Assembly (NCBI GenBank): GCA_021848365.1
Contig: JAJZUS010000003.1
Location: 1 to 64,000, forward strand
DNA from: Actinomycetes bacterium
Lineage (GTDB): Bacteria > Actinomycetota > Acidimicrobiia > Acidimicrobiales > RAAP-2
Direction: 5' to 3'
DNA length: 64,000 nucleotides
In this document: piece by piece, positions 1-64,000 of the stretch
Numbering within the stretch: position 1 is the first letter of the stretch
How the letters are laid out: each line of letters begins with the position of its first letter
Position numbers and translations under genes: made by a program
Notes under the pieces: generated by a model
Told to the model about the DNA's origin: nothing
The model's input: only the letters and a program-made list of their open reading frames with translations
Databases searched by the model: none

Positions 1-1
1 C

Positions 2-82
2 GTGAGGGTGCTCGCGCCTAACGGCACCGTGATCCGGCGGCTCACTCTCGACCCCTCGCGCAGGTTCCAACCTCGGCGATAG
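2..82 (+). CDS. C-terminal fragment, possible IS481-type transposase/integrase (5' end outside window)
   Basis: An open frame runs in from the left edge and stops at TAG 80-82, giving about 26 residues that contain RRLTLDPSRRFQP. IS481-family transposases of actinobacteria often end in a segment of the type LRELTLDPTRDYQP, so this is most simply the tail of such a protein. That match is from memory of the family; with so few residues a chance resemblance cannot be excluded. The frame ends 45 bases from the 3' end of tRNA-Leu, a classic boundary for acquired DNA. Whether the gene is intact cannot be judged because it lies outside the window. Confidence 0.4.
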   Translation: MRVLAPNGTVIRRLTLDPSRRFQPRR

Positions 83-100
83 CGTCTGTGGGTTCAGACG
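83..100. terminator. stem-loop between transposase-like remnant and tRNA-Leu
   Basis: CGTCTG and CAGACG form a perfect 6-bp stem around a 6-nt loop. It lies just past the stop of the left-edge frame and 28 bases beyond the tRNA-Leu 3' end, so it could act as a bidirectional terminator. There is no clear U-tract on either strand. Confidence 0.4.
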
Positions 101-127
101 TCCCAGAAACCCTGAGACATAACACGG

Positions 128-207
128 TGCGGGCGGCGGGACTCGAACCCACACTCCGAAGAACTGGTACCTAAAACCAGCGCGTCTGCCAATTTCGCCA
201 CGCCCGC
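128..207 (-). tRNA. tRNA-Leu(UAG)
   Basis: On the minus strand the acceptor strands GCGGGCG and CGCCCGC pair perfectly. The anticodon stem CTGGT/ACCAG closes the loop TTTAGGT, which gives anticodon UAG (leucine, CUN codons). A T-arm with loop TTCGAGT and an extended variable region mark a class II tRNA, as expected for leucine. The discriminator is A (complement of T128). CCA is not encoded, since the next bases read CCG. Confidence 0.95.
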
Positions 208-253
208 GCGGCCCCACTCTACGGGACCGGGTGGTGAGCGAAGGACCGTCCAG

Positions 254-259
254 TAGATT
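254..259 (+). promoter_or_regulatory. -10 box for leaderless clpP transcript
   Basis: TAGATT lies exactly 6 nt before the ATG at 266 and no Shine-Dalgarno is present. This spacing places the transcription start at or next to the start codon. No -35-like hexamer is seen 17 bp upstream. Confidence 0.6.
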
Positions 260-265
260 GTTCCC

Positions 266-853
266 ATGGATACAGCGGCAATGTCCGACTCGATGGCCGG
301 AAACGACCTCAATCAGCGGCTCCTGCGGGAGAGGATCGTCTTCCTGGGCACGCAGGTGGACCAGGCCACCGCGAACCGAATCTGCTCCGAGCTGCTGCTC
401 CTCGAGGCCGAGGATCCGGACCGGGACATCAGCCTCTACATCAACTCTCCCGGTGGCTCGGTGACCGACGGGCTGGCGATCTACGACACGATGCAGTACG
501 TGAAGTGCGACATCCGAACGATCTGCCTTGGGATGGCCGCGTCCATGGGGCAGTTCCTGCTGTGCGCGGGGACCAAGGGAAAGCGCTTCGCGCTGCCGCA
601 CTCGCGCATCCTCATGCACCAGCCTTCCATGGGGGGAATGCAGGGTCAGGCGTCGGACATCGCGATCCAGGCCGAGCAGATCGTGTACCTGAAGAAGATG
701 CTCGCCGAGCGGATCGCTTTCCACACTGGTCAGCCGCTCGAGCGCATCGAGGCGGACTCCGACCGAGACCGCTGGTTCACGGCGGACGAGGCCCTGGAGT
801 ACGGATTCATCGACGCGGTCATCGACCGGTCGGCTCTGCGCCAAGAGGCCTAG
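266..853 (+). CDS. clpP: ATP-dependent Clp protease proteolytic subunit ClpP
   Basis: ClpP is a cytoplasmic serine protease that assembles as a tetradecamer and degrades proteins unfolded by ClpX or ClpC. The 195-residue product has the family's normal length and all three catalytic residues: Ser93 in GMAASMGQ, His118 in LMHQP and Asp167 in DRDRW (alignment to E. coli Ser97, His122, Asp171 by eye). The oligomerisation and substrate segment [11 protein letters not shown] is intact. ATG 266 is chosen because it sits 6 nt after a TAGATT box; ATG 281 and 293 are weaker alternatives. No clpX or second clpP is adjacent. The stop overlaps the GTG of the following exporter permease by one base, so the two may be cotranscribed although their functions look unrelated. 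Confidence 0.96.
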
Positions 854-1779
854 TGGACGACGCGCCGGCGACTCGTCGCCCCGGGTCGGCGGCGCCGGTG
901 CGCGTGGTTAGTGCGCGTCCCAGCCTGCGCGCGCGGTTGCGCAACCTGGCGGAGCGACGCGAGTTGCTCACCGGAATGATCACGTCGGACATCCGGATCA
1001 AGTACAAGGGCTCGGCACTCGGCATCTTCTGGTCGATGCTCTCGCCGGCCCTGACCCTCGCGACGTACTACCTGGTGTTCTCCGTCTTCCTCAAGAACGG
1101 CATCCCCAACTTCGTCGTGTATCTCTTCGCGGGCCTGGTGGTGTGGAACCTTTTCCAGGGTGGCGTCTCGTCGTCGACGGGAGTGATCGTGGACCGGGCG
1201 GGTCTGGTGAAGAAGGTCTCGTTCCCCCGAGAGATCCTGGCCCTGTCGAACATCGGCGCGGCCGTCATCTACTTCCTTATTCAGCTGGGCGTCCTAGCGG
1301 TCTTCCTACTCATCATCGGCCACGCGCCGGCGTGGGGATTCGTGGCCGTGCTGCCCCTCGCCTTTCTCGCCCTGTACTTCTTGACCGCCGCGGTCGGCAT
1401 CGTGATGTCGGCCGTCACCGTCTACCTACGCGATGTGCGCCACCTGATGGACGTGGTGCTCCAGCTGTGGTTCTGGCTTTCGCCAGTCGTCTACTCGTAC
1501 GAGAACTCCATCGCGGCACCGCTGCGCCGCCACGGGCTCACCGCCCTCTACTTCCTCAACCCGGTGACGCCGATCATCATCACCTTCCAGCGGGCTTTCT
1601 ACGCGGCGCCCGTCGTGCGCTCGACGACGACCGGACTTGCCCTGCACGTGCTGCCCTCGTGGTCGCTGGGGGAGTTCGTCGTCATCAACGCCGGGCTCGC
1701 CGTCGGGTCGTTCATCCTCTTCCTCCTCGCGCTGGTCGTTTTCGGGCGCCTCGAGGGCAACTTCGAATCGGAGCTGTGA
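853..1779 (+). CDS. wzm: ABC-2 polysaccharide export permease (Wzm/TagG type)
   Basis: This is the inner-membrane permease of an ABC exporter for surface polysaccharide or teichoic-acid-like polymer. From GTG 853 the product has 308 residues: a basic cytoplasmic N-terminus of about 45 residues, the ITSDIRIKYKGSALG segment typical of ABC-2 polysaccharide permeases, then about six hydrophobic segments including YYLVFSVFL and FWLSPVVYSYE. The ORF track extends upstream to 505, but that part only shadows clpP in another frame. GTG 853 overlaps the clpP TAG by one base; GTG 904 is a possible alternative. The stop overlaps the ATG of the ATPase (TGATG), so permease and ATPase are coupled. The polymer cannot be deduced because no glycosyltransferases are nearby. 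Confidence 0.9.
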   Translation: MDDAPATRRPGSAAPVRVVSARPSLRARLRNLAERRELLTGMITSDIRIKYKGSALGIFWSMLSPALTLATYYLVFSVFLKNGIPNFVVYLFAGLVVWNLFQGGVSSSTGVIVDRAGLVKKVSFPREILALSNIGAAVIYFLIQLGVLAVFLLIIGHAPAWGFVAVLPLAFLALYFLTAAVGIVMSAVTVYLRDVRHLMDVVLQLWFWLSPVVYSYENSIAAPLRRHGLTALYFLNPVTPIIITFQRAFYAAPVVRSTTTGLALHVLPSWSLGEFVVINAGLAVGSFILFLLALVVFGRLEGNFESEL

Positions 1780-2927
1780 TGTCCGAGGTCATCGCGGTTG
1801 ACGGCGTCTCGAAGCGCTTCAAGATCCACCACGAGCGTCACAACTCGCTGAAGGAGAGGATCCTCCACCCTGGGGCGGGCAGCACGGAGCTCTTCGAGGC
1901 CCTCCGCGACGTGAGCTTCTCGGTGGGCGAGGGCGAGACGGTGGGCATCCTCGGGCACAACGGCTCGGGAAAGTCGACACTGTTGAAGTGCGTCTGCGGC
2001 GTCCTCCAGCCATCGGCTGGCCAGATTCGACTGCGCGGCTCCCTCGCTGCGCTGCTCGAGTTGGGTGCGGGATTCCAGCACGAGCTCTCGGGACGCGACA
2101 ACGTCTACCTCTACGGCTCCATGCTCGGCTTCTCGCGTAAGCGCGTCGATCAGATCTTCGACGACATCGTGGACTTCAGCGAGTTGGCTCACTTCATCGA
2201 CACGCCGGTCAAGTTCTACTCGAGTGGCATGTACGTACGTCTCGCCTTCGCCGTGGCCGTCAACGTCGATCCCGACATCCTGGTGGTCGACGAGGTTCTG
2301 GCGGTAGGGGACGAGCGTTTCCAGGCGAAGTGCATCGATCGCATTCGCACGTTCCAGCGCGAGGGGCGGACCATCCTCCTCGTCACGCACCAGGCCGACA
2401 CGGTGAAGGCGATCTGTGATCGGGCGATCGTCCTCGACCACGGCCTAAAGGTCGCCGATGGCGAGGTGGGAGAGGGCCTCCGCATCTTCCGTGAGCACCT
2501 TCTCGGTGGCGCTGCCCCGGGATCGACTCCGTCCGCGCCGGCGGTCCGCATCGAGGCGGTGAGCGCACCATCCGGCTCGTTCGAGGTTCGCCACGGCGGT
2601 CAACTCGACCTCGAGGTCGACCTCGTCTCAGACCAAGCCGTGAGTGGAAACCTCGTGATCGAGGTCTACACGCGCTCGGGCCTCCTGGTGAGCCGCAACG
2701 ACGCTCAGGCCGCGCCGGTGGACCTGGCGCCGGGTGCGACGCGCGTGACGGTCGGCTTGAGTGACGTTCCACTGCTCGACGGGGTCTACGACGTGAACGT
2801 CGGCGTCGTCGATCCGCAGGGCGGGACGGTCCTGGGGTGGCGGGAGAAGGCGGCCGCCATCCAGGTGATCTACGACGGTCGAGCGGGCGGGGTCGTGGCT
2901 CTTGACGCAGCCGTCACTCAGTGGTGA
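1779..2927 (+). CDS. wzt: ABC transporter ATPase with C-terminal Wzt-type carbohydrate-binding domain
   Basis: This is the ATPase partner of the preceding permease. The nucleotide-binding domain covers about residues 1-240, with Walker A GHNGSGKS, a YSSGM signature, Walker B ILVVDEVLAVGD and the switch histidine in LLVTHQ. After a proline/serine linker, about residues 255-382 form a second beta-rich domain in the position of the Wzt C-terminal domain, which in characterised systems recognises the finished or capped polysaccharide before export. The 382-residue length fits this two-domain type rather than the shorter TagH type. The start overlaps the permease stop by one base. The 3' end overlaps the convergent HAD gene by 14 nt. 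Confidence 0.9.
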   Translation: MSEVIAVDGVSKRFKIHHERHNSLKERILHPGAGSTELFEALRDVSFSVGEGETVGILGHNGSGKSTLLKCVCGVLQPSAGQIRLRGSLAALLELGAGFQHELSGRDNVYLYGSMLGFSRKRVDQIFDDIVDFSELAHFIDTPVKFYSSGMYVRLAFAVAVNVDPDILVVDEVLAVGDERFQAKCIDRIRTFQREGRTILLVTHQADTVKAICDRAIVLDHGLKVADGEVGEGLRIFREHLLGGAAPGSTPSAPAVRIEAVSAPSGSFEVRHGGQLDLEVDLVSDQAVSGNLVIEVYTRSGLLVSRNDAQAAPVDLAPGATRVTVGLSDVPLLDGVYDVNVGVVDPQGGTVLGWREKAAAIQVIYDGRAGGVVALDAAVTQW

Positions 2928-3588
2928 GGGGCAGTGAGGGGTAACGGCGCAGGGCGCCCCAGCGACCCAGCCGTCCGAGGTTGAACGGATAGGTCGCGCG
3001 CGATAGCAGTCGCCGGTCGCCACGGGAGTTGCCGTAGGCGTAGACGTCGGGCGGTGCGGGATATCCCCGGCTGTCGATCCACTCCTCGAGGCGCCGCATC
3101 TTCTCCTTGCCGCGACAGTTCCGGCCGAGGTAGCCCCCGGTCAGACGTCCGAGCGGATCGACCGCGAGGCGGGTGCCGAGGGCTCCGTGCGCACCCAGCT
3201 CGCCGGCCACGATGTCGACGTAGACCTCGGGTGAGGCGGAGACGAGGACGACCTCGTGTCCCTGATCCAAGTGCCAGCGGAGTCGCGCCACCGTTTGGCT
3301 CCGGAGGTGGCGTTGCAGATGCTCGAGGATGAAGGTCCGTGAGGCGCGCTCCACGGTCGACCACTCACGCCCGGCGAGGAGTGAGCGGAAGAGTCGCTCC
3401 TTGGCGTGATCAGCGGTACGGCCAGATCGCAGCGCGCCCAGCGTGAGGGGCACGACGAGCCGTGCGGCGGCTCGAAGCGCAACGCCACGGCCCGCGACGT
3501 GCTCGAGCCACTTGAAGACGCTCCCTCCGTCGGTCAGCGTCCCGTCCAGGTCGAAGGCGGCCACGACGGGTGGCGAGGCGTTGGGCAT
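2914..3588 (-). CDS. HAD-superfamily subfamily IB phosphatase
   Basis: The protein carries all HAD landmarks: motif I FDLDGTLTDG with the nucleophile Asp, motif II serine in VLVSASPE, a lysine in RGKEKMR, and motif III YGNSRGDRRLL with the metal-binding Asp. The order and the helical cap after motif I fit the IB group (phosphoserine phosphatase-like), whose members dephosphorylate small phosphomonoesters. The substrate cannot be named. ATG 3588 is preferred (224 residues); GTG 3633 would add 15 residues with no homologous look. Its 3' end overlaps the wzt 3' end, but it is transcribed towards it, so a functional link with polysaccharide export is only positional. Confidence 0.85.
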   Translation of the reverse strand: MPNASPPVVAAFDLDGTLTDGGSVFKWLEHVAGRGVALRAAARLVVPLTLGALRSGRTADHAKERLFRSLLAGREWSTVERASRTFILEHLQRHLRSQTVARLRWHLDQGHEVVLVSASPEVYVDIVAGELGAHGALGTRLAVDPLGRLTGGYLGRNCRGKEKMRRLEEWIDSRGYPAPPDVYAYGNSRGDRRLLSRATYPFNLGRLGRWGALRRYPSLPLTTE

Positions 3589-3655
3589 TGACCCATTCTC
3601 ACAGGTGCCGGTGGCTCCCGTCGACGCGGTCACGCGAATCGCTCAGTGCCGACCC

Positions 3656-3665
3656 ACCCTAGGCT
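3656..3665. promoter_or_regulatory. overlapping divergent -10 boxes (HAD gene / aldo-keto reductase)
   Basis: ACCCTAGGCT reads TAGGCT on the plus strand (3660-3665) and TAGGGT on the minus strand (3661-3656). The two candidate -10 elements share the central TA, so the promoters would exclude each other. The plus transcript would carry a short leader with AAGGAG before ATG 3691. Confidence 0.4.
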
Positions 3666-3690
3666 GGAGCACCGGAGCGAAGGAGATTCC

Positions 3691-4527
3691 ATGTCGAGCA
3701 CATTCACGTTCGCTGGTCAGACAGTCCACCGGCTGGGTTTCGGCGCGATGCGCATCACGGGGCCCGGCGTGTGGGGCCCACCGGCCGATCGTGACGAGGC
3801 CATCCGCGTCCTTCGCCGGGCCGTCGAATTGGGCGTGGACTTCATCGACACCGCCGACTCCTACGGTCCGGTCGTCTCCGAAGAACTGATCCACGAGGCT
3901 CTACACCCCTACGGTCCGGTGCGGGTCGCGACGAAGGCCGGTCTCCTTCGCACCGGTCCCGACGAGTGGACGCCCTGCGGCCGTCCCGAGTACCTGCGCC
4001 AGCAGTGTGAACTCTCCCTTCGACGGCTGGGGGTCGAGTCGATCGATTTGTTTCAGCTTCATCGGATCGACCCGACGGTGCCTGCCGAAGAGCAGTTCGG
4101 CCTGCTGAAGGCGCTGCTCGACGAGGGAAAGGTTCGTGCGATCGGGTTGTCCGAGGTGAGCGTCGACGAGATCCGGGCGGCCCAGCAGGTGGTCGCGATC
4201 TCGACCGTCCAGAACCTCTACAACGTTGCGAATCGCAAGAGTGAGGACGTCCTCGCCTACTGCGAGGAGCAGGGCATCGGATTCATCCCGTGGTTCCCGG
4301 TGGCGGCCGGACGACTCGCGCGGCCGGGCGGACCGCTCGACACGGCGGCGACCGAGCTCGGCATCACGGTGGCTCAACTGGCGATCGCCTGGCTGCTCGC
4401 GAAGAGCCCGGTCATGCTGCCGATCCCGGGGACGGGAAGCGTCGCCCACCTCGAAGAGAACTGCGCGGCCGGCTCGGTGGTACTGCCGACCGAGGTCGTC
4501 GCACAGCTGGAGCAGCTGCGCGATTAG
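3691..4527 (+). CDS. aldo/keto reductase
   Basis: This is a cytosolic NAD(P)H-dependent oxidoreductase of the AKR (beta/alpha)8-barrel family, 278 residues. The catalytic set is visible: Asp and Tyr in [10 protein letters not shown], Lys in VATKAG and His in FQLHRID. The cofactor-binding end [14 protein letters not shown] is typical of YdbC/OxpG-like AKRs that act on small aldehydes or pyridoxal-like compounds; the substrate is not resolved. ATG 3691 follows AAGGAG by 5-6 nt, which rejects the longer ORF from 3646. The stop codon directly abuts the stop of the convergent acyl-CoA synthetase with no intervening base. Confidence 0.92.
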
Positions 4528-6261
4528 TCAGTCGCTCGACACCTCGTGCCGTAGTTGACGCTTGAGAACTTTGCCCTGAGGGTTTCGGGGTAGGGGTTCG
4601 TCGCGCAGGAAGATTCGCGTCGGGATCTCGAAGTGGGCGAGGAGGGGGCGAAGGAACACGCGCAGCTCCTCGGGATCGATGGAGCGTCCGGCCCGAGGGA
4701 CGATGACCGCGGCGACCTCCTCGCCCCACACGGGGTGGGGGAGGCCGACGACGGCGCAGTCGGCCACGTCGGGGTGCTCGAAGAGCGCGGCCTCGACGCC
4801 GACGGAGTAGACGTTCTCTCCGCCACGGATGATCATGTCCTTCGCTCGGTCGACGATGTGAATGAACCCATCGGGATCCATGCGGGCGATGTCGCCGGTG
4901 TGGAGCCAGCCGTGGGTGAAGGCGCGCGCCGTCTCCTCGGGCTTGTTCCAGTAGCCCCGCACGACGCTCGGGCCGCGGACCCAGAGCTCGCCGAGCTCGT
5001 CGGCGGGGAGGCGATCGACCGGGGGTTCTGGCCCATCCCATCCTTCCGGGACGATGGCCGCCTCGCACACGGGGACCACCGGTCCGCAGCTGGTCGGTCG
5101 CTCGACGTAATCGGGGCCGGAGTTCAGGGCAATGGCCGCGGAGGTCTCCGTCAACCCGTAGCCGTTGCCGGGTTGGGCGAGGTCGAAGCCTTCACGGATG
5201 CGTCGGACGAGATCCGGGGGCGCGGGGGCCCCACCGTAGGAGACCGAGCGGACGCTCGAGGTGTCCGTCGTGGCGAACGAGGGGTGGTCGAGGATCTGCA
5301 TGGCGATCGTCGGGACGCCACCGATGAGGGTGATGCGCTCTCGTTCGATGAGCCGCAGGGCGTCACCCGCGTCGAAATGGTGCATCATCACGAGCTTGCC
5401 GCCCGCGGCTGTGTTGACGACCATGACGGCGAGACACCCCGTGGCGTGGAAGAGGGGCACGTTGAGGAGGCTCGCGTTCGGGGACTCGCGCCGGCGCTCG
5501 TCCTCCGAGGGCGGGAAGCGCAGCGCTGAGCGTTGCGAGATGAAGAACAGGTTCATCAGGTTCGTGGTGGCGTTGCGGTGGGTGCCCACCGCCCCCTTGG
5601 GGTGGCCGGTCGTCCCCGACGTGTAGAACATCGTGGCGTCATCGTCGGGGGAGATCGCGACGTCGATCGGGGTCGCGTCCGGGGCGACGTCACCTAGGAC
5701 GTCGACGTAGTCCACGATCCGCACCCGGGGGTGCGACGGACGCTCGGCGGGCACGGCCGCCGACGGCAGTACGACCACGGTGCGCAAGGCGGGCAGTCGA
5801 TCGAGGAGCGGCGCGATGCGCGCGAGTCGCTCGTCGTCGACGAACAGCACGCTCGCCGAGGAGTCCATGAGGCCGTACTCCAGTTCGTCGGCGCTCCACC
5901 AGGCGTTGAGCAGGACGGCGATCGCGCCCGCACTGATCGCCCCCCAGAACGCGATGACCCACGTGGGGAGGTTTCGGGCCGCGATGGCCACTCGGTCGCC
6001 GGGGCGCACACCGTCGGCGTGCAGGCGGTGCGAGAGGGTGGCGGCCCGGCGGTAGTGCTCATCGAAGGTCAGACGTACGTCCTCGTAGACGAGGAAGTCA
6101 CGCTCGGCGTGGCGAAGCGAGAGGTCGAGGACGTCCCGCAGCGTCCGGGGTGCGTAGCGCCAGACCGACGTCTCGCGTCCCGCGACGACGTCGCGCTCCA
6201 TCTCGAACATCTGGCCCGGCGCCGTCAGCACGGCCGTTGCCTCGTCGACGGTCATCGCCAT
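4528..6261 (-). CDS. class I adenylate-forming acyl-CoA synthetase
   Basis: The 577-residue enzyme activates a carboxylic acid to an acyl-adenylate and then to acyl-CoA. Core motifs appear in order: FYTSGTTGHPKG (P-loop), VPLFHATG, NGYGLTE, GWLHTGD, DRAKDMIIRGGEN hinge and PRNPQGKVLKR with the catalytic lysine. The length and hinge fit the fatty-acid/long-chain FadD-like group, but substrate specificity is not readable by eye. A TAAGGT box 7 nt upstream of ATG 6261, without a Shine-Dalgarno, suggests a leaderless start within the 3' end of orn. It is read in the same direction as orn, 10 bases apart. Confidence 0.92.
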   Translation of the reverse strand: MAMTVDEATAVLTAPGQMFEMERDVVAGRETSVWRYAPRTLRDVLDLSLRHAERDFLVYEDVRLTFDEHYRRAATLSHRLHADGVRPGDRVAIAARNLPTWVIAFWGAISAGAIAVLLNAWWSADELEYGLMDSSASVLFVDDERLARIAPLLDRLPALRTVVVLPSAAVPAERPSHPRVRIVDYVDVLGDVAPDATPIDVAISPDDDATMFYTSGTTGHPKGAVGTHRNATTNLMNLFFISQRSALRFPPSEDERRRESPNASLLNVPLFHATGCLAVMVVNTAAGGKLVMMHHFDAGDALRLIERERITLIGGVPTIAMQILDHPSFATTDTSSVRSVSYGGAPAPPDLVRRIREGFDLAQPGNGYGLTETSAAIALNSGPDYVERPTSCGPVVPVCEAAIVPEGWDGPEPPVDRLPADELGELWVRGPSVVRGYWNKPEETARAFTHGWLHTGDIARMDPDGFIHIVDRAKDMIIRGGENVYSVGVEAALFEHPDVADCAVVGLPHPVWGEEVAAVIVPRAGRSIDPEELRVFLRPLLAHFEIPTRIFLRDEPLPRNPQGKVLKRQLRHEVSSD

Positions 6262-6268
6262 TGGCGCG

Positions 6269-6274
6269 ACCTTA
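6269..6274 (-). promoter_or_regulatory. -10 box upstream of acyl-CoA synthetase
   Basis: TAAGGT on the minus strand lies 7 nt before the start codon at 6261 and overlaps the final codons of orn. This would be a near-leaderless internal promoter. Confidence 0.4.
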
Positions 6275-6823
6275 CTGCGGCGCCGTTTCGCTGGCGCGGA
6301 AGGCTCGCTCCCGGTAGTAGGCGAGCTCCGCGACGGATTCGCGAATGTCGTCGAGCGCCCGGTGGGTGCTCGACTTGTCGGGCATCGCGCTGAGAATGTC
6401 GGGCCGCCACCGGCGCAGCAGTTCCTTGATGGTGGAGACGTCGACGTTGCGGTAGTGGAAGAAGGCCTCGAGGGTTGGCATGTACTCCTGCAGGAACCGG
6501 CGGTCCGTGCCGATGGAATTGCCGCACAGCGGCACGGTTCGTGGCTCGGCGACGTGCTGGTGCAGGAAGTCCAGCGTTGCGGCCTCCGCCTCCGCCAGCT
6601 CGGTCGTCGCCGTGCGCAGGGCGTCGAGGAGGCCCGAGCGCTGGTGCATCCCCACGACGACCTCCTCCATCTGAGCGAGTTGGTCGTCAGTGGTCCGAAT
6701 GACGAGGTCGGGCCCCACGGCGACGACGTTCAGGTCGTCGTCGGTCACGAGCGACGCGATCTCGACGATCACGTGGCGCCGCGGGTCGAGGCCGGTCATC
6801 TCGAGGTCTATCCAGGCGAGCAC
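6272..6823 (-). CDS. orn: oligoribonuclease (DEDDh 3'-5' exoribonuclease)
   Basis: Orn degrades 2-5-nt RNA fragments, including pGpG and other products of larger RNases, to mononucleotides. The 183-residue length is typical. DEDDh motifs are present: Exo I IDLEMTGLDP (Asp, Glu), Exo II CGNSIGTDRRFL (Asp) and Exo III HRALDDIRESVAEL (His, Asp). It starts at GTG 6823 with a TAGTGT box 7 nt upstream, and is divergent from dut with only 48 bases between the start codons. This implies a compact two-way promoter. Confidence 0.96.
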   Translation of the reverse strand: MLAWIDLEMTGLDPRRHVIVEIASLVTDDDLNVVAVGPDLVIRTTDDQLAQMEEVVVGMHQRSGLLDALRTATTELAEAEAATLDFLHQHVAEPRTVPLCGNSIGTDRRFLQEYMPTLEAFFHYRNVDVSTIKELLRRWRPDILSAMPDKSSTHRALDDIRESVAELAYYRERAFRASETAPQ

Positions 6824-6830
6824 GACGACG

Positions 6831-6836
6831 ACACTA
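6831..6836 (-). promoter_or_regulatory. -10 box for orn
   Basis: TAGTGT on the minus strand is 7 nt before GTG 6823. No Shine-Dalgarno is visible. Confidence 0.45.
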
Positions 6837-6859
6837 GAGGACCCGTGGCGGAGCGTCGG

Positions 6860-6865
6860 TAGCCT
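6860..6865 (+). promoter_or_regulatory. -10 box for leaderless dut
   Basis: TAGCCT lies exactly 6 nt before GTG 6872, and no ribosome-binding site fits. Its divergent counterpart for orn is 24 bp away. Confidence 0.55.
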
Positions 6866-6871
6866 GGAGTC

Positions 6872-7306
6872 GTGGACATTACCTTTCGCGTCGTGCGACC
6901 TGGAGCCGCGCTACCCCAGAACGCTCACAGCGGCGACGCCGGGTTCGACCTGGTCGCCATCGACACGGAGCGCCTCGCACCGGGCGGCGGCCGCGCTCTC
7001 GTGGGGACGGGACTCGCGATCGCGATTCCCGACGGCTTCGCGGGCTTCGTCCTGCCCCGCAGTGGTCTCGCCAGCCATCACGGTGTCACCTGCGTGAACT
7101 CTCCGGGGCTCATCGACGCGGGCTATCGAGGAGAGATCCGGGTAGCTCTCGTGAACCTGGACCCGAGCGAGGTCTACGTCGTGCGCCCGGGTGACCGTAT
7201 CGCCCAACTCGTCGTGCTCCCGATCCCGACCCTCGAGTTTCGCGAGGTCGATGAGCTACCTCCGTCGGCACGAGGGGTCGGGGGCTTCGGCAGCTCCGGC
7301 CGGTGA
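6872..7306 (+). CDS. dut: deoxyuridine 5'-triphosphate nucleotidohydrolase
   Basis: dUTPase hydrolyses dUTP to dUMP and diphosphate, which keeps uracil out of DNA and feeds dTMP synthesis. The 144-residue protein has the five motifs of the trimeric enzyme: SGDAGFDL, LPRSGLAS, GLIDAGYRGEI with the catalytic Asp, GDRIAQLV and the flexible C-terminal GVGGFGSSGR that closes the active site. GTG 6872 is fixed by the homologous start and by the TAGCCT box 6 nt upstream. Downstream there is only a short gap to the tRNA-Gly promoter. Confidence 0.96.
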   Translation: MDITFRVVRPGAALPQNAHSGDAGFDLVAIDTERLAPGGGRALVGTGLAIAIPDGFAGFVLPRSGLASHHGVTCVNSPGLIDAGYRGEIRVALVNLDPSEVYVVRPGDRIAQLVVLPIPTLEFREVDELPPSARGVGGFGSSGR

Positions 7307-7327
7307 GCGGCGTCGACGCGGCTCCGC

Positions 7328-7333
7328 TAGTAT
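7328..7333 (+). promoter_or_regulatory. -10 box for tRNA-Gly
   Basis: TAGTAT lies 9 bp before the first base of the mature tRNA at 7343, so the primary transcript would carry a very short 5' leader for RNase P. Confidence 0.5.
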
Positions 7334-7342
7334 GTGCTCGAC

Positions 7343-7418
7343 GCGGACGTAGCTCAGTTGGTAGAGCGCGACCTTGCCAAGGTCGAGGTCGCCGGTTCGA
7401 GCCCGGTCGTCCGCTCCA
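7343..7418 (+). tRNA. tRNA-Gly(GCC)
   Basis: The acceptor strands GCGGACG and CGTCCGC pair fully. The D-arm AGCTCAGTTGGTAGAGC, an anticodon stem CGACC/GGTCG closing loop TTGCCAA (anticodon GCC) and a T-arm with GGTTCGAGCCC are all canonical. The 3' CCA is encoded at 7416-7418, unlike the tRNA-Leu at the left edge. A perfect palindrome follows 3 bases later. Confidence 0.97.
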
Positions 7419-7420
7419 CC

Positions 7421-7452
7421 GATGAGCCCCGGCCAATTGGCCGGGGCTCATC
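7421..7452. terminator. 32-bp perfect palindrome after tRNA-Gly
   Basis: Arms GATGAGCCCCGGCCAA and its exact complement meet with no spacer, giving a hairpin of about 14 bp with a 4-base AATT tip. It lies immediately after the tRNA and before a protein gene, so it is probably the tRNA terminator, but no T-tract follows. See findings. Confidence 0.7.
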
Positions 7453-7490
7453 GCATTGGCGGCTGTTCGGTCGGGTGATGGAGGAGGCCC

Positions 7491-8720
7491 ATGCGTATCG
7501 TCGGGGAGTCGGAGATCCGGGCGGCGGTGGCGGCTCTTCGCCGGGACGAGCCGCGCGTGGTCGTCGGTGGGAACACCGCCACTCCGTGGCAACTGCTCCG
7601 GGCGGTTGACCAGGCCCTGCCGCGCTACCGGGTCTTCGTCCTCAATCCTCAGGATCCCTGGCCTCAGCGGGACGGGCTGATCACCGAGTCTCCGTTCATC
7701 GGCCCGGGAGTACGCGGTCGGGACGACGTGGACTTCCTACCGATGCGCCTGTCGCTCGTGCCGCGCCTCTTCGCGACGTCGCGCCGGCCCGACGTGGTCC
7801 TGGTCCAGACGTCCGCACCGCACCGGGGGCGCGTCTCACTCGGCATCGAGGTCAACATTCTGCCCGCCGCCATCCAGGCGGTGCGTCGCGAGGGTGGGTT
7901 GGTGATCGCCCAGGTCAATCCTCAGATGCCCTACACCTTCGGGGACGCGGAGCTCGATGAGGATCTGGTGGATTTTGCCCTGGAGGTCGATACTCCACTG
8001 CCTACGCTCGAGCCCCGACTCATCGACGACGCCGCTCGAGGGATCGGCGAGCGGATCGCCTCGAGGATCGGCGACGGCGCGACGTTGCAGATGGGAATAG
8101 GCCAGTTGCCGGACGCGGCACTCCAGTTCCTTGGGGATCGCCGACACCTGGGCATTTGGACCGAGATGATCTCCGATGGCGTCGTCGCACTCGATCGAGC
8201 CGGGAGTCTTGACATCGATCGGGTGATCTCGACGACGTTCATGTTCGGCAGCGAGGATCTCTACCGCTGGGCGCATCGAAATCCCCGCGTGGTGCTGCGA
8301 CGCACCGAGGTCGCGAACAATCCCGCCCGCATTGCGGATCAGCCCTCCATGATCTCGATCAACACGGCGGTCGAGGTCGACCTTTACGCGCAGGCCAACG
8401 CGAGTTACGTCAGGGGGCGGGTCTTCTCCGGCTTCGGTGGCCAGCCCGACTTCGTGAGCGGAGCCCTGCACTCGCGTGACGGGCAGGCGATCTTGGCCCT
8501 GAGGTCGTGGCACGAGAAGTCGGGCGCCTCCACGATCGTCCCCCTGCTCTCGGCGCCGGTGTGCTCGTTCCAGCACAGCGCCGTCGTCACCGAGCACGGG
8601 GTAGCGGCGCTGTGGGGGTTCAGCCAGAGCGAGCAGGCGGCCGCCCTCATCTCGCAGGCCGCCGATCCTCGAGCTCGCGACGATCTGCGTCGCGCCGCCG
8701 CTCGCCTCGGTCTGCTCTAG
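7491..8720 (+). CDS. acetyl-CoA hydrolase/transferase family protein (4-hydroxybutyrate CoA-transferase-like)
   Basis: The 409-residue protein belongs to the family I CoA-transferases and acyl-CoA hydrolases. The N-terminal half contains GIEVNILPAAIQAVRREGG and AQVNPQMPYTFGD, which bind CoA. The catalytic Glu is about residue 225 in GIWTEMISDG, followed by the C-terminal FGGQPDFVSGA segment. The family moves CoA between short carboxylates or hydrolyses acetyl-CoA; the exact acids are not inferable. A GGAGG sits a few bases before ATG 7491. Next comes a same-strand esterase with its own -10 box, so it may be monocistronic. It is not connected to the upstream tRNA. Confidence 0.88.
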   Translation: MRIVGESEIRAAVAALRRDEPRVVVGGNTATPWQLLRAVDQALPRYRVFVLNPQDPWPQRDGLITESPFIGPGVRGRDDVDFLPMRLSLVPRLFATSRRPDVVLVQTSAPHRGRVSLGIEVNILPAAIQAVRREGGLVIAQVNPQMPYTFGDAELDEDLVDFALEVDTPLPTLEPRLIDDAARGIGERIASRIGDGATLQMGIGQLPDAALQFLGDRRHLGIWTEMISDGVVALDRAGSLDIDRVISTTFMFGSEDLYRWAHRNPRVVLRRTEVANNPARIADQPSMISINTAVEVDLYAQANASYVRGRVFSGFGGQPDFVSGALHSRDGQAILALRSWHEKSGASTIVPLLSAPVCSFQHSAVVTEHGVAALWGFSQSEQAAALISQAADPRARDDLRRAAARLGLL

Positions 8721-8736
8721 CGCGACGGCGGCTGCG

Positions 8737-8742
8737 TAGGCT
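8737..8742 (+). promoter_or_regulatory. -10 box before the esterase-sulfatase pair
   Basis: TAGGCT is followed by a 16-nt stretch carrying GGAGG before ATG 8759, so this promoter would give a short-leadered rather than leaderless mRNA. Confidence 0.4.
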
Positions 8743-8758
8743 GCGTGGCGGAGGACCG

Positions 8759-9688
8759 ATGATCCACCCTGCACTGCACCGCTACATCGAGTCGCTGCGC
8801 CAGTCGCCGCCGCCTCACCCGTCGACGATGACCCTCGACGAGCGCCGCACCCACTACCGAGAGGCCACGCGAGCGTGGTGGCCCGAGCCCCACCCCGTCG
8901 AGGTTCGGGACCTCTCCATCGACCTGGTCGATCGCCGGCTGGCCGCGCGGCTCTACGTGCCCACCGACGATGAGGGTCGCGCTCTCATCGTCTACTTCCA
9001 CGGCGGTTCGTTTGTCGTCGGCGACCTGGATAGCCATGACGGGCTCTGCCGTCGGCTGGCGTCGGACGCCCGCGTGCGCCTCCTCGCCGTTGACTACCGC
9101 CGGGCGCCGGAGAATCCGTTTCCGGCCGCGATCGACGACGCGGTCGACGTCGTTCGCTATCTCGCCGCTCACCGGGGCGACGTGGCTCAGCACGACGCCG
9201 CGCTCGTCGTCATGGGTGATTCGGCCGGCGCGACGATCGCCACGGTCGCGGCCTCGCTCATCGGTCGCGAGGTGGGTCTCGCGGCTCAGGTGCTCCTGTA
9301 CCCTACGCTCGGCCCAGAGATGTTGACCGATTCGGCTCACGTCTACGCCACGGGCTACGGCATCGAGCTCGATCACCTTCGCTACGACTACGGGCTCTAC
9401 CTCGCCGGACAGGTGGACCACACCGATCCTCGGGTCTCGCCCCTCATGAACGAGGACCTCACCGGAGCGCCACCGGCCATCATCGTGGTGGCCCAGTGCG
9501 ACCCCTTGCGTGACGAGGCGGTCGCGTACGCCGGGCTCCTGGAGCACTTCGACGTCCCGGTGACCCTGCTCGAGGCGGAGGGGATGGTCCACGGCTTCAT
9601 CCGGTTGGGGGGAACGATTCCCCAGGCCCTGGCGATCGTGGACGACGTCGCCGAGCACCTGCACCGGCGGATCGCGGAGCGGGCGTGA
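8759..9688 (+). CDS. alpha/beta hydrolase, hormone-sensitive lipase family esterase
   Basis: The 309-residue enzyme has the HSL oxyanion motif YFHGGSF (residues 79-85), nucleophile Ser155 in GDSAG, the acid in CDPLRDEA and the catalytic His in MVHGF. This group hydrolyses short- to medium-chain esters in the cytoplasm. ATG 8759 follows GGAGG by about 5 nt; the longer ORF from 8507 is the shadow of the CoA-transferase gene. The stop overlaps the GTG of the sulfatase-type hydrolase by 4 nt (GTGA), so the two are translationally coupled and may act on the same ester-containing substrate. Confidence 0.9.
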   Translation: MIHPALHRYIESLRQSPPPHPSTMTLDERRTHYREATRAWWPEPHPVEVRDLSIDLVDRRLAARLYVPTDDEGRALIVYFHGGSFVVGDLDSHDGLCRRLASDARVRLLAVDYRRAPENPFPAAIDDAVDVVRYLAAHRGDVAQHDAALVVMGDSAGATIATVAASLIGREVGLAAQVLLYPTLGPEMLTDSAHVYATGYGIELDHLRYDYGLYLAGQVDHTDPRVSPLMNEDLTGAPPAIIVVAQCDPLRDEAVAYAGLLEHFDVPVTLLEAEGMVHGFIRLGGTIPQALAIVDDVAEHLHRRIAERA

Positions 9689-11124
9689 ACGTCCTTTTCA
9701 TCACGCTGGACCAGTTCCGGGGTGATTCCTACGGCGCGGCCGGTCACCCCCTGGTGACCACGCCCACCCTCGATCGCCTCGCCGGGGAAGGGGTTCGGCT
9801 GGCCCGGCACTACTCGCAGGCCGCCCCGTGCGCTCCCGGCCGGGCCGCCCTCTACACGGGGACGTACCAGATGAACAACCGAGTCGTCGCGAACGGGACG
9901 CCCCTGCGTCGGGGCACTCCCTCGCTCGCGACCGTGGCTCGGCGGGCGGGTTACGACCCGACGCTCTTCGGCTACACGGATCAGGGCCTCGATCCTCACG
10001 CCGCCGTTGGGCCCGAGGATCCTCGTCTCAACGACTACGACGGGGTCCTTCCGGGGCTGTCCGTCGGCCTGTACCTCCCCGAGAGCCAGGCCGGATGGGT
10101 GCAGCACCTGCGATCGCTCGGCTACGACGTGCCCTCGGGGTGGGCGCCGGCGCTACGCGGTGAGCCGGAGCGCCCCGCGGAGCACTCCCTGGCGGCCTTC
10201 CTCACGGATCGCTTCCTCGAGTGGCTGGATCACCAGGAGTCGGGTTGGTTCGCCCATCTGAGCTATCTCCGCCCACACCCTCCCTACGCGGCCGCCGGGC
10301 GCTTCAGCTCCCTCTACGACCCCGCGGACGTCCCCGACGCGATCGAGCCGGCCGAGCGGGGGCGCCACCCGATCCACGAGCTGGCGCTGACGCTTCCCGG
10401 GGCCGCGGCGCCCACGACGCCCGACGGCGTGCGGACCCTGCGAGCCCAGTACTACGGAATGGTGAGCGAGGTTGACTCGCAGCTCGCTCGCGTGGTGTCG
10501 GCGGTCGAAGAGCGGGGTGAGTGGGCCGACACGCTCATCATCGTGACCGCTGACCACGGAGACCAGTTGGGCGACCACGGCCTCATCGAGAAGCTCGGCT
10601 ACTTCCCGCAGAGCTACCACATCCTCGGCCTGTGGCGCGACCCCCGAACCCCGGAACTCGCGGGAACCGTCGTCGACCGCTTCACGGAGAACGTCGACCT
10701 GCTCCCGAGTCTCGCCGTCGCGCTGGGAGCGACGGCACCGCCCGAGTGCGACGGTCGACCGCTCCAGGACCTCTGGGCGAACCCGGATAGCGAGTGGCGT
10801 CAGGCGGCCCATTACGAGTGGGACTATCGCCGCTATTCGATCGGGACGCCGGGCTGGACGGCGTCGGATCGTTCGACCACCCGCCAGAACCTGGCCGTGA
10901 CGGTGAGCGAGGACCTCGCCTACGTCCAGTTCGGTGACGGGAGCTGGCTCTGCTTCGATCTCGCGGCCGATCCGACGTGGCGCACGCTCACGACGGACGC
11001 CGACCGGATCCTCCCGGCGGCGCAGGAGATGCTGGTCTGGCGTCAGGAGCACCTAGACCGAGAACTGACAGAGATGCTGCTCGGGCCCGACCGACGCGGC
11101 CGCTGGCCCGACCTCGGCTGGTAA
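9685..11124 (+). CDS. formylglycine-dependent sulfatase-family hydrolase, phosphonate monoester hydrolase-like
   Basis: The 479-residue alkaline-phosphatase-fold hydrolase carries the sulfatase signature CAPGR at residues 49-53, where Cys49 would be oxidised to formylglycine. Metal ligands appear in LFITLDQFRGD and TADHGDQLGDHG. The stretch around MNNRVVANGTPL and ARRAGYDPTLFGYTDQG resembles phosphonate monoester hydrolases/phosphodiesterases rather than classical arylsulfatases (recalled family features). It lacks a signal peptide, so it is cytosolic, as PMHs are. It needs a formylglycine-generating enzyme, which is not in this window. It is coupled to the esterase by a 4-nt overlap. Confidence 0.88.
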   Translation: MNVLFITLDQFRGDSYGAAGHPLVTTPTLDRLAGEGVRLARHYSQAAPCAPGRAALYTGTYQMNNRVVANGTPLRRGTPSLATVARRAGYDPTLFGYTDQGLDPHAAVGPEDPRLNDYDGVLPGLSVGLYLPESQAGWVQHLRSLGYDVPSGWAPALRGEPERPAEHSLAAFLTDRFLEWLDHQESGWFAHLSYLRPHPPYAAAGRFSSLYDPADVPDAIEPAERGRHPIHELALTLPGAAAPTTPDGVRTLRAQYYGMVSEVDSQLARVVSAVEERGEWADTLIIVTADHGDQLGDHGLIEKLGYFPQSYHILGLWRDPRTPELAGTVVDRFTENVDLLPSLAVALGATAPPECDGRPLQDLWANPDSEWRQAAHYEWDYRRYSIGTPGWTASDRSTTRQNLAVTVSEDLAYVQFGDGSWLCFDLAADPTWRTLTTDADRILPAAQEMLVWRQEHLDRELTEMLLGPDRRGRWPDLGW

Positions 11125-11269
11125 GTCCCGCTGACCAGGAACGGGAAGGGGAGCCCCTCGACGCCCGCGCTCGCCGATCCCCGGTTTTGACCGTGTGACC
11201 TGTCGCGGCGGCACTCATCTGGAAAGATGTCCCCTGCGTCAACAGCGACGCTGTGAAGAGGGAGATTCA

Positions 11270-12151
11270 ATGCAGCGCATTTCACGTGTGCGGTCGATGC
11301 TCGCGACGGCGGGCGTGGCCACGCTCGTCCTGGCCTCGTCGGCGGTCGCCGGTGCGGCTCCGACCGGGACCTACAACGCCGCGGCGGCGAAGCTCGTACC
11401 AGCCGTGTACAAGGGCAAGGTCCTGCAGGTCGCGACCGACGCCACCTACGCGCCCGACGAGTACATGCAGGGTTCGAAGATGGTCGGATTCGACGTCGAC
11501 CTGATCAACGCCATCGCTAAGACGCTCGGGATCAAGGTCAACGAGAACAACGTCACGTTCGACAACATCATCGCCGGTATCAAGTCGGGCAAGTACGTGA
11601 TCGGTAACTCGTCGTTCACTGACACCAAGGCCCGCGAGGCGCAGGTCAACTTCGTCGACTACTTCCAGGCGGGCGAAGGCGTGTACGCGAAGTCCAACGC
11701 CAAGGTCACCTTCACGGGCTTTAAGAGCTTTTGCGGCTTCAAGGTGGCCGTCGAGACCGGAACGGTGGAGCAGACGGACGCCCAGACGGCAGCCAAGTCC
11801 TGCCCGTCGAGCAAGAAGTTGACGGTCCTCACCTTCTCGACCCAGACCGAGGCGAACGTGGCCGTGGCGTCGGGGCACGCGACGTTCGGTTTCGCCGACA
11901 GCCAGATCGCCGGCTACATCGCCGCGACCTCGAAGGGCGCGTTCAAGCTGGTCGGCAAGGCCGTGAACGTCGCTCCCTACGGCATCGCGACGCCGAAGAC
12001 GGCGGCGGGGCTCCATTTGGCCAAGGCCATCCAGGCCGCCCTCAAGGTGCTCGTTGCGAACGGGACCTACGGCAAGATCCTGAAGTCCTACGGCGTCCAG
12101 GCCGGTGCGCTCCCGGTGAGCAAGATCACCCTCAACGGCGCCGTCTCGTAG
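11270..12151 (+). CDS. amino-acid ABC transporter substrate-binding protein (SBP family 3)
   Basis: A Sec signal peptide (basic start, hydrophobic core, cleavage near AVAGAA) precedes a mature domain of the bacterial extracellular solute-binding family 3, 293 residues in all. Recognisable segments are LQVATDATYAPDEYM, MVGFDVDLINAIAKTLG and VAVETGTVEQTD, the pattern of polar amino-acid binders. No lipobox cysteine is seen near the cleavage site, so anchoring is unclear. ATG 11270 follows GGGAG by 5-6 nt. The 145-base upstream gap contains a TTGACC motif at about 11187 but no well-spaced -10. It is the first gene of the importer with the permease and ATPase behind it. Confidence 0.9.
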   Translation: MQRISRVRSMLATAGVATLVLASSAVAGAAPTGTYNAAAAKLVPAVYKGKVLQVATDATYAPDEYMQGSKMVGFDVDLINAIAKTLGIKVNENNVTFDNIIAGIKSGKYVIGNSSFTDTKAREAQVNFVDYFQAGEGVYAKSNAKVTFTGFKSFCGFKVAVETGTVEQTDAQTAAKSCPSSKKLTVLTFSTQTEANVAVASGHATFGFADSQIAGYIAATSKGAFKLVGKAVNVAPYGIATPKTAAGLHLAKAIQAALKVLVANGTYGKILKSYGVQAGALPVSKITLNGAVS

Positions 12152-12184
12152 GGCGTCCGTCGAGTCTGTAGTAAACACATACCC

Positions 12185-13129
12185 ATGACGACGAACGGGG
12201 GCGACGCGGTAAAGGTCGTCCCCGTTCGTCACGTGGGGAGGTGGATCGGCGCGGTCGTGATGGTCGTGCTGGCGGTGATGCTGCTCCACACGCTGCTCTT
12301 CACCTCGCGCTTCACCTGGAGCATCGTCTTCCACTACTTCGGGACGTCCGAGATCATCCAGGGCGTCGTGAAGACCCTCGAGCTCACGGTCCTTGCGATG
12401 ATCATCGGGATCGCTCTGGGCGTGGCGATCGCGATCATGCGCCTGTCGCCCAATCGACTCCTGTCGGCTCCGGCGTGGGCCTACACGTGGTTCTTTCGCG
12501 GCACCCCCGTGTACGTCCAGCTCCTCTTCTGGTTCAACATCGCGGCCCTGTTCCCCCAGCTCTCGATCGGGATCCCGTTCGTCCACGCCGCCTTCCTGCG
12601 CTTCAACGCCGGCAACTTCTTCACCCCCTTCAACGCGGCCTTCATCGGGCTCGGCCTCAACGAGGCGGCGTACATGTCCGAAATCGCTCGTTCCGGCCTG
12701 ATCTCGGTCGACGAGGGCCAGATCGAGGCGGCGAGTTCACTGGGCATGCGTCGCTCTCAGACTCTGCGGCTCGTCGTTCTGCCGCAGGCGATGCGCGTCA
12801 TCATCCCGCCGACCGGCAACGAGGTGATCTCGATGCTGAAGACCACCTCGCTGGCGAGCGCCATCTCGGTGATCGAGACCCTCGGGGCCGCTCAGAACAT
12901 CTACGCCGCGAACTACGAGGTGATGCCGCTGCTTATCACGGCCAGCCTCTGGTATCTCGTGGTGACGACCGTCCTCTCGATCGGTCAGTTCTACCTGGAG
13001 CGTCACTTCGCGAAGGGCGCGCACCGCACGCCTCCGCCGACCCCGATCGCTCGCCTGAAGGCCGACGTACGCGGCATCGCCGGCAAGTTCCGGACCCGTC
13101 GCGGAGTGGTCGCGGAGGTGGTCGCGTGA
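12185..13129 (+). CDS. amino-acid ABC transporter permease (HisM/GlnP family)
   Basis: The 314-residue permease has about five membrane segments, the [18 protein letters not shown] start of the HisM-type domain, and the EAA loop [22 protein letters not shown] that docks on the ATPase. A long basic C-terminal tail (about 40 residues) extends beyond the usual end. A single permease subunit in the operon suggests a homodimeric channel. The stop overlaps the GTG of the ATPase by 4 nt. With the preceding binding protein it forms an importer for polar amino acids; the ligand is not identifiable. Confidence 0.92.
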
Positions 13130-13908
13130 GCACCGCGACGGCGGAGGCGACCCCGATGGTGGAGGCCCGGGGTGTCTGCAAGTCGTTCGCGGGCGTCGAG
13201 GTCCTGAAGGGTGTCGACCTCGTGGTGAAGCGGGGTGAGGTGACCTGCCTCATCGGACCGTCGGGCTCGGGCAAGTCGACGCTGCTCCGCTGCATCAATC
13301 ACCTCGAGAAGCACGACGCGGGCGAGTTGCGGGTCGACGGCCATCTCGTGGGCTACGAGTACCGCGACGGCAAGCTCTACGAGCGCAACGATAAGCAGAT
13401 TTGCGCGGAGCGGGCGAAGATCGGGATGGTCTTCCAGCGCTTCAACCTCTTCCAGCACCTCACGGTCCTCGACAACGTCACGATCGGTCAGGTGAAGGTC
13501 CGTCGGGTTGGCGGCGACCAGGCCGCCGTCCGGGCGAAGGAGCTCCTCGCGCGCGTCGGGCTGGCGGGCAAGGAGGGGGCCTACCCGAGCCAGTTGTCCG
13601 GCGGTCAGCAGCAGCGCGTCGCGATCGCGCGCGCCCTCGCCATGGAGCCGAAGCTGATGCTCTTCGACGAGCCCACGTCGGCTCTCGACCCCGAGCTGGT
13701 CGGAGAGGTGCTCGACGTGATGAAAGACCTCGCCCGCTCTGGCATGACGATGGTCGTGGTGACCCACGAGATGGGCTTCGCTCGCGAGGTCGCGGACACC
13801 GTGTACTTCCTCGATCACGGAGTGATCGAGGAGTCGGGTGACCCCCGAGAGGTACTGACCGCTCCGCGTTCGGAGCGACTCAAGGGGTTCCTCTCGAAGG
13901 TGCTCTAG
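13126..13908 (+). CDS. amino-acid ABC transporter ATP-binding protein (GlnQ/HisP type)
   Basis: The 260-residue ATPase has Walker [10 protein letters not shown]-loop [14 protein letters not shown], signature LSGGQQQR, Walker [13 protein letters not shown] and switch [10 protein letters not shown], the consensus of polar amino-acid importers. A loop around [13 protein letters not shown] between Walker A and the Q-loop is longer than in GlnQ. GTG 13126 overlaps the permease stop (GTGA). Its own stop TAG overlaps GTG 13908 of the CoA-transferase by one base, which extends the operon into metabolism. Confidence 0.94.
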
Positions 13909-15083
13909 TGCGCTGGGAACTCCACCCGAGCAACGTCGAGACCGGCCTGCCCCTCGAGGGCGTACGCGTGCTCGACTTCTCCCGAGTCCTCGCCGGTCCC
14001 CTGTGCGCGATGATCGCCGGAGACCTCGGCGCGGACGTCGTCAAGGTCGAGGGTCCCGACGGTGACCCCGTGCGCGCACTGCGCCCACCCGTGCTCGGTG
14101 ACGACGCGACGTACTACCTGGCGGTCAATCGTCACCGGCGCAACGTCGTCGCCGACCTGCGCGACCCGTTCGACCGGGCGGCGATCGAGGACCTCGTCCG
14201 CCAGGCCGACGCGATCGTCGAGAACTTTCTACCGAGCCAGGCTCGTAGTCTCGGGATCGATGCACTCCGCGAGCTCAATCCGGATGCGGTGTGGGTCTCG
14301 GTGACGCCGGCCACGTCCGGCGGGCCGGTCGCGGGCGACCCGTCCTTCGACCTGCTGGCCCAGGCTCGCTCGGGCCTGATGGGCGTCACCGGTCGTGCGG
14401 ACGGCGAGCCGACGAAGGTCGGGTCACCACTCGCCGACGTCGTGACGGGTCTCTACGCCGGGATCGCTCTCATGACCGGCCTCTACGCCCGTCTCGCCGG
14501 GCGACCGGGTCGACGCTTCGAGGCCCCCCTCCTCGAGTCGACGATGAGCGCTCTCATCAACCAGGCTCAGGGATACCTCTCAACGGGCGTGCCGCCCCGC
14601 CGACTCGGTAACGACCATCCGTCGATCGCCCCGTACGGGCCGGTGCGCACGGCCGACGGGTATCTGCTCCTCGCGGTCGGCACCGATTCCCAGTACGCGC
14701 GACTCGTCGAGCTGTTGGGCGATCCCGACCTCGCCGCGGTCGAGCGCTGGGCCACGAATGCCGTGCGCGTCGCGGAACTGGATGACGTGCGCGCCGCCCT
14801 CGAACGCTCCTTCACGACGGCGACCACGACCGAGTGGCTCGATCGCCTGGCGGGGCGGGGCGTGCCCCACGGGCCGATCTACGACGTGGCCGACGCCTTC
14901 GCTCAGCCCCAGATCGCGGGGGAGGACTTCGTCGACGTGATGGACAGCCCCGCGGGCCCGACGAGGGCCATGCGATCCCCCCTCCTCGTGGACGGTCATC
15001 GACCCCCGATCCGTCGGGGCCCCCGTCGCCTCGGCGAGGACACGGCGGAGGTGCTGGGGGAGCGGCCCGTCGGCGAGGGCTAG
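13908..15083 (+). CDS. family III CoA-transferase (CaiB/BaiF)
   Basis: The 391-residue enzyme belongs to the formyl-CoA/carnitine CoA-transferase family, which exchanges CoA between an acyl-CoA and a free acid through a glutathione-independent anhydride at a conserved Asp, here about Asp148 in DPSFDLLAQA. The N-terminal VLDFSRVLAGPLCAMIAGDLGA and the CoA-binding VNRHRRNVVADL are diagnostic. The start GTG 13908 overlaps the upstream ATPase stop, so it may be cotranscribed with the amino-acid importer. The 3' end overlaps the convergent nitroreductase by 4 nt. The acids are unknown. Confidence 0.9.
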   Translation: MRWELHPSNVETGLPLEGVRVLDFSRVLAGPLCAMIAGDLGADVVKVEGPDGDPVRALRPPVLGDDATYYLAVNRHRRNVVADLRDPFDRAAIEDLVRQADAIVENFLPSQARSLGIDALRELNPDAVWVSVTPATSGGPVAGDPSFDLLAQARSGLMGVTGRADGEPTKVGSPLADVVTGLYAGIALMTGLYARLAGRPGRRFEAPLLESTMSALINQAQGYLSTGVPPRRLGNDHPSIAPYGPVRTADGYLLLAVGTDSQYARLVELLGDPDLAAVERWATNAVRVAELDDVRAALERSFTTATTTEWLDRLAGRGVPHGPIYDVADAFAQPQIAGEDFVDVMDSPAGPTRAMRSPLLVDGHRPPIRRGPRRLGEDTAEVLGERPVGEG

Positions 15084-15757
15084 AAACTGGGTCCGTCGAA
15101 GCGATCGCGGGTCGCGAAGTCGGCGACCGGGCGGCGTCGGAGTCGAGTGGGCGCGGACGCTGGCCAGCCCAGGATGACGACGGCCGCGAGGGCCGAGCGC
15201 GGTGGCAGCCCCAGGGCGTCGCGGAGATTCTCTTCACGGGCGCTGGCGACCGTGGTCATGACGCCCCCGAGGCCCCGCTCCCGCGCCGCGAGCAGGATGC
15301 TCCACACGAAGGGGTAGACGGAAGCACCGGCGACGAGGGGGAAGCGCTCGAGGTCCCGGTCGGTCGCGGCGAGCACGTCGAGATCGGCCGCGACGGCGAG
15401 CATCGCGGGAACGGTGTCCAGCGTCTCGGGAAACCCGTCGGGCCGCGACAGGGCGCGGGCCTCCTCGCGTCGCCGGGCGACGGCGGCGCGCTCGTCGTCG
15501 GTCGCCGTGGGCGCGAACGGCGTCACGCCGACGAGGTGGTGGGCCACGTAGTCGTGCCACGCGTCGAGGTAGGCGTCACGGACGGCGCGGCGCACCGACG
15601 AGTCGGTGATCACGGCCACGCTCCAGGGCTGGCGATTGCCCCCGGACGGAGCGAAGCGAGCATCGTCCAGGACTGCGCGAAGGACTTCGTCGTCCACCGG
15701 TCGATCGGTGAAGTCCCGGACGGCTCCCGTGGTCGTCAGAGCGAGGCGGAGATCCAT
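15080..15757 (-). CDS. nitroreductase-family FMN oxidoreductase
   Basis: The 225-residue protein has the nitroreductase fold: an N-terminal FMN-phosphate segment of type TTTGAVRDFTDRPV, the ARFAPSGGNRQPW helix-loop and a C-terminal AAVVILGWPAS strand. Members reduce nitro groups, quinones or flavins with NAD(P)H, usually as homodimers. Substrate is not resolved. It is the last gene of a three-gene minus-strand run (ABC ATPase, ABC-2 permease, nitroreductase) with a 7-base gap to the permease, and its 3' end overlaps the convergent CoA-transferase. Confidence 0.88.
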   Translation of the reverse strand: MDLRLALTTTGAVRDFTDRPVDDEVLRAVLDDARFAPSGGNRQPWSVAVITDSSVRRAVRDAYLDAWHDYVAHHLVGVTPFAPTATDDERAAVARRREEARALSRPDGFPETLDTVPAMLAVAADLDVLAATDRDLERFPLVAGASVYPFVWSILLAARERGLGGVMTTVASAREENLRDALGLPPRSALAAVVILGWPASAPTRLRRRPVADFATRDRFDGPSF

Positions 15758-15764
15758 GCGGGAC

Positions 15765-16550
15765 CTAGGCGTCGCGCCGGTTGACGAGAACGATTCCCGT
15801 GACGACCACGGCCGCCACGTAGAGACAGAGCACCAGGGTTCCGGTCGCCCAGCCGAAGGTGTCGAGGGCGGGCGTGGGGGACATCATGGCCCGTCCGAGG
15901 GCCGAGGGCTCCCACTTCGTGATCGTGTTCTGCCAGCTCGTGGGCAGGATGATCACGATGATCGGCAGGACGAGCAGCAGGGAGGTGAAGACGCTGATAG
16001 CCGCGGACTGGGAGCGCAGGATGAGGCCGAGCCCGAATCCGAGGATGGCGAGGAGGGTGAGATAGACACCGCCCAGCAGGACGGCGCGCAGGACGGCCCC
16101 GTCGCCGAGGGACGCCGTGGGGACGACTCCCTGGTAGATGCGTTGGCCCAGGAGGAAGGCCGCGAGGACGACTACCTCGGCCATGACCAGTGTGGTCGCG
16201 CTCAGAACGAGCAGCTTCGCGACCATCACCGTACCGCGGCGCGGCGTCGCGGCGAAGGTGGTGCGAATCGATCCCGACGCGTACTCGCTGGTGATGAAGA
16301 GGATCCCGATGACGCCCACGGCGAACTGGGCGAAGAGAGTCCCCCCGAGGCTGCTGGACACGGGGTCGAACGTGATGCGTCGCAACTCGGTCGTGGACGT
16401 CCAGTGGGTGCGAATGGCCGACGTGATCAGCGCCGCGAGTCCGATGGTGAGCACGACGGTCACGAGGTATCCCGTCAGGGTCGAGCGCACGGAGCGGAAC
16501 TTGATCCACTCCGCGCGGGTCGTCGAGGCGAGGGTCACGCGATCACTCAT
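15765..16550 (-). CDS. ABC-2 type transporter permease
   Basis: The 261-residue membrane protein has six hydrophobic segments and the N-terminal TRAEWIKFRSVRSTL segment common in ABC-2 exporters of actinobacteria (EWxKLRSxRST). Its start overlaps the upstream ATPase gene by 8 nt, so the two form one export system. Such pairs often extrude antimicrobials or lipophilic compounds; no substrate gene is nearby. Confidence 0.87.
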   Translation of the reverse strand: MSDRVTLASTTRAEWIKFRSVRSTLTGYLVTVVLTIGLAALITSAIRTHWTSTTELRRITFDPVSSSLGGTLFAQFAVGVIGILFITSEYASGSIRTTFAATPRRGTVMVAKLLVLSATTLVMAEVVVLAAFLLGQRIYQGVVPTASLGDGAVLRAVLLGGVYLTLLAILGFGLGLILRSQSAAISVFTSLLLVLPIIVIILPTSWQNTITKWEPSALGRAMMSPTPALDTFGWATGTLVLCLYVAAVVVTGIVLVNRRDA

Positions 16551-17457
16551 GGGGCGCCGCCGTGCTCGAGTACTCGACGGCGTCCGCCGTTAGATCCATG
16601 TAGACCTCCTCGAGTGAGGCGCGACGGGGGGTCAGCTCCGAGAGCGCCACGCCGGCGTCGAGGGCGATTCGTCCGATGGCCTCGGCGTTGAGGGAACTGA
16701 CCGCCAGGGTCCCGTCATTGCGCCGCTCAACGTGGCCGCCACCGACCTCGATCGCGTTCGCGAGGCGATCGGCGTCCACCGCCCGCACGGTGACCACTCC
16801 GTCGGCGCTCGCCGTGAGGTCCCCGACAGTCCCCTGGGTGATCAGGCGTCCTCGGCCGATGACGATGATCTCGTCGGCCGAGAGGGCCATCTCGCTCATG
16901 AGGTGACTCGAGACGAAGACGGTACGGCCCTCCGTCGCCAGTGATCGGAAGAGCTCGCGGATCCAGCGGATCCCCTCGGGGTCGAGGCCGTTGACCGGTT
17001 CGTCGAAGAGCAGCACCCCGGGGTCACCGAGCATCGCTGCGGCGATCCCCAGGCGCTGGCTCATGCCGAGAGAGAAGCCCCCGACCTTCTTATCCGCCAC
17101 CGACGTGATACCGGCGAAGTCCAGGACGTCGTCGATGCGTCGTGGGGGGATGCGGTTAGAGGCGGCCAGGGCCCGGAGATGGTTTCGTGCGCTGCGACCC
17201 GGATGAACGGACTTGGCGTCGAGCAGCGCCCCTACTTCGTGGAGGGGGCGCTCGAGATCGTGGTAGCGGCGACCGTTGATCGTTGCCGAGCCGGAGGTTG
17301 GCGCGTCGAGACCCATGATGATCCGCATCGTCGTGGACTTGCCCGACCCGTTGGGACCGAGGAAGCCGGTGACGACGCCGGGCCGGATCTCCACGTCCAG
17401 GTCGTCGACCGCGACGGTGTCGCCGTAGCGCTTCGTCAGGGAGGTGAGTCGGATCAT
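16543..17457 (-). CDS. ABC transporter ATP-binding protein (ABC-2 exporter, DrrA/CcmA type)
   Basis: The 304-residue ATPase has Walker A GPNGSGKS, the LGMSQRLGIA signature, Walker B VLLFDEPVNGLDPEG and switch SSHLMSE. The DEPVNGLDPEG wording and the roughly 80-residue C-terminal extension are typical of actinobacterial antibiotic-type exporters. A TAGGGT lies 9 nt before ATG 17457, making a short or near-leaderless start possible. It overlaps the partner permease by 8 nt. Confidence 0.92.
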   Translation of the reverse strand: MIRLTSLTKRYGDTVAVDDLDVEIRPGVVTGFLGPNGSGKSTTMRIIMGLDAPTSGSATINGRRYHDLERPLHEVGALLDAKSVHPGRSARNHLRALAASNRIPPRRIDDVLDFAGITSVADKKVGGFSLGMSQRLGIAAAMLGDPGVLLFDEPVNGLDPEGIRWIRELFRSLATEGRTVFVSSHLMSEMALSADEIIVIGRGRLITQGTVGDLTASADGVVTVRAVDADRLANAIEVGGGHVERRNDGTLAVSSLNAEAIGRIALDAGVALSELTPRRASLEEVYMDLTADAVEYSSTAAPHE

Positions 17458-17503
17458 GTCGACTCGACCCTAGCCAGCCCCGCGCCGTGTCGCGTCGAAC
17501 GAC

Positions 17504-17947
17504 CTAGAGGTCCTTCACCATCTCGCGACACTGGCGGCAGAGTCCCGCGAGCGCGACGTGGTGGCGGTCGAGCTCGAAGCCGTAGTGGTGGCGCAGGTCA
17601 CGGCTCAGTCCGTCGAAGGCTCGAGCGGCGATCTCCGTCGTCACGCCGCACCTCGAGCAGACCAGGTGCCCGTGGGCGGGGCCGACGACGTGGTAGACGG
17701 CCGCGGCGTGACCGACGTGGCTGTGGACGACGACGCCCAGTGACTCGAGCTCCTCCAGAATCCGGTACACGGTCGACGGGCTGACATCGGGTTGACCGAT
17801 CTGGACGCGCCGCGTGATCTCGTCGGCGCTGAGGTGATCGCGGGCGTCGGCGAGGGTCGCGGCGACGGCCCGCTTGGCGGAGGTGACCCGCCCCCCCGAC
17901 TCGCGAATCGCCGTGATCAGGTCCTCCAGCCCGAGCCGTTCGTCCAC
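17504..17947 (-). CDS. Fur-family metalloregulator
   Basis: The 147-residue protein has the Fur layout: an N-terminal winged helix with the recognition region SPSTVYRILEELESLGVV, then a dimerisation domain with CSRCG and CRQC forming the structural zinc site and a His-rich HHYGFELDRHHVAL hinge. Whether it senses Fe, Zn, Mn or peroxide is not clear. The neighbour msrA, expressed divergently from a 52-base gap, repairs oxidised methionine, which makes a peroxide-sensing role attractive but unproven. Start GTG 17947 is supported by TAGGGT exactly 6 nt upstream. Confidence 0.9.
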   Translation of the reverse strand: MDERLGLEDLITAIRESGGRVTSAKRAVAATLADARDHLSADEITRRVQIGQPDVSPSTVYRILEELESLGVVVHSHVGHAAAVYHVVGPAHGHLVCSRCGVTTEIAARAFDGLSRDLRHHYGFELDRHHVALAGLCRQCREMVKDL

Positions 17948-17953
17948 GGGGGA

Positions 17954-17959
17954 ACCCTA
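17954..17959 (-). promoter_or_regulatory. -10 box for leaderless fur-family gene
   Basis: TAGGGT on the minus strand lies 6 nt before GTG 17947. Confidence 0.55.
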
Positions 17960-17987
17960 ACCCGGTACGGGTCGGGCGGTCAGTCCC

Positions 17988-17993
17988 TATCCT
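17988..17993 (+). promoter_or_regulatory. -10 box for leaderless msrA
   Basis: TATCCT lies 6 nt before GTG 18000, and 28 bp from the divergent Fur-gene -10 box. One operator between them could control both genes. Confidence 0.5.
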
Positions 17994-17999
17994 CGAATC

Positions 18000-18644
18000 G
18001 TGCGCTCACCCATCACGATGATCACTCCGGACCAGGCTCTGCCCGGCCGGGAGACACCCCTCGTCGTTGGCCGACCTCATCTCGTGGTCGGCACCCCGAT
18101 CGACGGCAGTGCGCCGGACGCGGGAGAGGAGGAAGCCTTCTTCGCCCTCGGGTGCTTCTGGGGCGCCGAACGCGTCTTCTACCGTCAGCCGGGCGTCATC
18201 TGGACGGCCGTCGGGTACCAGGGCGGCTTCACGCCGAATCCCACCTACCAGGAGGTCTGTACGGGGCGCACCGGGCACGCCGAGACCGTGAGGGTCATCT
18301 TTGACCCGCAGCGGATCACCTTCGCCGATCTGGTTCGCGTCTTCTTCGAGAACCACGATCCGACGCAGGGGAACCGTCAAGGTAACGACGTGGGCACTCA
18401 GTACCGCAGCGCCATCTTCACGCGGGACCCGGACCAGGCCCGAGCGGCGAGTGAGGTAGCACGCGACTACCAGGCAGCTCTCCGTCGCGCCGGCTACGGC
18501 GAGATCACCACCGAGATCACGTCTGCGGGCCCCTTCTATCTCGCCGAGGAGTACCACCAGCAGTACTTGGAGGCCAACCCCAACGGCTACTGCGGCCTCG
18601 GAGGGACCGGTGTCAGTTGTCCGGTCGGGCTCACCCCGGCCTAG
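18000..18644 (+). CDS. msrA: peptide-methionine (S)-S-oxide reductase MsrA
   Basis: MsrA reduces the S-form of methionine sulfoxide in proteins and free methionine. The 214-residue protein has the catalytic Cys52 in [10 protein letters not shown], the substrate segment [19 protein letters not shown] and resolving cysteines near the C-terminus in [15 protein letters not shown], a two-Cys arrangement recycled by thioredoxin. The N-terminal ~45 residues match the longer MsrA type of E. coli. Start GTG 18000 is supported by the box 6 nt upstream. Its stop overlaps the convergent nitronate monooxygenase by 4 nt. Confidence 0.95.
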
Positions 18645-19600
18645 GCGCGCGCGATCCGATCGATCGCGGCCCGGGCTTCGTGCGCGAAGCGTCGAACGAG
18701 GTCGCCCGCCGACTCGAGTTCGGTGATGCCCCCGACGGCTTGGCCCGCCGGGTAGACCTCGCGCCGTGGATCGACCATCGTCGTGTCGTCGCCACCGAGG
18801 TGGAACGACCCGTCGGACATGGCCTGCGCCAACTGGTCGGGGAAGGGGCGCAACTGCTCGGGGTGGGCGTCGTAGTGGGCGGTCGTCTCGTTGCGCAGGA
18901 CGCGCATGGTCTTGCCCGTATAGGCGCGACTGATCACGGTCTCGTCCTCACGACTCTCGATGATCCGCTCCTTGAAGCCGGGAACGGCGCGTGCCTCGGG
19001 TGTGGCGATGAATCGCGTTCCGATCCACGCCCCGTCGGCCCCGAGGGCGAGCGCCGCGGCCAGTCCTCGACCGTCGAAGATCCCCCCCGCCGCGACCACC
19101 GGAATGTCGGCGCCAACGGCGTCGACGATCAGGGGGACGAGGGGCAGGGTCGCGACGGTCCCGGTGTGCCCGCCCGCCTCCGTTCCCTGGGCGACCACGA
19201 CGTCACAACCCGCGTCGCGGGCGCGCTGCGCATGGGCGACCTTCCCGCACAGGGAGATGACCAGGACGCCCGCGCGGTGGCAGCGCTCCACCAGGTGGGT
19301 GGGGACGCCGAGTCCCGCGACGAGCGAACTCGCACCCCCCTCGATCAGGATCTCCACGTTCCTCTCGAGATCGTCGGGGAAGGCCGTCAGGAGGTCTACG
19401 CCGAAGGGCGCCGACGTGCACGACCGCACCTCGGCGATCTGGGCGACGAGCTCCTCGCTCGTCATGGTCGACGCTCCGAGACATCCGTAACCGCCGGCGG
19501 CGGAGACGGCCGCGACTAGGGGTGCGTAGGCGACGCCCCCCATGCCGGCGAGCATCACGGGATGCTCGATGGACAGCAGCTCGGTCAGTCGTGTCCTCAC
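18641..19600 (-). CDS. nitronate monooxygenase / 2-nitropropane dioxygenase-family flavoprotein
   Basis: The 319-residue TIM-barrel FMN enzyme contains [24 protein letters not shown] with the catalytic His, the phosphate-binding [24 protein letters not shown] and the end [10 protein letters not shown]. These are shared by class I nitronate monooxygenases and FabK-like enoyl reductases; the AQGTEAGGH form favours nitronate monooxygenase. It would detoxify alkyl nitronates such as propionate-3-nitronate. GTG 19600 follows GGGAG. It lies 24 bases after nhaA on the same strand. Confidence 0.85.
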
Positions 19601-19624
19601 GTCATCTCCCTGTCCCTCGGGAAA

Positions 19625-20755
19625 CTAGTGCCGGCGGAGAGCGCCGCGCAGGCTGGGCGCCGCGAGGACGGAGGCGACCAGCGTGGTGGCGACCAGGGCC
19701 ACGGTAAAGGCCGCGTAGGTCGAACTGCTCGGTGGGAAGTCCGCCCGGAGGAAGAGCAGCGGAACGGTGAAGCCGATGGCGCACGGCACCGCGGCCGCGG
19801 CGACGAGTCGGACGGGTAGGGACGACGGTGGAGGAGCGCCGAGCCGGCGCGCGAGGGCGACTCCCCCCACGATGCCGACGACCTTGCCGACGATCCGCGC
19901 GACCATGGTGGCGATCACGATGGTGGTGGTCGAGCCACGACCGGAGAGCGTCGACCAGTCGACTCCCGTCGAGACGAGGGCGAAGAGGGGGAGGGCGAGC
20001 ACCGTGGACACTCGGGTGGCCCACGTCTCGATCGTCTGGGCGCCGGTGTCCGCGGGTATCGCCAGGCCCACGATCACCCCGGCGAGGACCGGCTCGAGAC
20101 GAGCGGCGGCGAGGGTGAGCCAGAGGGCCGCGACGGCGAGGGCGATGAGGGGCGCCGGAGCGCGCCGTCGTCCGAGGAGCACCGACGCGCCAACGACGAC
20201 GGCGGCGAGCACTAGGTATCCCGGTCGAAGGTGGCTGGATCCCGCGACCGTGAGGACGACAACGCCGAGGACGTCGTCGGCGATCGCCAGGGTGAGCAGG
20301 AAGACCCTCAGCGTCGGTGGAGCTCCGCGGGCGAGGAGTCCGACCACGCCGAGGGTGAAGGCGACGTCCGTTGACATCGGGATACCCCAGCCGTGGACCA
20401 GGGCGGGAGTCCGAGTGAGCAGCCCGATGCCGATCGCCAGGGCGGCCGGAGCGGCCATCCCGCCGACCGCCCCGAGGGAGGCGGGGATGGCGTGACGCCA
20501 GTGGTGGAGCGCCCCTCGCGCGTACTCGCGCTTGAGTTCGAAACCCACCGCCACGAAGAAGACGGCCATGGCCCCCTGAGCGATGAGGTCGTGCAGGGAG
20601 CCGATCCCGAGGCTCGTGAGGGGGATCCACGATCGATTCACTACGTGTTGGTAGCCCCCGCCATCGAGTGCCGACCACACGAGGGCGACGGTGACGCCGG
20701 CGAGGAGGGTGAGCGCGGGCGCGGCGTCGCGCTCGCGGCGCGAGAGCCGGACCAC
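19625..20755 (-). CDS. nhaA: Na+/H+ antiporter NhaA
   Basis: NhaA exchanges cytoplasmic Na+ or Li+ for protons across the membrane. The 376-residue product from GTG 20755 has about 12 hydrophobic segments. It keeps the key residues: Asp in WGIPMSTDVAFTLGV (E. coli Asp133), the double Asp in LTLAIADDVLGVVVL (Asp163/164) and the pH-sensing N-terminal region with FFVAVGFELKREY. The longer ORF to 21451 reads through the divergent MFS gene and is rejected. TATCGT lies exactly 6 nt upstream of GTG 20755, so a leaderless transcript is likely. Confidence 0.94.
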   Translation of the reverse strand: MVRLSRRERDAAPALTLLAGVTVALVWSALDGGGYQHVVNRSWIPLTSLGIGSLHDLIAQGAMAVFFVAVGFELKREYARGALHHWRHAIPASLGAVGGMAAPAALAIGIGLLTRTPALVHGWGIPMSTDVAFTLGVVGLLARGAPPTLRVFLLTLAIADDVLGVVVLTVAGSSHLRPGYLVLAAVVVGASVLLGRRRAPAPLIALAVAALWLTLAAARLEPVLAGVIVGLAIPADTGAQTIETWATRVSTVLALPLFALVSTGVDWSTLSGRGSTTTIVIATMVARIVGKVVGIVGGVALARRLGAPPPSSLPVRLVAAAAVPCAIGFTVPLLFLRADFPPSSSTYAAFTVALVATTLVASVLAAPSLRGALRRH

Positions 20756-20761
20756 GTCTCG

Positions 20762-20767
20762 ACGATA
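20762..20767 (-). promoter_or_regulatory. -10 box for leaderless nhaA
   Basis: TATCGT on the minus strand, 6 nt before GTG 20755, with no Shine-Dalgarno. Confidence 0.5.
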
Positions 20768-20821
20768 GCGACGAGCGGGAGGTCGCGACGTCTCCCACGG
20801 AGTCCTCTCGGGTGGGCGGGG

Positions 20822-20827
20822 TAGGCT
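20822..20827 (+). promoter_or_regulatory. -10 box for DHA2 efflux gene
   Basis: TAGGCT is followed by a 21-nt segment with GAGGAGG before ATG 20849, i.e. a leadered start divergent from the leaderless nhaA promoter. Confidence 0.4.
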
Positions 20828-20848
20828 CGACGCGACGAGGAGGCGACG

Positions 20849-22405
20849 ATGACGGGGGAATCGGCGGTTCCCGTGGTGCTCCCCAAGCGCGAGCTCTACT
20901 GGGTGTTCGGGGCGCTCATGCTCGGCATGCTCCTCGCCGCGCTCGACAGCACGATCGTCTCGACGGCCCTCCCCACGATCGTGGGCGACCTCCACGGTGC
21001 CAACCACCTGAGTTGGGTCGTCGTCGGGTACCTGCTCACGTCGACGGTGAGCACGCCATTGTGGGGGAAGTTGGGAGACCTCTACGGTCGCAAGGCCTTC
21101 TTCCAGGCGTCGATCCTGATCTTCCTCGTCGGCAGCGTGCTGTCCGGGCTGGCGGGGTCGATGCTCTCGCTGATCCTCTTCCGTGCCCTGCAAGGACTCG
21201 GCGGTGGCGGACTGATGGTGGGGGCGCAGGCCGTCATCGGGGACATCGTGCCGCCTCGTGATCGGGGTCGCTACGCGGGGATGTTTGGTGGGGTCTTCGG
21301 GGCGGCGACGGTCCTCGGGCCCCTCATCGGGGGATTCATCGTCGACTACTGGAGTTGGCGGTGGATCTTCTTCGTGAACATCCCTCTCGGGATCGTCGCC
21401 CTGGCGGTGACCGCCACGGTGCTGCCCTCGACGTCGCGACGGGTGAATCACGTGATCGACTACCTCGGCGTGGTCATCCTCACGGTGGCGACGTCGGCCC
21501 TCATCTTGGTGACCTCACTCGGGGGCGTCTCGTTCGCCTGGGTATCGTGGCCGTCGGTCGCGCTCACGGTGCTGGCGCTCGTGGCCACGGGACTCTTCGT
21601 CCTCGTGGAGCGGCGATCACCGGAGCCGGTGCTCGCTCCCCATCTCTTCCGCAACCGCGTCTTCGGATCGGCGTCGGCCATCGGCTTCATGATCGGGTTC
21701 GCGATGTTCGGCTCGATGGTCTTCCTCCCGCTCTTCTTCCAGACGGTGCGGGGAGCGTCCCCGACGATGTCGGGCCTCAAGCTCCTCCCGCTCATGGGGG
21801 CCTTCCTCGTCGCGTCCATCACGGTGGGTCAGCTCGTGTCGAAGGGTTGGCGCTATCGCCCCTTCCCCATCGTGGGCTCCCTGGTCATGACGGTAGGCCT
21901 CATCCTCATGTCGACCGTTGGCGTGGCGACGTCCACCGTCATCCTCGACGTCGACATGGTGGTGCTCGGTCTCGGTCTCGGTCTCGTGATGCAGGTACTC
22001 ATCACGGCGGTACAGAACGCCGTTGACCAGCGGGACCTCGGGGCGGCGACTGCGGGGGCCAACTTCTTCCGGTCCATCGGTGGATCGTTCGGGACGGCGG
22101 TGTTCGGAGCCCTCTACGCGAATGAGCTACCCCGTCAGCTCGCCCGAGCGTTCGGCGGTCACCTGCCCTCAACCGGGCTCGGCTCGTGGACGCCGTCGAC
22201 CCTGCGGCGGCTGCCGGCCGCTGAGCTGGGCCTCATCCTGCACGCCATCGCCAACTCGATTCAATTCGTCTACCGCTGGGCGATCCCGATCGGGGCCGTT
22301 GCCGTCATCCTGTCGTTGACGTTGCCCGAGGTCACCCTGCGCTCGACGATTCACCACCCCATCGCCGACGAAATTCCGTTCTCAAACACCGACCCACTTC
22401 TGTGA
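20849..22405 (+). CDS. MFS efflux transporter, DHA2 (EmrB/QacA) family
   Basis: The 518-residue drug:H+ antiporter has 14 predicted membrane segments. It shows the DHA2 motif LDSTIVSTALPTIVGDL in the first segment, motif A GKLGDLYGRK and motif C GPLIGGFIVDYWSWRWIF, so multidrug or toxic-compound efflux is expected. Unusually for a transport gene, its last 74 nt overlap the 3' end of the convergent phosphatase gene. ATG 20849 is supported by GAGGAGG 5 nt upstream. Confidence 0.93.
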   Translation: MTGESAVPVVLPKRELYWVFGALMLGMLLAALDSTIVSTALPTIVGDLHGANHLSWVVVGYLLTSTVSTPLWGKLGDLYGRKAFFQASILIFLVGSVLSGLAGSMLSLILFRALQGLGGGGLMVGAQAVIGDIVPPRDRGRYAGMFGGVFGAATVLGPLIGGFIVDYWSWRWIFFVNIPLGIVALAVTATVLPSTSRRVNHVIDYLGVVILTVATSALILVTSLGGVSFAWVSWPSVALTVLALVATGLFVLVERRSPEPVLAPHLFRNRVFGSASAIGFMIGFAMFGSMVFLPLFFQTVRGASPTMSGLKLLPLMGAFLVASITVGQLVSKGWRYRPFPIVGSLVMTVGLILMSTVGVATSTVILDVDMVVLGLGLGLVMQVLITAVQNAVDQRDLGAATAGANFFRSIGGSFGTAVFGALYANELPRQLARAFGGHLPSTGLGSWTPSTLRRLPAAELGLILHAIANSIQFVYRWAIPIGAVAVILSLTLPEVTLRSTIHHPIADEIPFSNTDPLL

Positions 22406-22832
22406 GTTGGGCGAGGCAGGTGTCGAAGTCCTCCGAACTGCCGTAGTAGGGGTCGGCGACGTCGAGTCCCCGGAGGGATCCGATGAGGTCGCGCGCCAGC
22501 TCGACCCTGACGTGCCGAGACGTCAACCGTGAGAACACCTCGCGCCGGTGCTCCGTCGTCATGACGACGACGAGGTCCTGCTGGTCGAGGTAGTCCCGGT
22601 CGGCGAAGGCCCCCAGGGATCCGGGGCCGGTGTAGCCGGCGCGATCGAGCGCGGACCGGGCGCGAGGGTCCATAGCTTCGCCCACGTGCCACCGGGCGGT
22701 ACCCGCGCTCGAGACGGTGACCCGACCCCGCGTGAGCGGATCCTCCTCGAGCAGGTGCCGAGCGGCGACCTCGGCCATGGGGGAGCGACAGATGTTTCCG
22801 GTGCAGATGAAGGCGAGGCGCACGGATTCCAT
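22332..22832 (-). CDS. low-molecular-weight protein-tyrosine phosphatase
   Basis: The 166-residue protein has the LMW-PTP P-loop CTGNICRS near the N-terminus (nucleophile Cys10, Arg16) and the general-acid loop DVADPYYG. It hydrolyses phosphotyrosine via a cysteinyl-phosphate; the related ArsC arsenate reductases differ in the acid loop. The start may be ATG 22832 or GTG 22823, which begins VRLAFICTGN as in many homologues. Its C-terminal 24 codons are antisense to the MFS gene end. Divergent from the DUF3040 gene. Confidence 0.93.
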   Translation of the reverse strand: MESVRLAFICTGNICRSPMAEVAARHLLEEDPLTRGRVTVSSAGTARWHVGEAMDPRARSALDRAGYTGPGSLGAFADRDYLDQQDLVVVMTTEHRREVFSRLTSRHVRVELARDLIGSLRGLDVADPYYGSSEDFDTCLAQLTEVGRCLRTEFRRRWGGESSSAG

Positions 22833-22890
22833 TCTGAGTCCGCGCCCGGGTTCCGTGCCGAGTGATGTGCGGATCGTCGGCGGCGGACGG

Positions 22891-22896
22891 TACGAT
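22891..22896 (+). promoter_or_regulatory. -10 box for DUF3040 gene
   Basis: TACGAT, then a leader of about 30 nt with a strong GGAAGGAGG Shine-Dalgarno before GTG 22934. Confidence 0.4.
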
Positions 22897-22933
22897 GCGT
22901 CCGGAGCCCTCGGTAGACGCGGAAGGAGGGGCG

Positions 22934-23320
22934 GTGCCGCTATCCGAGCACGAGCAGCGAATTCTGGCGCAATTGGAGGAGTCCCTCACGCGCCAAGACC
23001 CTCACTTCGCAAAGAACGTGCGCGCGACCAGCGTCTACGCCCACGGGGGCCGTCGTGTCCGGTGGGGAATCGCTGGATTCATCGCCGGACTGCTGATCCT
23101 GGTCCTCTTCTTCTCCCACTCGGTGGCCCTCGGCCTGCTGGGCGTGGCCCTCATGTTCGTGTCAGCGATCGTGGTGGAGCGCAATGCGCGACTCCTCGGT
23201 CGTGCCTCCTGGCGCGACCTGACGCGACCGGCCCAGGGTGAGGATCCGACGGCGACGATCGGTCCGCGGACCCGATCGTTGCGCGAGTGGATCACTCGCC
23301 AGCGGCGCCGTCAGCAGTGA
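22934..23320 (+). CDS. DUF3040 membrane protein
   Basis: The 128-residue protein begins MPLSEHEQRILAQLEESL followed by DPHFAKNVR, the hallmark of DUF3040, an actinobacterial family of unknown function. Two hydrophobic segments (about residues 44-62 and 65-82) form a hairpin, with both ends probably cytoplasmic. In many actinobacteria a DUF3040 gene lies close to mraZ, as here about 2 kb upstream. GTG 22934 is fixed by GGAAGGAGG 4-5 nt upstream. Confidence 0.9.
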   Translation: MPLSEHEQRILAQLEESLTRQDPHFAKNVRATSVYAHGGRRVRWGIAGFIAGLLILVLFFSHSVALGLLGVALMFVSAIVVERNARLLGRASWRDLTRPAQGEDPTATIGPRTRSLREWITRQRRRQQ

Positions 23321-23336
23321 TCGGGCAGGCTAGCCG

Positions 23337-23627
23337 GTGAACCATCCGGACGCCACGAGTGGTGGCCGGAGCGCTCTGAACCGCACGGCGAGGGACCTCG
23401 CCCGCTACCTCATCCGTCACCCGGCCGATCTCGCCCCCGTCCTTAGCGCCGCCTGGCGACTCCGTCGTCGCGGTTGGTGGCGACGTTTTCCCTACTTGCC
23501 GGTTCCGGATCCTCGCTACTGGGAGTTCCGAGTCGCCACGGCCACGGGTGAACGTGATGGGGTGCTCGATCCCCAAGAGGTCGTCGCCGCGGCGAGGTGG
23601 TCACGAGTGCAGTCGCGCGGGCGGTAG
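23337..23627 (+). CDS. conserved hypothetical protein (Arg/Trp-rich)
   Basis: A 96-residue protein with no recognised domain. It has a basic helix-forming start (NRTARDLARYLIRHP), a cluster RRRGWWRRFPYLPVPDPRYWEFR, and ends in Arg-rich tail. The WWRRFP-LPVPDPRYW pattern looks like a conserved actinobacterial hypothetical family, but I cannot name it. It sits 16 bases after the DUF3040 gene and 10 before the HNH gene, in the same direction. Start GTG 23337; codon usage matches its neighbours, which supports a real gene. Confidence 0.65.
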   Translation: MNHPDATSGGRSALNRTARDLARYLIRHPADLAPVLSAAWRLRRRGWWRRFPYLPVPDPRYWEFRVATATGERDGVLDPQEVVAAARWSRVQSRGR

Positions 23628-23630
23628 GTT
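23625..23630 (+). promoter_or_regulatory. -10 box for HNH gene
   Basis: TAGGTT lies 7 nt before ATG 23638 inside the end of the preceding gene; no Shine-Dalgarno is visible. Confidence 0.45.
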
Positions 23631-23637
23631 TCATCTC

Positions 23638-24144
23638 ATGGGCCGCGTGCTGCTGCTCAACGCCACGTTTGAGCCACTCCAGTTGGTCAGCGAGCGGCGA
23701 GCCGTCGTGCTCATGCTCGGTGGTCGTGCCGAGCCGGTGGCCGTCGAGGACGACGCTCCCGTGTTCCACTCGGCCTCGTTGTCGGTGCCGGTCCCTACGA
23801 TCGTGCGTCTCCACGACGTCGTCCGCCTGCCGATCAAGGTTCGCGTCCCACCGCTGACCCGCCGGGCGCTACTCGTTCGTGACGGGTATCGCTGCGCGTA
23901 CTGCCTCGAGCACGCCGACACCATCGACCACGTTGTCCCCCGGAGCCGTGGAGGACAGCACGTCTGGACGAACGTGGTGGCGGCGTGCCGGCGCCACAAC
24001 ATGCAAAAGGGCGACCGTCTTCTCGAAGAGATTGGGTGGCGACTCCACTTCGAGCCCAAAGTGCCCGAGGGGCCGTGGTGGCGGTGGCGTTACGTCCCTG
24101 ATCCTCACCCGGAGTGGGCGACCTACCTGCAACGCGCTTCGTGA
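23638..24144 (+). CDS. HNH endonuclease-domain protein
   Basis: The 168-residue protein opens with VLLLNATFEPLQLVSERRAV and has a compact HNH nuclease fold at about residues 78-130: CAYCLEHADTIDHVVPRSRGGQ, then VVAACRRHNMQKGD. The two CxxC-type cysteine pairs and the DHVVPRS His are intact, so it is probably an active metal-dependent nuclease. This stand-alone type is widespread in actinobacteria and chloroflexi near housekeeping genes, and its role is not established. ATG 23638 is 7 nt after TAGGTT. The stop overlaps the next start by 4 nt. Confidence 0.88.
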   Translation: MGRVLLLNATFEPLQLVSERRAVVLMLGGRAEPVAVEDDAPVFHSASLSVPVPTIVRLHDVVRLPIKVRVPPLTRRALLVRDGYRCAYCLEHADTIDHVVPRSRGGQHVWTNVVAACRRHNMQKGDRLLEEIGWRLHFEPKVPEGPWWRWRYVPDPHPEWATYLQRAS

Positions 24145-24803
24145 TCGACGACGAGCTCGAGGAGCTCTACGACTACGACGAGCTGCGACGGATCGACGAG
24201 CCGACGATGTTCGAGGTGAGTCCGACCCGGACCACCCTCGTCCTGGGCAGCGCCCAGCCGTCCGGCGTCCTAAGTCCGGACGCCGCCTCGCGCTGGGCGA
24301 TTCGTCGTCGTCGCGGGGGTGGAGGCGTGGTCGCACTGCACCCTGACGACCTCTGGGTCGACTGGTGGATTCCCGTTCACGACCCGCGACACTACGATGA
24401 CGTCCGCGCCGCCGCCGATATCGTCGGACGATGGTGGCAGGTCGCGCTCCGCGGTGAGGGGGCGATCGATCCCTCGGTGCACGTGGGGGCCGTCATCGAT
24501 GACCCCCGATTCCGCGTGGCCTGCTTCACGGGTGCGGGTCCGGGCGAGGTCTTCGTGGGCGGTCGCAAGGTCGTGGGCGTGACCCAGTGGCGAGTCCGCG
24601 AAGGCACCTTCCTCTCGACCGTGTGCCCGGTGCAGGACTCTCGCGACATCGTCGCGGCCCTCGCGGCGCCACCCGATGGGCTCGACCACGCTCTCGACCA
24701 CGCGACCCTCGCCGACCTCGGTGTCGATCCCGGAGCCCTCCTCGCTCGTCTCGAGGTCGAGTCGGGTCCCTGGCGACACCGTCGCCTCATCCTCGACGCC
24801 TGA
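24141..24803 (+). CDS. lipoate-protein ligase A-like protein (BPL/LplA/LipB fold)
   Basis: The 220-residue protein resembles lipoate-protein ligases. TTLVLGSAQPS corresponds to the LGxxQ strand, RRRGGGGVVALHPDDLWVDWWIP to the RRxGGGxVxHxPG lipoyl-AMP segment (here with His retained) and GGRKVVGVTQWR to the catalytic-lysine loop. It may transfer lipoate or octanoate, but the substrate could also be another acyl group. The stop falls inside a 44-bp tandem duplication (24785-24872), so the terminal codons RLILDA are repeated downstream. It overlaps the HNH stop by 4 nt. Confidence 0.75.
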   Translation: MIDDELEELYDYDELRRIDEPTMFEVSPTRTTLVLGSAQPSGVLSPDAASRWAIRRRRGGGGVVALHPDDLWVDWWIPVHDPRHYDDVRAAADIVGRWWQVALRGEGAIDPSVHVGAVIDDPRFRVACFTGAGPGEVFVGGRKVVGVTQWRVREGTFLSTVCPVQDSRDIVAALAAPPDGLDHALDHATLADLGVDPGALLARLEVESGPWRHRRLILDA

Positions 24804-24872
24804 CCGGTCCGTCGCGCCGCCCGCGACCCCTCATCCTCGACGCCTGACCAGTCCGTCGCGCCGCCCGCGACC
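24785..24872 (+). repeat. two-copy 44-bp tandem duplication over the end of the lplA-like gene
   Basis: The unit starting CCTCATCCTCGACGCCTGAC occurs at 24785-24828 and again at 24829-24872 with a single G/A difference seen. Copy 1 holds the last codons and TGA stop of the lipoate-ligase-like gene; copy 2 repeats them in non-coding DNA. A third, degraded start (CCTCCTCC) follows. This looks like recent slippage. Confidence 0.9.
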
Positions 24873-24941
24873 CCTCCTCCACGGCGCGCCGAGTGGGGCG
24901 CCGCAACCCCCGCCGAACCTCTTTCGGGCGCGAACGTCCTA

Positions 24942-24979
24942 CGAAGTGGTGTACTGTGTCACGAAGTGGGGCGAAGTGG
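24942..24979 (+). promoter_or_regulatory. MraZ-box array and dcw promoter
   Basis: Three exact copies of CGAAGTGG lie at 24942-24949, 24962-24969 and 24972-24979, spaced 20 and 10 bp, i.e. on one face of the helix. A TACTGT -10-like element (24952-24957) lies between the first and second copies. MraZ of other bacteria binds arrays of short GTG-containing repeats (AAAGTG-type in mollicutes, TGGG-type in E. coli) in the mraZ promoter. The array therefore looks like the autoregulatory operator of the cluster. Confidence 0.75.
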
Positions 24980-25000
24980 TGCTAAAGGGAGGGCAAGGCG

Positions 25001-25423
25001 GTGAGTGGGTTCGTCGGCCAGTTCCAGCACACGCTGGACGCGAAGGGACGCCTGATCCTGCCCGCCCGATTTCGCCCGGAATTCGAGCGCGGTGGGCACC
25101 TGAGTCCCCACAGCGAGGGCTGCGTCGCCCTGTGGACTCCGGCGGAGTTCACGCGCGAGAGTGAGGTGCGGCTGTCTCAGAGTCGCAGCGGCGACCCCGA
25201 GCAGCGCCGTCTGGCCCGCTTCTGGGCCGCCAACTCGTCCGACGTCGAGTTCGACCGCCAGGGCCGCTTCGCCCTGCCCGGGGCCATCCGGGAGTTCGGG
25301 GGCCTCGTGGGCGACGTGCTGGTCGTGGGAGCGCTGGACCACCTGGAGCTCTGGAGTCCGGAGGCCTATCGCGAGAAGGTGGCCCCCGCCGAGAGCACGT
25401 TCCGCGACGGAGTCCTCTCGTGA
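25001..25423 (+). CDS. mraZ: transcriptional regulator MraZ
   Basis: MraZ is a ring-forming AbrB-fold regulator that represses its own dcw operon in species studied. The 140-residue protein has two SpoVT/AbrB-like halves, each with the DxKGR-type motif: HTLDAKGRLILPARFRPEF and VEFDRQGRFALPGAIREF. GTG 25001 follows GGGAGGG by about 9 nt and gives the expected MxxFxGxFxHxLDxKGR start. The three CGAAGTGG boxes just upstream are its likely target. The stop overlaps the rsmH start (GTGA). Confidence 0.95.
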   Translation: MSGFVGQFQHTLDAKGRLILPARFRPEFERGGHLSPHSEGCVALWTPAEFTRESEVRLSQSRSGDPEQRRLARFWAANSSDVEFDRQGRFALPGAIREFGGLVGDVLVVGALDHLELWSPEAYREKVAPAESTFRDGVLS

Positions 25424-26424
25424 TCGAGATCGATGGTCGTCCCCGTCGTCGCCCGCCACATCGTGGCCGCAGCGAGCGACCGACCACCGCCGAGGGCTAT
25501 CACGCCCCGGTCATGGTCGACGAGGTCCTCGCTCTCTTGGAGAGTGAGGGAACCGGCGTGATGATCGACGCGACCCTCGGAGGCGGAGGTCACGCGGCGG
25601 CGATCCTCCACGCCCGCCCTGACCTGCGGATTCTCGGAGTGGATCGTGATCCCGTGGCCCGTGCCGCGGCCCTCTCGCGACTCGCGCCCTTCGGCGATCG
25701 GGTTCGCGTCGTGGCCGGAACCTTCGCGGATGCGTCGGACATCGTGGCGGCGGAGGGTGACTTCATCGGGTCCGATCCGATCGTCGCCATCCTCTACGAC
25801 CTCGGCGTCTCGTCGCGACAACTCGACGATCCCGAACGGGGCTTCTCCTACCGTTTCGACGCCCCTCTCGACATGCGCATGGATCCCACGCAAGGACCGA
25901 CCGCCGCCGACGTCCTCGCGGGGCTCAGTCGAGCCGAGTTGATCGAGGTCCTACGCGAGAACGGTGAGACGCGATTCGCCGGGGCCATCGCGGACCGCGT
26001 GATCGCCGAGCACCCCGCCACCACGTTCGAGCTCGTTCGCGCGGTCGAGGCGGCGGTCCCGCCGGCCGCACGACGACGGGGCAACGCGGCCTCGCGGGTC
26101 TTCCAGGCTCTGCGGATCGAGGTGAATCGCGAAGTCGACCAGTTGCGCGACGGTCTCGAAGCCGGCTGGGACGTGCTGTCGGGCGGTGGCGTCATGATCG
26201 TGATCTCGTACCACTCGGGTGAGGACCGGATGGTGAAGGCCTTCTTCCACGAGGCGGCCACCGGAGGATGCCACTGCCCGCCGGAGATCGGGTGCGTCTG
26301 CGGAGCCGTGCCGACGGCCCGGGTGCCTCGAGCGAGTGCGCGGCTGGCGAGCGCTGACGAGGTGGCCCACAACCCCCGCGCCCACTCGGCGCGCCTGCGG
26401 AGTGCGTGGAAGGTGGCGGCGTGA
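25420..26424 (+). CDS. rsmH: 16S rRNA (cytosine(1402)-N4)-methyltransferase RsmH
   Basis: RsmH (MraW) methylates N4 of C1402 in 16S rRNA, which tunes the P-site. The 334-residue enzyme has the start GYHAPVMVDEVLALL, the SAM-binding MIDATLGGGGHAAAIL, catalytic-region DLGVSSRQLDDPERGFSYRFDAPLDMRMD and SYHSGEDRMVK. It carries an Arg/Pro-rich N-terminal extension of about 25 residues and an extra Cys cluster, GGCHCPPEIGCVCG, in the usual C-terminal position. It is coupled by 4-nt overlaps to mraZ and ftsL. Confidence 0.96.
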   Translation: MIEIDGRPRRRPPHRGRSERPTTAEGYHAPVMVDEVLALLESEGTGVMIDATLGGGGHAAAILHARPDLRILGVDRDPVARAAALSRLAPFGDRVRVVAGTFADASDIVAAEGDFIGSDPIVAILYDLGVSSRQLDDPERGFSYRFDAPLDMRMDPTQGPTAADVLAGLSRAELIEVLRENGETRFAGAIADRVIAEHPATTFELVRAVEAAVPPAARRRGNAASRVFQALRIEVNREVDQLRDGLEAGWDVLSGGGVMIVISYHSGEDRMVKAFFHEAATGGCHCPPEIGCVCGAVPTARVPRASARLASADEVAHNPRAHSARLRSAWKVAA

Positions 26425-26885
26425 GCGTCATCACCCTCCCCCGACGTCCTCACGTCGCCCCTCGGGAGGTCACTCGTCCCGCGCCGGGCACGGTCTCACC
26501 ACGGCCCGGGGCGCACCGCGCCGGTCAGCCCCGCCGGAACGCCCTTCGCTCGCTGTGGCGGGGTGCGACACCGACGCGCCGGGCGGTCATCATCGTCGGC
26601 CTGGCGGTCGCGGCGTCGCTGGTGGGCAGCATGGAGGTCGCGAGTCGCCAAGTCGAGCTGCACGCGTTGCAGAATGAGGTCTTGCAGGTCCAGTCAAGCT
26701 ACGCCGAGCAAGTGGGTTCTCTGACCAACGTTGCCGCTCCAGGCTCCGTTGCGTCGCACGCCGGAGCCCTTCACCTGGTCGACCCCACCGTGATCATCCA
26801 GGTGCCCTCCGTCGCACTCAACAAGCCACTTCCCGTGCCGCAGTTCGTGGGCTATGCCCCGGTCACGCCACGGACGTCCCGGTGA
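26421..26885 (+). CDS. ftsL: FtsL-like division protein
   Basis: FtsL bridges FtsB and FtsQ/FtsW/FtsI at the septum. The 154-residue product has the expected layout for a divergent family: a basic, Pro/Arg-rich cytoplasmic tail (about 55 residues), one membrane segment (AVIIVGLAVAASLVGSM), a short helix VASRQVELHALQNEVLQVQSSY and an end with ALHLVDPTVIIQVPSV. Assignment rests on position between rsmH and ftsI and on topology rather than on strong sequence signatures. 4-nt overlaps exist on both sides. Confidence 0.82.
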   Translation: MSVITLPRRPHVAPREVTRPAPGTVSPRPGAHRAGQPRRNALRSLWRGATPTRRAVIIVGLAVAASLVGSMEVASRQVELHALQNEVLQVQSSYAEQVGSLTNVAAPGSVASHAGALHLVDPTVIIQVPSVALNKPLPVPQFVGYAPVTPRTSR

Positions 26886-28705
26886 GCCCCACCCTGGCGC
26901 CATCCACCCGAACGGTTCGCCGACCCGAGCGACCGCGACGGACGTTGCCCCGGCGACTGCGCTTACTACGAGGGCTCTTCGCCCTCGCGCTGCTCGGGCT
27001 CGGCCTGCGGCTCGTGGCGCTTCAGGTGCTGGATCACGCGTACTACGCGAAACTCTCCGTGGCGCAGGTGCGGGTCGACCTCACGACCCAGGCGTTGCGG
27101 GCGGGGATCTACGACCGCAACGGCCAGATCATCGCCGTGTCACGTCCGACCGCCGTCGTCATCGCCGACGACTTCCAGATCGCCCACCCGGCGACCGAGG
27201 CCGCGGCCCTCTCGCCACTCGTCAAGGTTCCCGTCCCGAAGTTGACGTCGCTGCTCAGTCAGCGCAACGGGTACGTGATCCTCACGAACACGCTGGACGT
27301 CACGTCCGGTCGGACGATCACGGCGATGAACTTCCCCGGCATCGTGGTCCAGAACTCTTCGGTGCGCGACTACCCGAACGGTCCCGTGGCGACGTCCCTC
27401 GTGGGGGGGGTTAATTCGTCCGGCACGGGCTCGGCGGGACTCGAGTACCAGTACCAGAAGTTGCTGGCCGGGCAGTCCGGGATCACCCGGGCCTTCGTGT
27501 CGGCGAGTGGGGTCAACCTCCCCGCCTCGTACAGCACGGTCATTCGTAAGGCGACCCCGGGCGTGGGGCTCGAGCTGACCATCGACAACTCGCTCCAGTT
27601 CGTGACCGAGCGCGCCCTCGCCCGTGACCTGGCGTCAACCGACGCGGTGGCGGGAACGGCCATCGTGATGGACGTCCACACCGGCGAGATCCTCGCGAAC
27701 GCCTCGCTCGTGAACACCAAGGCGAAGGCCGGCATCCTCGGTCCCATCCCGTCGTGGGGCGTCAACGTCGGCGTCCCGGGCATCCAGCAGACGATCAACG
27801 ATCTCGCATTCAGCTACGCGTACGAGCCCGGCTCGGTCTTCAAGGCCGTGACGTTCTCCGCGGCACTTCAGGACGGGATCATCACCCCGCACACCGTGCT
27901 CAACGTCCCCCCGAGCGTCGTCGTGGGGACGCGCGTCTTCCACGACGCGGAACCCCACGGCTTCGAGCACCTGACGGCCACCCAGGTCCTCGCCCTGTCG
28001 TCGAACATCGGAACCTACGAGATCACGAACCGCCTCGGCGAGTCGGGACTCCTGAGCCAAGTCGAGCGCCTCGGCTTCGGTCAGTTGACGACCTTGCAGT
28101 ATCCCGGTGAGACGGCGGGGCTACTGGTCAACGCGAACAGTTGGTACCCGTCCGACATGGCGGCCATGCCCATCGGGCAGGTTGACGCCGTTCCGCCCAT
28201 CCAAGTCCTCGACGCCTACAACGCCATCGCCAACGGGGGCGTCTTCGTGGAGCCCCAGCTGGTGCGCGGCTACGTGAGCTCCACGGGCGCCGTGACGGCG
28301 GCGCCCGCCGGCGCGACCCGACGGGTGATGAGCGCGACGACCGCCGCGACGCTCACCTCGATGCTCCAGCAGGTGGTGCTTGCGGGAACGGGCGTCAACG
28401 CGATCATTCCGGGCTATCCGGTGGCGGGTAAGACCGGCACCGCGACGATCCCGTACCCGGGCCGAGCCCAGTTGACCTCCTGGTACAACGCGACCTTCGT
28501 GGGCTTCGCGCCGGCCGAGCGGCCGACGTTCTCCATGATCGTGGTCGTCGAGCGACCGCTCACGACGATCTACGGTGGGACGGCCGCCGCCCCGGTCTTC
28601 CAGCAAGTGATGTCCTACGCCCTCCACCATTACGGGATCCCCTCCACCGGAATCACCGTCAAGCCGCTCACTGGTAGCGCCAGCGTTGCCTCGGACGTGA
28701 CCTGA
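26882..28705 (+). CDS. ftsI: division-specific transpeptidase, penicillin-binding protein FtsI/PBP3
   Basis: FtsI crosslinks septal peptidoglycan together with FtsW. The 607-residue class B PBP has a basic cytoplasmic N-terminus, one membrane anchor (about residues 29-50), the pedestal domain with AGIYDRNGQIIAVSRP, and a transpeptidase domain with Ser318 in EPGSVFK (SxxK), Ser373-Ser-Asn375 (SxN) and KTG at 517-519. The tail after KTG is ordinary, with no PASTA domains. It starts at GTG 26882, overlapping ftsL, and its stop overlaps murE by one base. Confidence 0.95.
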   Translation: MSPTLAPSTRTVRRPERPRRTLPRRLRLLRGLFALALLGLGLRLVALQVLDHAYYAKLSVAQVRVDLTTQALRAGIYDRNGQIIAVSRPTAVVIADDFQIAHPATEAAALSPLVKVPVPKLTSLLSQRNGYVILTNTLDVTSGRTITAMNFPGIVVQNSSVRDYPNGPVATSLVGGVNSSGTGSAGLEYQYQKLLAGQSGITRAFVSASGVNLPASYSTVIRKATPGVGLELTIDNSLQFVTERALARDLASTDAVAGTAIVMDVHTGEILANASLVNTKAKAGILGPIPSWGVNVGVPGIQQTINDLAFSYAYEPGSVFKAVTFSAALQDGIITPHTVLNVPPSVVVGTRVFHDAEPHGFEHLTATQVLALSSNIGTYEITNRLGESGLLSQVERLGFGQLTTLQYPGETAGLLVNANSWYPSDMAAMPIGQVDAVPPIQVLDAYNAIANGGVFVEPQLVRGYVSSTGAVTAAPAGATRRVMSATTAATLTSMLQQVVLAGTGVNAIIPGYPVAGKTGTATIPYPGRAQLTSWYNATFVGFAPAERPTFSMIVVVERPLTTIYGGTAAAPVFQQVMSYALHHYGIPSTGITVKPLTGSASVASDVT

Positions 28706-30108
28706 TGCAGCTCGGTGACCTGTTCGACGACGCACGGCTCGATCTCGCGACGGCCACCGTCGAGATCCAGAACGTCGAGAACGACTCACGGCGCTGCAGC
28801 CCCGGCTCCCTCTTTCTCGCCATGCCGGGCACGCAGGACAGCGGCGAGCGCTACGTCGACGACGCCATCGACCGCGGAGCGGTCGCCGTGATGGCGACCT
28901 CCGTCGTCACCGACCGGGTGCCCGTCGTCGTCGTGCCGACGAGCCAGGTCCGGGCCCTCGCGGCGGACGTGTCGTCGTGCATCGTGGGTCATCCGGAGCG
29001 CGAGCTCGAGCTCGTGGGCGTTACCGGGACCAACGGGAAGACCACGGTCACCACGCTCGTGGGAGAGATGGCCCAGATCCTCGGCTGGAATGGGGCGAGC
29101 GTCGGAACCCTCACCAACCTGCGCACCACCCCGGCGCCTCCCGAGCTCTACCGAACGCTGCGACGCATCGTCGACGGGTTCACCGGGGCCAGACCACGGG
29201 CCGTCGTGGGACTCGAGGTCTCGAGCCACGCCCTCGACCAAGGTCGGGTCGATGGCCTGGTGTTCGAAGTGGCTGCCTTCACGAACCTCAGCCACGATCA
29301 CCTCGACTACCACGGAACGATGGAGGCCTACTTCGGTGCGAAGTCGGCGCTGTTCTCCGCCGACCGGGCGAAGCGCGCCGTCATCTGGGTCGACGACGCC
29401 TACGGCGCGCGACTCCGCGACGCCGTGCGCGTTCCCGCGGTCGCGGTGACCCGGGCGGACGCCCACGCCGTCACGTCGTCCATCCTCGGCACGTCGTTCT
29501 TCTGGCGCGGGCACCTGGTGCGTTCTCCGCTCGTGGGCGCCTACAACGTCGACAACGCCCTGGTGGCGATGACCGTCCTCTCGGTTCTCGGGGCGCCGGA
29601 CGAGGACGTGGCTGCCGCCCTGAGCACCGTTCACGGCGTCCCGGGGCGATTCCAGGTCGTGCGCGACGCGGATCCGACGGTCATCGTCGACTACGCGCAC
29701 ACTCCAGCCGGACTGGAGCGTTTGCTGCGCGACGTTCGCGAACTCGCACCCGATCGACGCGTCACGGTCGTCTTCGGGTGCGGCGGCGACCGTGATCAGG
29801 CCAAGCGGCCCGTCATGGGATCGGTGGCCGAGGAGTGGTCCGATCGGGTGGTCGTGACCTCGGATAATCCGAGGTCCGAGTCGCCCGATGCCATTATTGA
29901 CGCGATCATGTCGGGGATGGCGGCGGCCCACGCAGTGCACCGTGACGTCGACCGCCGCTCCGCGATCGAGTGGGCGCTCACGACGGCGGCTCCCGGTGAC
30001 GTGGTGATCGTCGCGGGAAAGGGTCACGAGACCACTCAGACGACGGGTGATCGGGTCGAACCGTTCGACGATCGGGTCGTGGTGCGGGAGTGGAGCGAGC
30101 GATGCTGA
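28705..30108 (+). CDS. murE: UDP-N-acetylmuramoyl-tripeptide synthetase MurE (meso-DAP type)
   Basis: MurE adds the third residue to UDP-MurNAc-L-Ala-D-Glu. The 467-residue ligase has the P-loop TGTNGKTT (107-114), EVSSHALDQGR, the carbamylated lysine region YFGAKSALF and the DNPR motif at 387-390, which signals meso-diaminopimelate as substrate. GKGHETTQ closes the C-terminal domain. It overlaps ftsI by one base (TGATG) and mraY by 7. In most dcw clusters murF follows; here mraY does. Confidence 0.95.
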   Translation: MQLGDLFDDARLDLATATVEIQNVENDSRRCSPGSLFLAMPGTQDSGERYVDDAIDRGAVAVMATSVVTDRVPVVVVPTSQVRALAADVSSCIVGHPERELELVGVTGTNGKTTVTTLVGEMAQILGWNGASVGTLTNLRTTPAPPELYRTLRRIVDGFTGARPRAVVGLEVSSHALDQGRVDGLVFEVAAFTNLSHDHLDYHGTMEAYFGAKSALFSADRAKRAVIWVDDAYGARLRDAVRVPAVAVTRADAHAVTSSILGTSFFWRGHLVRSPLVGAYNVDNALVAMTVLSVLGAPDEDVAAALSTVHGVPGRFQVVRDADPTVIVDYAHTPAGLERLLRDVRELAPDRRVTVVFGCGGDRDQAKRPVMGSVAEEWSDRVVVTSDNPRSESPDAIIDAIMSGMAAAHAVHRDVDRRSAIEWALTTAAPGDVVIVAGKGHETTQTTGDRVEPFDDRVVVREWSERC

Positions 30109-31136
30109 GCCTCATGGAGTCGGGCGGAGTCGCCTTCCTGCTGTCACTCGTCGTGATGCCGCTGTGGATCCGCTTCGTCGCCCGGCGCTCCCTCGGCCAG
30201 CACATTCGTGCCGACGCGCCCGCGACGCACCTGGCGAAGGCGGGGACGCCGACCATGGGCGGCGTGATCATCGTGGGGGCGGGAGCGGCCGGATACGTGA
30301 TGGGGCACGTCGGGACCTCGATCGACTTCACTCGGTCGGGCGTGCTCGCGTGTCTCGTGACGGTGGCGAGCGGTCTGCTCGGGTTCGCCGACGACTACCT
30401 GGCGATTCGCAATGCTCGGAACCTTGGGCTCAACAAGCGAGGCAAGCTCGCCGGCCAGCTGGTCATCGCGGGAGGCTTCGCCGCCGCCGCCGTGTGGTGG
30501 GTCCGGACGTCGACCAACCTCTCATTCACCCGATTCTCCTTGCCGGGCTGGAACCTCACGGCCGTTGGCTGGCTGCTGCTCGCGGTCGTGGTGGTGATCG
30601 CCACGTCGAACGCGGTCAACCTCACCGACGGCCTCGACGGGCTGGCGGCCGGTTCGGCGACCTTCGCCTTCAGCGTGTTGTCGATCATCGGATACTGGGA
30701 GTTCCGGCACTTCTCCATCTACCACGTGCACGCCGCCCTCGATCTGGGGCTGCTCGCGGTGGGGCTCCTCGGCTCGTCGCTCGGATTCCTGTGGTGGAAC
30801 GCGGCACCAGCCCGCATCATCATGGGCGATACCGGGTCCCTCGCCATCGGCACGGCTCTGGGCGCCATCGCACTGCTCATGAACCTGGACCTCCTCCTCG
30901 TGATCCTGGGCGGGCTGTTCGTCGCCGAGACGGCGTCGGTGATCCTGCAGGTCGTGAGCTTCCGGCTATTCGGGCGGCGCATCTTCCGGATGGCGCCGTT
31001 CCATCACCACTTCGAGCTCAAGGGGTGGCCCGAGACCACCGTGATCATCCGCTTCTGGATTCTCGCGGGACTGTTCGCGGCCCTCGCCCTCGGGATCTTC
31101 TACGGGGACTTCCTCAAGATCGCGAAGGTCGTGTGA
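30102..31136 (+). CDS. mraY: phospho-N-acetylmuramoyl-pentapeptide-transferase MraY
   Basis: MraY moves phospho-MurNAc-pentapeptide onto undecaprenyl phosphate to make lipid I. The 344-residue membrane protein has about ten segments and the conserved loops GTPTMGGVIIV, FADDYLAIRNARNLGLNKRGK (Asp pair), NAVNLTDGLDGLAAG, MGDTGSLAIG and APFHHHFELKGWPE. The start is ATG 30102 (GGAG upstream) or ATG 30114. It overlaps murE by 7 nt and ftsW by one base, so neither murF nor murD is inserted as usual. Confidence 0.95.
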   Translation: MLSLMESGGVAFLLSLVVMPLWIRFVARRSLGQHIRADAPATHLAKAGTPTMGGVIIVGAGAAGYVMGHVGTSIDFTRSGVLACLVTVASGLLGFADDYLAIRNARNLGLNKRGKLAGQLVIAGGFAAAAVWWVRTSTNLSFTRFSLPGWNLTAVGWLLLAVVVVIATSNAVNLTDGLDGLAAGSATFAFSVLSIIGYWEFRHFSIYHVHAALDLGLLAVGLLGSSLGFLWWNAAPARIIMGDTGSLAIGTALGAIALLMNLDLLLVILGGLFVAETASVILQVVSFRLFGRRIFRMAPFHHHFELKGWPETTVIIRFWILAGLFAALALGIFYGDFLKIAKVV

Positions 31137-32395
31137 TGTCGGGTGAGCGGCTCTTCCACCCCTGGCCGCGCGGGAACAACGCGGCACGCTCCGTGCTGAT
31201 CGCCACCCTCATCATGGTCACCTACGGCACCGTGATGGTGGCGTCGGCGAGCGAGGGACAATCGGTGGCGAACGGGGGATCGCCCTGGAGCATCACGATC
31301 CACGACCTCGTGTACCTAGGCTTCGGCCTCGTCGCGCTGTACCTCGGTGGGCGTCTCCGGGTGGGAGCACTCGTGTCGCGAGCCCCGCTGCTCATGGGCG
31401 CCGGCCTGCTGCTGCTCGTCGCCGTGAAGGTCGCGGGTGTCTCGGCGAATGGGGGCAAGCGCTGGCTCAACCTGCACGTCATCTTCCTGCAGCCCTCGGA
31501 GCTGTTCAAGCTGTCCACGATCGTCTTCGTGGCGTGGGCCGTCGCCCGCCACCGCGACGAACTCGGGAGCGGGTCGGGGCTGGTTCGCTGGATGCTCCCC
31601 GTGATCGGCGGCATCGGCCTCATCGTGATCGAGCCCGACCTCGGGACGTCGTCGGTCGTCTTCGCCATCGCCCTGGCGATGCTGGCGGTGGCCGAACTGC
31701 CACGGGTGCTGCTCGGGCGAACCATCGGCCTGTCGCTGCTCGGCTTCGGGGCGATGATGGCGCTGAAGCCTTACACCGCGCAGCGCTTCTTCTCCTTCCT
31801 GCACCCCAACCAGAACCTCCAGGGGGCCGGCTACCAGCTCCTCCAGTCGAAGATCGGTCTGGGGGCGGGAGGCCTCACCGGCCTCGGGCTGGGTCACTCG
31901 CGGGAGAAGTGGGGCCTGCTGCCGAATCCCCACACCGACTTCATCTTCACGATCATCGGCGAGGAGTTGGGCCTGATCGGCACCCTGGCCGTCCTCGGTC
32001 TCTTCGCGTGGTTCCTCTGGAGCGCCACCCGCGTCGTCCAGGAGAGCCGTAACGGGACGAACCGGCTGATCGCCGTCGGCATCACGACGTGGATCGTTCT
32101 CGAGGCCGTGATCAACGTCGCCTCCGTGGTGGGGGGCTGGGCCGTGACGGGGATCCCCCTGCCCTTCTTCTCCTACGGCGGAACGGCCCTCATCTCCCAA
32201 CTCTTCGCCGTGGGACTGCTCTACGGGATCGGCCACGACCGGTCGTCCGGTCCCGACCTTGCCATTCGCCGGGTCGCGCCGGCCGCCGCGCGCCGTCCGG
32301 CGACGCCCGCCTATCGTGACGGCGTGAGAGTCGCCTCGCCGGCGTCGCGCGCCACGAGCTACGGTCCCCGGAGTCGCTCCCGGTTCGTGAGATGA
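31136..32395 (+). CDS. ftsW: septal peptidoglycan glycosyltransferase FtsW
   Basis: FtsW is the SEDS-family polymerase that builds septal glycan chains with FtsI. The 419-residue protein has about ten membrane segments, SANGGKRWLNL with the FQPSE-like LQPSELFKLS, the catalytic-Asp loop IEPDLGTSS and the pair GEELGLIG and PFFSYGG. A basic cytoplasmic C-tail of about 50 residues follows the last segment. ATG 31136 overlaps mraY by one base, and the stop overlaps murG by 4. Confidence 0.95.
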   Translation: MSGERLFHPWPRGNNAARSVLIATLIMVTYGTVMVASASEGQSVANGGSPWSITIHDLVYLGFGLVALYLGGRLRVGALVSRAPLLMGAGLLLLVAVKVAGVSANGGKRWLNLHVIFLQPSELFKLSTIVFVAWAVARHRDELGSGSGLVRWMLPVIGGIGLIVIEPDLGTSSVVFAIALAMLAVAELPRVLLGRTIGLSLLGFGAMMALKPYTAQRFFSFLHPNQNLQGAGYQLLQSKIGLGAGGLTGLGLGHSREKWGLLPNPHTDFIFTIIGEELGLIGTLAVLGLFAWFLWSATRVVQESRNGTNRLIAVGITTWIVLEAVINVASVVGGWAVTGIPLPFFSYGGTALISQLFAVGLLYGIGHDRSSGPDLAIRRVAPAAARRPATPAYRDGVRVASPASRATSYGPRSRSRFVR

Positions 32396-33510
32396 AGGGA
32401 ACCGTCGTCATCACGGGCGGCGGCACGGGTGGGCACATCTTCCCGATGAGGGCGATCGCCGACGCCCTGGCTCGCGACGGCGTGTCGCCGGAGGACATCC
32501 ACCTGGTGGGCAGTCGACGGGGCCAGGAGCGTCGTCTCCTGTCCGACTCGGGATATCCGCTCACCCTGCTTCCCGGACGTGGGCTCCAACGCTCCCTGAG
32601 CCCCGGGGCGATCGTGCGCAACGCGGGGGCCGTCGCGGGCTTGGTGGCCGCGGTCGTGCGGGCCGCCATCCTGGTCGCCCGCTGGCGACCCGCGGTGGTC
32701 GTCTCGGTGGGGGGCTACGCATCGGTGGCGACCGGTCTCGCCGCGGCGCTGTGGCGGCGACCCCTGGTACTCGTCGAGCTCGACGCCCAACCCGGAGCGA
32801 CGCACCGCCTGCTCTCGCGCTTCGCGCGACGCCGGTGCCTGAGCACCGGCGTCTCCGCGGGGCGCGACGTCGTCACGGGCACTCCAGTGAGCGACGTCAT
32901 CGCGACGCTCGATCGCTCGTCGACGGCGCGTCGAGCGGCCCGGATGGCCTTCGATCCTCCGCTCGACCCGAATCGCGACGTGGTGGTCGTCATGACGGGA
33001 TCGCTGGGCTCGCGACGCGTCAACGACGCGATCTCCGCGCTGGCGGCGCGCTGGTGTGACCGGGAGAGCCTCGCGCTGCTGCACGTGACGGGTCGTCGCG
33101 ACGCCGAACGGATCCGCGCCGCTCGACCGGCGACCGGTGGCCTCGACTATCGCATCTTCGACTTCGCGGACATGACACCGTTGTGGGCGGTGGCCGACGC
33201 GGCGGTCTGTCGTGCCGGGGCCATGACGACGGCCGAGTTGACGGCCCTCGGGATCCCGGCCGTCCTCGTGCCCCTACCCGGGGCGCCGGGGGACCACCAG
33301 ACGGCGAACGCGCGAGCCCTGGTGTCCGCCGGAGCCGCGATCATGGTGTCGGACGCGGACTGCGACGCGGCCCGTCTCGGAGCGGCGCTCGACGAGTTGC
33401 TCGAGCCGGCGGCGCTCGACGCCCGGTCCCGCGCGAGCGCGGCCCTCGGCCGCACGGACGGTGCGGCCGCCATCGCGGCCGTGGTGCGCGACGCGGCGGA
33501 GGGGCGATGA
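32392..33510 (+). CDS. murG: UDP-N-acetylglucosamine:lipid I GlcNAc-transferase MurG
   Basis: MurG converts lipid I to lipid II at the cytoplasmic membrane face. The 372-residue GT-B enzyme has the N-terminal GGGTGGHIFPMRAIADAL, the lipid I patch VVSVGGYASVATGLAA and the UDP-GlcNAc-binding segment AVCRAGAMTTAELTALGIPAVLVPLPGAPGDHQTANA. It differs from E. coli MurG in having ELDAQPGATH in place of EQNAVPG, still alignable. It is coupled by ATGA overlaps to ftsW and murC. Confidence 0.94.
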   Translation: MKGTVVITGGGTGGHIFPMRAIADALARDGVSPEDIHLVGSRRGQERRLLSDSGYPLTLLPGRGLQRSLSPGAIVRNAGAVAGLVAAVVRAAILVARWRPAVVVSVGGYASVATGLAAALWRRPLVLVELDAQPGATHRLLSRFARRRCLSTGVSAGRDVVTGTPVSDVIATLDRSSTARRAARMAFDPPLDPNRDVVVVMTGSLGSRRVNDAISALAARWCDRESLALLHVTGRRDAERIRAARPATGGLDYRIFDFADMTPLWAVADAAVCRAGAMTTAELTALGIPAVLVPLPGAPGDHQTANARALVSAGAAIMVSDADCDAARLGAALDELLEPAALDARSRASAALGRTDGAAAIAAVVRDAAEGR

Positions 33511-34868
33511 CCTTCGAGCGGGGTCGGCGCGTCCACATCGTGGGAGCAGCCGGAGCGGGCATGAGCGGCGTCGCGCGGCTGCTCAGCGAACGGGGGTGTC
33601 GGGTCAGCGGCAGCGACGCCCTGGCGGGCCCCGCGCTCGACGAGTTGGCGGCGATCGGTGTCGTGGTGGACGTGGGTGCCGACACGGCCCACGGTGCCGA
33701 CGCGGACGTGATCCTCTGGTCGCCGGCGGTCGCGGACGACCACCCCGAGCTCGCCGCCGCGCGTGCGCGCGGAGCGACGCTACTGGCTCGGGCGGACCTG
33801 CTGGCGGAACTCGGACGGCTCCAGCCCGTCGTGGGGATCACGGGCACGCACGGCAAGACGACCGCGACGTCGATGCTCGTGTGGGTGATGTCGGCGGCGG
33901 GGCGCGACGACTCGCGGCTCCTCGGTGCTCCGGTGCGGGGTCTCGGGGCGAACGGACACTGGGGTGGGCCCGACCTATTGCTCGAGGTCGACGAGAGCTA
34001 CGGCACCTTCGCGCGGCTCGTGCCGAGGGCGCTCGGCCTGCTCAACGTGGAAGCCGACCATCTCGACCACTACGGATCGGTCGCCGCACTCCGGGACGCC
34101 TTCGTCGCCCTGGTCGAGCGCACCACCGGTCCGGTGGCCGTCTGGGTCGACGATCCCGGCGCGGGCGAGGTCGCCCGTCGCGTCGGCCGCGGGGTGCGCA
34201 CGGTGGGCGCCTCGGCCGACTCGCGTCTCGGCGAGGTGCGAGTCGACGCGACGGGGACCCGGGCTCGCCTCACGCACCCCGAGGTGGGCGAGGTGACCCT
34301 CGACCTCGCCGTGCCCGGGCGACACAACGCGATCGACGCGGCCGTGGTGGCCACCCTCTGCCTGGACCTCGGGATCGAGCGGGACGCGGTGGAGCGGGGG
34401 CTCGCGAGCTTTCGGGGCGCTCCGCGTCGCTTCGACCCGCGGGGACGGTGGCGGGGAGCCGTCGTGATCGAGGACTACGCCCACCTGCCCGGCGAAGTCC
34501 GTGCCACCGTCCAGGCGACGCGGGCGGCGGGGTACGACCGGGTGATCGCCGTCTTCCAGCCCCATCGCGTCAGTCGGACCGTGGCGCTCGCTGGCGAGTT
34601 CGCCGGGGCCTTCGAGGGGGCGGACGAGGTCGTCATCACGGACCTGTACACGGCGGGTGAGCCGAACCCCGAGGGAGTCACCGGACGGGTCGTGTCGGAC
34701 GTCGTGGGGGTCGGCCGTTCCGGCGTGCGCTACGCGGCGACCCCGACCGACGTCATCGCCACTCTGAGTGAGAGCGTCGCGGGGCGTCCAGCCGACGCGA
34801 TCCTCCTCCTCGGTGCGGGCGACATCGCGGCCCGGGTCGTCGAGGGGCTCGACGGGCTCGAGCCGTGA
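33507..34868 (+). CDS. murC: UDP-N-acetylmuramate-L-alanine ligase MurC
   Basis: MurC adds L-Ala to UDP-MurNAc. The 453-residue ligase has a Rossmann N-domain (VHIVGAAGAGMSGVARLL), the P-loop GTHGKTT at 113-119, NVEADHLDHYGSV and the C-domain end ILLLGAGDI. The usual EADESDGSF element is here EVDESYGTF, a change worth checking. Arg-rich RRFDPRG in place of RRFE suits MurC. It overlaps murG by 4 nt and murB by 4 nt. Confidence 0.93.
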   Translation: MTFERGRRVHIVGAAGAGMSGVARLLSERGCRVSGSDALAGPALDELAAIGVVVDVGADTAHGADADVILWSPAVADDHPELAAARARGATLLARADLLAELGRLQPVVGITGTHGKTTATSMLVWVMSAAGRDDSRLLGAPVRGLGANGHWGGPDLLLEVDESYGTFARLVPRALGLLNVEADHLDHYGSVAALRDAFVALVERTTGPVAVWVDDPGAGEVARRVGRGVRTVGASADSRLGEVRVDATGTRARLTHPEVGEVTLDLAVPGRHNAIDAAVVATLCLDLGIERDAVERGLASFRGAPRRFDPRGRWRGAVVIEDYAHLPGEVRATVQATRAAGYDRVIAVFQPHRVSRTVALAGEFAGAFEGADEVVITDLYTAGEPNPEGVTGRVVSDVVGVGRSGVRYAATPTDVIATLSESVAGRPADAILLLGAGDIAARVVEGLDGLEP

Positions 34869-35764
34869 CCTGGGCCGAGCTGCGTCGTCGTGGCGGTGAC
34901 CGCGTGCGCGAGGGGGAGTCGCTCGCGTCCTACACCACCTATCGGGTTGGGGGCGAGGCACGAGCTCTCGTGATCGTGGCCTCACGCGCCGACTTGGACG
35001 AGATGGGCCCGGCCCTCGTCGACCTCGAGATCCCGTGGTTCGTGGTGGGCAACGGGTCGAACCTGGTCGTCGCCGACGGCCGACTCGACGTCGTGGCGGT
35101 CCACCTGACGGGCGAATTCGAAGGGCTCGAGGTGCGGGGAGCCGAGGCGACCCTCGGCGCCGCGATGGCCCTGCCCGTCGCCGCGCGACAGCTGAGCGCT
35201 CGGGGGCTCACCGGTTTCGAGTGGGCCGTGGGCGTCCCCGGGACCGTGGGGGGCGCCGTCGCCATGAACGCGGGAGGTCACGGCTCGGACATGGGGGCGT
35301 GCGTGAGCGCGGTCGAGGTGTGGCGGGCCGGCACGGTCGAGTGGTGGGGTCGGGAGCGATGGCGCCCCGGCTACCGCACCAGCGCCGTCGTCGGGGGCGA
35401 CATCGTTCTGGGAGCGCGACTCATCCTCGCCGAGGGCGACGCCGAGGTGAGCCGCGAGCGGCTGCGCGAGATCGTCGCGTGGCGTCGCGAGCACCAGCCC
35501 GGCGGGGCCAACGCCGGCTCGGTCTTTCGGAACCCGCCGGGCGACAGCGCGGGACGCCTCATCGAGGCCGCCGGATGCAAGGGGTGGCGACGAGGTGGGG
35601 CGGTAGTGAGCGAGAAGCACGCGAACTTCATTCAGGTCGAGCCGGGCGGGACCGCTGGCGACCTCGTCGATCTCATTCGGGCGGTGCGCGAGGCGGTCGA
35701 GACCGCGAGTGGGGTGCGACTCGTCACCGAGAACCGGTTCGTCGGCTTCGGAGACGCGCCGTGA
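34865..35764 (+). CDS. murB: UDP-N-acetylenolpyruvoylglucosamine reductase MurB
   Basis: MurB reduces UDP-GlcNAc-enolpyruvate to UDP-MurNAc with FAD and NADPH. The 299-residue enzyme has the FAD-binding TYRVGGEARALV, VVGNGSNLVV and GVPGTVGGAVAMNAGGHG, the catalytic Ser in AGSVFRNP and a final Glu in VTENRFVG. It lacks the Tyr-loop of type I enzymes, so type II. GTG 34865 overlaps murC; GTGA couples it to ftsQ. Confidence 0.95.
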   Translation: MTWAELRRRGGDRVREGESLASYTTYRVGGEARALVIVASRADLDEMGPALVDLEIPWFVVGNGSNLVVADGRLDVVAVHLTGEFEGLEVRGAEATLGAAMALPVAARQLSARGLTGFEWAVGVPGTVGGAVAMNAGGHGSDMGACVSAVEVWRAGTVEWWGRERWRPGYRTSAVVGGDIVLGARLILAEGDAEVSRERLREIVAWRREHQPGGANAGSVFRNPPGDSAGRLIEAAGCKGWRRGGAVVSEKHANFIQVEPGGTAGDLVDLIRAVREAVETASGVRLVTENRFVGFGDAP

Positions 35765-36654
35765 GTCGGCGCCGACCCTCGCGTGACCCGGCGCCCGCCG
35801 CGCGCCCGCATCCATCGCGTTCCGCGCGCGGGGGAGCGACGGCGCGCGCCCCCCGCCGTCGCGCGCGAGCGACGTCCGGTGCGGGTCGAGCCGCGAACCC
35901 TCCAGCCCCCCGACCGCGACGCCCTCGGCGCGTGTCGTCACGCCGTCGTCGGGTCCTCGGTGCGGTGTTCGCGATGCTCCTGCTCCTCGCCACCCTGGCC
36001 GTCGCCGGGAACTGGATCATCCACCGATCGATCTTCTCGGTGCGTCACGTCACGGTGTCGGGGGAGCGGCACGAGAGCGCGGCCGCCGTCGTCGCCGCGT
36101 CGGGTCTCGGGAGTCACCCACCCCTGATCGACGTACGCGGGAGCGCCGTCGCCCGACGGATCGTGGCCCAGTTCCCCTGGATCTCCTCGGCGCGGGTCGC
36201 CGTGCACTGGCCCGACGCCGTCGCGATCCAGGTGAGCGAGCAGCGACCGGTGGCCGTCGCCTTCGACGCCCATCACGTGCTGCACTACGTCGGCGCGGAC
36301 GGACGAGAGCTCTCGGTAGCCCCCCTCAGCGCCAACTACCCCACGCTCGTCTACGAGCACCCGAGGGCTGCGACGTGGCCCTTCGCCCGCGCCGGACGCA
36401 ACGCGGCGACGGTGGCCGCGCGGCTCCCAGCAGCCTTCGCCGCACAGGTGTCGAGTGTCGACGTGGCGGCGTCGGGCTGGGTGACGCTGCAGATGACGAC
36501 ACCGGTGCGCTTCGTCATCGGACTGCCCGTGCAATTGGGCGACAAGTTCACCTCGATCGCCTCGGTGATCGCCCACGCGACCCTGCGGCCGGGCGACGTC
36601 GTCGACGTGACCGTTCCCGGATCGCTGGCTGTCACCGGTCCGGCTCCCTCGTGA
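35761..36654 (+). CDS. ftsQ: division protein FtsQ
   Basis: FtsQ links early and late division proteins through FtsB/FtsL. The 297-residue protein has a very Arg/Pro/Ala-rich cytoplasmic tail of about 65 residues, one membrane segment (AVFAMLLLLATLAVAGNWII), then the POTRA domain (FSVRHVTVSGERHESAAAVVAASG) and the beta domain (VAVHWPDAVAIQVSEQRPVA). The tail's GC-skewed codons produce long shadow ORFs in other frames, which are ignored. GTG 35761 overlaps murB. It is the last gene before the independent ftsZ promoter. Confidence 0.92.
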   Translation: MSRRRPSRDPAPAARPHPSRSARGGATARAPRRRARATSGAGRAANPPAPRPRRPRRVSSRRRRVLGAVFAMLLLLATLAVAGNWIIHRSIFSVRHVTVSGERHESAAAVVAASGLGSHPPLIDVRGSAVARRIVAQFPWISSARVAVHWPDAVAIQVSEQRPVAVAFDAHHVLHYVGADGRELSVAPLSANYPTLVYEHPRAATWPFARAGRNAATVAARLPAAFAAQVSSVDVAASGWVTLQMTTPVRFVIGLPVQLGDKFTSIASVIAHATLRPGDVVDVTVPGSLAVTGPAPS

Positions 36655-36663
36655 GGCCCGTAG

Positions 36664-36692
36664 TTGACCGAAAAACTGGCGAAGACTAGCCT
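36664..36692 (+). promoter_or_regulatory. ftsZ promoter (-35 TTGACC, -10 TAGCCT)
   Basis: TTGACC (36664-36669) and TAGCCT (36687-36692) are separated by exactly 17 bp, a textbook housekeeping promoter. The transcript would carry a leader of about 65 nt with AAGGGGG before ATG 36765. A second -10-like CACAAT lies at 36733. This promoter uncouples ftsZ from the long upstream operon. Confidence 0.75.
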
Positions 36693-36764
36693 GGCGGGGC
36701 ACTTATGCGGTCGGGCGCTCGGCTCGATGGGACACAATAGGGAGAGCAGCCCGAAGGGGGTTTC

Positions 36765-37856
36765 ATGAGTCTGAGCCAGAGTAACTACCACGCCGTGATC
36801 AAGGTGGTCGGCGTTGGTGGTGGTGGCGTCAACGCGGTGAATCGGATGATCGCGGCCGGGCTGCGCAACATCGAGTTCATCGCGGCCAACACGGACGCGC
36901 AGGCGCTTCTGCTCAGTGAGGCCGACCTCAAGATCGACATCGGCCGTCAGCTCACTCGTGGCCTCGGTGCGGGTTCGGATCCGGAGGTGGGCCGCCAGGC
37001 GGCCGAGGAGCACCGCGCGGAGATCGAGGACGCCCTGCGCGACACCGACATGGTCTTCATCACCGCCGGTGAGGGCGGCGGAACCGGTACGGGCGCGGCC
37101 CCGGTGGTGGCCGATATCGCGCGCAGTCTCGGCATCCTCACGATTGGAGTGGTCACGCGGCCGTTCTCCTTCGAGGGCAAGCGTCGCGCCACCCAGGCCG
37201 AGAAGGGCATCGAGGCCCTACGGGCGAAGGTGGACACGCTGATCGTCATCCCGAACGACCGGCTGCTCTCGGTCACGGCGGCGGAGACCTCGATGATCGA
37301 CGCCTTCAAGATCGCCGATGACGTCCTGTTGTCGGCGGTGCGGGGAGTGACCGATCTCATCACGGTGCCCGGGCTCATCAACACCGACTTCGCCGACGTC
37401 AACGCCATCATGCGCAACGCCGGCACGGCCATCATGGGTGTCGGACAGTCGACGGGCGAGGGTCGGGCGGTCAACGCGGCTCGTGCGGCCATTACCTCAC
37501 CGCTGCTCGAGGCCCAGATCGACGGCGCGCGCGGGATCCTGATGAACATCGTCGGCGGGTCCAGCATCACGCTCAGTGAGGTGACCGACGCGGCGAACAT
37601 CGTCCACTCGGTGGCCCACCCCGACGCGAACATCATCTTCGGTAGCGTGATCGACGACTCGATCGGCGACGCCGTCCGCGTGACGGTGATCGCGGCGGGT
37701 TTCGACCAGTTGACGCCGGCGGCCCCACGTCCGTCGACGACGACGAGCCAGCCCGTCATGACCGAGGGGCCGCGGACGGACATCTTCGCCAGCGCCGACG
37801 AGGACTTCTTCGACATCGGCGGAGATGACGACCTCCCCACCTTCCTCCAGCACTGA
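36765..37856 (+). CDS. ftsZ: cell division GTPase FtsZ
   Basis: FtsZ polymerises into the Z-ring. The 363-residue protein has [17 protein letters not shown], the tubulin signature GGGTGTG at 104-110, the T7 synergy loop [13 protein letters not shown], a short variable linker of about 40 residues and the conserved C-terminal peptide [10 protein letters not shown] that in actinobacteria binds SepF. No FtsA gene follows, in line with actinobacterial division. The final 32 nt, encoding the C-terminal peptide, overlap yggS in another frame. Confidence 0.98.
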
Positions 37857-38517
37857 GGACGAGCTGACGGCCCGCGTGCGGGCCGCCCTCGACGACGTCG
37901 CGGAGCGGTTGGCGCGGGCCGGGGCCGACCCCGAGCGTGTTCGGGTGGTCGCGGTCACCAAGACCTTCGGACCCGAGGCGGTGCGGGCGGCGGCCGGGGC
38001 CGGGATCACGGCCGTGGGGGAGAACTACGTCGCCGAGCTCGAGGAGAAGAGGGCTGCGACGCGCGACGTGGCGGTGCGCTGGCACTTCCTGGGGGCCCTG
38101 CAGTCCAACAAGATCGCGCGCGCCCTCGCGGCGGCCGACCTGCTCTGCGGTGTGGCGCGGGCGAGCGAGATCGACCGCATCGCCGCACGTCGTCCCGGAG
38201 CCGCCATCTACGTCGAGCTGGACACGACGGGCAGCGCGCAGCGTCCCGGCGCCCGCGCGGCCGAGGTCCCCGACCTGGTGTCGCGAGCGCGTGATCGCGG
38301 CCTCAACGTCGAAGGGCTGATGACCGTGGCGCCGCCGGACGTCGACGGTGCGCGGGAGGCCTTTCGGACCGTGACCCGCCTCGCCGATGCGTTGTCCCTG
38401 GTCGAGAGGTCGATGGGCATGAGCGAAGACTTCGAGCTGGCGGCGCAGTGGGGAACCACCGAGATCCGACTGGGACGACGACTCTTCGGCCCTCGGGCCT
38501 ATCCGAGCAAGCCCTGA
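37825..38517 (+). CDS. yggS: YggS/YlmE family pyridoxal-5'-phosphate homeostasis protein
   Basis: A PLP-binding TIM-barrel protein (COG0325) that buffers PLP supply and has no known catalytic activity. The 230-residue protein carries the PLP lysine in [29 protein letters not shown] and [28 protein letters not shown] 37825 overlaps ftsZ by 32 nt and keeps the full N-terminal helix; GTG 37876 would avoid the overlap but cut the helix. Position between ftsZ and sepF is the classic ylmE slot; ylmD is missing. Confidence 0.93.
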
Positions 38518-38555
38518 CCTAACATGGGAACCTGCCGTTCGCCGAGGAGAGCGAG

Positions 38556-39161
38556 ATGAGAGACACGATTCGAAAGGCGCTGGGGTTCCTCGGACTCATC
38601 GAGGACGAGTACGGCGACTTCGGCCCCGGCGCGTCGTCGCGCCCCTTCACCGAGCCCGTGGATTACCCGGAGGAGCAGTGGGCTCCACCGGCCCCGTCCC
38701 CGGCGCCGGTGACCCCGCCCCCGGTACGCCCCTACGCGAGCCAGCCCGCTCCCGTGATCCGGGGTCAGCAGGCGGCGCGACGCCCCTCGTCGATCTCGGT
38801 GATCGATGGGGCCGGCGACCCGCCGCGGGTTCGCCCGATGCCGAATCCTCGTCCCCGGGGTGCCGCGGCGCCCGCGGAACGAGAGCCGGCCATCCTCTTT
38901 CCGACGTCGTACAACGAGTCGCGACGGATCACCGACCTCCTACGGGGATCGCGCGTCGTGGTGCTGAACGTGGCTGAGGTCCCGGGCAGCGTCGCGCGTC
39001 GCCTGGTGGACTTCGCCGCCGGGACCTCCTACGCGCTCGGTGCGAAGATCGAGGTCCTGGACCAGGGCGTCTACCTGATCCTGCCCCAGGGGACGCACGT
39101 GAGCGCGGAGGCGCGACTGGCCCTTCAGGCCTCGCGCTACCGCAGCTTCGACAACGTATGA
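38556..39161 (+). CDS. sepF: cell division protein SepF
   Basis: SepF anchors FtsZ to the membrane in bacteria lacking FtsA. The 201-residue protein begins with a membrane-binding amphipathic helix (MRDTIRKALGFLGL). A Pro-rich disordered linker (about residues 25-115) is followed by the SepF core (about 122-198) with RRITDLLRGSRVVVLN and DFAAGTSYALGAKIEVL including the conserved Gly that drives polymerisation. TAACAT at about 38520 and GAGGAG before ATG 38556 indicate its own leadered promoter. It overlaps yggT by 4 nt. Confidence 0.95.
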   Translation: MRDTIRKALGFLGLIEDEYGDFGPGASSRPFTEPVDYPEEQWAPPAPSPAPVTPPPVRPYASQPAPVIRGQQAARRPSSISVIDGAGDPPRVRPMPNPRPRGAAAPAEREPAILFPTSYNESRRITDLLRGSRVVVLNVAEVPGSVARRLVDFAAGTSYALGAKIEVLDQGVYLILPQGTHVSAEARLALQASRYRSFDNV

Positions 39162-39403
39162 TCCTCGTCCACGAGCTGTTGGGGCTCTACGTCTGGGTGC
39201 TCATCGCTGCGGCGTTCATGAGCTGGATCCCGTCGGGGTCCGGGGGCCTCGAGTCGGTGCGGCGAGTGCTCGCGACCCTGACCGAACCCGTACTGCGACC
39301 ACTGCGGACGATCCTGCCTCGACCCCGCATCGGAGCGGTCGGACTGGACCTGTCGGTGCTCGTGGCGATCATCGTGGTGCAGGCGATCAACGTCTACATC
39401 TAA
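39158..39403 (+). CDS. yggT: YggT/YlmG family membrane protein
   Basis: The 81-residue protein has two hydrophobic segments flanking the conserved loop LTEPVLRPLRTILP of the YggT family, which is implicated in membrane organisation or osmotic tolerance in other organisms. It is of unknown biochemical role. ATG 39158 overlaps sepF by 4 nt (ATGA), and the family is almost always linked to sepF, as here. Confidence 0.9.
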   Translation: MILVHELLGLYVWVLIAAAFMSWIPSGSGGLESVRRVLATLTEPVLRPLRTILPRPRIGAVGLDLSVLVAIIVVQAINVYI

Positions 39404-39427
39404 CCCGTTCGCGCCGAGGCGCTCGGG

Positions 39428-39433
39428 TAGGGT
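39428..39433 (+). promoter_or_regulatory. -10 box for divIVA
   Basis: TAGGGT is 7 nt before ATG 39441, with AGCGGGC between; a near-leaderless start with no clear Shine-Dalgarno. Confidence 0.5.
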
Positions 39434-39440
39434 AGCGGGC

Positions 39441-40133
39441 ATGGACAGCCAGGACAGCACGCGCTCAGCGCTGGACTCGATCGACACCGTCGCGTTCAAG
39501 GTCGGCCTCAAGGGGTACAACGTCGAGGAGGTCGACGAGTTCCTCGAGCGACTCTCGACGGAGGCCCGGGCCCTCAAGGAGCAGTTGCACCAGCAGCGCC
39601 AGCAGTTGCGCCAGGCCGCCGAGAGAATCAGTCAGCTGGAGTCGGGACGGGTCGCCCCGCCGCCGGCCGCCCCGCCGGCCGCCCCGGTGGCCCCGGTGGC
39701 TCCGCCGCGCGCCCCGGTGAGTGGCGCGTCGGCCGAACAGGTCACCTCCATGATCGCGATGGCCCAGCAGTTCATCGAGCACGCCCAGCACGAGGCGGAG
39801 GAGAAGGCGCGGGAGCTCACGGTCGCCGCTCGCGAGCGCGCCTCGCAGATCGTCGCGGAGGCCCGGAGCCGAGCCGAGGACGAGGTGAATCGACTGAACG
39901 GTCTCAAGCAGCGCCTGAGCGAGGACGTCGAGAGCCTGACGCGTCAACTCGACGTTGAGCGGACGAGGTTGAGCGGCGCCCTCTCGGAGTTCCTGCGGTG
40001 GATCGACTCGAACCTGCGGGCGTCGGCGGCCCCGGAGGCTCCCCGCGACCCGCGTCCCGTGACGCCGCCACCGGCGCCGTCTCCCGCTCCGAACACGCTC
40101 GACTTCGAGCCTCCGGCCGCTGATCGCGCGTAG
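39441..40133 (+). CDS. divIVA: DivIVA/Wag31 polar growth protein
   Basis: DivIVA marks negatively curved membrane at poles and septa and directs polar cell-wall growth in actinobacteria. The 230-residue protein has the N-terminal lipid-binding domain (FKVGLKGYNVEEVDEFLERL), a first coiled coil, a Pro/Ala hinge (about residues 72-96), a second long coiled coil with many Glu/Arg (about 105-178) and a Pro-rich tail. It is shorter than mycobacterial Wag31 but similarly built. Confidence 0.94.
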   Translation: MDSQDSTRSALDSIDTVAFKVGLKGYNVEEVDEFLERLSTEARALKEQLHQQRQQLRQAAERISQLESGRVAPPPAAPPAAPVAPVAPPRAPVSGASAEQVTSMIAMAQQFIEHAQHEAEEKARELTVAARERASQIVAEARSRAEDEVNRLNGLKQRLSEDVESLTRQLDVERTRLSGALSEFLRWIDSNLRASAAPEAPRDPRPVTPPPAPSPAPNTLDFEPPAADRA

Positions 40134-40149
40134 CGAGGTCGCTGACTGC

Positions 40150-40155
40150 TAGGGT
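40150..40155 (+). promoter_or_regulatory. -10 box for H1-like/DksA fusion gene
   Basis: TAGGGT followed by a leader of about 34 nt with GGAG before ATG 40190. Confidence 0.4.
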
Positions 40156-40189
40156 CGGCGCGCACCATACGAGGTCGATTGGAGCGGTC

Positions 40190-41305
40190 ATGGTCGCTGG
40201 GGCGTCGCGCAGCACGAAGTCGTCGGTTAAGGCGGTCGCCGCCAAGGCGTCCGGAAAGGGCGGCTCACCAGCGGTGACGAAGGCCGGTTCGAAGAGTCCC
40301 GCGCGCACCGTCGGCGCCAAGACGAAGTCGCCGGCGAAGTCGCCGGCGAAGGCGGCCGCGAAGGCGGCCCCCGCGGCGAAGAAGGCCCCCGCGGCGAAGA
40401 AGGCGACTCCCGCCTCGCGCGAGGCGGCGGCCCGGGCCGCGGCGAAGGAGCGCGAGGCGAAGGCCAAGGCCACGGCGGCCGCGAAGGCCCTCCGCGAGCG
40501 CGAAGCCAAGGCCAAGGCCGCGGCGAAGGAGCGCGAGGCGAAGGCCAAGGCCGCGGCGAAGGAGCGCGAGGCGAAGGCCAAGGCCGCGGCGGCCGCGAAG
40601 GCCCTCCGCGAGCGCGAGGCGAAGGCCAAGGCTGCGGCGAAGGAGCGCGAGGCGAAGGCCAAGGCCGCGGCGGCCGCGAAGGCCCTCCGCGAGCGCGAGG
40701 CCAAGGCCAAGGCCGCGGCGAAGGAGCGCGAGATCGAGCGACGCGCGCGCGAACGGGCCGCCGCCGAGGCGAAGAAGCAGCGCGAGCTCGAGGCGAAGCG
40801 GCGCGCCGCGGAGGCGGAGCGTCAGCGCAAGTTGAAAGAGATCGAGCGTCGCAACCTCGAAGAGCAGCGTCGCCAGGAGCGCCGCGAGGCGGAGGAGCGC
40901 GCCCGCCAGGAGGAACTCGAGCGCAAGCGCAACTCCCGTCCCTACGCCGACGATCCCGAGTTCCTGTCGCTGCTACGCGATCGGCTGCTCGAGGAGCGGG
41001 CGAAGACCCTGCGCGAGATCCAGGTCCTCGAGGAGACGATCGACGAACTGCGTGAGGACCGCGAGCAGCCGGAGTACGACGAGGAGGACGGTAGCAGCGC
41101 GGGTCTCGACTTCGACCGTGACCAGTACCAGACGCTCGTCGACCAGACTCTGCGGCCGAAGATCTTCGACATCGACGTCGCCCTCGAGCGGGTGGCCGAC
41201 GGGAGTTACGGTCGCTGCGACTCGTGCTACGAGCCGATTCAGCGGGCGCGCCTGGAGTTCCAGGTCCCGGTCTTCCTGTGCCAGACGTGCCGCGAAGCCG
41301 GCTAG
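40190..41305 (+). CDS. histone H1-like Lys/Ala repeat tail fused to a DksA/TraR-type C4 zinc finger
   Basis: The 371-residue protein has three parts. Residues 1-75 are disordered, Lys/Ser/Pro/Ala-rich with KSPAK repeats like histone H1 tails. Residues 84-250 are a charged helical array built from REAKAKAAAKE-type units interrupted by KALRE, then an Arg/Glu coiled coil. Residues 255-371 carry a DksA/TraR-like helix hairpin and a zinc finger C343-x2-C346-x17-C364-x2-C367. The C-terminus would fit the RNA polymerase secondary channel in the DksA manner, while the tail should bind DNA or RNA nonspecifically; both are inference. A DksA-like gene before lspA is common in actinobacterial genomes. 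The DNA encoding the repeats is itself repetitive (40442-40732). Confidence 0.85.
   Translation: MVAGASRSTKSSVKAVAAKASGKGGSPAVTKAGSKSPARTVGAKTKSPAKSPAKAAAKAAPAAKKAPAAKKATPASREAAARAAAKEREAKAKATAAAKALREREAKAKAAAKEREAKAKAAAKEREAKAKAAAAAKALREREAKAKAAAKEREAKAKAAAAAKALREREAKAKAAAKEREIERRARERAAAEAKKQRELEAKRRAAEAERQRKLKEIERRNLEEQRRQERREAEERARQEELERKRNSRPYADDPEFLSLLRDRLLEERAKTLREIQVLEETIDELREDREQPEYDEEDGSSAGLDFDRDQYQTLVDQTLRPKIFDIDVALERVADGSYGRCDSCYEPIQRARLEFQVPVFLCQTCREAG
40442..40732 (+). repeat. in-frame coding tandem repeats within the fusion gene
   Basis: Near-identical units beginning GAGGCGAAGGCCAAGGCC recur in frame every 33 bp, with 48-bp variants that insert the KALRE-encoding CTCCGCGAG block. 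KALRE recurs at residues 99, 138 and 165, so the array varies in step length (39 and 27 codons). Such arrays expand and contract by slippage while keeping frame. Confidence 0.85.
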
Positions 41306-41754
41306 TCGGGCCCGCGGCTCTACCCGTGGCGACCATTGCGGTCGCCGTCGTCGCGCTCGACGCGTTGATCAAGGCGTGGGCGAGAACTCTCACCGCACCG
41401 CGGCACGTCGTGGGGCCACTGTGGTGGCGTCTGCAGTACAACGAGGGGGTCTCCTTCTCCTGGGCCTCCGGCGGGTCGACGTGGGTCACCGCGCTCACGA
41501 CCGTGGTGGCTCTCGCCGTCCTCGTGGTGGCTCTGCGGTCGCGCGGGGGAGCACCGGCCGCGGGCTTCGGCCTCCTGATCGGAGGCGGCCTCGCCAACTC
41601 CGTCGATCGGCTCACGGGAACCCCGCATCGTGTGACCGACTTCATCTCGGTGGGATCGTTCCCCGTCTTCAATCTGGCCGACGTGGCCGTGACGGTGGGC
41701 TTCGCCATCCTGTTCGTCGTCGTGGTGCGTGGCGAGCGACTGACGGTGCGATGA
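41287..41754 (+). CDS. lspA: lipoprotein signal peptidase LspA
   Basis: LspA cleaves prolipoprotein signal peptides after diacylation. The protein has four membrane segments, LDALIKAWA after the first, NSVDRL and FNLADVAV with the two catalytic aspartates, and the FSWASG region. GTG 41287 (155 residues) is chosen so that the first membrane segment is complete; GTG 41326 would cut it and GTG 41224 would add a long tail. The start overlaps the fusion gene by 19 nt, and its stop overlaps rluD by 4 nt. A substrate lipoprotein lies at 63525. Confidence 0.92.
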   Translation: MPRSRLVGPAALPVATIAVAVVALDALIKAWARTLTAPRHVVGPLWWRLQYNEGVSFSWASGGSTWVTALTTVVALAVLVVALRSRGGAPAAGFGLLIGGGLANSVDRLTGTPHRVTDFISVGSFPVFNLADVAVTVGFAILFVVVVRGERLTVR

Positions 41755-42710
41755 GCGACCCGGTGTCCCCCGACGTCCTCGATTTCGTCATCCCGACGGC
41801 GCTCGATGGGGTTCGCGTCGATCGGGCGGTCGCCCTGCTCACGGGACGGTCTCGGTCGGAGGTGGCGAACCTGGTGACACGGGAGCGCGTCGAGGTGAAC
41901 GGCCGACCGGCCCGTCGTGCCGCCGACGCCCTCCACACGGGTGATCGCGTGACGGTCACGCCGTTCGCCGAGCTGACCGACGAGGTGCACCCGGATCCCG
42001 ACGTGGTGGTGACGGTGGTCGCGGAGGCTCCGGACTACGTCGTCGTCGACAAGGCCGCGGGCGTCGTGGTCCACCCGGGCGCCGGGCAGCGTGAGGGGAC
42101 GCTCATCGCGGGCCTCCTCGCTCGCTATCCCGAGATCGTGGAACTCGGCGAGGAGGCCGGATCGGATCCCGGCCGACCGGGGGTGGTCCACCGCCTCGAC
42201 AAGGGAACGTCGGGTCTACTGGTCGTGGCGCGCACGGCGAGGGGGCGCGACAGCCTGGTGGGTCAGCTCAGTGCCCGCACGGTTCGGCGCGTCTACGTGG
42301 GGCTCGTCGAGGGCCACCTGGCCCACGAGCGCGGCGTCGTCGACGCCCCGATCGGTCGCTCGGCGAACGAGCCGACTCGGATGGCCGTGCGGGTCGACGG
42401 GCGCGAGGCGCGTACGCACTACGAGGCGATCGCGCGCCTCGACGAGCCCGCGACGACACTGGTACGGCTGCGGCTCGAGACCGGCCGTACGCACCAGATC
42501 CGGGTTCACATGGCCTCCATCGGCCATCCGGTCGTCAACGACACCCGTTACGGGCACCGACGTGACCGACGGCTCGCGGATGGTCGCTTCTTCCTCCACG
42601 CCGCGCACCTGGGCTTCGTCGACCCCGGTACGGGTGAGGACGTCTCGTGGACCTCCGACCTGCCGTCCGACCTCGCGGCCGTCCTCGGCGAGGCGGCTCA
42701 GGCGCTCTGA
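41751..42710 (+). CDS. rluD: RluD-family pseudouridine synthase
   Basis: The 319-residue enzyme joins an N-terminal S4 RNA-binding domain (RVDRAVALL..., EVNGRPARRAADAL) to a RluA-type catalytic domain with Asp150 in GVVHRLDKGTSG. It probably makes the pseudouridines of 23S helix 69. It is coupled to lspA by ATGA, an arrangement conserved in actinobacteria. The 3' end overlaps the convergent sigma factor gene by 13 nt. Confidence 0.92.
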   Translation: MSDPVSPDVLDFVIPTALDGVRVDRAVALLTGRSRSEVANLVTRERVEVNGRPARRAADALHTGDRVTVTPFAELTDEVHPDPDVVVTVVAEAPDYVVVDKAAGVVVHPGAGQREGTLIAGLLARYPEIVELGEEAGSDPGRPGVVHRLDKGTSGLLVVARTARGRDSLVGQLSARTVRRVYVGLVEGHLAHERGVVDAPIGRSANEPTRMAVRVDGREARTHYEAIARLDEPATTLVRLRLETGRTHQIRVHMASIGHPVVNDTRYGHRRDRRLADGRFFLHAAHLGFVDPGTGEDVSWTSDLPSDLAAVLGEAAQAL

Positions 42711-43546
42711 CGGGCTGCGATCACGCGGGAGTCACCGCGCAGGACGGCCAGCGCCTCCTCCTCCGCCCGCCGAACACGGCGGACTCCGATGTCCATCGCG
42801 GTCGCGGTGGCCTGCAGCGAGAGGGGAGCGGCGCCGTTCAGTCCGAAGCGGTGCGTGATCACCTCGCGCTGCAACTCCGTGAGCTGGTCGAGCGACTGGC
42901 GCAACTGCTCGTCCACCATCGACTGCTCGATGTCACCGACCCAGTCCGTCTGACTCGGGGCGACGAGATCGCCCAGCGTTGTGGCGGAATCGGACGTCGC
43001 CGGCTGGTCGAGACTCGCGGTGACCCCGGCCAGGCTGCGCAGGTCGTCACGTTCGGCCTTCGACAGGCCGGTCGCCTCGGTGAGCTCGTCGTCGGTCGGG
43101 GTACGACCGAAGATCGAGGTCAGCTCCGCCGTCGTCGCCTCGAGGCGCTGGAGTTGCTCTCCGACCTCAAGGGGGATTCGAATGGTGCGTCCGTGCTGCT
43201 GGACCGCGCGCTGGAGCGCCTGACGGATCCACCAGGTGGCGTAGGTGGAGAACTTGAACCCGCGCTCCCAGTCGAACTTCTCGACCGCTCTCAGGAGGCC
43301 AAAGGTCCCCTCCTGGACGAGGTCGATCATCTCGACGCCCCGGTCCTGGTAGCGACGGGCCCAGTGCAGCACGAGTCGGAGGTTCGCGGCGACCATCTGC
43401 TTCTTCGCCTCTTCGTCACCGGCCGAGACGCGCTTGGCCAACTCGACCTGCTCGTCGTAGTTGGGCATCGGGTAACGGTCCAGGTCGCGCATGAGGAGTC
43501 CGAGCATGTCGTTGGTGTTCACGGCGCTACGTCGATTCGTCGTCAT
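42698..43546 (-). CDS. group 2 RNA polymerase sigma factor (sigma-70 family) with altered region 4.2
   Basis: The 282-residue sigma factor lacks region 1.1 and begins with a short region 1.2 (DMLGLLMRDLDRYPMP). Region 2 is conventional: NLRLVLHWARRY, DLVQEGTFGLLRAVEKFDWERGFKFSTYATWWIRQAL, so a TANNNT -10 is expected. Region 3 is normal. In region 4.2 the helix that reads RERIRQIE in most homologues is here VRRVRRAE, replacing the residues that touch the -35 element. It starts at ATG 43546 after GAGGAGTGAG, and its 3' end overlaps rluD. Confidence 0.93.
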   Translation of the reverse strand: MTTNRRSAVNTNDMLGLLMRDLDRYPMPNYDEQVELAKRVSAGDEEAKKQMVAANLRLVLHWARRYQDRGVEMIDLVQEGTFGLLRAVEKFDWERGFKFSTYATWWIRQALQRAVQQHGRTIRIPLEVGEQLQRLEATTAELTSIFGRTPTDDELTEATGLSKAERDDLRSLAGVTASLDQPATSDSATTLGDLVAPSQTDWVGDIEQSMVDEQLRQSLDQLTELQREVITHRFGLNGAAPLSLQATATAMDIGVRRVRRAEEEALAVLRGDSRVIAARQSA

Positions 43547-43589
43547 CGTTTCTCACTCCTCGCGACCCGGAGTTTCTCCTACGGGCCTA

Positions 43590-43613
43590 TTCGTAATTTA
43601 CTACTGCTTCTAA
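43590..43613 (-). promoter_or_regulatory. AT-rich promoter region of sigma factor gene
   Basis: An AT-rich island (AGTAGTAAATTACGAATAG on the minus strand) about 45-70 bases upstream of the sigma start stands out in GC-rich DNA and probably holds its promoter; exact hexamers are ambiguous. The rest of the 280-base gap contains the inverted repeat listed next and no open frame I can support. Confidence 0.35.
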
Positions 43614-43684
43614 CCCCCCGGCCGAGCACGGTATTCCCGGAATTCGAAAATCGAGGTGGGAGGAGAGAAGAAGGGGCTAAGAAT

Positions 43685-43725
43685 CCTCCCGGCCCCGTGC
43701 GGGCCGGCGTGGGGGCCCCGGGAGG
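43685..43725. promoter_or_regulatory. GC-rich inverted repeat with alternative inner stem
   Basis: CCTCCCGGCCCC (43685-43696) pairs with GGGGCCCCGGGAGG (43712-43725) with a 2-base bulge. An inner stem CGGCCC/GGGCCG (43690-43695 with 43701-43706) competes for the same bases. It lies about 100 bases upstream of bpa and 140 from the sigma start; function is unknown. Confidence 0.4.
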
Positions 43726-43826
43726 GTGCGGCGACGGCGGGCGCGTCGAGGGAGTGGCGGCGGTCGGAGATCCTCGCGGGGGTGCGCCGCGGACGACGGG
43801 TCGGTCCCATCTGGCACACTCGAAGG

Positions 43827-44312
43827 GTGGATCAGGAACAGAGCGAGAACGTAACGGTCGGCCCCGACGCCGTGTTGCCCCCCGGTCAGGAGGGTGACGA
43901 GGCGAACGACGAGGGGACCGACTTCATCAGTCAGCCCGCCAAGGTCATGCGCATCGGAGCGATGGTGAAGTCGCTGCTCGACGAGGCCCGTAGCGCCCCC
44001 CTCGACGAGGCCGGTCGGACCCGGTTGCGCGAGATCTACGAGACCTCCGTCGCCGAGTTGCAGAGTGCCCTGTCGAAGGATCTCGGGGGGGAGCTCCAGA
44101 GCATGGTGCCGCCGTTCAGCGCCGAAGTCCCGTCGGACTCGGAGCTGCGGATCGCTCAGGCGCAGCTCGTCGGCTGGCTCGAGGGCCTCTTCCACGGCAT
44201 CCAGGCGTCGCTCTTCGCCCAGCAGGCGGCGGCGGCCGCCCAACTCGAGAAGATGCGCGAGCGCTCCCTCAACCCTGGAACCCCGGAGCCCCGCGCGGGC
44301 ACGTACCTCTAG
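43827..44312 (+). CDS. bpa: bacterial proteasome activator Bpa/PafE
   Basis: Bpa is a 12-mer ring that opens the 20S proteasome without ATP. The 161-residue product matches DUF2587: QPAKVMRIGAMVKSLLDEARSAPLDE, VPSDSELRIAQAQLVGWLEGLFHGIQ and the C-terminal GTYL, here in place of mycobacterial GQYL, still keeping the penultimate Tyr-Leu that inserts into the proteasome alpha ring. Its acidic N-terminus (about 30 residues) is disordered. GTG 43827 has CACACT exactly 6 nt upstream, a weak leaderless match. dnaE follows on the same strand, 25 bases away. Confidence 0.95.
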   Translation: MDQEQSENVTVGPDAVLPPGQEGDEANDEGTDFISQPAKVMRIGAMVKSLLDEARSAPLDEAGRTRLREIYETSVAELQSALSKDLGGELQSMVPPFSAEVPSDSELRIAQAQLVGWLEGLFHGIQASLFAQQAAAAAQLEKMRERSLNPGTPEPRAGTYL

Positions 44313-44337
44313 GTCCGGACGGGCGGGGAGGAACGGG

Positions 44338-47300
44338 GTGGCCGACGGGTTCGTGCATCTGCACAACCACACCGAGTACTCGATGCTCGACGGCGCGGCG
44401 CGCGTCGACGACCTGATCGCGGCGGCTCAGGCCGACGGTCAGACGGCCATCGGGATCACGGATCACGGAAATCTCTACGGCCTGATCGACTTCTACGAGG
44501 CTTGTCGGCGCCGGGGCGTGACGCCGGTTCTCGGGCTCGAGGCCTACATGGCCGCCGAGTCGCGGTTCGACCGTCCCACTCGGCGGGGCCGGCTCGACGA
44601 CACCGGGGGCGACACCGAGGGGGGCGACAAGCTCTACCACCACCTGACCCTGCTCGCCGTCACGAACGAGGGCTATCGCAATCTGCGCTCCGTCTCCTCG
44701 CTGGCGTACCTCGAGGGCTACTACTACAAGCCGCGTCTCGACTGGGAGCTGTTGGAGCGCCACTCGGGTGGTCTCATCGCGACCTCCGGCTGCCTCGGCG
44801 GCGTGGTGCTCCAGGCGCTGTTGCGCGACGACTACGACAAGGCGCGCGACCTGGCCGGTCGCCTCCAGACGATCTTCGGGCGCGAGAACTTCTACATCGA
44901 GCTCCAGGACCACGGCCTCGCCGAGCAGCGCCGGACCAATCCCCAGCTGATCCGCATCGCTCGCGAGATCGGTGCGCCCCTCGTCGCGACGAACGACCTG
45001 CACTACGTGCGACCGGGGGATGCGGAGATGCACGACGCACTGCTCTGCATCGGGACGGGTTCACTGGTCGCGGATCCGAATCGCTTCCGGTTCCAGAGCG
45101 ATCAGCACTACCTCAAGTCGGCCGTCGAGATGCGCGAGCTCTTCCGGGACTACCCGGACGCGTGTGACAACACCCTGGCGATCGCCGAACGGGCCGAGGT
45201 CACGATTCAGTTCGACAACGACGCCCTCCCGGAGTACCCGATCCCGGCTGGGTACGAGGCGAGCACCCACAAGGAGTCGGCCAACCGCTACTTGCGGGAC
45301 CTCGCCTACCGGGGCGCGGGGGAGCGCTACGGGGTGATCACCGACGAGGTCGCCCAGCGGCTGGACTACGAGTTGTCGGTAATCGCTGACATGGGATTCT
45401 CCGACTACTTCCTCGTGGTCTGGGACCTGATCCGTCACGCCCGCGACAGTGGGATTCGAGTCGGTCCGGGCCGTGGGTCGGCGGCGGGATGCTGCGTTGC
45501 CTACTGCCTGCGAATCGTCGATCTCGACCCGATCCGCAACGGGCTCATCTTCGAACGCTTCCTCAACCCGGGACGCAAGCAGATGCCCGATATCGACATG
45601 GACTTCGACGAGCGCTTCCGCGGCGACATGATCCGCTACGCGGCCGAGCGCTACGGAGCCGATCACGTGGCCCAGATCATCACCTTCTCGACGATCAAGG
45701 CGCGCGCTGCCGTGCGCGACGCGGCGCGCGTTCTCGGGTACCCCCCTCAGCTCGGTGACCGGGTCGCGAAGGCCATGCCCCCCCTCGTGATGGGCCAGGA
45801 CGTTCCCCTCGAAGCCTGCCTGACGCCGACCCCGGGCTACGAGGGCCGATTCGCCGAGGCGGCGGATCTGCGGACGCTGTACGAGACGGACCAGGAGGTC
45901 CGCCACGTCATCGACGTGGCCAAGGGGTTCGTCGACAAGCGACGCCAAGACGGAATTCACGCCGCGGCCGTGGTCATCACGAAGGACCCCGTTCTCGAGT
46001 ACGTACCGGTCCAGCGCAAGACGAGCCCGAACGGGTCGATCGAGGACTCGCCCATCGTTACGCAGTACGAGGCCACCGCGATCGAGAAGCTGGGCCTGCT
46101 CAAGATGGACTTCCTCGGGTTGCGCAACCTGGCCATCATCGAGCGTGCCCTCGAGAACGTCCGCCGTCGCCACGACATCGACGTCGACATCGACCACGTC
46201 GCGCTCGACGATCCCAAGGTGTTCGAGATGCTGCGCCACGGGAACTCCATCGGTATCTTCCAGCTCGAGGGCGACAAGATGCGGACCCTGATGCGTCGAC
46301 TCGCTCCGACGTCCTTTGACGACATCGCGGCGTTGGTGGCGCTCTATCGCCCCGGACCCTTGAGCGAGAACGTCCACAACGACTACGCGGACCGCAAGAA
46401 CCACCGTCAGGAGATCCGCTTCGACCACCCGGACCTCGCCGAAATCCTGGGCGAGACCTACGGGCTCATGATCTATCAGGAGGACATCATGCGCGTCGCG
46501 ACGCGCGTGGCGGGTTTCTCGATGACCGAAGCGGACGACCTGCGCAAGGCGTGCTCGAAGAAGATTCGCGACATGATCGTCGCCCAGCGCGTCAAGTTCG
46601 TCGAGGGCTCCGAGCGCATGGGATACGGTCGTGAGCTCGGTGAGGCGATCTTCAACAAGATCGAACCGTTCGCCGACTACGCCTTCAACAAGAGCCACGC
46701 GTACGGCTACGCCCTGATCGCCTACCAGAACGCGTGGCTCAAGGCGAACTATCCCGTGGAGTACATGGCGGCCCTGCTCACGTCGTTCCGTGACGACAAG
46801 GACAAGGCGGCCGTCTATCTCAACGAGGCCCGCCAAATGGGCATCCGCGTCGGCGTCCCCGACGTCAATCAGTCCCTGGCCGACTACACGCCGTCGCTCA
46901 CCGACGCCCAGACGATCGTCTTCGGCATGGCCGCCGTGCGCAACGTCGGCGAGGCCCTGGTGGAGAAGATCGTCGAGGAGCGAGAGGCCCACGGACCGTT
47001 CGAGTCGGTCTACGACTTCGTGCGCCGGGTCGATCCCGTGGTGCTCAACAAGAGAGCCATGGAGTCTCTCATCAAGGCGGGGGCCTTTGACGTCTTCGGG
47101 GGGTCGCGCATGGGTCTGTTGCTCAAGATCGACGAGATCATCGACGTCACGCTCTCGCGCCGCAAGGACCTGTCCCTCGGCATCACCACGCTCTTCGCCG
47201 CGCTCGACGAGGCGGGGGATGACTGGGAGGGCACGGAGATCCCCCTCTCGCCGGTCGAATTCGACGACGCCGTCAAGCTCGACTTCGAGCGCGAGATGTT

Positions 47301-47892
47301 GGGGACCTACGTCTCGGACCACCCGCTGTACCGCGTGGCGGACGCGCTGGCGTCCCAGACCGACGGCACGATCGACTCGGTGAGGGACCGCGCGGAGGAA
47401 CTCGCCGCTACCGGCACCGTCGTCACGATCGGGGGGCTGCTGGCCGAGGTCCAGATTCGCACCACTCGGGCCGGCCAGCAGTACGCCCGGCTCGTCCTGG
47501 AGGACCTGACCGGCTCGGTGGAGGTGATCGTCTCGGCGCGCAAGTTCCAGGACTTCTCCGGCTTCCTCACGAAGGACAACGTCGTCCTGCTGCGCGTCCG
47601 CCTGGACAGCCGAGACGAGGAGTTCCGCCTCACCCTGCTCGACGTCAAGGAGTTGCGGGTGACCCGAGCCGATGCCGAGCTACGTCTCGCCCTGCGGGCC
47701 GAGGACCTGACCCCGCCGGCGATCGCCACGCTGAAGGAAATCCTGGTCCGGTACCCGGGAACGACGCCGGTCGTGGTCGAGGCCGGAACCACGGGCCGGG
47801 CCTTCCGGCTGGGTCCGGACTACAACGTCGACGTGGCGGGAGTCATCGGGGACCTGCGCGCCGAATTCGGTCGCAGCGTGATAAAAGCCTGA
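44338..47892 (+). CDS. dnaE: DNA polymerase III alpha subunit DnaE
   Basis: The replicative polymerase, 1184 residues. The PHP domain starts HLHNHTEYSMLDGA with its metal-binding histidines and ITDHGN, so it may keep 3'-5' proofreading as in mycobacterial DnaE1. The palm aspartates are Asp418 and Asp420 in PDIDMDFDERFRGD. KACSKKIRDM, the (HhH)2 region, and a C-terminal OB-fold (VTIGGLLAEVQIRTTRAGQQYA) are in the expected order. No intein is present. GTG 44338 is preceded by GGGGAGG, which rejects the longer ORF from 44065. Confidence 0.97.
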   Translation: MADGFVHLHNHTEYSMLDGAARVDDLIAAAQADGQTAIGITDHGNLYGLIDFYEACRRRGVTPVLGLEAYMAAESRFDRPTRRGRLDDTGGDTEGGDKLYHHLTLLAVTNEGYRNLRSVSSLAYLEGYYYKPRLDWELLERHSGGLIATSGCLGGVVLQALLRDDYDKARDLAGRLQTIFGRENFYIELQDHGLAEQRRTNPQLIRIAREIGAPLVATNDLHYVRPGDAEMHDALLCIGTGSLVADPNRFRFQSDQHYLKSAVEMRELFRDYPDACDNTLAIAERAEVTIQFDNDALPEYPIPAGYEASTHKESANRYLRDLAYRGAGERYGVITDEVAQRLDYELSVIADMGFSDYFLVVWDLIRHARDSGIRVGPGRGSAAGCCVAYCLRIVDLDPIRNGLIFERFLNPGRKQMPDIDMDFDERFRGDMIRYAAERYGADHVAQIITFSTIKARAAVRDAARVLGYPPQLGDRVAKAMPPLVMGQDVPLEACLTPTPGYEGRFAEAADLRTLYETDQEVRHVIDVAKGFVDKRRQDGIHAAAVVITKDPVLEYVPVQRKTSPNGSIEDSPIVTQYEATAIEKLGLLKMDFLGLRNLAIIERALENVRRRHDIDVDIDHVALDDPKVFEMLRHGNSIGIFQLEGDKMRTLMRRLAPTSFDDIAALVALYRPGPLSENVHNDYADRKNHRQEIRFDHPDLAEILGETYGLMIYQEDIMRVATRVAGFSMTEADDLRKACSKKIRDMIVAQRVKFVEGSERMGYGRELGEAIFNKIEPFADYAFNKSHAYGYALIAYQNAWLKANYPVEYMAALLTSFRDDKDKAAVYLNEARQMGIRVGVPDVNQSLADYTPSLTDAQTIVFGMAAVRNVGEALVEKIVEEREAHGPFESVYDFVRRVDPVVLNKRAMESLIKAGAFDVFGGSRMGLLLKIDEIIDVTLSRRKDLSLGITTLFAALDEAGDDWEGTEIPLSPVEFDDAVKLDFEREMLGTYVSDHPLYRVADALASQTDGTIDSVRDRAEELAATGTVVTIGGLLAEVQIRTTRAGQQYARLVLEDLTGSVEVIVSARKFQDFSGFLTKDNVVLLRVRLDSRDEEFRLTLLDVKELRVTRADAELRLALRAEDLTPPAIATLKEILVRYPGTTPVVVEAGTTGRAFRLGPDYNVDVAGVIGDLRAEFGRSVIKA

Positions 47893-47894
47893 GC

Positions 47895-47908
47895 GGGGGA
47901 GCGCCCCC
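47895..47908 (+). terminator. stem-loop after dnaE
   Basis: GGGGG-AGCG-CCCCC followed by TT directly after the dnaE stop (47890-47892) resembles a short intrinsic terminator; the T-tract is minimal. Confidence 0.45.
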
Positions 47909-47919
47909 TTCCCGTCCCG

Positions 47920-47925
47920 TAGAAT
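47920..47925 (+). promoter_or_regulatory. -10 box before unknown gene
   Basis: TAGAAT lies 8 nt before ATG 47934. Confidence 0.45.
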
Positions 47926-47933
47926 GTCCGGGT

Positions 47934-48605
47934 ATGGCGATGACAGTCACCACCAAGGACACGACGGCGCTGAGCGACGCCGAGTTGGCGGAGATGGCCG
48001 ACCTCTGCGTGGACCGAGAGCCCAACTTCGACATCGGCTTCCTCTCCAAGCAGCGTGAGGAGTGGGTGCTCGTGACGCAGGCTCGCGAGGGAGCGAAGTT
48101 GCGGGGCTACTCGTTCTGCACCCTCGAGCGAATCGGCGGCACACCATCGCTGCTCGTGGGGCTGATGCTCGTCGACCGTAACTCGAAGGCCGACCAGGCT
48201 CTGCGGGCGATCCTCCACGACCAGTTCCGCCGTGCTCTGCTGGCCTTCCCGGACGAGGACGTGCTCCTGGGCGCCCGACTCACGTCGCCTGACGGCTTTC
48301 GCGCCTTCGCGGGCCTCGACAGCGTCGTCCCCCGGAAGGGGTACAAGCCGACCGGCGAAGATCGCGCGTGGGCGCGCCGCCTCGCCAAGCGCTTCGGCTC
48401 GGAGAAGGCGATCGATGACCACACGTTCGTGATGTCGGTCACCTCGGGTCAGGTCGGATGCCTGGACTACTCGGCCGCCAAGGGTGCCATTCCGGACGGG
48501 GTCGAGGAGTTCTTCGACGGCTTGGACGCGGCCAGCGGACAACGGCTGGTGGTGTTCGGCTGGGCGATGGCTGAAGCCCTGGCCTCCGGGAAGCTGCCGC
48601 GCTGA
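47934..48605 (+). CDS. conserved hypothetical protein, possible acetyltransferase-like fold
   Basis: A 223-residue soluble protein I do not recognise. It has alternating beta strands and helices (LVTQAREGAKLRGYSFCTLERIG, LLVGLMLVDRNSKADQALRAILHDQ) of the kind seen in GNAT-like folds, a conserved-looking GARLTSPDGFRAFAGLDSVVPRKGY, and no membrane segment or signal. Comparable unnamed proteins occur in many actinobacteria. ATG 47934 (or 47940) follows a TAGAAT box. Its stop abuts the stop of the next, convergent gene. Confidence 0.75.
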   Translation: MAMTVTTKDTTALSDAELAEMADLCVDREPNFDIGFLSKQREEWVLVTQAREGAKLRGYSFCTLERIGGTPSLLVGLMLVDRNSKADQALRAILHDQFRRALLAFPDEDVLLGARLTSPDGFRAFAGLDSVVPRKGYKPTGEDRAWARRLAKRFGSEKAIDDHTFVMSVTSGQVGCLDYSAAKGAIPDGVEEFFDGLDAASGQRLVVFGWAMAEALASGKLPR

Positions 48606-49324
48606 TCAGCCGCGGGGCAGGAGCCCGGTGCAGCTCTTGTAGCAGTGCCCGTCGATCGGGCGCGACAGCGTCGTGAGGACGTAGGCGGGACGGAACCCGA
48701 GTGTCGTCGCGAGTTCCTTGCCGGCGAGCGACCCCCGACGCGTGGCTTCGATGGCGCGAATGGCGTGCGCGTCCTCGCACACCAGCCACACGTCATCGCC
48801 GTACCAGCCAAAGCGGACCCAGGTGGATCCGTCATCGATGCGGCGCAGCAGCTGGGGGCCCCGGTCCGCGGCGATGAGCGCCACGCTCGGTCGCTCCCCG
48901 CGAAACTCCCAGTACGGGGCGCTCGGGCCGCGGAATCCGAAGAGGGGGCCGTCGGCCGGGGTGGCGAGGTCCTCCAGCCACCTCCGAACGAGTCGTCCCC
49001 GGTAAGCCCCGAGTCGGCGGGGTAGATCGGCCAGCGTGACCGCCTCGGGCTGGGCGAGGTCGCTGCGCTCGATGTCGTCGGCCAACTGGCCCTCCACGAC
49101 GTCGAAGGCCGCGAGGTCGGTCTCCACACCCTCCGGCCACGGGATCCGCCAGCGGACGATGGTCTTCGAGGCGAGGTCCATCACCGTGGTCGTCTCGTGG
49201 GTAGAACCGAGCACCAGTCCGAACATGGTCGTCCCCGGCGTGAGGTCGACGGTCGGATAGTGCGGCATGCGCTCGACCAGGTGCTTGATGGCCTTGACGG
49301 CCGGATCGCGGGAGAAGAGCGCCA

Positions 49325-49325
<1 letters not shown>
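48606..49325 (-). CDS. hypothetical protein
   Basis: The ATG at 49325 gives 239 residues. No known domain is recognised. The protein is soluble with a mixed alpha/beta look, an early acidic segment and motifs such as TMFGLVLGSTHETTTVM, VRFGWYGDDVWLVCEDAHAIRAIEATR and a terminal Cys in YKSCTGLLPRG. The start overlaps the yyaL-like stop by one base (TGATG), so it is translated with that gene. Its stop directly abuts the convergent gene at 48605. The ORF track's longer start at 49385 lies inside the upstream gene and is rejected. Confidence 0.7.
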
Positions 49326-51298
<1,973 letters not shown>

Positions 51299-51304
51299 GT
51301 GTGG

Positions 51305-51310
51305 AGCGTA
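51305..51310 (-). promoter_or_regulatory. -10 box for leaderless yyaL-like gene
   Basis: TACGCT on the minus strand lies exactly 6 nt before GTG 51298. Confidence 0.5.
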
Positions 51311-51385
51311 CCGACCCCGCCGCCCGGAGCGGAGGGCGGGGCTCGGTACCATCGGCTCGGACACGATGGACGACGGGAGCGGTCA

Positions 51386-52357
51386 GTGACGAATCCAATC
51401 CGCTGGGGGATCATCAGCACGGGCCGAATCGCCCAGACCTTCGCCGACGATCTGCGGCGAATCGACGAAGGCGCGGCGGTTGCCGTCGGGTCGCGGGACC
51501 GGGAGCGTGCCCGGGAGTTCGCCGAGCGCTACGGGATCCCCCACTACTACGACTCCTACGAGGAGCTGGTCGCCGATCCTGACGTGGAAGCCGTCTACGT
51601 CGCGACCCCTCACCCGATGCACCGTCGCGACGCGCTCCTCGCACTCGGGCAGAAGAAGCACGTGCTGGTCGAGAAGGCCTTCACGATGAACGCCGCGGAG
51701 GCGCGCGAGGTGGTCAGTGCGGCGCGGGGGGCGGACCGCTTCCTCATGGAGGCGATGTGGACCCGATTCCTGCCCCACGTCGTCGAGATCCGGCGCCTCC
51801 TCTCTGACGGGGCGATCGGACCCCTCGTCGCCCTGCACGCGGATCACGGGAAATGGTTCGCGAAGGACCCAACGCATCGGCTGTTCGCCCCCGAGCTCGG
51901 CGGAGGCGCCCTGCTCGATCTCGGCGTCTATCCGGTCTCGTTCGCGTCGATGGTGCTGGGCGCGCCCCGGCGCGTCGAGGCGCTCGTCGACCCGGCCTTC
52001 ACGGGAGTGGACGGGCAGACATCGATGCTGTTCGGCTACGAGAGTGGGGCGCACGCCGTCCTCACGTGTACGTCGCGGGCGCGTAGCGCGTCACGGGCCA
52101 GCATCATCGGTGAAGACGGCCGCATCGAGATCGAGGGCGACTTCTACGCGCCGACGGCGTTCTCGCTGGTGAGTCGCTCGGGGGCGACGTCGCGTGTCGA
52201 GATCCCGGTGGAGGGCCGCGGCCTCCAGTTCCAGGCCGTCGAAGTCCACGACTGCGTGAGGTCCGGACGGCACGAAAGTTCGATCATGCCGCTCGACGAG
52301 ACGGTCGAGATCATGGCGACGATGGACGCGGTACTGGAGCGGCTCACGCGAGGGTGA
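51386..52357 (+). CDS. Gfo/Idh/MocA family oxidoreductase
   Basis: The 323-residue dehydrogenase has an N-terminal NAD(P)-binding fold (RWGIISTGRIAQTFADDL), the catalytic lysine in VLVEKAFTMNAAEA and a C-terminal substrate domain with GGGALLDLGVYPVSFASMVLG. Members oxidise sugars, inositols or diols. The sugar importer that follows makes sugar or cyclitol metabolism plausible, though transcription across the intergenic repeats is not shown. The longer ORF start at 51125 lies antisense to the previous gene. Confidence 0.9.
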   Translation: MTNPIRWGIISTGRIAQTFADDLRRIDEGAAVAVGSRDRERAREFAERYGIPHYYDSYEELVADPDVEAVYVATPHPMHRRDALLALGQKKHVLVEKAFTMNAAEAREVVSAARGADRFLMEAMWTRFLPHVVEIRRLLSDGAIGPLVALHADHGKWFAKDPTHRLFAPELGGGALLDLGVYPVSFASMVLGAPRRVEALVDPAFTGVDGQTSMLFGYESGAHAVLTCTSRARSASRASIIGEDGRIEIEGDFYAPTAFSLVSRSGATSRVEIPVEGRGLQFQAVEVHDCVRSGRHESSIMPLDETVEIMATMDAVLERLTRG

Positions 52358-52405
52358 GTCGATCCCTCGGGGGTGCTGCGGCGTCGCGCGACGGGGGTGC
52401 TAAGT

Positions 52406-52473
52406 TGCCCGATTGGGCATCCGTTCACCGGATGTTCACCTTGCAGTAAGCACAAAAGGGCGACTCTGTCGCC
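52406..52473 (+). promoter_or_regulatory. inverted repeats upstream of sugar-binding-protein gene
   Basis: The leader holds three perfect inverted repeats: TGCCC-gatt-GGGCA (52406-52419), CATCCG-ttcac-CGGATG (52418-52434) with GTTCACC repeated 13 bp apart, and GGCGAC-tct-GTCGCC (52459-52473). These could be operator half-sites for a sugar-responsive repressor; no regulator gene is adjacent. Confidence 0.45.
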
Positions 52474-52494
52474 ACCTAAATGGTTGGGGAGAAT

Positions 52495-53724
52495 ATGAGA
52501 ATCAAGACAGCGCGTAGCCTCGCGTCTGCCGTCATGGTGGGCAGCCTCGCGGTTGCCATGATGCCGGTGATGAGCTCGGCAGCGACACCGACCGTCTCGG
52601 ACAGTACGTTCAACTCGAATTTCTCGACGATGACGTACCTCCGGGCGATCGCGGCCAAGGGCAAGGGGAAGATTGCCGTCATCCTGCCGGACACCGTGTC
52701 GTCGACGCGGTACACGGAGTTTGACGCGCCGTACCTGAAGAAGGCCTTCCTCAAGGCCGGCGTTCCGGCGAGCCAGTTCATCATCCAGAACGCCCAGGGC
52801 AGCACCAGCACGCAGCTGACCGACGCCCAGGCGGACATCACCAACGGCGCGAAGGTGCTGCTGGTGGACCCGCTCGACTCGACGACGGGTGCCGCCATCG
52901 AGAAGTACGCGAAGGCGCGTGGTGTGAAGGTCATCGACTACGACCGCCTGACGCTGGGTGGGTCGCGGGCCTACTACGTGAGCTTCAACAACGTGTCGGT
53001 GGGAACGCTGATCGGTAAGGGCCTGCTCTCGTGCATCACGGCCTGGAAGGTGAAGAAGCCGGTGGTTTACGTGATGAAGGGCTCGCCGACCGACAACAAC
53101 GCGACGCTGTTCGCTCAGGGCTACGACGCGGTGCTGAACGCCCACGGCTACAACACCAAGTCCGGCTCGGCCAACACGATCCTGGAGAACACCGGTACCT
53201 GGACGCCCTCGGTCGCCCAGACGGACTTCCAGGGTGCCTACGCCGCTCACCCGAACATCAACGCGGTCGTGACGCCGAACGACGAGAACGCCGCGCCGAT
53301 CATCAGCTACCTGCAGAGCAAGGGTCTCAAGCCGCGCACGATCCCGTTCACGGGTCAGGACGCGACGCTCACCGGCTTCCAGAACATCATCTCCGGCTAC
53401 CAGTGCGGAACCGTGTACAAGCCGATCTGGCTCGAGGCGCAGGCCGCCGCGGCCCTCGCCGTGTACCTGCGCGCCGGCATGACGCCCCCGTCGGGCCTGG
53501 CGAACGGCTACACGACCGACTCCATGGCGACCAGCCCGGCCCTGCGCAACGTGCGCTCGGTGCTGCTGCAGGCTACCTGGGTCACCCCGAACCTGATCGA
53601 GCGCACGGTCATCAAGGACCACGTGATCACCGCGTCGCAGCTGTGCACCAAGACAGCTCCGACGGTGGCGGGAACGACGGTTCCGACCTACGCCCAGGAC
53701 TGCAAGACCTACGGCATCAAGTAG
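52495..53724 (+). CDS. sugar ABC transporter substrate-binding protein (periplasmic-binding family 2, XylF-like)
   Basis: The 409-residue protein has a Sec signal (hydrophobic core about residues 8-28, cleavage near SSAATP), no lipobox, and a mature domain of type I periplasmic sugar binders: KIAVILPDTVSSTRYTEFDAPYLKKAF, KVLLVDPLDSTTGAAIEKYAKARGVKVIDYDR and AVVTPNDENAAPIISYLQSKG with a typical second-lobe hinge. Xylose or a related aldose is likely. ATG 52495 follows GGGGAG; the ATG at 52480 upstream is weaker. First gene of a three-gene importer. Confidence 0.92.
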   Translation: MRIKTARSLASAVMVGSLAVAMMPVMSSAATPTVSDSTFNSNFSTMTYLRAIAAKGKGKIAVILPDTVSSTRYTEFDAPYLKKAFLKAGVPASQFIIQNAQGSTSTQLTDAQADITNGAKVLLVDPLDSTTGAAIEKYAKARGVKVIDYDRLTLGGSRAYYVSFNNVSVGTLIGKGLLSCITAWKVKKPVVYVMKGSPTDNNATLFAQGYDAVLNAHGYNTKSGSANTILENTGTWTPSVAQTDFQGAYAAHPNINAVVTPNDENAAPIISYLQSKGLKPRTIPFTGQDATLTGFQNIISGYQCGTVYKPIWLEAQAAAALAVYLRAGMTPPSGLANGYTTDSMATSPALRNVRSVLLQATWVTPNLIERTVIKDHVITASQLCTKTAPTVAGTTVPTYAQDCKTYGIK

Positions 53725-53737
53725 TTAGGTAGATCTG

Positions 53738-54559
53738 ATGACGACCCCCGGACCGACGAACGGACCGTCGACGCGTCCCGGACCGGCGACGGCCGCCGGT
53801 CCGGGGGTCGACTCATCATCCCTGCTCAGCCTGCGCGGAATCAGTAAGCACTTCGGGGCCGTCGAGGCCCTGAAGCACGTGGACCTCGACGTCCCGGCCG
53901 GTCAGGTCACCGCCCTGATCGGTGACAACGGAGCCGGCAAGTCGACCCTCATCAAGGCGATCGCCGGCATCTACGAACCCTCCGGAGGCGAGATCTTCTG
54001 GGAGGGCCGTAAGGTCTCGATCCACACCCCCCGGGCAGCCGAGGAGTTGGGGATTGCCACCGTGTACCAGGACCTCGCCCTCTGCGACAACCTGGACATC
54101 GTCGAGAACATGTTCCTCGGCCACGAGAAGACCCGTACCGGAGTGCTCGACGAGATCGCGATGGAGCTGCGAACCAAGGAGGTCCTCGCGGACCTGTCCG
54201 TCTCGACGGTGAGTTCGGTGCGACAGCTGGTGGGGTCCCTCTCCGGTGGGCAGCGTCAAGCGATCGCCGTCGCTCGCGCGGTCATGCACGAGTCGAAACT
54301 CGTGATCATGGACGAGCCCACCGCGGCGCTCGGTGTGTCCCAGACGGCCCAGGTCCTCGACCTCATCAAGCGCCTGGCGGCCCGCGGCATCGCGGTGATC
54401 GTGATCTCGCACAACCTCACCGACGTGTTCGCCGTCGCCGACCGAATCGCCGTGATGTACCTCGGGAATCTGGTCAGCAGCGGACCCGTGGTCAACTACG
54501 ACCCGGCGAGCGCCGTCGACCTTATCACGACCGGCGAGAGCTCTCGCACGGCCGCGTGA
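53738..54559 (+). CDS. sugar ABC transporter ATP-binding protein (single-domain XylG-like)
   Basis: The 273-residue ATPase has Walker A GDNGAGKS (as in sugar importers of the CUT2 class), signature LSGGQRQAIAVARA, Walker B LVIMDEPTAALG and switch VVISHNLTD. CUT2 ATPases usually carry two NBDs in one chain (about 500 residues); this has one, as in FrcA. A Pro/Thr/Gly-rich N-terminal tail of about 25 residues is dispensable-looking. The gene follows its binding protein by 13 bases. Confidence 0.92.
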   Translation: MTTPGPTNGPSTRPGPATAAGPGVDSSSLLSLRGISKHFGAVEALKHVDLDVPAGQVTALIGDNGAGKSTLIKAIAGIYEPSGGEIFWEGRKVSIHTPRAAEELGIATVYQDLALCDNLDIVENMFLGHEKTRTGVLDEIAMELRTKEVLADLSVSTVSSVRQLVGSLSGGQRQAIAVARAVMHESKLVIMDEPTAALGVSQTAQVLDLIKRLAARGIAVIVISHNLTDVFAVADRIAVMYLGNLVSSGPVVNYDPASAVDLITTGESSRTAA

Positions 54560-54595
54560 CGGCTCCGGCCCCTTCAATTCAAAGGATTCGCAATA

Positions 54596-55834
54596 GTGTC
54601 TGACGCCGGCTCGACCCCAGCGGCCACCTCCGACGGCCGCACCTCGGCGATGGGGCAGTTCCGTCGCCTGCGCCAAGGCGACCTCGGGCTGGTCCCCGTG
54701 CTCATCGGCCTCCTGGTGCTGGTGGTCTACTTCCAGGTCCGCAACACGGTCTTCCTGTCCGCGGGCAACCTCACGAACCTCTTCATCCAGGCGACGATCT
54801 TCATCCTCCTCGCCATGGCCGAGACCTGGCTCCTCCTGCTCGGCGAGATCGACCTCTCGGTGGGATACGTCTCCGCGCTCGGCGCGACCTTCGCCGTGAT
54901 CCTGCTCGACCAGCAGTTCCACTGGCCCTGGTACGCCGCCATCCTCGTCGCGATCGCGACGACGACCGCCATCGGGACCCTGCAGGGATTCCTGATCATC
55001 AAGCTCCGACTTCCCTCGTTCATCGTCACCCTGGCGGGCCTGCTCGGGTGGGAGGGGGTCCTCATCTTCTCGATCGACCGCCAGGGAACGGGCGGCACGA
55101 TCCCGGTGCAGGAGAAGGTCCTCTACGACCTGGTGAACGCCAACCTGTCGCCCCTCGCGACCTGGATCTTCCTCATGGCCTCGATCGCCATCTTCTGCTG
55201 GATCATCATCCGCCACGACCAGTCTCGTCGCTCGAGTGGACTCGACTCGGTGTCGACGTGGATCACCTGGGCCAAGGTGGCCGCGCTGGTCATCTCGGGC
55301 ATCGTCCTCGTGTTGATCTTCAACACCAACCGGGGCAGTTTCACCGTGCTGCACGGGATGCCGTACGCCATCCCCGTGGACATCGTCATGCTGGCGGGGG
55401 CTAGCTTCATCCTCACCCGCACGAAGGCCGGCCGCTACATCTACGCGATCGGTGGCAACGCCGAAGCGGCACGCCGAGCCGGTATCAACGTGGACCGGTA
55501 CCGCCTGCTCGCCTTCATCCTCACCGGGGTGACCGCCGGTGTGGCGGGACTGCTGTACGCGTCGCGGCTGGGGGGCATCTCGGACGGCGTGGACGGGGGA
55601 AACCTGGTCCTGCTCGCCGTCGCCTCGGCCGTCATCGGCGGGACGAGCCTGTTCGGGGGGCGCGGCAAGATGGTGAACGCCGTCATCGGTGGTCTCGTCA
55701 TCGCGACGATCTACAACGGGATGGCCCTCATCGACATGAGTGCGGCGACGCAGTTCATCGCTACCGCTATCGTCCTCGTCGTCGCCGTCACGATGGACTC
55801 CCTGGCCCGGCGCGGCAGCACCGTCACTCGCTGA
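54596..55834 (+). CDS. sugar ABC transporter permease (XylH-like)
   Basis: The 412-residue CUT2 permease has about ten membrane segments with LGEIDLSVGYVSALGA, the conserved MALIDMSAATQF end, GGTSLFGGRGKMVNAVIGG and the cytoplasmic loop YIYAIGGNAEAARRAGINVDRYR that meets the ATPase. A single permease in the operon implies a homodimer. GTG 54596 follows AAAGGA. With the preceding genes it completes a pentose-type importer. It is convergent to menE, separated by 74 bases. Confidence 0.93.
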   Translation: MSDAGSTPAATSDGRTSAMGQFRRLRQGDLGLVPVLIGLLVLVVYFQVRNTVFLSAGNLTNLFIQATIFILLAMAETWLLLLGEIDLSVGYVSALGATFAVILLDQQFHWPWYAAILVAIATTTAIGTLQGFLIIKLRLPSFIVTLAGLLGWEGVLIFSIDRQGTGGTIPVQEKVLYDLVNANLSPLATWIFLMASIAIFCWIIIRHDQSRRSSGLDSVSTWITWAKVAALVISGIVLVLIFNTNRGSFTVLHGMPYAIPVDIVMLAGASFILTRTKAGRYIYAIGGNAEAARRAGINVDRYRLLAFILTGVTAGVAGLLYASRLGGISDGVDGGNLVLLAVASAVIGGTSLFGGRGKMVNAVIGGLVIATIYNGMALIDMSAATQFIATAIVLVVAVTMDSLARRGSTVTR

Positions 55835-55908
55835 GCGATCACTGGTCTCGTCACCCGCCCGAGGCGGTCCATCCGTTCTGCGCGCGGCGCGCGGGAGGAG
55901 CGACCCGT

Positions 55909-57018
55909 TCAGTGGAGATACGGCAGGTCGGCCCGGCGGATCTTCCCGCTGTCCGTGCGGGGGATAGCCGCGACGTAGCGGATCTCCTTGGGCTTCGCCC
56001 ACGGGCCGATCGCCTCGGCGGCGACCGTGACGAGGCTGTCATCGACCCGTCGCCCATCGGTGACCACGAGCGCGACCAACCGGTCACCCCACTCGTCGTC
56101 GGGAACCGCCGTGACGGCCACGTCCCGGACGCCCCCCACGGAAGCGAGGACGGCTTCAAGGTCGTCGGGCCAGACCTTCTCGCCCCCCGTGTTGATCACG
56201 TAGGCCCGTCGACCACTCACGTGGAGTCGACCGTCAACGATCTCGGCGGCGTCACCGGTCGGGAACCAGTCGTCTCGACCATCGGGGCCGGTCGCCGAGG
56301 GGCGGGGACGATCCCGGTAGGAGCGGAACAGGGTCGGAGAGCGGACGAGGAGCTCGCCGTCGCTCGTGGAGATCTCGACCTCGGGCAACGGCCGACCGTC
56401 GTACACGACGCCCGAGCCCGTCTCGGTCATTCCCCAGGTCGTGACGACGTTCGCTGGTCGGTCGGTCGGTGGACGGGCTCCACCGAGGAGGACGGTCCGA
56501 AAACCGGAGAGGTCGTAGCGGCTCAGGTGCGCGCGGACGACCGCGACGTGGGTCGCGCCCCGCTCGAGCGCGAGGTCGAAGCGGTCGCTCGGGGCCCACA
56601 CCAGGCTGGCGTCATCCAGGACCGCGCGGAGGATGACGGCGAGTCCCCCGATATGGACCGCGGGCAGGCAGGGGAACCAAGCGGGCGGACGGTCGTCGCG
56701 CAGCGTCGCCTGGGTGAGTCGGGCGCTCGCTCGCAGGGCGTCCCACGTGATCTCCGCCGCCTTGGGGGCGCCGCTCGAACCGGAGGTGAGGACGACCGCC
56801 CCCACCTCGTCGTCGACCGTCCCTCCGTCCGAGAGCCGGTGTCGTCCGTCCGCGTCCCACACTTCGGTGACGCCGAGCACGTCGAGGGCTGCGCGACGGG
56901 CCCGGGGACTCCACCGAGAATCGACCACGGTCACCGCGTCACCTTCGCTAGCGCAGGCTCGAACGGCGTCTTCCAGCCGGGGCCCGAGCGGAAGATCGAG
57001 TGCCACGAGGGAGGCCAC
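55909..57018 (-). CDS. menE: o-succinylbenzoate-CoA ligase MenE
   Basis: MenE activates o-succinylbenzoate to OSB-CoA in menaquinone synthesis. The 369-residue adenylate-forming enzyme is shorter than fatty-acid ligases, as usual for MenE: P-loop VLTSGSSGAPKAA, TWGMTETGSG, GDAAEIVDGRLHVSGRR and the catalytic-lysine DSGKIRR near the C-terminus. The genomic context with menB, menA, menH and menD decides the assignment. GTG 57018 is 6 nt after TAGCAT. Confidence 0.9.
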   Translation of the reverse strand: MASLVALDLPLGPRLEDAVRACASEGDAVTVVDSRWSPRARRAALDVLGVTEVWDADGRHRLSDGGTVDDEVGAVVLTSGSSGAPKAAEITWDALRASARLTQATLRDDRPPAWFPCLPAVHIGGLAVILRAVLDDASLVWAPSDRFDLALERGATHVAVVRAHLSRYDLSGFRTVLLGGARPPTDRPANVVTTWGMTETGSGVVYDGRPLPEVEISTSDGELLVRSPTLFRSYRDRPRPSATGPDGRDDWFPTGDAAEIVDGRLHVSGRRAYVINTGGEKVWPDDLEAVLASVGGVRDVAVTAVPDDEWGDRLVALVVTDGRRVDDSLVTVAAEAIGPWAKPKEIRYVAAIPRTDSGKIRRADLPYLH

Positions 57019-57024
57019 GGTGCG

Positions 57025-57030
57025 ATGCTA
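57025..57030 (-). promoter_or_regulatory. -10 box for leaderless menE
   Basis: TAGCAT on the minus strand, exactly 6 nt before GTG 57018. Confidence 0.5.
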
Positions 57031-57083
57031 GGGGTCGGCGAGAGGGGGACGGCGCCGGGGAGGCACCGCCGGACGCGCGGCCC

Positions 57084-57305
57084 GTGACGCGTGAGGCGCG
57101 CTACACCGAGTACCTGTTGGGTTCGGTACACGGCGAGACGGGGGCCGAGCTCCACCTGCTGGACGAGGATCCGCTGGAGCGCGAGAACCGCGGTCCGGAC
57201 CCGGCGCTACGCGCCCTGCGCGGTGAGCTCCATCAGCGACGGCGGGACCACGAGTGGCGACGGGCCGACCGGGCGACACCGGGCACTTTGGTCGCGCCCG
57301 TCTAG
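57084..57305 (+). CDS. possible small hypothetical protein between menE and menB
   Basis: A 73-residue frame from GTG 57084 with strongly GC-rich third positions and a highly charged sequence (REARYTEYLLGSVHGETGAELHLLDEDP, then Arg-rich helix). It ends 10 bases before the menB -10 box. No Shine-Dalgarno or clear homologue is evident, so it may be a chance frame; a minus-strand frame also spans the same place. Confidence 0.4.
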   Translation: MTREARYTEYLLGSVHGETGAELHLLDEDPLERENRGPDPALRALRGELHQRRRDHEWRRADRATPGTLVAPV

Positions 57306-57314
57306 GGGGGCCGG

Positions 57315-57320
57315 TAGCGT
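57315..57320 (+). promoter_or_regulatory. -10 box for leaderless menB
   Basis: TAGCGT lies exactly 6 nt before ATG 57327. Confidence 0.55.
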
Positions 57321-57326
57321 AGTCCC

Positions 57327-58220
57327 ATGACCGAGACCGTTATTCAGGGACCCCCCGTCGACTCCGTGGATCGATTCCGCACGATCGATCTGCCCTCGTG
57401 GCAGCGGTCGGGCAGCTACCAGGACATCATCTACGAAGTTGCGGAGGGCATCGCTCGGATCACCATCAACCGCCCCGAGCGGCGTAACGCCTTTCGCCCG
57501 CAGACCCTCTTCGAGCTCTCCCGAGCGTTCGAGGCGGCGCGGGACGACACTTCCGTGGGCGTGATCGTCCTGACCGGAGCGGGACCCGACGCCTTCTGCT
57601 CCGGCGGGGACCAGAAGATTCGGGGCAACGACGGCTACATCGGCGACGACGAGGTGGCCCAGCAGGGCATCGGGCGGCTTAACGTGCTGGATCTGCAGAT
57701 CCAGATCCGACGGCTCCCGAAGCCGGTGATCGCTCAGGTGGCCGGGTACGCCATCGGGGGAGGGCACATCCTTCACCTCGTCTGCGACCTCACCATCGCG
57801 GCCGACAACGCTCGATTCGGCCAGACCGGCCCGAAGGTCGGTTCGTTCGACGGCGGTTACGGGTCGTCACTGCTGGCGCGCACCATCGGACTCAAGCGGG
57901 CCAAGGAAGTCTGGTTCCTGTGTCGGCAGTACGACGCTGCTACGGCCTACGACTGGGGCCTCGTGAACGCGGTCGTCCCCCTCACGGACCTCGAGCGCGA
58001 AACGGTGGCGTGGTGCCGACAGATCCTGACGCTGTCGCCCCTGGCCCTCCGAATGCTGAAGGCCGGCTTCAACGCGGCCGACGACGGTCTCGCCGGGGTG
58101 CAACAACTCGCGGGTGACGCCACCATGCTCTTCTACATGTCCGAGGAGGGCCAGGAGGGGCGCAACGCCTTCGTCGAGCACCGCGCCCCCGACTTCTCGC
58201 GCTTCCCCAAGCGACCGTGA
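57327..58220 (+). CDS. menB: 1,4-dihydroxy-2-naphthoyl-CoA synthase MenB
   Basis: MenB closes the second ring of the naphthoquinone from OSB-CoA. The 297-residue crotonase-fold protein has the MenB-specific [15 protein letters not shown] (with the Asp that replaces the usual Glu), [16 protein letters not shown] and [13 protein letters not shown], the hexamer-forming element. It is coupled by 4-nt overlap to menA. Confidence 0.96.
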
Positions 58221-59077
58221 CGCCCGGTCCCGTCGCCCGCTGGGTGCAGGCGGCGAGACCGCGGACCCTACCGGCCGCCGTCGTCCCGGTGGTCACGGGC
58301 GCGGCGCTCGTCCGTCCCGCGAGCATCGCCTGGCTCAACTCGATACTCGCCGCGATCGTGGCTCTGGCACTCCAGGTCGGGACCAATTACGCGAACGACT
58401 ATTCGGACGGCGTCCGGGGGACCGACGCCCAGCGCGTTGGCCCCTTTCGCCTGACGGCCTCCGGACTCGTCTCCCCGGCCCGCGTGCGGGCGGCGGCCGC
58501 GATGGCCTTCGGCATCGCGGCCCTCAGCGGACTCCTCCTCGCCGCTCGGACGTCGTGGTGGCTCGTCGCCTTGGGGGCGACGGCCATTCTCGCGGGCTAC
58601 CTGTACACCGGGGGACCCAAGCCCTACGGGTACCTGGGCCTGGGCGAGGTCTTCGTCCTCGCGTACTTCGGATTCCTCGCGACGGTTGGCACCGTCTACG
58701 CGCAGGGCCACGGATTCGGGGCGCACGCCTGGTGGTTGGGTCTGGCGACGGGCTCTATGGCGGTGGCCCTTCTCGAAGCCAACAACCTGCGCGACGTGGC
58801 CGGCGATCGCGCCTCGGGCAAGCGAACCCTGGCCGCTCGACTCGGTCGGCGCCGGGCCGCGTGGCTCTACGTGGTGGCGGTCCTCGGAGTGGTCGTCGGT
58901 GTCGTGGGGGCGGGGGAGCCCCTCGCGGCCGTCCTCGCGGCGATCGCGTACGCACCGGGCGTCCGAACGGCGTTCTCGCCACGCGAGGGGCGGGATCTGC
59001 TGCCCCTGCTTCTCTACTCCTCGAGGGTCCAGCTGGGTCTTGGCGCCCTACTCGTCGTCGTCTTCGTCTTGCGCTAG
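58217..59077 (+). CDS. menA: 1,4-dihydroxy-2-naphthoate prenyltransferase MenA
   Basis: MenA attaches the polyprenyl tail to 1,4-dihydroxy-2-naphthoate. The 286-residue UbiA-family membrane protein has the first Asp-rich motif [12 protein letters not shown] and the second in [16 protein letters not shown], with eight to nine membrane segments. GTG 58217 overlaps menB (GTGA). The last 30 nt overlap the convergent menH. Confidence 0.95.
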
Positions 59078-59812
59078 GAAGCCCTCGACGAGGCGAGCGG
59101 TGGCCCCGGGCTGCTCGAGGTGGGCGGCGTGTCCGGCGTCGGGGACGACGTCGGATCGTCCGTTGGCCACGGACTCGCCGATGGCCCGGGCCTCGAGGGA
59201 GAACTTCGCGTCACGCTGTCCGGCGAGGGCGAGGGTGGGGGCACGCACCTCGGCGAGGCGATCGCCTATCCACTGCTGGGTTCCGGTGCCCGCGTCGCGC
59301 AGCGATCGGGCGAGGCCGTCGGCGTCGCGACTGCGAGACGCCCGCTCGAGGGGGTCGGTCGGTAGGCCGGCGAAGAGAGGTTGGGCCAGCCACTCCGTGA
59401 GGAACGCCTCGACGCCGATGCGACCCACACGCTGGGCCAGCGCGTGGTCCCGTTCGCGCCGGGTGCGTCGTTCGATCGGATCGGAGATGCCCCGCGTCGC
59501 ACCGAGCACGACGAGGCGGCGCACCGTCTGCGGGTGGGCGAGGGCCACGTGGAGTGCCACGCGCCCCCCCATGGAGTAGCCCCCGAGGTCGACGGGCTCC
59601 TCGACGGCACCAGCGACCAGGTCGGCGATCTCGACGAGGGAGCCCCCCAGGGCGGCGGCTTCACCGTGTCCGGGCAGGTCCAGGGTCAGGATCGTCCGGC
59701 GTTCTGCCAGAATGGACCGGAAACGGGCGGCGGATGAGCGGGTCTGGGTAAAGCCGTGCAGCCACAGCAGTGGCGGGCCCTCCCCGATGCGGTCCACGCG
59801 AAGGAGTGACAT
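59048..59812 (-). CDS. menH: MenH-like alpha/beta hydrolase (SHCHC synthase)
   Basis: The 254-residue hydrolase has LWLHGFTQTRSSA (oxyanion region), the nucleophile Ser in GGYSMGG, Asp in AGQRDAKF and His in DAGHAAHLEQP. In the menaquinone route MenH eliminates pyruvate from SEPHCHC. Position beside menD supports this role, but a general esterase cannot be excluded. The ATG touches the menD start, and TACGCT is 8 nt upstream. Confidence 0.85.
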   Translation of the reverse strand: MSLLRVDRIGEGPPLLWLHGFTQTRSSAARFRSILAERRTILTLDLPGHGEAAALGGSLVEIADLVAGAVEEPVDLGGYSMGGRVALHVALAHPQTVRRLVVLGATRGISDPIERRTRRERDHALAQRVGRIGVEAFLTEWLAQPLFAGLPTDPLERASRSRDADGLARSLRDAGTGTQQWIGDRLAEVRAPTLALAGQRDAKFSLEARAIGESVANGRSDVVPDAGHAAHLEQPGATARLVEGFLAQDEDDDE

Positions 59813-61470
59813 TGGAGCCGAGCGTACCGAACACGAGTGAGGTGCAGTCGTCCTTCGTCGCGACGCTGGTGGACGAGTGGATTCGCCTCGGGTTGCGCGA
59901 GGTCGTCATCTGCCCCGGTAGCCGATCGACGCCGCTGGCCCTGGGCTTCTCGCGGCGATCCGAAGTTCGTCGGCACGTGCGCCTCGACGAGCGGGGGGCC
60001 GCGTTCTTCGCGCTGGGCCGGGCTCTCGAGAGCGGTTGGCCGGTCGCCGTCGTGGTGACCAGTGGGACCGCCGCCGCCGAGCTGCACGCGGCGGTCGCCG
60101 AAGCCGATCAGGCCGAGGTGCCCCTCCTCATCCTGACGGCCGATCGCCCTCCCGAGCTCCACGGCGTCGGCGCTCCCCAGACGATGCCCCAGGTCGCCCT
60201 GTACGGTCCCGCGGTCCGGCGGCACGAGAATCCCGGCGTCGCGCGCGCCGAGGCCTCCTCGTCGTGGCGACCGCTCGCGGCCCGCGTGTGGCGAGCCGCT
60301 CGGGGCGGGGGACCCGGCGCCCCGGGTCCGGTGCACGTCAACCTGGCCTTCGTCGAACCCCTCGTCGTCGAGTCCGCGGCGTCCGTACCGGGTCGCGCGG
60401 GCGACGCCCCGTGGACCGAGACCGCGGCGGCGACGCGAGCGACGAGCGACGACGCGCGCGTCGCCGGCCGTGTCCTGGCGGTCGTCGGACGCGGTGTCGA
60501 GGCGGAGTGGATCGTCGACGCGCGCGCTCGGGGCTGGGCCGTGATCGGTGACGCCACCGCCCAGGGGACGACTCCCTACTTCGATGCCCTGTTACGGGGC
60601 GACGACGTCGTTAACACCTTGCGTCCGGACGTCGTGGTGCGACTCGGCGGTGCGCCCGCGTCTAAGTGGTTGGGCGTTCGCCTGCGCGAGTGGGACGTGC
60701 CCGTCATCGGTTGGGCGGGCGCCGGAACCGTCAGCGACCCCGACGGCCTGCTCGCCGCTCTCCACCCCGGCTGGCCCGACCTGACGACGGAGCGGGCGAA
60801 CGGCGACTACGCGACGCAGTGGTCCCGTCTCACCCTGCGCGTCGACGAATGGGTTCGGGCCAACGACGGGGGTGCCCTCGTCGAGCCGATCGTCGCCCGA
60901 GCCGTGGTCGACGCCGCATCGCGACACCGGGCCCCCCTGGTCCTCGGCTCCTCGATGCCCGTGCGCGACGTCGAGTGGTGGGCGTCGCCCCGGCGAAGCC
61001 CCACGTACTCCAACCGCGGCGTCAACGGCATCGACGGGGTGGTGTCGACCTTCTGCGGCGTCGCGAGCGCGGGCGCGGGGCTGGGACTGGTGGGCGACCT
61101 CACCGCCCTCCACGACGTGGGCTCGCTGGTCGACGGCCTGTCGGGTTCGGCGACGGGCGTACTGGTCGTCGCCGACAACGGCGGCGGCGGCATCTTCTCC
61201 TTCCTCAGCCAGGCCGAGCGACTCGACGCGACCCGGTTCGAGGAGCTGTTCGGCACGCCGCGCCCGGTCGACCTCGTCGCGGTCGCCGCCGCCTTCGGAC
61301 ACGGGGCGACGAGGGTGCGCTCGCGGACCGAACTCGACGCCGCGCTCGACGGCGCGCTCGCGGGTCCGGGGCTTCACGTGGTCGTGGCCGACGTGCCCTC
61401 GCGCGAGGAGAACGTCCGGGTGCACGACCGCTGGGTCGACGCCGCTCTCGGCGCCGCACGCGACGCATGA
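59812..61470 (+). CDS. menD: 2-succinyl-5-enolpyruvyl-6-hydroxy-3-cyclohexene-1-carboxylate synthase MenD
   Basis: MenD is the thiamine diphosphate enzyme that condenses isochorismate with 2-oxoglutarate. The ~552-residue protein has VICPGSRSTPLALGF, the conserved TSGTAAAELHAAVAEADQAEVPL, ThDP-binding GDLTALHD...NGGGGIFSFL and the domain III NRGVNGIDG. TTG 59812 is preferred because AAGGAG precedes it by 5 nt and homologues begin nearby; GTG 59806 and GTG 59770 are alternatives. The TTG overlaps the divergent menH ATG by one base. Confidence 0.93.
   Translation: MEPSVPNTSEVQSSFVATLVDEWIRLGLREVVICPGSRSTPLALGFSRRSEVRRHVRLDERGAAFFALGRALESGWPVAVVVTSGTAAAELHAAVAEADQAEVPLLILTADRPPELHGVGAPQTMPQVALYGPAVRRHENPGVARAEASSSWRPLAARVWRAARGGGPGAPGPVHVNLAFVEPLVVESAASVPGRAGDAPWTETAAATRATSDDARVAGRVLAVVGRGVEAEWIVDARARGWAVIGDATAQGTTPYFDALLRGDDVVNTLRPDVVVRLGGAPASKWLGVRLREWDVPVIGWAGAGTVSDPDGLLAALHPGWPDLTTERANGDYATQWSRLTLRVDEWVRANDGGALVEPIVARAVVDAASRHRAPLVLGSSMPVRDVEWWASPRRSPTYSNRGVNGIDGVVSTFCGVASAGAGLGLVGDLTALHDVGSLVDGLSGSATGVLVVADNGGGGIFSFLSQAERLDATRFEELFGTPRPVDLVAVAAAFGHGATRVRSRTELDAALDGALAGPGLHVVVADVPSREENVRVHDRWVDAALGAARDA
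59821..59826 (-). promoter_or_regulatory. -10 box for menH
   Basis: TACGCT on the minus strand, 8 nt before the menH ATG and inside the menD coding start. Confidence 0.35.
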
Positions 61471-62210
61471 TCGCCGCGCTGCCTGGTTCGTTCGTGGCCG
61501 CGATGCCCCTCGCCTTCGCGGCGGGCCTGGTCTCGTTCATCTCACCCTGCGTGCTGCCTCTCCTGCCCGGGTACTTGGCCTTCCTGAGCGGGGCCACGGG
61601 ATCGATCGAGGGTGCGCGGGGCCGGGGCCGTGCCGTCCTGGGAGCCCTGGCCTTCGTCGTTGGCTTCGCCGCCGTCTTCGTCAGCTTCGGCGCCCTGTTC
61701 GGCGGACTCGGGTCGACGCTCCGATCCCATCAGCGAGAGCTGGCGATCGTCTTCGGCGTCATCACGATCGTGCTCGGGCTCTTCTTCGCGGGCTGGTGGC
61801 CGAGGTCGTGGCTCCAGCGGGAACGTCGGGTGCACCGGGTGCCGCGGGCCTCGGTGGTGGGAGCCGCCGCCCTCGGCGTGCTCTTCGCGCTGGGCTGGAC
61901 GCCGTGCATCGGACCCACGCTGTCGGCCATCCTCGGGCTCGCGGCCTCGTCGTCGGGGGCCACCGCCGTGCGGGGCTCGGCCCTCGCCTTCGTCTACTGC
62001 CTCGGCCTGGGCCTCCCCTTCGTGGTCGCCGCCGTCTTCTCGGAGTGGGCCGCGAGCACGTCGGCCTGGCTGCGACGCCACCACCGGGCCGTCGCCCGAG
62101 TCGGGGGAGGGATGCTCGTCGTCATCGGGCTGCTCGAGGTCTCGGGAGCGTGGCAGAGTTTCGTGCTCTGGCTGCAGGTGCACCTCCCCGCGTCGAACGC
62201 CCTGCTCTAA
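61467..62210 (+). CDS. ccdA: cytochrome c biogenesis protein CcdA (thiol-disulfide transporter)
   Basis: CcdA passes reducing electrons across the membrane for cytochrome c maturation. The 247-residue protein has six membrane segments and the redox cysteines in SFISPCVLPLLPGYLAFLSG and ALGWTPCIGPTLSAILG. It overlaps menD by 4 nt (ATGA), linking quinone and cytochrome supply; ResB/ResC are not in the window. Confidence 0.93.
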   Translation: MIAALPGSFVAAMPLAFAAGLVSFISPCVLPLLPGYLAFLSGATGSIEGARGRGRAVLGALAFVVGFAAVFVSFGALFGGLGSTLRSHQRELAIVFGVITIVLGLFFAGWWPRSWLQRERRVHRVPRASVVGAAALGVLFALGWTPCIGPTLSAILGLAASSSGATAVRGSALAFVYCLGLGLPFVVAAVFSEWAASTSAWLRRHHRAVARVGGGMLVVIGLLEVSGAWQSFVLWLQVHLPASNALL

Positions 62211-62232
62211 CGGGTCGCGTCGGAGCCCTCCG

Positions 62233-62238
62233 TAGACT
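62233..62238 (+). promoter_or_regulatory. -10 box for leaderless tyrS
   Basis: TAGACT lies exactly 6 nt before ATG 62245. Confidence 0.55.
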
Positions 62239-62244
62239 GTCGCC

Positions 62245-63528
62245 ATGCGACTGCGCGACGATTGGGCCTTTCGGGGACTCGTTCACCAGGTGACGGACGA
62301 CTCCGTGCTGGACCGGCTCTCGTCGGGAGGCGTTACCGCCTACGTGGGCTTCGATCCGACGGCCTCGTCGCTCCATCTCGGCAGCCTGCTGCAGATCTGC
62401 AACCTGCGTCGGCTCCAGGATGCGGGAAACCGTCCGATCGCCCTCGCCGGAGGTGGTACGGGCCTGGTCGGCGACCCCAGCTTCAAGGACGCGGAACGCC
62501 CCCTGCTCGACGTCGACCAGTTGGCCGCGAACCTCGAGGGCATCGGGCGGCAGTTGGAGCGCTTCCTCGACTTCTCGAGCGACGCCGGTGCGCGTCGCGC
62601 ACTGCTCCTCGACAACGCCAACTGGCTGACGACGATCTCGCTCACCGACTTCCTGCGCGACGTCGGCAAGCACTTCACGGTTAATCAGATGGTCGCCAAG
62701 GAGTCCGTGCGCAGTCGCCTGGATCGTGACGACGTGGGCCTCTCCTTCACCGAGTTCTCCTACATGCTCCTGCAGGCCTACGACTTCCTGCGTCTGCACC
62801 TGGACTACGACTGCTCCCTGCAGCTGGGCGGGTCGGACCAGTGGGGCAACATCACCATGGGCGCAGAGCTCGTGCGCAAGGTCACGGGTGACGCCGTCGC
62901 CGGGCTGACCTCGCCCCTGCTCGTGCGGCCCGACGGCCGCAAGTACGGCAAGTCCGAGGCGGGCAACGAGAGGATCTGGCTGGACGCGGAGCGGACGTCA
63001 CCCTTCGCGTTGTACCAGTTCCTCCTCAACACCGAGGACCAGATGGTGTCGACGCTGCTGCGTTTCTACACGTTCCTCGACCACGAAGAGATCCGGGCGC
63101 TCGACGAGTCCGTGCGCACCGCCCCGAGCGAGCGACGCGCTCAGCGCGCGCTCGCCGACGCGGTCGTGGGCTTCGTCCACGGCACCGAGGCCGCGCGGCA
63201 CGCCGCGCGGGCGGGCGAGGCGCTCTTCAGCGAGGCGATCGTGGATCTCGACGAGCGGACCCTGATGGAGGTCGTGGGAGACGCTCCGTCATCGACCGTG
63301 CCCCGGGGTGACGCTCTCGCCGGCCTCGACCCCGTCGACCTCCTCGTGACGACCGGTCTCGCCACGTCGAAGAGTGAGGCGCGACGCTTTCTCGATCAGG
63401 GCGGTGTGTACCTGAACAACACGCGCGTCGAGCCCGGAACCCTCATCGGTGTCGAGCGGGCGCTGCACGAGCGCTACCTCGTCGTGCGCCGGGGGCGACG
63501 CCAGTTGCACCTCGTGGTCCTGGCGTGA
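62245..63528 (+). CDS. tyrS: tyrosine-tRNA ligase
   Basis: Class I synthetase, 427 residues, with the HIGH motif as SLHLGSLL (about 42-49), GGSDQWGNITMG, the KMSKS loop as KYGKS (233-237) and a C-terminal S4-like RNA-binding domain (TSKSEARRFLDQGGVYLNNTRV). This domain layout is the bacterial TyrRS type. ATG 62245 is supported by TAGACT 6 nt upstream, with no Shine-Dalgarno. Confidence 0.97.
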   Translation: MRLRDDWAFRGLVHQVTDDSVLDRLSSGGVTAYVGFDPTASSLHLGSLLQICNLRRLQDAGNRPIALAGGGTGLVGDPSFKDAERPLLDVDQLAANLEGIGRQLERFLDFSSDAGARRALLLDNANWLTTISLTDFLRDVGKHFTVNQMVAKESVRSRLDRDDVGLSFTEFSYMLLQAYDFLRLHLDYDCSLQLGGSDQWGNITMGAELVRKVTGDAVAGLTSPLLVRPDGRKYGKSEAGNERIWLDAERTSPFALYQFLLNTEDQMVSTLLRFYTFLDHEEIRALDESVRTAPSERRAQRALADAVVGFVHGTEAARHAARAGEALFSEAIVDLDERTLMEVVGDAPSSTVPRGDALAGLDPVDLLVTTGLATSKSEARRFLDQGGVYLNNTRVEPGTLIGVERALHERYLVVRRGRRQLHLVVLA

Positions 63529-63953
63529 GGCGACTGCTCGCGCTGGCCCTCGCCGGACTGGGCCTCACGGCGTGCGGCTCCGTCTCGCCCGGGACCGCCT
63601 TGCGGTCGTGGGTCTCCCAGAGTTCGTTCGTCGCGAACACGCGAACGCTGCAGGGTGACGCGAGTCACGCGGCGACCGTGTTGCGGCGGGCGGACTCGAC
63701 GTCCGGGCAGTTGCATCTCGTCTGTGGCGTCCTGCTGTACGACACCGAGGCGGCCAACGCGTCCCTGCCGAGCCCTGACGCCACCACGACCCAATTGCTC
63801 ACGCGCGCCTACACGCTTCTCGGTGCGGGGGCGAACCGCTGCTACCGCGCGGGGACGTCCCCGACGGCGCGCGCGGCAGCGCTCGGCGACCTGGGCTCCG
63901 GCGCGGCGCTGCTCGCCGAGGCGAGCGCGCGGATCGCCAACGCGGGCGGCTGA
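63525..63953 (+). CDS. small predicted lipoprotein
   Basis: The 142-residue protein from GTG 63525 begins with a short lipoprotein signal (MRRLLALALAGLGLTAC; lipobox LTAC with Cys17) and an Ala/Ser/Thr-rich mature part with two further cysteines. It overlaps the tyrS stop by 4 nt. No family is recognised. LspA at 41287 would process it. Confidence 0.75.
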   Translation: MRRLLALALAGLGLTACGSVSPGTALRSWVSQSSFVANTRTLQGDASHAATVLRRADSTSGQLHLVCGVLLYDTEAANASLPSPDATTTQLLTRAYTLLGAGANRCYRAGTSPTARAAALGDLGSGAALLAEASARIANAGG

Positions 63954-63957
63954 GCGT

Positions 63958-64000
63958 TCAGCCCTGTGGGGGTCGCAGGTCGATCTCGAGACGCAGGATC
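63958..64000 (-). CDS. 3' end of a minus-strand gene running off the window
   Basis: On the minus strand a frame enters from the right edge and ends ...ILRLEIDLRPPQG at TGA (63960-63958). It is convergent with the lipoprotein gene, separated by 4 bases. Too short to identify; coding nature rests on codon usage and the tight convergent arrangement seen elsewhere in this window. Confidence 0.4.
   Translation of the reverse strand, partial: ILRLEIDLRPPQG

Follow-up and report, generated by a model that had tools for sequence, protein, structure and literature searches.

A helically phased ladder of GTGG boxes over the mraZ promoter, very probably the MraZ operator of an actinobacterial dcw cluster

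The mraZ locus and the array upstream of it

The window, by which we mean the whole 64,000-nucleotide stretch of DNA analysed here, carries a dcw cluster with mraZ as its first gene, followed on the same strand by mraW, a penicillin-binding protein gene and murE. mraZ (25001-25423, + strand) is intact, with a GTG start and a product of 140 amino acids. The protein matches PF02381 with 66 bits against a cut-off of 23 (E = 3e-18), in two stretches, so that two MraZ/AbrB-like repeats are contained in one short protein. The first repeat has the motif D-x-K-G-R and the second its counterpart D-x-x-G-R. In an alignment of 12 MraZ proteins D13, K15, G16, R17, D85 and R89 are invariant, and G88 is nearly so. 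The best of all family matches is the NCBI equivalog TIGR00242, with 91.6 bits against a curated cut-off of 98.35. The nearest named relatives, up to about 71-73% identical, include MraZ from metagenome assemblies of Acidimicrobiaceae, so that the class Acidimicrobiia of the phylum Actinomycetota is the most likely origin of the window. Residues 5-132 match the solved MraZ structure 1n0e (E = 1.7e-15), and from solved relatives matched by sequence we infer that a ring-shaped oligomer is formed here also. No paper describing the PDB entries 9qlg, 9qlr and 9sx6 was found in the open literature.

The end of mraZ is overlapped by mraW/rsmH (25420-26424; PF01795, E = 5.6e-84; TIGR00006 above cut-off). 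An ORF of 159 amino acids (26406-26885) is assigned to the ftsL position by its place only, having no family match, and is followed by an ftsI-type penicillin-binding protein (26882-28705; PF00905, E = 5.1e-63) and murE (28705-30108; TIGR01085, E = 3.3e-133, above cut-off), all on the + strand. Upstream of mraZ the preceding ORF ends at 24803. A 44-bp direct duplication (93% identical, 24780-24867) spans the 3' end of that ORF with its stop codon and takes in the first part of the intergenic region. The ORF at 23548-24144, two genes before mraZ, encodes an HNH endonuclease. Similarity of the HNH stretch to models of IscB and Cas9d is weak (E about 1e-9) and far below their cut-offs, which makes an ordinary HNH protein likely.

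Between the ORF ending at 24803 and mraZ the octamer CGAAGTGG occurs three times on the + strand, at 24942-24949, 24962-24969 and 24972-24979, and mraZ starts 22 bp past the last of these. A preliminary description of this DNA had reported the three exact octamers, 20 and 10 bp apart, and we find them as it stated. It placed them on either side of the hexamer TACTGT, which is indeed at 24952-24957, but it missed that the 20-bp gap is not empty. The slot at 24952-24959 reads TACTGTGT, a degenerate box in which GTG is left of the GTGG core and the first six bases form the presumed -10 hexamer; an undegenerate box keeping TACTGT would read TACTGTGG. Since this slot is occupied, the array is a continuous 10-bp ladder. 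The predicted box 1 (24942-24949) lies in the -35/-10 spacer, box 2 (24952-24959) is fused with the -10 hexamer, box 3 (24962-24969) is at the expected transcription start and box 4 (24972-24979) is in the mraZ leader. Direct reading of the letters adds a predicted weak box 5 (24982-24989, CTAAAGGG) that runs into the ribosome-binding site. At the other end, slot 0 of the ladder (24932-24939, GAACGTCC) is degenerate here, and most close relatives carry a GTGG box in it. The intact array of the window is thus short, comprising three exact boxes, with the second box degenerate and slot 0 lost. What lies upstream of mraZ is a set of direct repeats with a GTG core, with a 10-bp helical period that runs through at least three boxes, three exact and one degenerate in phase.

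The octamer itself is over-represented, with eight copies in the 64 kb where 2.3 ± 1.5 are expected, and single copies are therefore unremarkable. It is the arrangement that is remarkable. No 8-mer of the window other than CGAAGTGG is present three times inside 40 bp with spacings that are multiples of 10, and no phased 8-mer triple arose in 100 simulated order-2 Markov windows.

Conservation of the boxes and their loss with mraZ

We compared about 200 mraZ upstream regions from Actinomycetota and Bacillota. The distances between GTGG cores show sharp peaks at 10, 20 and 30 bp, which are confined to the coding strand. These distances occur in 20, 18 and 18 of the 22 loci from the genus or family, in 25, 26 and 23 of 41 at class level, in 40, 35 and 10 of 48 at phylum level and in 32, 30 and 14 of 38 Bacillota loci (a group that is impure, one locus being labelled Muribaculum); relatedness among the loci, some of them near-duplicates, means that the counts are of non-independent events. 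At the same distances shuffled sequences gave 0.2-1.7, and the antisense strand and the gene body 0-3. Smaller peaks at 21, 31 and 41 bp suggest that one 11-bp step is tolerated in an array.

In an alignment of 47 family- and order-level regions information content is 1.2-2.0 bits in most core columns of boxes 2-4 and 0.2-0.7 in the majority of spacer columns; the register was set by the box match, and the flat spacer is the informative part. The exception in the spacer is a conserved G two bases past GTGG. The GTGG columns of slot 0 are conserved at 79-96% and the AAGTGG columns of box 3 at 85-100%, and the slots of boxes 1 and 4 are conserved in relatives as well. The box consensus is rAAGTGGnG in Actinomycetota and AAAGTGGnG in Bacillota. 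Of the octamer and spacing whose recurrence before the mraZ of relatives had been proposed as a check, the GTGG core and its 10-, 20- and 30-bp distances are conserved, but the leading C of CGAAGTGG is not.

The array is nearly unique to this position. The pattern AAGTGGN4AAGTGG, allowing at most one mismatch, occurs once in the 1.96-Mb genome of the window, at the array. A stricter three-box pattern is found at 11 places in 41 relatives; eight are in the genus of the window, each of them directly before mraZ, and the remaining three belong to a single motif that recurs in an order-level genome. RAAGTGGN3RAAGTGG was fetched at 30 sites in 81 genomes of the family, and at 25 of these mraZ follows closely on the same strand, in 24 cases at a distance of 66-172 bp and in the last at locus L220. 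Five lie away from mraZ, and the two of these that precede a tRNA gene look like chance. In loci L223 and L224, from two genomes of one genus, GAAGTGGTCGAAAGTGG stands shortly upstream of a tRNA-like sequence. Other phased GTGG triples in the genome of the window were rejected as targets, being inside or over coding ORFs and devoid of the AA flank. At about 1500-1535 of locus L215 (G000:C3:223843-223876, - strand) four GTGG cores without AA flanks follow each other every 10 bp across the beginning of a deaminase-like ORF, with a phosphoribosyltransferase-like ORF downstream of them; this is probably a coincidence of coding sequence. With the array unique in its genome and the sites in the family mostly at mraZ, nothing in the pattern searches points to a regulon outside the dcw cluster; degenerate sites would escape them.

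The boxes are retained only where MraZ is, and this points to MraZ as their reader. We compared 30 loci of one actinobacterial family (that of genome G177), in which some genomes without mraZ keep mraW. The array is present in all 16 loci with mraZ, with 3-7 phased GTGG pairs (mean 4.6), while the 14 loci without the gene average 0.14 pairs and none reaches three. Within this family, then, the array depends on mraZ in evolution. At many loci lacking mraZ the promoter persists and the boxes have decayed in place, as in the relic TTGACC...GTGGACTAAAGTGACGCGAAGCGG, where the slots read GTGG, GTGA and GCGG. Upstream of mraW in L254-L256, L262, L263, L274, L276, L282 and L284 we find such an operator relic, with the mraZ promoter and decayed boxes in phase. 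The RsmH tree has three state changes, of which at least two are forced by well-supported branches; the independent losses of mraZ are thus few (2-3) and rest on one gene tree. The genomes that have lost mraZ amount to a natural experiment that ties the boxes to the regulator without a gel, and this co-loss is the strongest evidence that MraZ would be the protein that reads the array.

The same comparisons bear on other readings of the repeats. They might be the operator of another cell-division regulator such as the response regulator MtrA; in the actinobacterium Dietzia MtrA binds the mraZ promoter, as tested by EMSA, and MtrAB represses mraZ (PMC9602371). We consider this improbable. Bacillota and E. 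coli have these boxes upstream of mraZ as well, and the boxes decay where mraZ is missing; moreover, similar GTG repeats are present in a B. cenocepacia fragment bound by MraZ (PMC7761207), and in mollicutes such repeats are defined as the MraZ site (PMC8475190). Still less probable is that no protein operator is involved and the G-rich repeats work as an element of the core promoter or leader, for example a G-quadruplex or a structured RNA. For S. aureus a G-quadruplex has been reported in G-rich sequence immediately past the mraZ promoter (PMC11796246), but a quadruplex would not need a strict 10-bp phase, an Rfam search gave no match, and the boxes begin before the -10, in DNA outside the transcript, and vanish with mraZ. 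The S. aureus quadruplex is located where Bacillota have their MraZ boxes, and because of this coincidence its region may be an MraZ operator; the term 'MraZ binding' is absent from PMC11796246. That the repeats are functionless short G-rich sequence is scarcely credible despite the over-representation of CGAAGTGG, given the lack of phased triples in the simulated windows, and the conservation of phase and strand in about 200 loci already refutes it.

Placement of the boxes on the promoter

The slot of the -10 hexamer is well conserved in the 47 aligned regions, with TA in 89% and the final T in 96%. Relatives at the level of the order have TTGAC, 17 nt and TANNNT. A consensus -35 or sigma-70 promoter pair was searched for in the window and not found, and a canonical -35 is present in only one of 29 members of its close clade. 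In that clade (L010-L030; 24921-24957 in the window) the TTGAC that order-level relatives have 17 nt before the -10 is lost, and several members have ATTTGGCG in its place, about 19-20 nt upstream. Transcription would start about 7 bp past the -10, which would put boxes 3 and 4 at and just after the start. The ladder extends from the -35/-10 spacer to about +25, with one box superimposed on the predicted -10, in a phase that is conserved.

Placement was counted only at loci with a recognisable -35/-10 pair beside the array. Counted from the first base of the -10, GTGG in Actinomycetota lies at +4, +14, -6 and -16, and the hexamer has a box fused to it (TANNGTGG) in 51 of the 69 promoters that could be recognised. 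The slot of box 2 reads TAATGTGG, TAAAGTGG and TAATGTGT in relatives, and its phase to the -10 is the same across Actinomycetota. The same script applied to Bacillota gave GTGG at +16, +26 and +36, and fusion in none of 17. The cores in the window, at -6, +4 (GTGT), +14 and +24, have the actinobacterial phase. The fused placement may be a lineage variant, the comparison being of Actinomycetota, Bacillota and one E. coli.

A more tentative proposal, which we think has something to commend it but would not favour, is that MraZ operator and core promoter are a single element in Actinomycetota, with one box built into the -10 (TANNGTGG) and others in the spacer, so that MraZ would compete with sigma for the -10; in the clade of the window, where the -35 is gone, the array might even take part in promoter recognition. 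The contrast in placement, on the -10 in Actinomycetota and after it in Bacillota, leads to a simple prediction for each phylum, concerning the strength with which MraZ can shut off the dcw cluster.

The array as MraZ operator, and its known counterparts

The array is conserved in relatives, nearly unique in the genome and lost along with mraZ. These findings all favour the preliminary proposal of a helically phased MraZ operator overlapping the mraZ -10, and taken with the phase of the boxes they indicate that the array is very probably just that. We are highly confident in the fuller form of this reading, in which direct rAAGTGGnG boxes, set 10 bp apart along the same face of the helix, serve as the MraZ operator of the dcw cluster, and the ring bound over the mraZ promoter blocks polymerase in negative autoregulation. 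By analogy with the MraZ family, neighbouring subunits of the ring would each read one box. The bound ring would cover the -10 and the start site so that RNA polymerase could not engage, and autorepression by this block is the most likely outcome. It would reach mraZ, rsmH, the gene at the ftsL position, ftsI and murE, and probably further genes. We infer the repressive sign from the overlap of the array with the -10, and put it no more strongly because in M. gallisepticum overexpression of MraZ is associated with increased FtsZ (PMC8475190). In E. coli MraZ represses its own cluster (PMC8475190, PMC7761207).

In the mollicutes M. gallisepticum and M. genitalium the MraZ operator consists of direct repeats AAAGTG[T/G] in the mraZ promoter, and on the M. 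genitalium chromosome the repeat array occurs only there (PMC8475190). The window shares with it direct A-rich GTG boxes in the mraZ promoter, but its boxes end in GTGG, prefer a G two bases on and include one fused to the -10.

The box had been described as closer to the mollicute core than to that of E. coli, and this distinction is not supported. The operator of E. coli K-12, read directly from the DNA, is CAGTGGGAAATTGTGGGGCAAAGTGGGAATAAGGGG, with GTGG at exact 10-bp steps. Its boxes upstream of mraZ in Pmra (AGTGGG, TGTGGG, AAGTGGG, AAGGGG) follow the same step as those of the window, and the final AAGGGG recalls weak box 5. They differ in placement, however, starting 13 bp past the first base of the presumed -10 (TAAACT), with GTGG at +13, +23 and +33, wholly downstream of the hexamer and with no box in the promoter spacer. 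In Burkholderia cenocepacia the EMSA fragment bound by MraZ contains four repeats of 7 nt that share a GTG core and are separated by 3 nt (PMC7761207). This is the same 10-bp unit as in the window, but it lies downstream of the -10 and overlaps the start site (PMC7761207). The 38 Bacillota arrays again have the AAAGTGGnG consensus and the 10-bp phase of the window, but with their boxes downstream of the -10.

A GTG motif common to B. subtilis, E. coli and mycoplasmas has already been noted (PMC7761207), and together with the phased GTGG of E. coli this leaves no call for a separate actinobacterial motif such as had been suggested. Bacillota have the rAAGTGGnG box too, and what is distinct in Actinomycetota is the placement. 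A single box could replace the seemingly different MraZ boxes: rAAGTGGnG repeats every 10 bp in both Actinomycetota and Bacillota, and in E. coli the GTGG core recurs in the same phase. This kind of switch is widespread and already known, and on its sequence the array in the window is a well-supported further instance of it.

Follow-up and report, generated by a model that had tools for sequence, protein, structure and literature searches.

The fusion of a histone-like tail to a DksA-like domain is already known from Streptomyces DdbA (SCO2075), for which Aldridge 2013 is reportedly the primary paper. Few bacterial proteins are candidates for a direct coupling of chromosome packing to RNA polymerase, and those of the DdbA type are among them. 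DdbA is presented as a nucleoid-associated protein that S. coelicolor expresses in sporulation; it affects both the compaction of the chromosome and resistance to stress, and has been suggested to "modulate RNA polymerase activity combined with ppGpp" (PMC11942623). Actinobacterial HU of the HupS type is likewise described as using a low-complexity Lys/Ala tail to compact DNA (PMC3784963). A further precedent is the KER of CAF-1 (yeast Cac1), a DNA-binding single alpha-helix (SAH) of 90 residues and 128 Å that bears a basic stripe (PMC10335832).

The gene and its neighbours

The window, the stretch of 64,000 nucleotides analysed here, comes from an Acidimicrobiales MAG of about 2 Mb. The Lys/Ala-rich tail, the Ala/Lys/Arg/Glu repeat and the C-terminal DksA/TraR-type C4 domain that an earlier note had read from this DNA are all confirmed in one 371-aa ORF, which starts with an ATG preceded by a GGAG about 10 bases upstream. 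The gene, its immediate neighbours and the parts of the encoded protein are as follows.

39441..40133, forward strand: divIVA, upstream neighbour (Pfam DivIVA, E 6e-11)
40190..41305, forward strand: whole gene, 371 aa, with H1-like tail, charged helix and DksA-like domain, probably of DdbA type (ORF, orthologues, synteny)
40190..40414, forward strand: residues 1-75, disordered Lys/Ala/Pro/Ser histone H1-like tail with KSPAK, net charge +17 (composition, AlphaFold2 pLDDT about 40)
40415..40738, forward strand: residues 76-183, Ala/Lys/Glu/Arg tandem repeat of variable length, predicted helix (TRF, SAH pattern)
40739..40933, forward strand: residues 184-248, 65-residue R/E/K helix of fixed length, net positive (motif offsets, identity, pLDDT >90)
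40934..41302, forward strand: residues 249-371, DksA/TraR-like domain, helical hairpin 256-337 and C4 zinc finger (profiles, AlphaFold2, Foldseek)
41216..41290, forward strand: zinc-finger cysteines C343, C346, C364 and C367 (sequence, alignment)
41326..41754, forward strand: lspA, signal peptidase II, downstream neighbour, start inferred (Pfam Peptidase_A8, E 2e-24; conserved neighbour)

The protein is laid out like DdbA, with a DksA/TraR-like C4 domain preceded by an H1-like Lys/Ala tail, and, as in Streptomyces-like genomes, its gene lies directly upstream of lspA-rluD. Taken jointly with the mechanism set out below, it is reasonably likely to be the Acidimicrobiales orthologue of the DdbA-type protein. 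The established view of DdbA is that a histone-like tail holds a DksA-like factor on DNA, and by analogy it is probably right here as well.

Pfam matches within the window give the gene order yggS-sepF-yggT-divIVA-[gene]-lspA-rluD. lspA and rluD are the neighbours that stay constant over much of the phylum, whereas divIVA, whose adjacency is strong within the genus, is recognised beside the gene in only part of it. A special role near the division operon, suggested earlier, thus finds no support; this is simply the usual position of the gene on the chromosome. The same [gene]-lspA-rluD order and an H1-like tail were found at three loci of family f50 (L137-L139) in Streptomyces-like genomes of 7-10 Mb; SCO2074 is presumably lspA in S. 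coelicolor. These three homologues, presumed to be from Streptomyces, differ in having no Glu-rich SAH between tail and domain, where the window protein carries about 150 additional helical residues. No description of an inserted conserved helix in a DdbA-type protein was found in the literature searched.

Profile and protein searches of the order and the phylum placed DksA-like proteins nearly everywhere in the order. Among the Acidimicrobiales loci read, essentially all have an H1-tailed one beside lspA-rluD, as do other Actinomycetota. At lspA-rluD, 19 of the 20 other genera sampled from the family carry a KAPAKK-type tail without the Glu-rich helix, the sole exception being L173. Helix-tailed rows need three changes in an 81-row tree of the domain, in which the placement of L173 on a long branch is unsure, and well-supported branches force at least two. 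A distant family includes a 1.7-Mb genome (L119, G199:C13) whose zinc-less DksA-like domain bears its own helical A/K/E-rich tail, which appears to have arisen independently in this unrelated lineage. The sequence comparisons indicate that the long charged helix was gained in the genus of the window protein, between an ancestral tail and the DksA-like domain.

A chance or artefactual ORF was ruled out because the gene is conserved in dozens of species with a very low dN/dS over the last 188 residues. Repeated searches of the genus also recovered orthologues that share the tail architecture and the conserved gene order, few congeners being without a match. Overlapping antisense ORFs on the minus strand (e.g., 39904-40710 and 40227-42191) were regarded as GC-rich frame artefacts. 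A promoter scan found nothing, and no paralogous copies of the tail were found elsewhere in the genome. Just past rluD, on the opposite strand, lies a sigma-70 family factor with regions 1.2, 2, 3 and 4 (42698-43546, reverse strand).

The genome encodes RelA/SpoT. Its HU is without a Lys-rich tail and Lsr2 was not detected in it; the window protein, in which such a tail is fused to a DksA-like domain rather than to HU as in the HupS type, may therefore supply much of the Lys-rich DNA-coating function in its host.

Three parts of the tail

The earlier note had described one regular array of 250 residues. A long charged array is indeed present, but it is not uniform: it falls into three parts, with residues 1-84 predicted to be disordered and only residues 94-247 predicted to be helical. 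The H1-like part and the helix part are different things with different evolutionary behaviour. Residues 1-75, with 15 Lys, 24 Ala, KSPAK motifs and a KAPAKK-like character, are the disordered, fast-evolving and ancestral part. Their resemblance to linker histone H1 is compositional only; the globular winged-helix domain of H1 gave no Pfam match, and the AlphaFold2 model consists of disorder, one helix and the DksA fold. Residues 76-183 are built from an EREAKAKAAAK 11-mer and a 16-mer, EREAKAKAAAAAKALR. The repeats are also present at the DNA level, with periods of 33, 81 and 114 bp at 94-97% match (TRF). The description of the tail as extreme and repetitive is correct.

AlphaFold2 predicts one helix over residues 94-247, which would span about 23 nm if continuous. 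On an alignment of six sequences only, confidence exceeds 90 from around residue 175 onward, across most of the DksA domain, and pLDDT is about 50-60 over residues 90-150 in the distal repeat; AlphaFold2 readily predicts helix for sequences rich in A, K, E and R. The pairing of Glu with Lys or Arg at i,i+4 over residues 76-248 scores 0.198, against 0.025 ± 0.032 in composition-matched shuffles (z 5.4). Patterning of this kind recurs in 36 orthologues (z 3.6-5.8); the automatic H1/helix boundary used there is crude, and that boundary was kept out of length claims. A dense salt-bridge pattern and the absence of a hydrophobic heptad are two of the marks of an SAH, and the window protein has both. 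The proposal of a single charged helix of at least 20 nm is thus supported in silico by the model (residues 94-247) and the salt-bridge pattern.

An orthologue was recovered in nearly every genome of the genus, and all the full-length ones carry the three tail parts. A tail absent or not Lys-rich in all orthologues would have spoken against the earlier proposal; the tail is Lys-rich in all full-length congeners. Among 57 distinct orthologues examined, a KARE-type motif lies 65 residues before the DksA domain in 40 of the 42 where it was recognised, an EIERR-type motif 32 residues before it in 42/42, and an ERREAEE-type motif 19 residues before it in 44/47. Residues 184-248 thus appear to be of fixed length in most species of the genus. 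The length N-terminal of this proximal helix ranges from 134 to 260 residues among the orthologues, some of these counts including untrimmed upstream frame. A uniform 250-residue ruler was rejected on account of this variable distal length. A precise molecular ruler built from the repeats is disfavoured, since the repeated part varies in length between species; a fixed length is confined to the 65 residues next to the DksA domain.

After 9 divergent or indel-bearing sequences had been removed from the 57, mean pairwise identity among the remaining 48 was 0.774 in the 65-residue helix, 0.707 in the DksA-like domain and 0.375 in everything N-terminal; low-complexity composition somewhat inflates chance identity, though not to 0.774. 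At the level of sequence, the helix is therefore better conserved in the genus than the DksA-like domain. The best named relative is L061, a MAG labelled Acidimicrobiaceae with a DksA-like domain 98% identical to that of the window protein. Against it, dN/dS is about 0.70 in the H1-like tail, whose composition is nonetheless kept; it falls to 0.11 over the repeat and reaches 0.020 for the proximal helix and 0.018 for the DksA domain. The repeat is 38 residues (114 bp, one DNA repeat period) shorter in L061, although in a MAG such a shortening could be a short-read assembly collapse. The same comparison gives a dS of 0.84 in the proximal helix (40739-40933) and 0.20 in the adjacent DksA domain (40934-41302), a contrast perhaps due to recombination or codon constraint.

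Readings of the conserved helix

We favor, with moderate confidence, a DdbA-type nucleoid protein in which the SAH keeps DNA at a distance from a DksA-like RNA polymerase module and may itself take part in DNA binding. The disordered Lys/Ala/Pro tail would bind DNA without sequence preference, as extrapolated from the published Streptomyces work. The charged SAH of about 150 residues, inserted in this genus between the tail and the DksA-like domain, would then keep the DksA-like module some 20 nm from the DNA-bound tail. Its conserved 65-residue base would make specific contacts, for which DNA or RNA polymerase is the most likely partner, and the distal repeat would be a spacer in which variation in length, by gain and loss of whole units, is tolerated. 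The DksA-like domain would enter the RNA polymerase secondary channel or otherwise contact the enzyme, and nucleoid packing would be coupled to transcription. What the analysis shows is the anatomy, synteny, conservation and predicted fold, whereas binding of the protein to DNA and to RNA polymerase is inferred.

Residues 184-248 might instead be a DNA-binding SAH like the CAF-1 KER, with DNA lying along the basic face and the helix fixing how much DNA is held between the H1-like tail and the DksA-like module. Both are long K/E/R helices near other DNA-binding parts, net positive and with a basic stripe, possible in the window protein and observed in the KER (PMC10335832); homology is not claimed. 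By analogy with this precedent, a net charge of about +8.5 over the 65 residues, an 80-degree sector that is nearly acid-free in 48 orthologues (0.6% acid, 69% basic), the fixed length and the near-frozen sequence would all suit DNA binding. The stripe is, however, statistically borderline. An unscanned 100-degree test gives p 0.0002, but once sector and pitch are scanned p is 0.05 by column shuffles and 0.026 by block shuffles, and 0.14 for the window sequence alone; heptad patterns in SAHs also give stripes by themselves. We regard this reading as rather unlikely. Its fullest form, in which the helix, as an independent bacterial counterpart of the CAF-1 KER, would set how far nucleoid-bound DNA lies from an RNA polymerase-binding DksA-like module, is unlikely. 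Should the helix bind DNA on its own, bacteria would have a type of DNA-binding domain that has so far been described in CAF-1.

Conservation above that of the DksA domain also suggests a partner, and the proximal helix might serve contacts between proteins, as a coiled coil or as a rod that binds a partner, perhaps RNA polymerase or DivIVA, with DNA bound by the N-terminal tail alone. A weak Leu/Ile/Met stripe near a periodicity of 3.6 (p 0.057) and the strong divIVA adjacency within the genus point the same way. Against this, the 3.5 periodicity of a heptad is absent, with low power at that period and a best a/d occupancy of only 0.33, and it is lspA-rluD rather than divIVA that stays beside the gene across the phylum. 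A dimeric coiled coil could form in the native protein despite the missing heptad signal; the partner-binding role as a whole we consider doubtful. It seems quite improbable, finally, that the helix is a nearly neutral by-product with no new function, which arose when a disordered, A/K-rich tail in a GC-rich genome lost prolines and its repeats slipped. In favor of such an origin, the tail has low complexity and is driven by repeats, close relatives differ in repeat number, and the separate L119 lineage also acquired a helical A/K/E tail, but strong purifying selection on residues 184-248 (dN/dS about 0.02) and their fixed length across most of the genus argue against it. A neutral origin could apply at most to residues 76-183.

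For the favored reading of a spaced DdbA-type protein, the genus offers a natural experiment. The two halves are parted by a conserved, probably rigid helix with a base of fixed length, and the geometry of coupling is thus testable via helix length.

The DksA-like domain and its zinc ligands

In the AlphaFold2 model the C-terminal domain forms a helical hairpin (256-291 and 304-337) followed by a CxxC-x(17)-CxxC zinc finger, features shared with E. coli DksA (1tjl) and P. aeruginosa DksA2 (4ijj). Foldseek matched the model to 4ijj (E 1.6e-4, target TM 0.75) and also to 1tjl, and a PDB profile search likewise matched the C-terminal DksA-like domain. The NCBIfam DksA_like profile gives 49.9 bits (E 3e-13), below the curated cut-off of 105, and Pfam zf-dskA_traR gives no match at 1e-3. 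Since it scores below the curated cut-offs of both collections, the domain is best described, on its sequence, as a divergent DksA/TraR subfamily and is not called DksA proper. Unlike DksA/TraR, the window protein has a 248-residue N-terminal extension and a longer tip loop, and the DxxDxA tip motif appears not to be cleanly kept. Profile alignment sets E298, G301 and L306 at the positions of D71, D74 and A76, with the tip three residues longer; the local string D297-E-E-D300-G-S302 resembles DxxDxA but lies one residue off that alignment.

Many homologues at the order level have lost zinc ligands yet retain the H1-like tail, so that the DksA-like half may have another function. Frequent loss of these ligands in relatives with a DNA-binding-type tail also calls into question how far this family is DksA-like. 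Loci that have lost cysteines with the Lys-rich tail kept include L072, L081-L086, L107, L110-L118, L142 and L144 (e.g., CEVSG...RVEYK), and the cysteine-losing Acidimicrobiales homologues that were checked also sit at the lspA-rluD position. At L106 (G000:C3:325800-331900), a second, short DksA/TraR-type zinc-finger ORF lies in the same genome at about 328821-328946 of the contig; it is a 101-aa frame without a Lys-rich tail.
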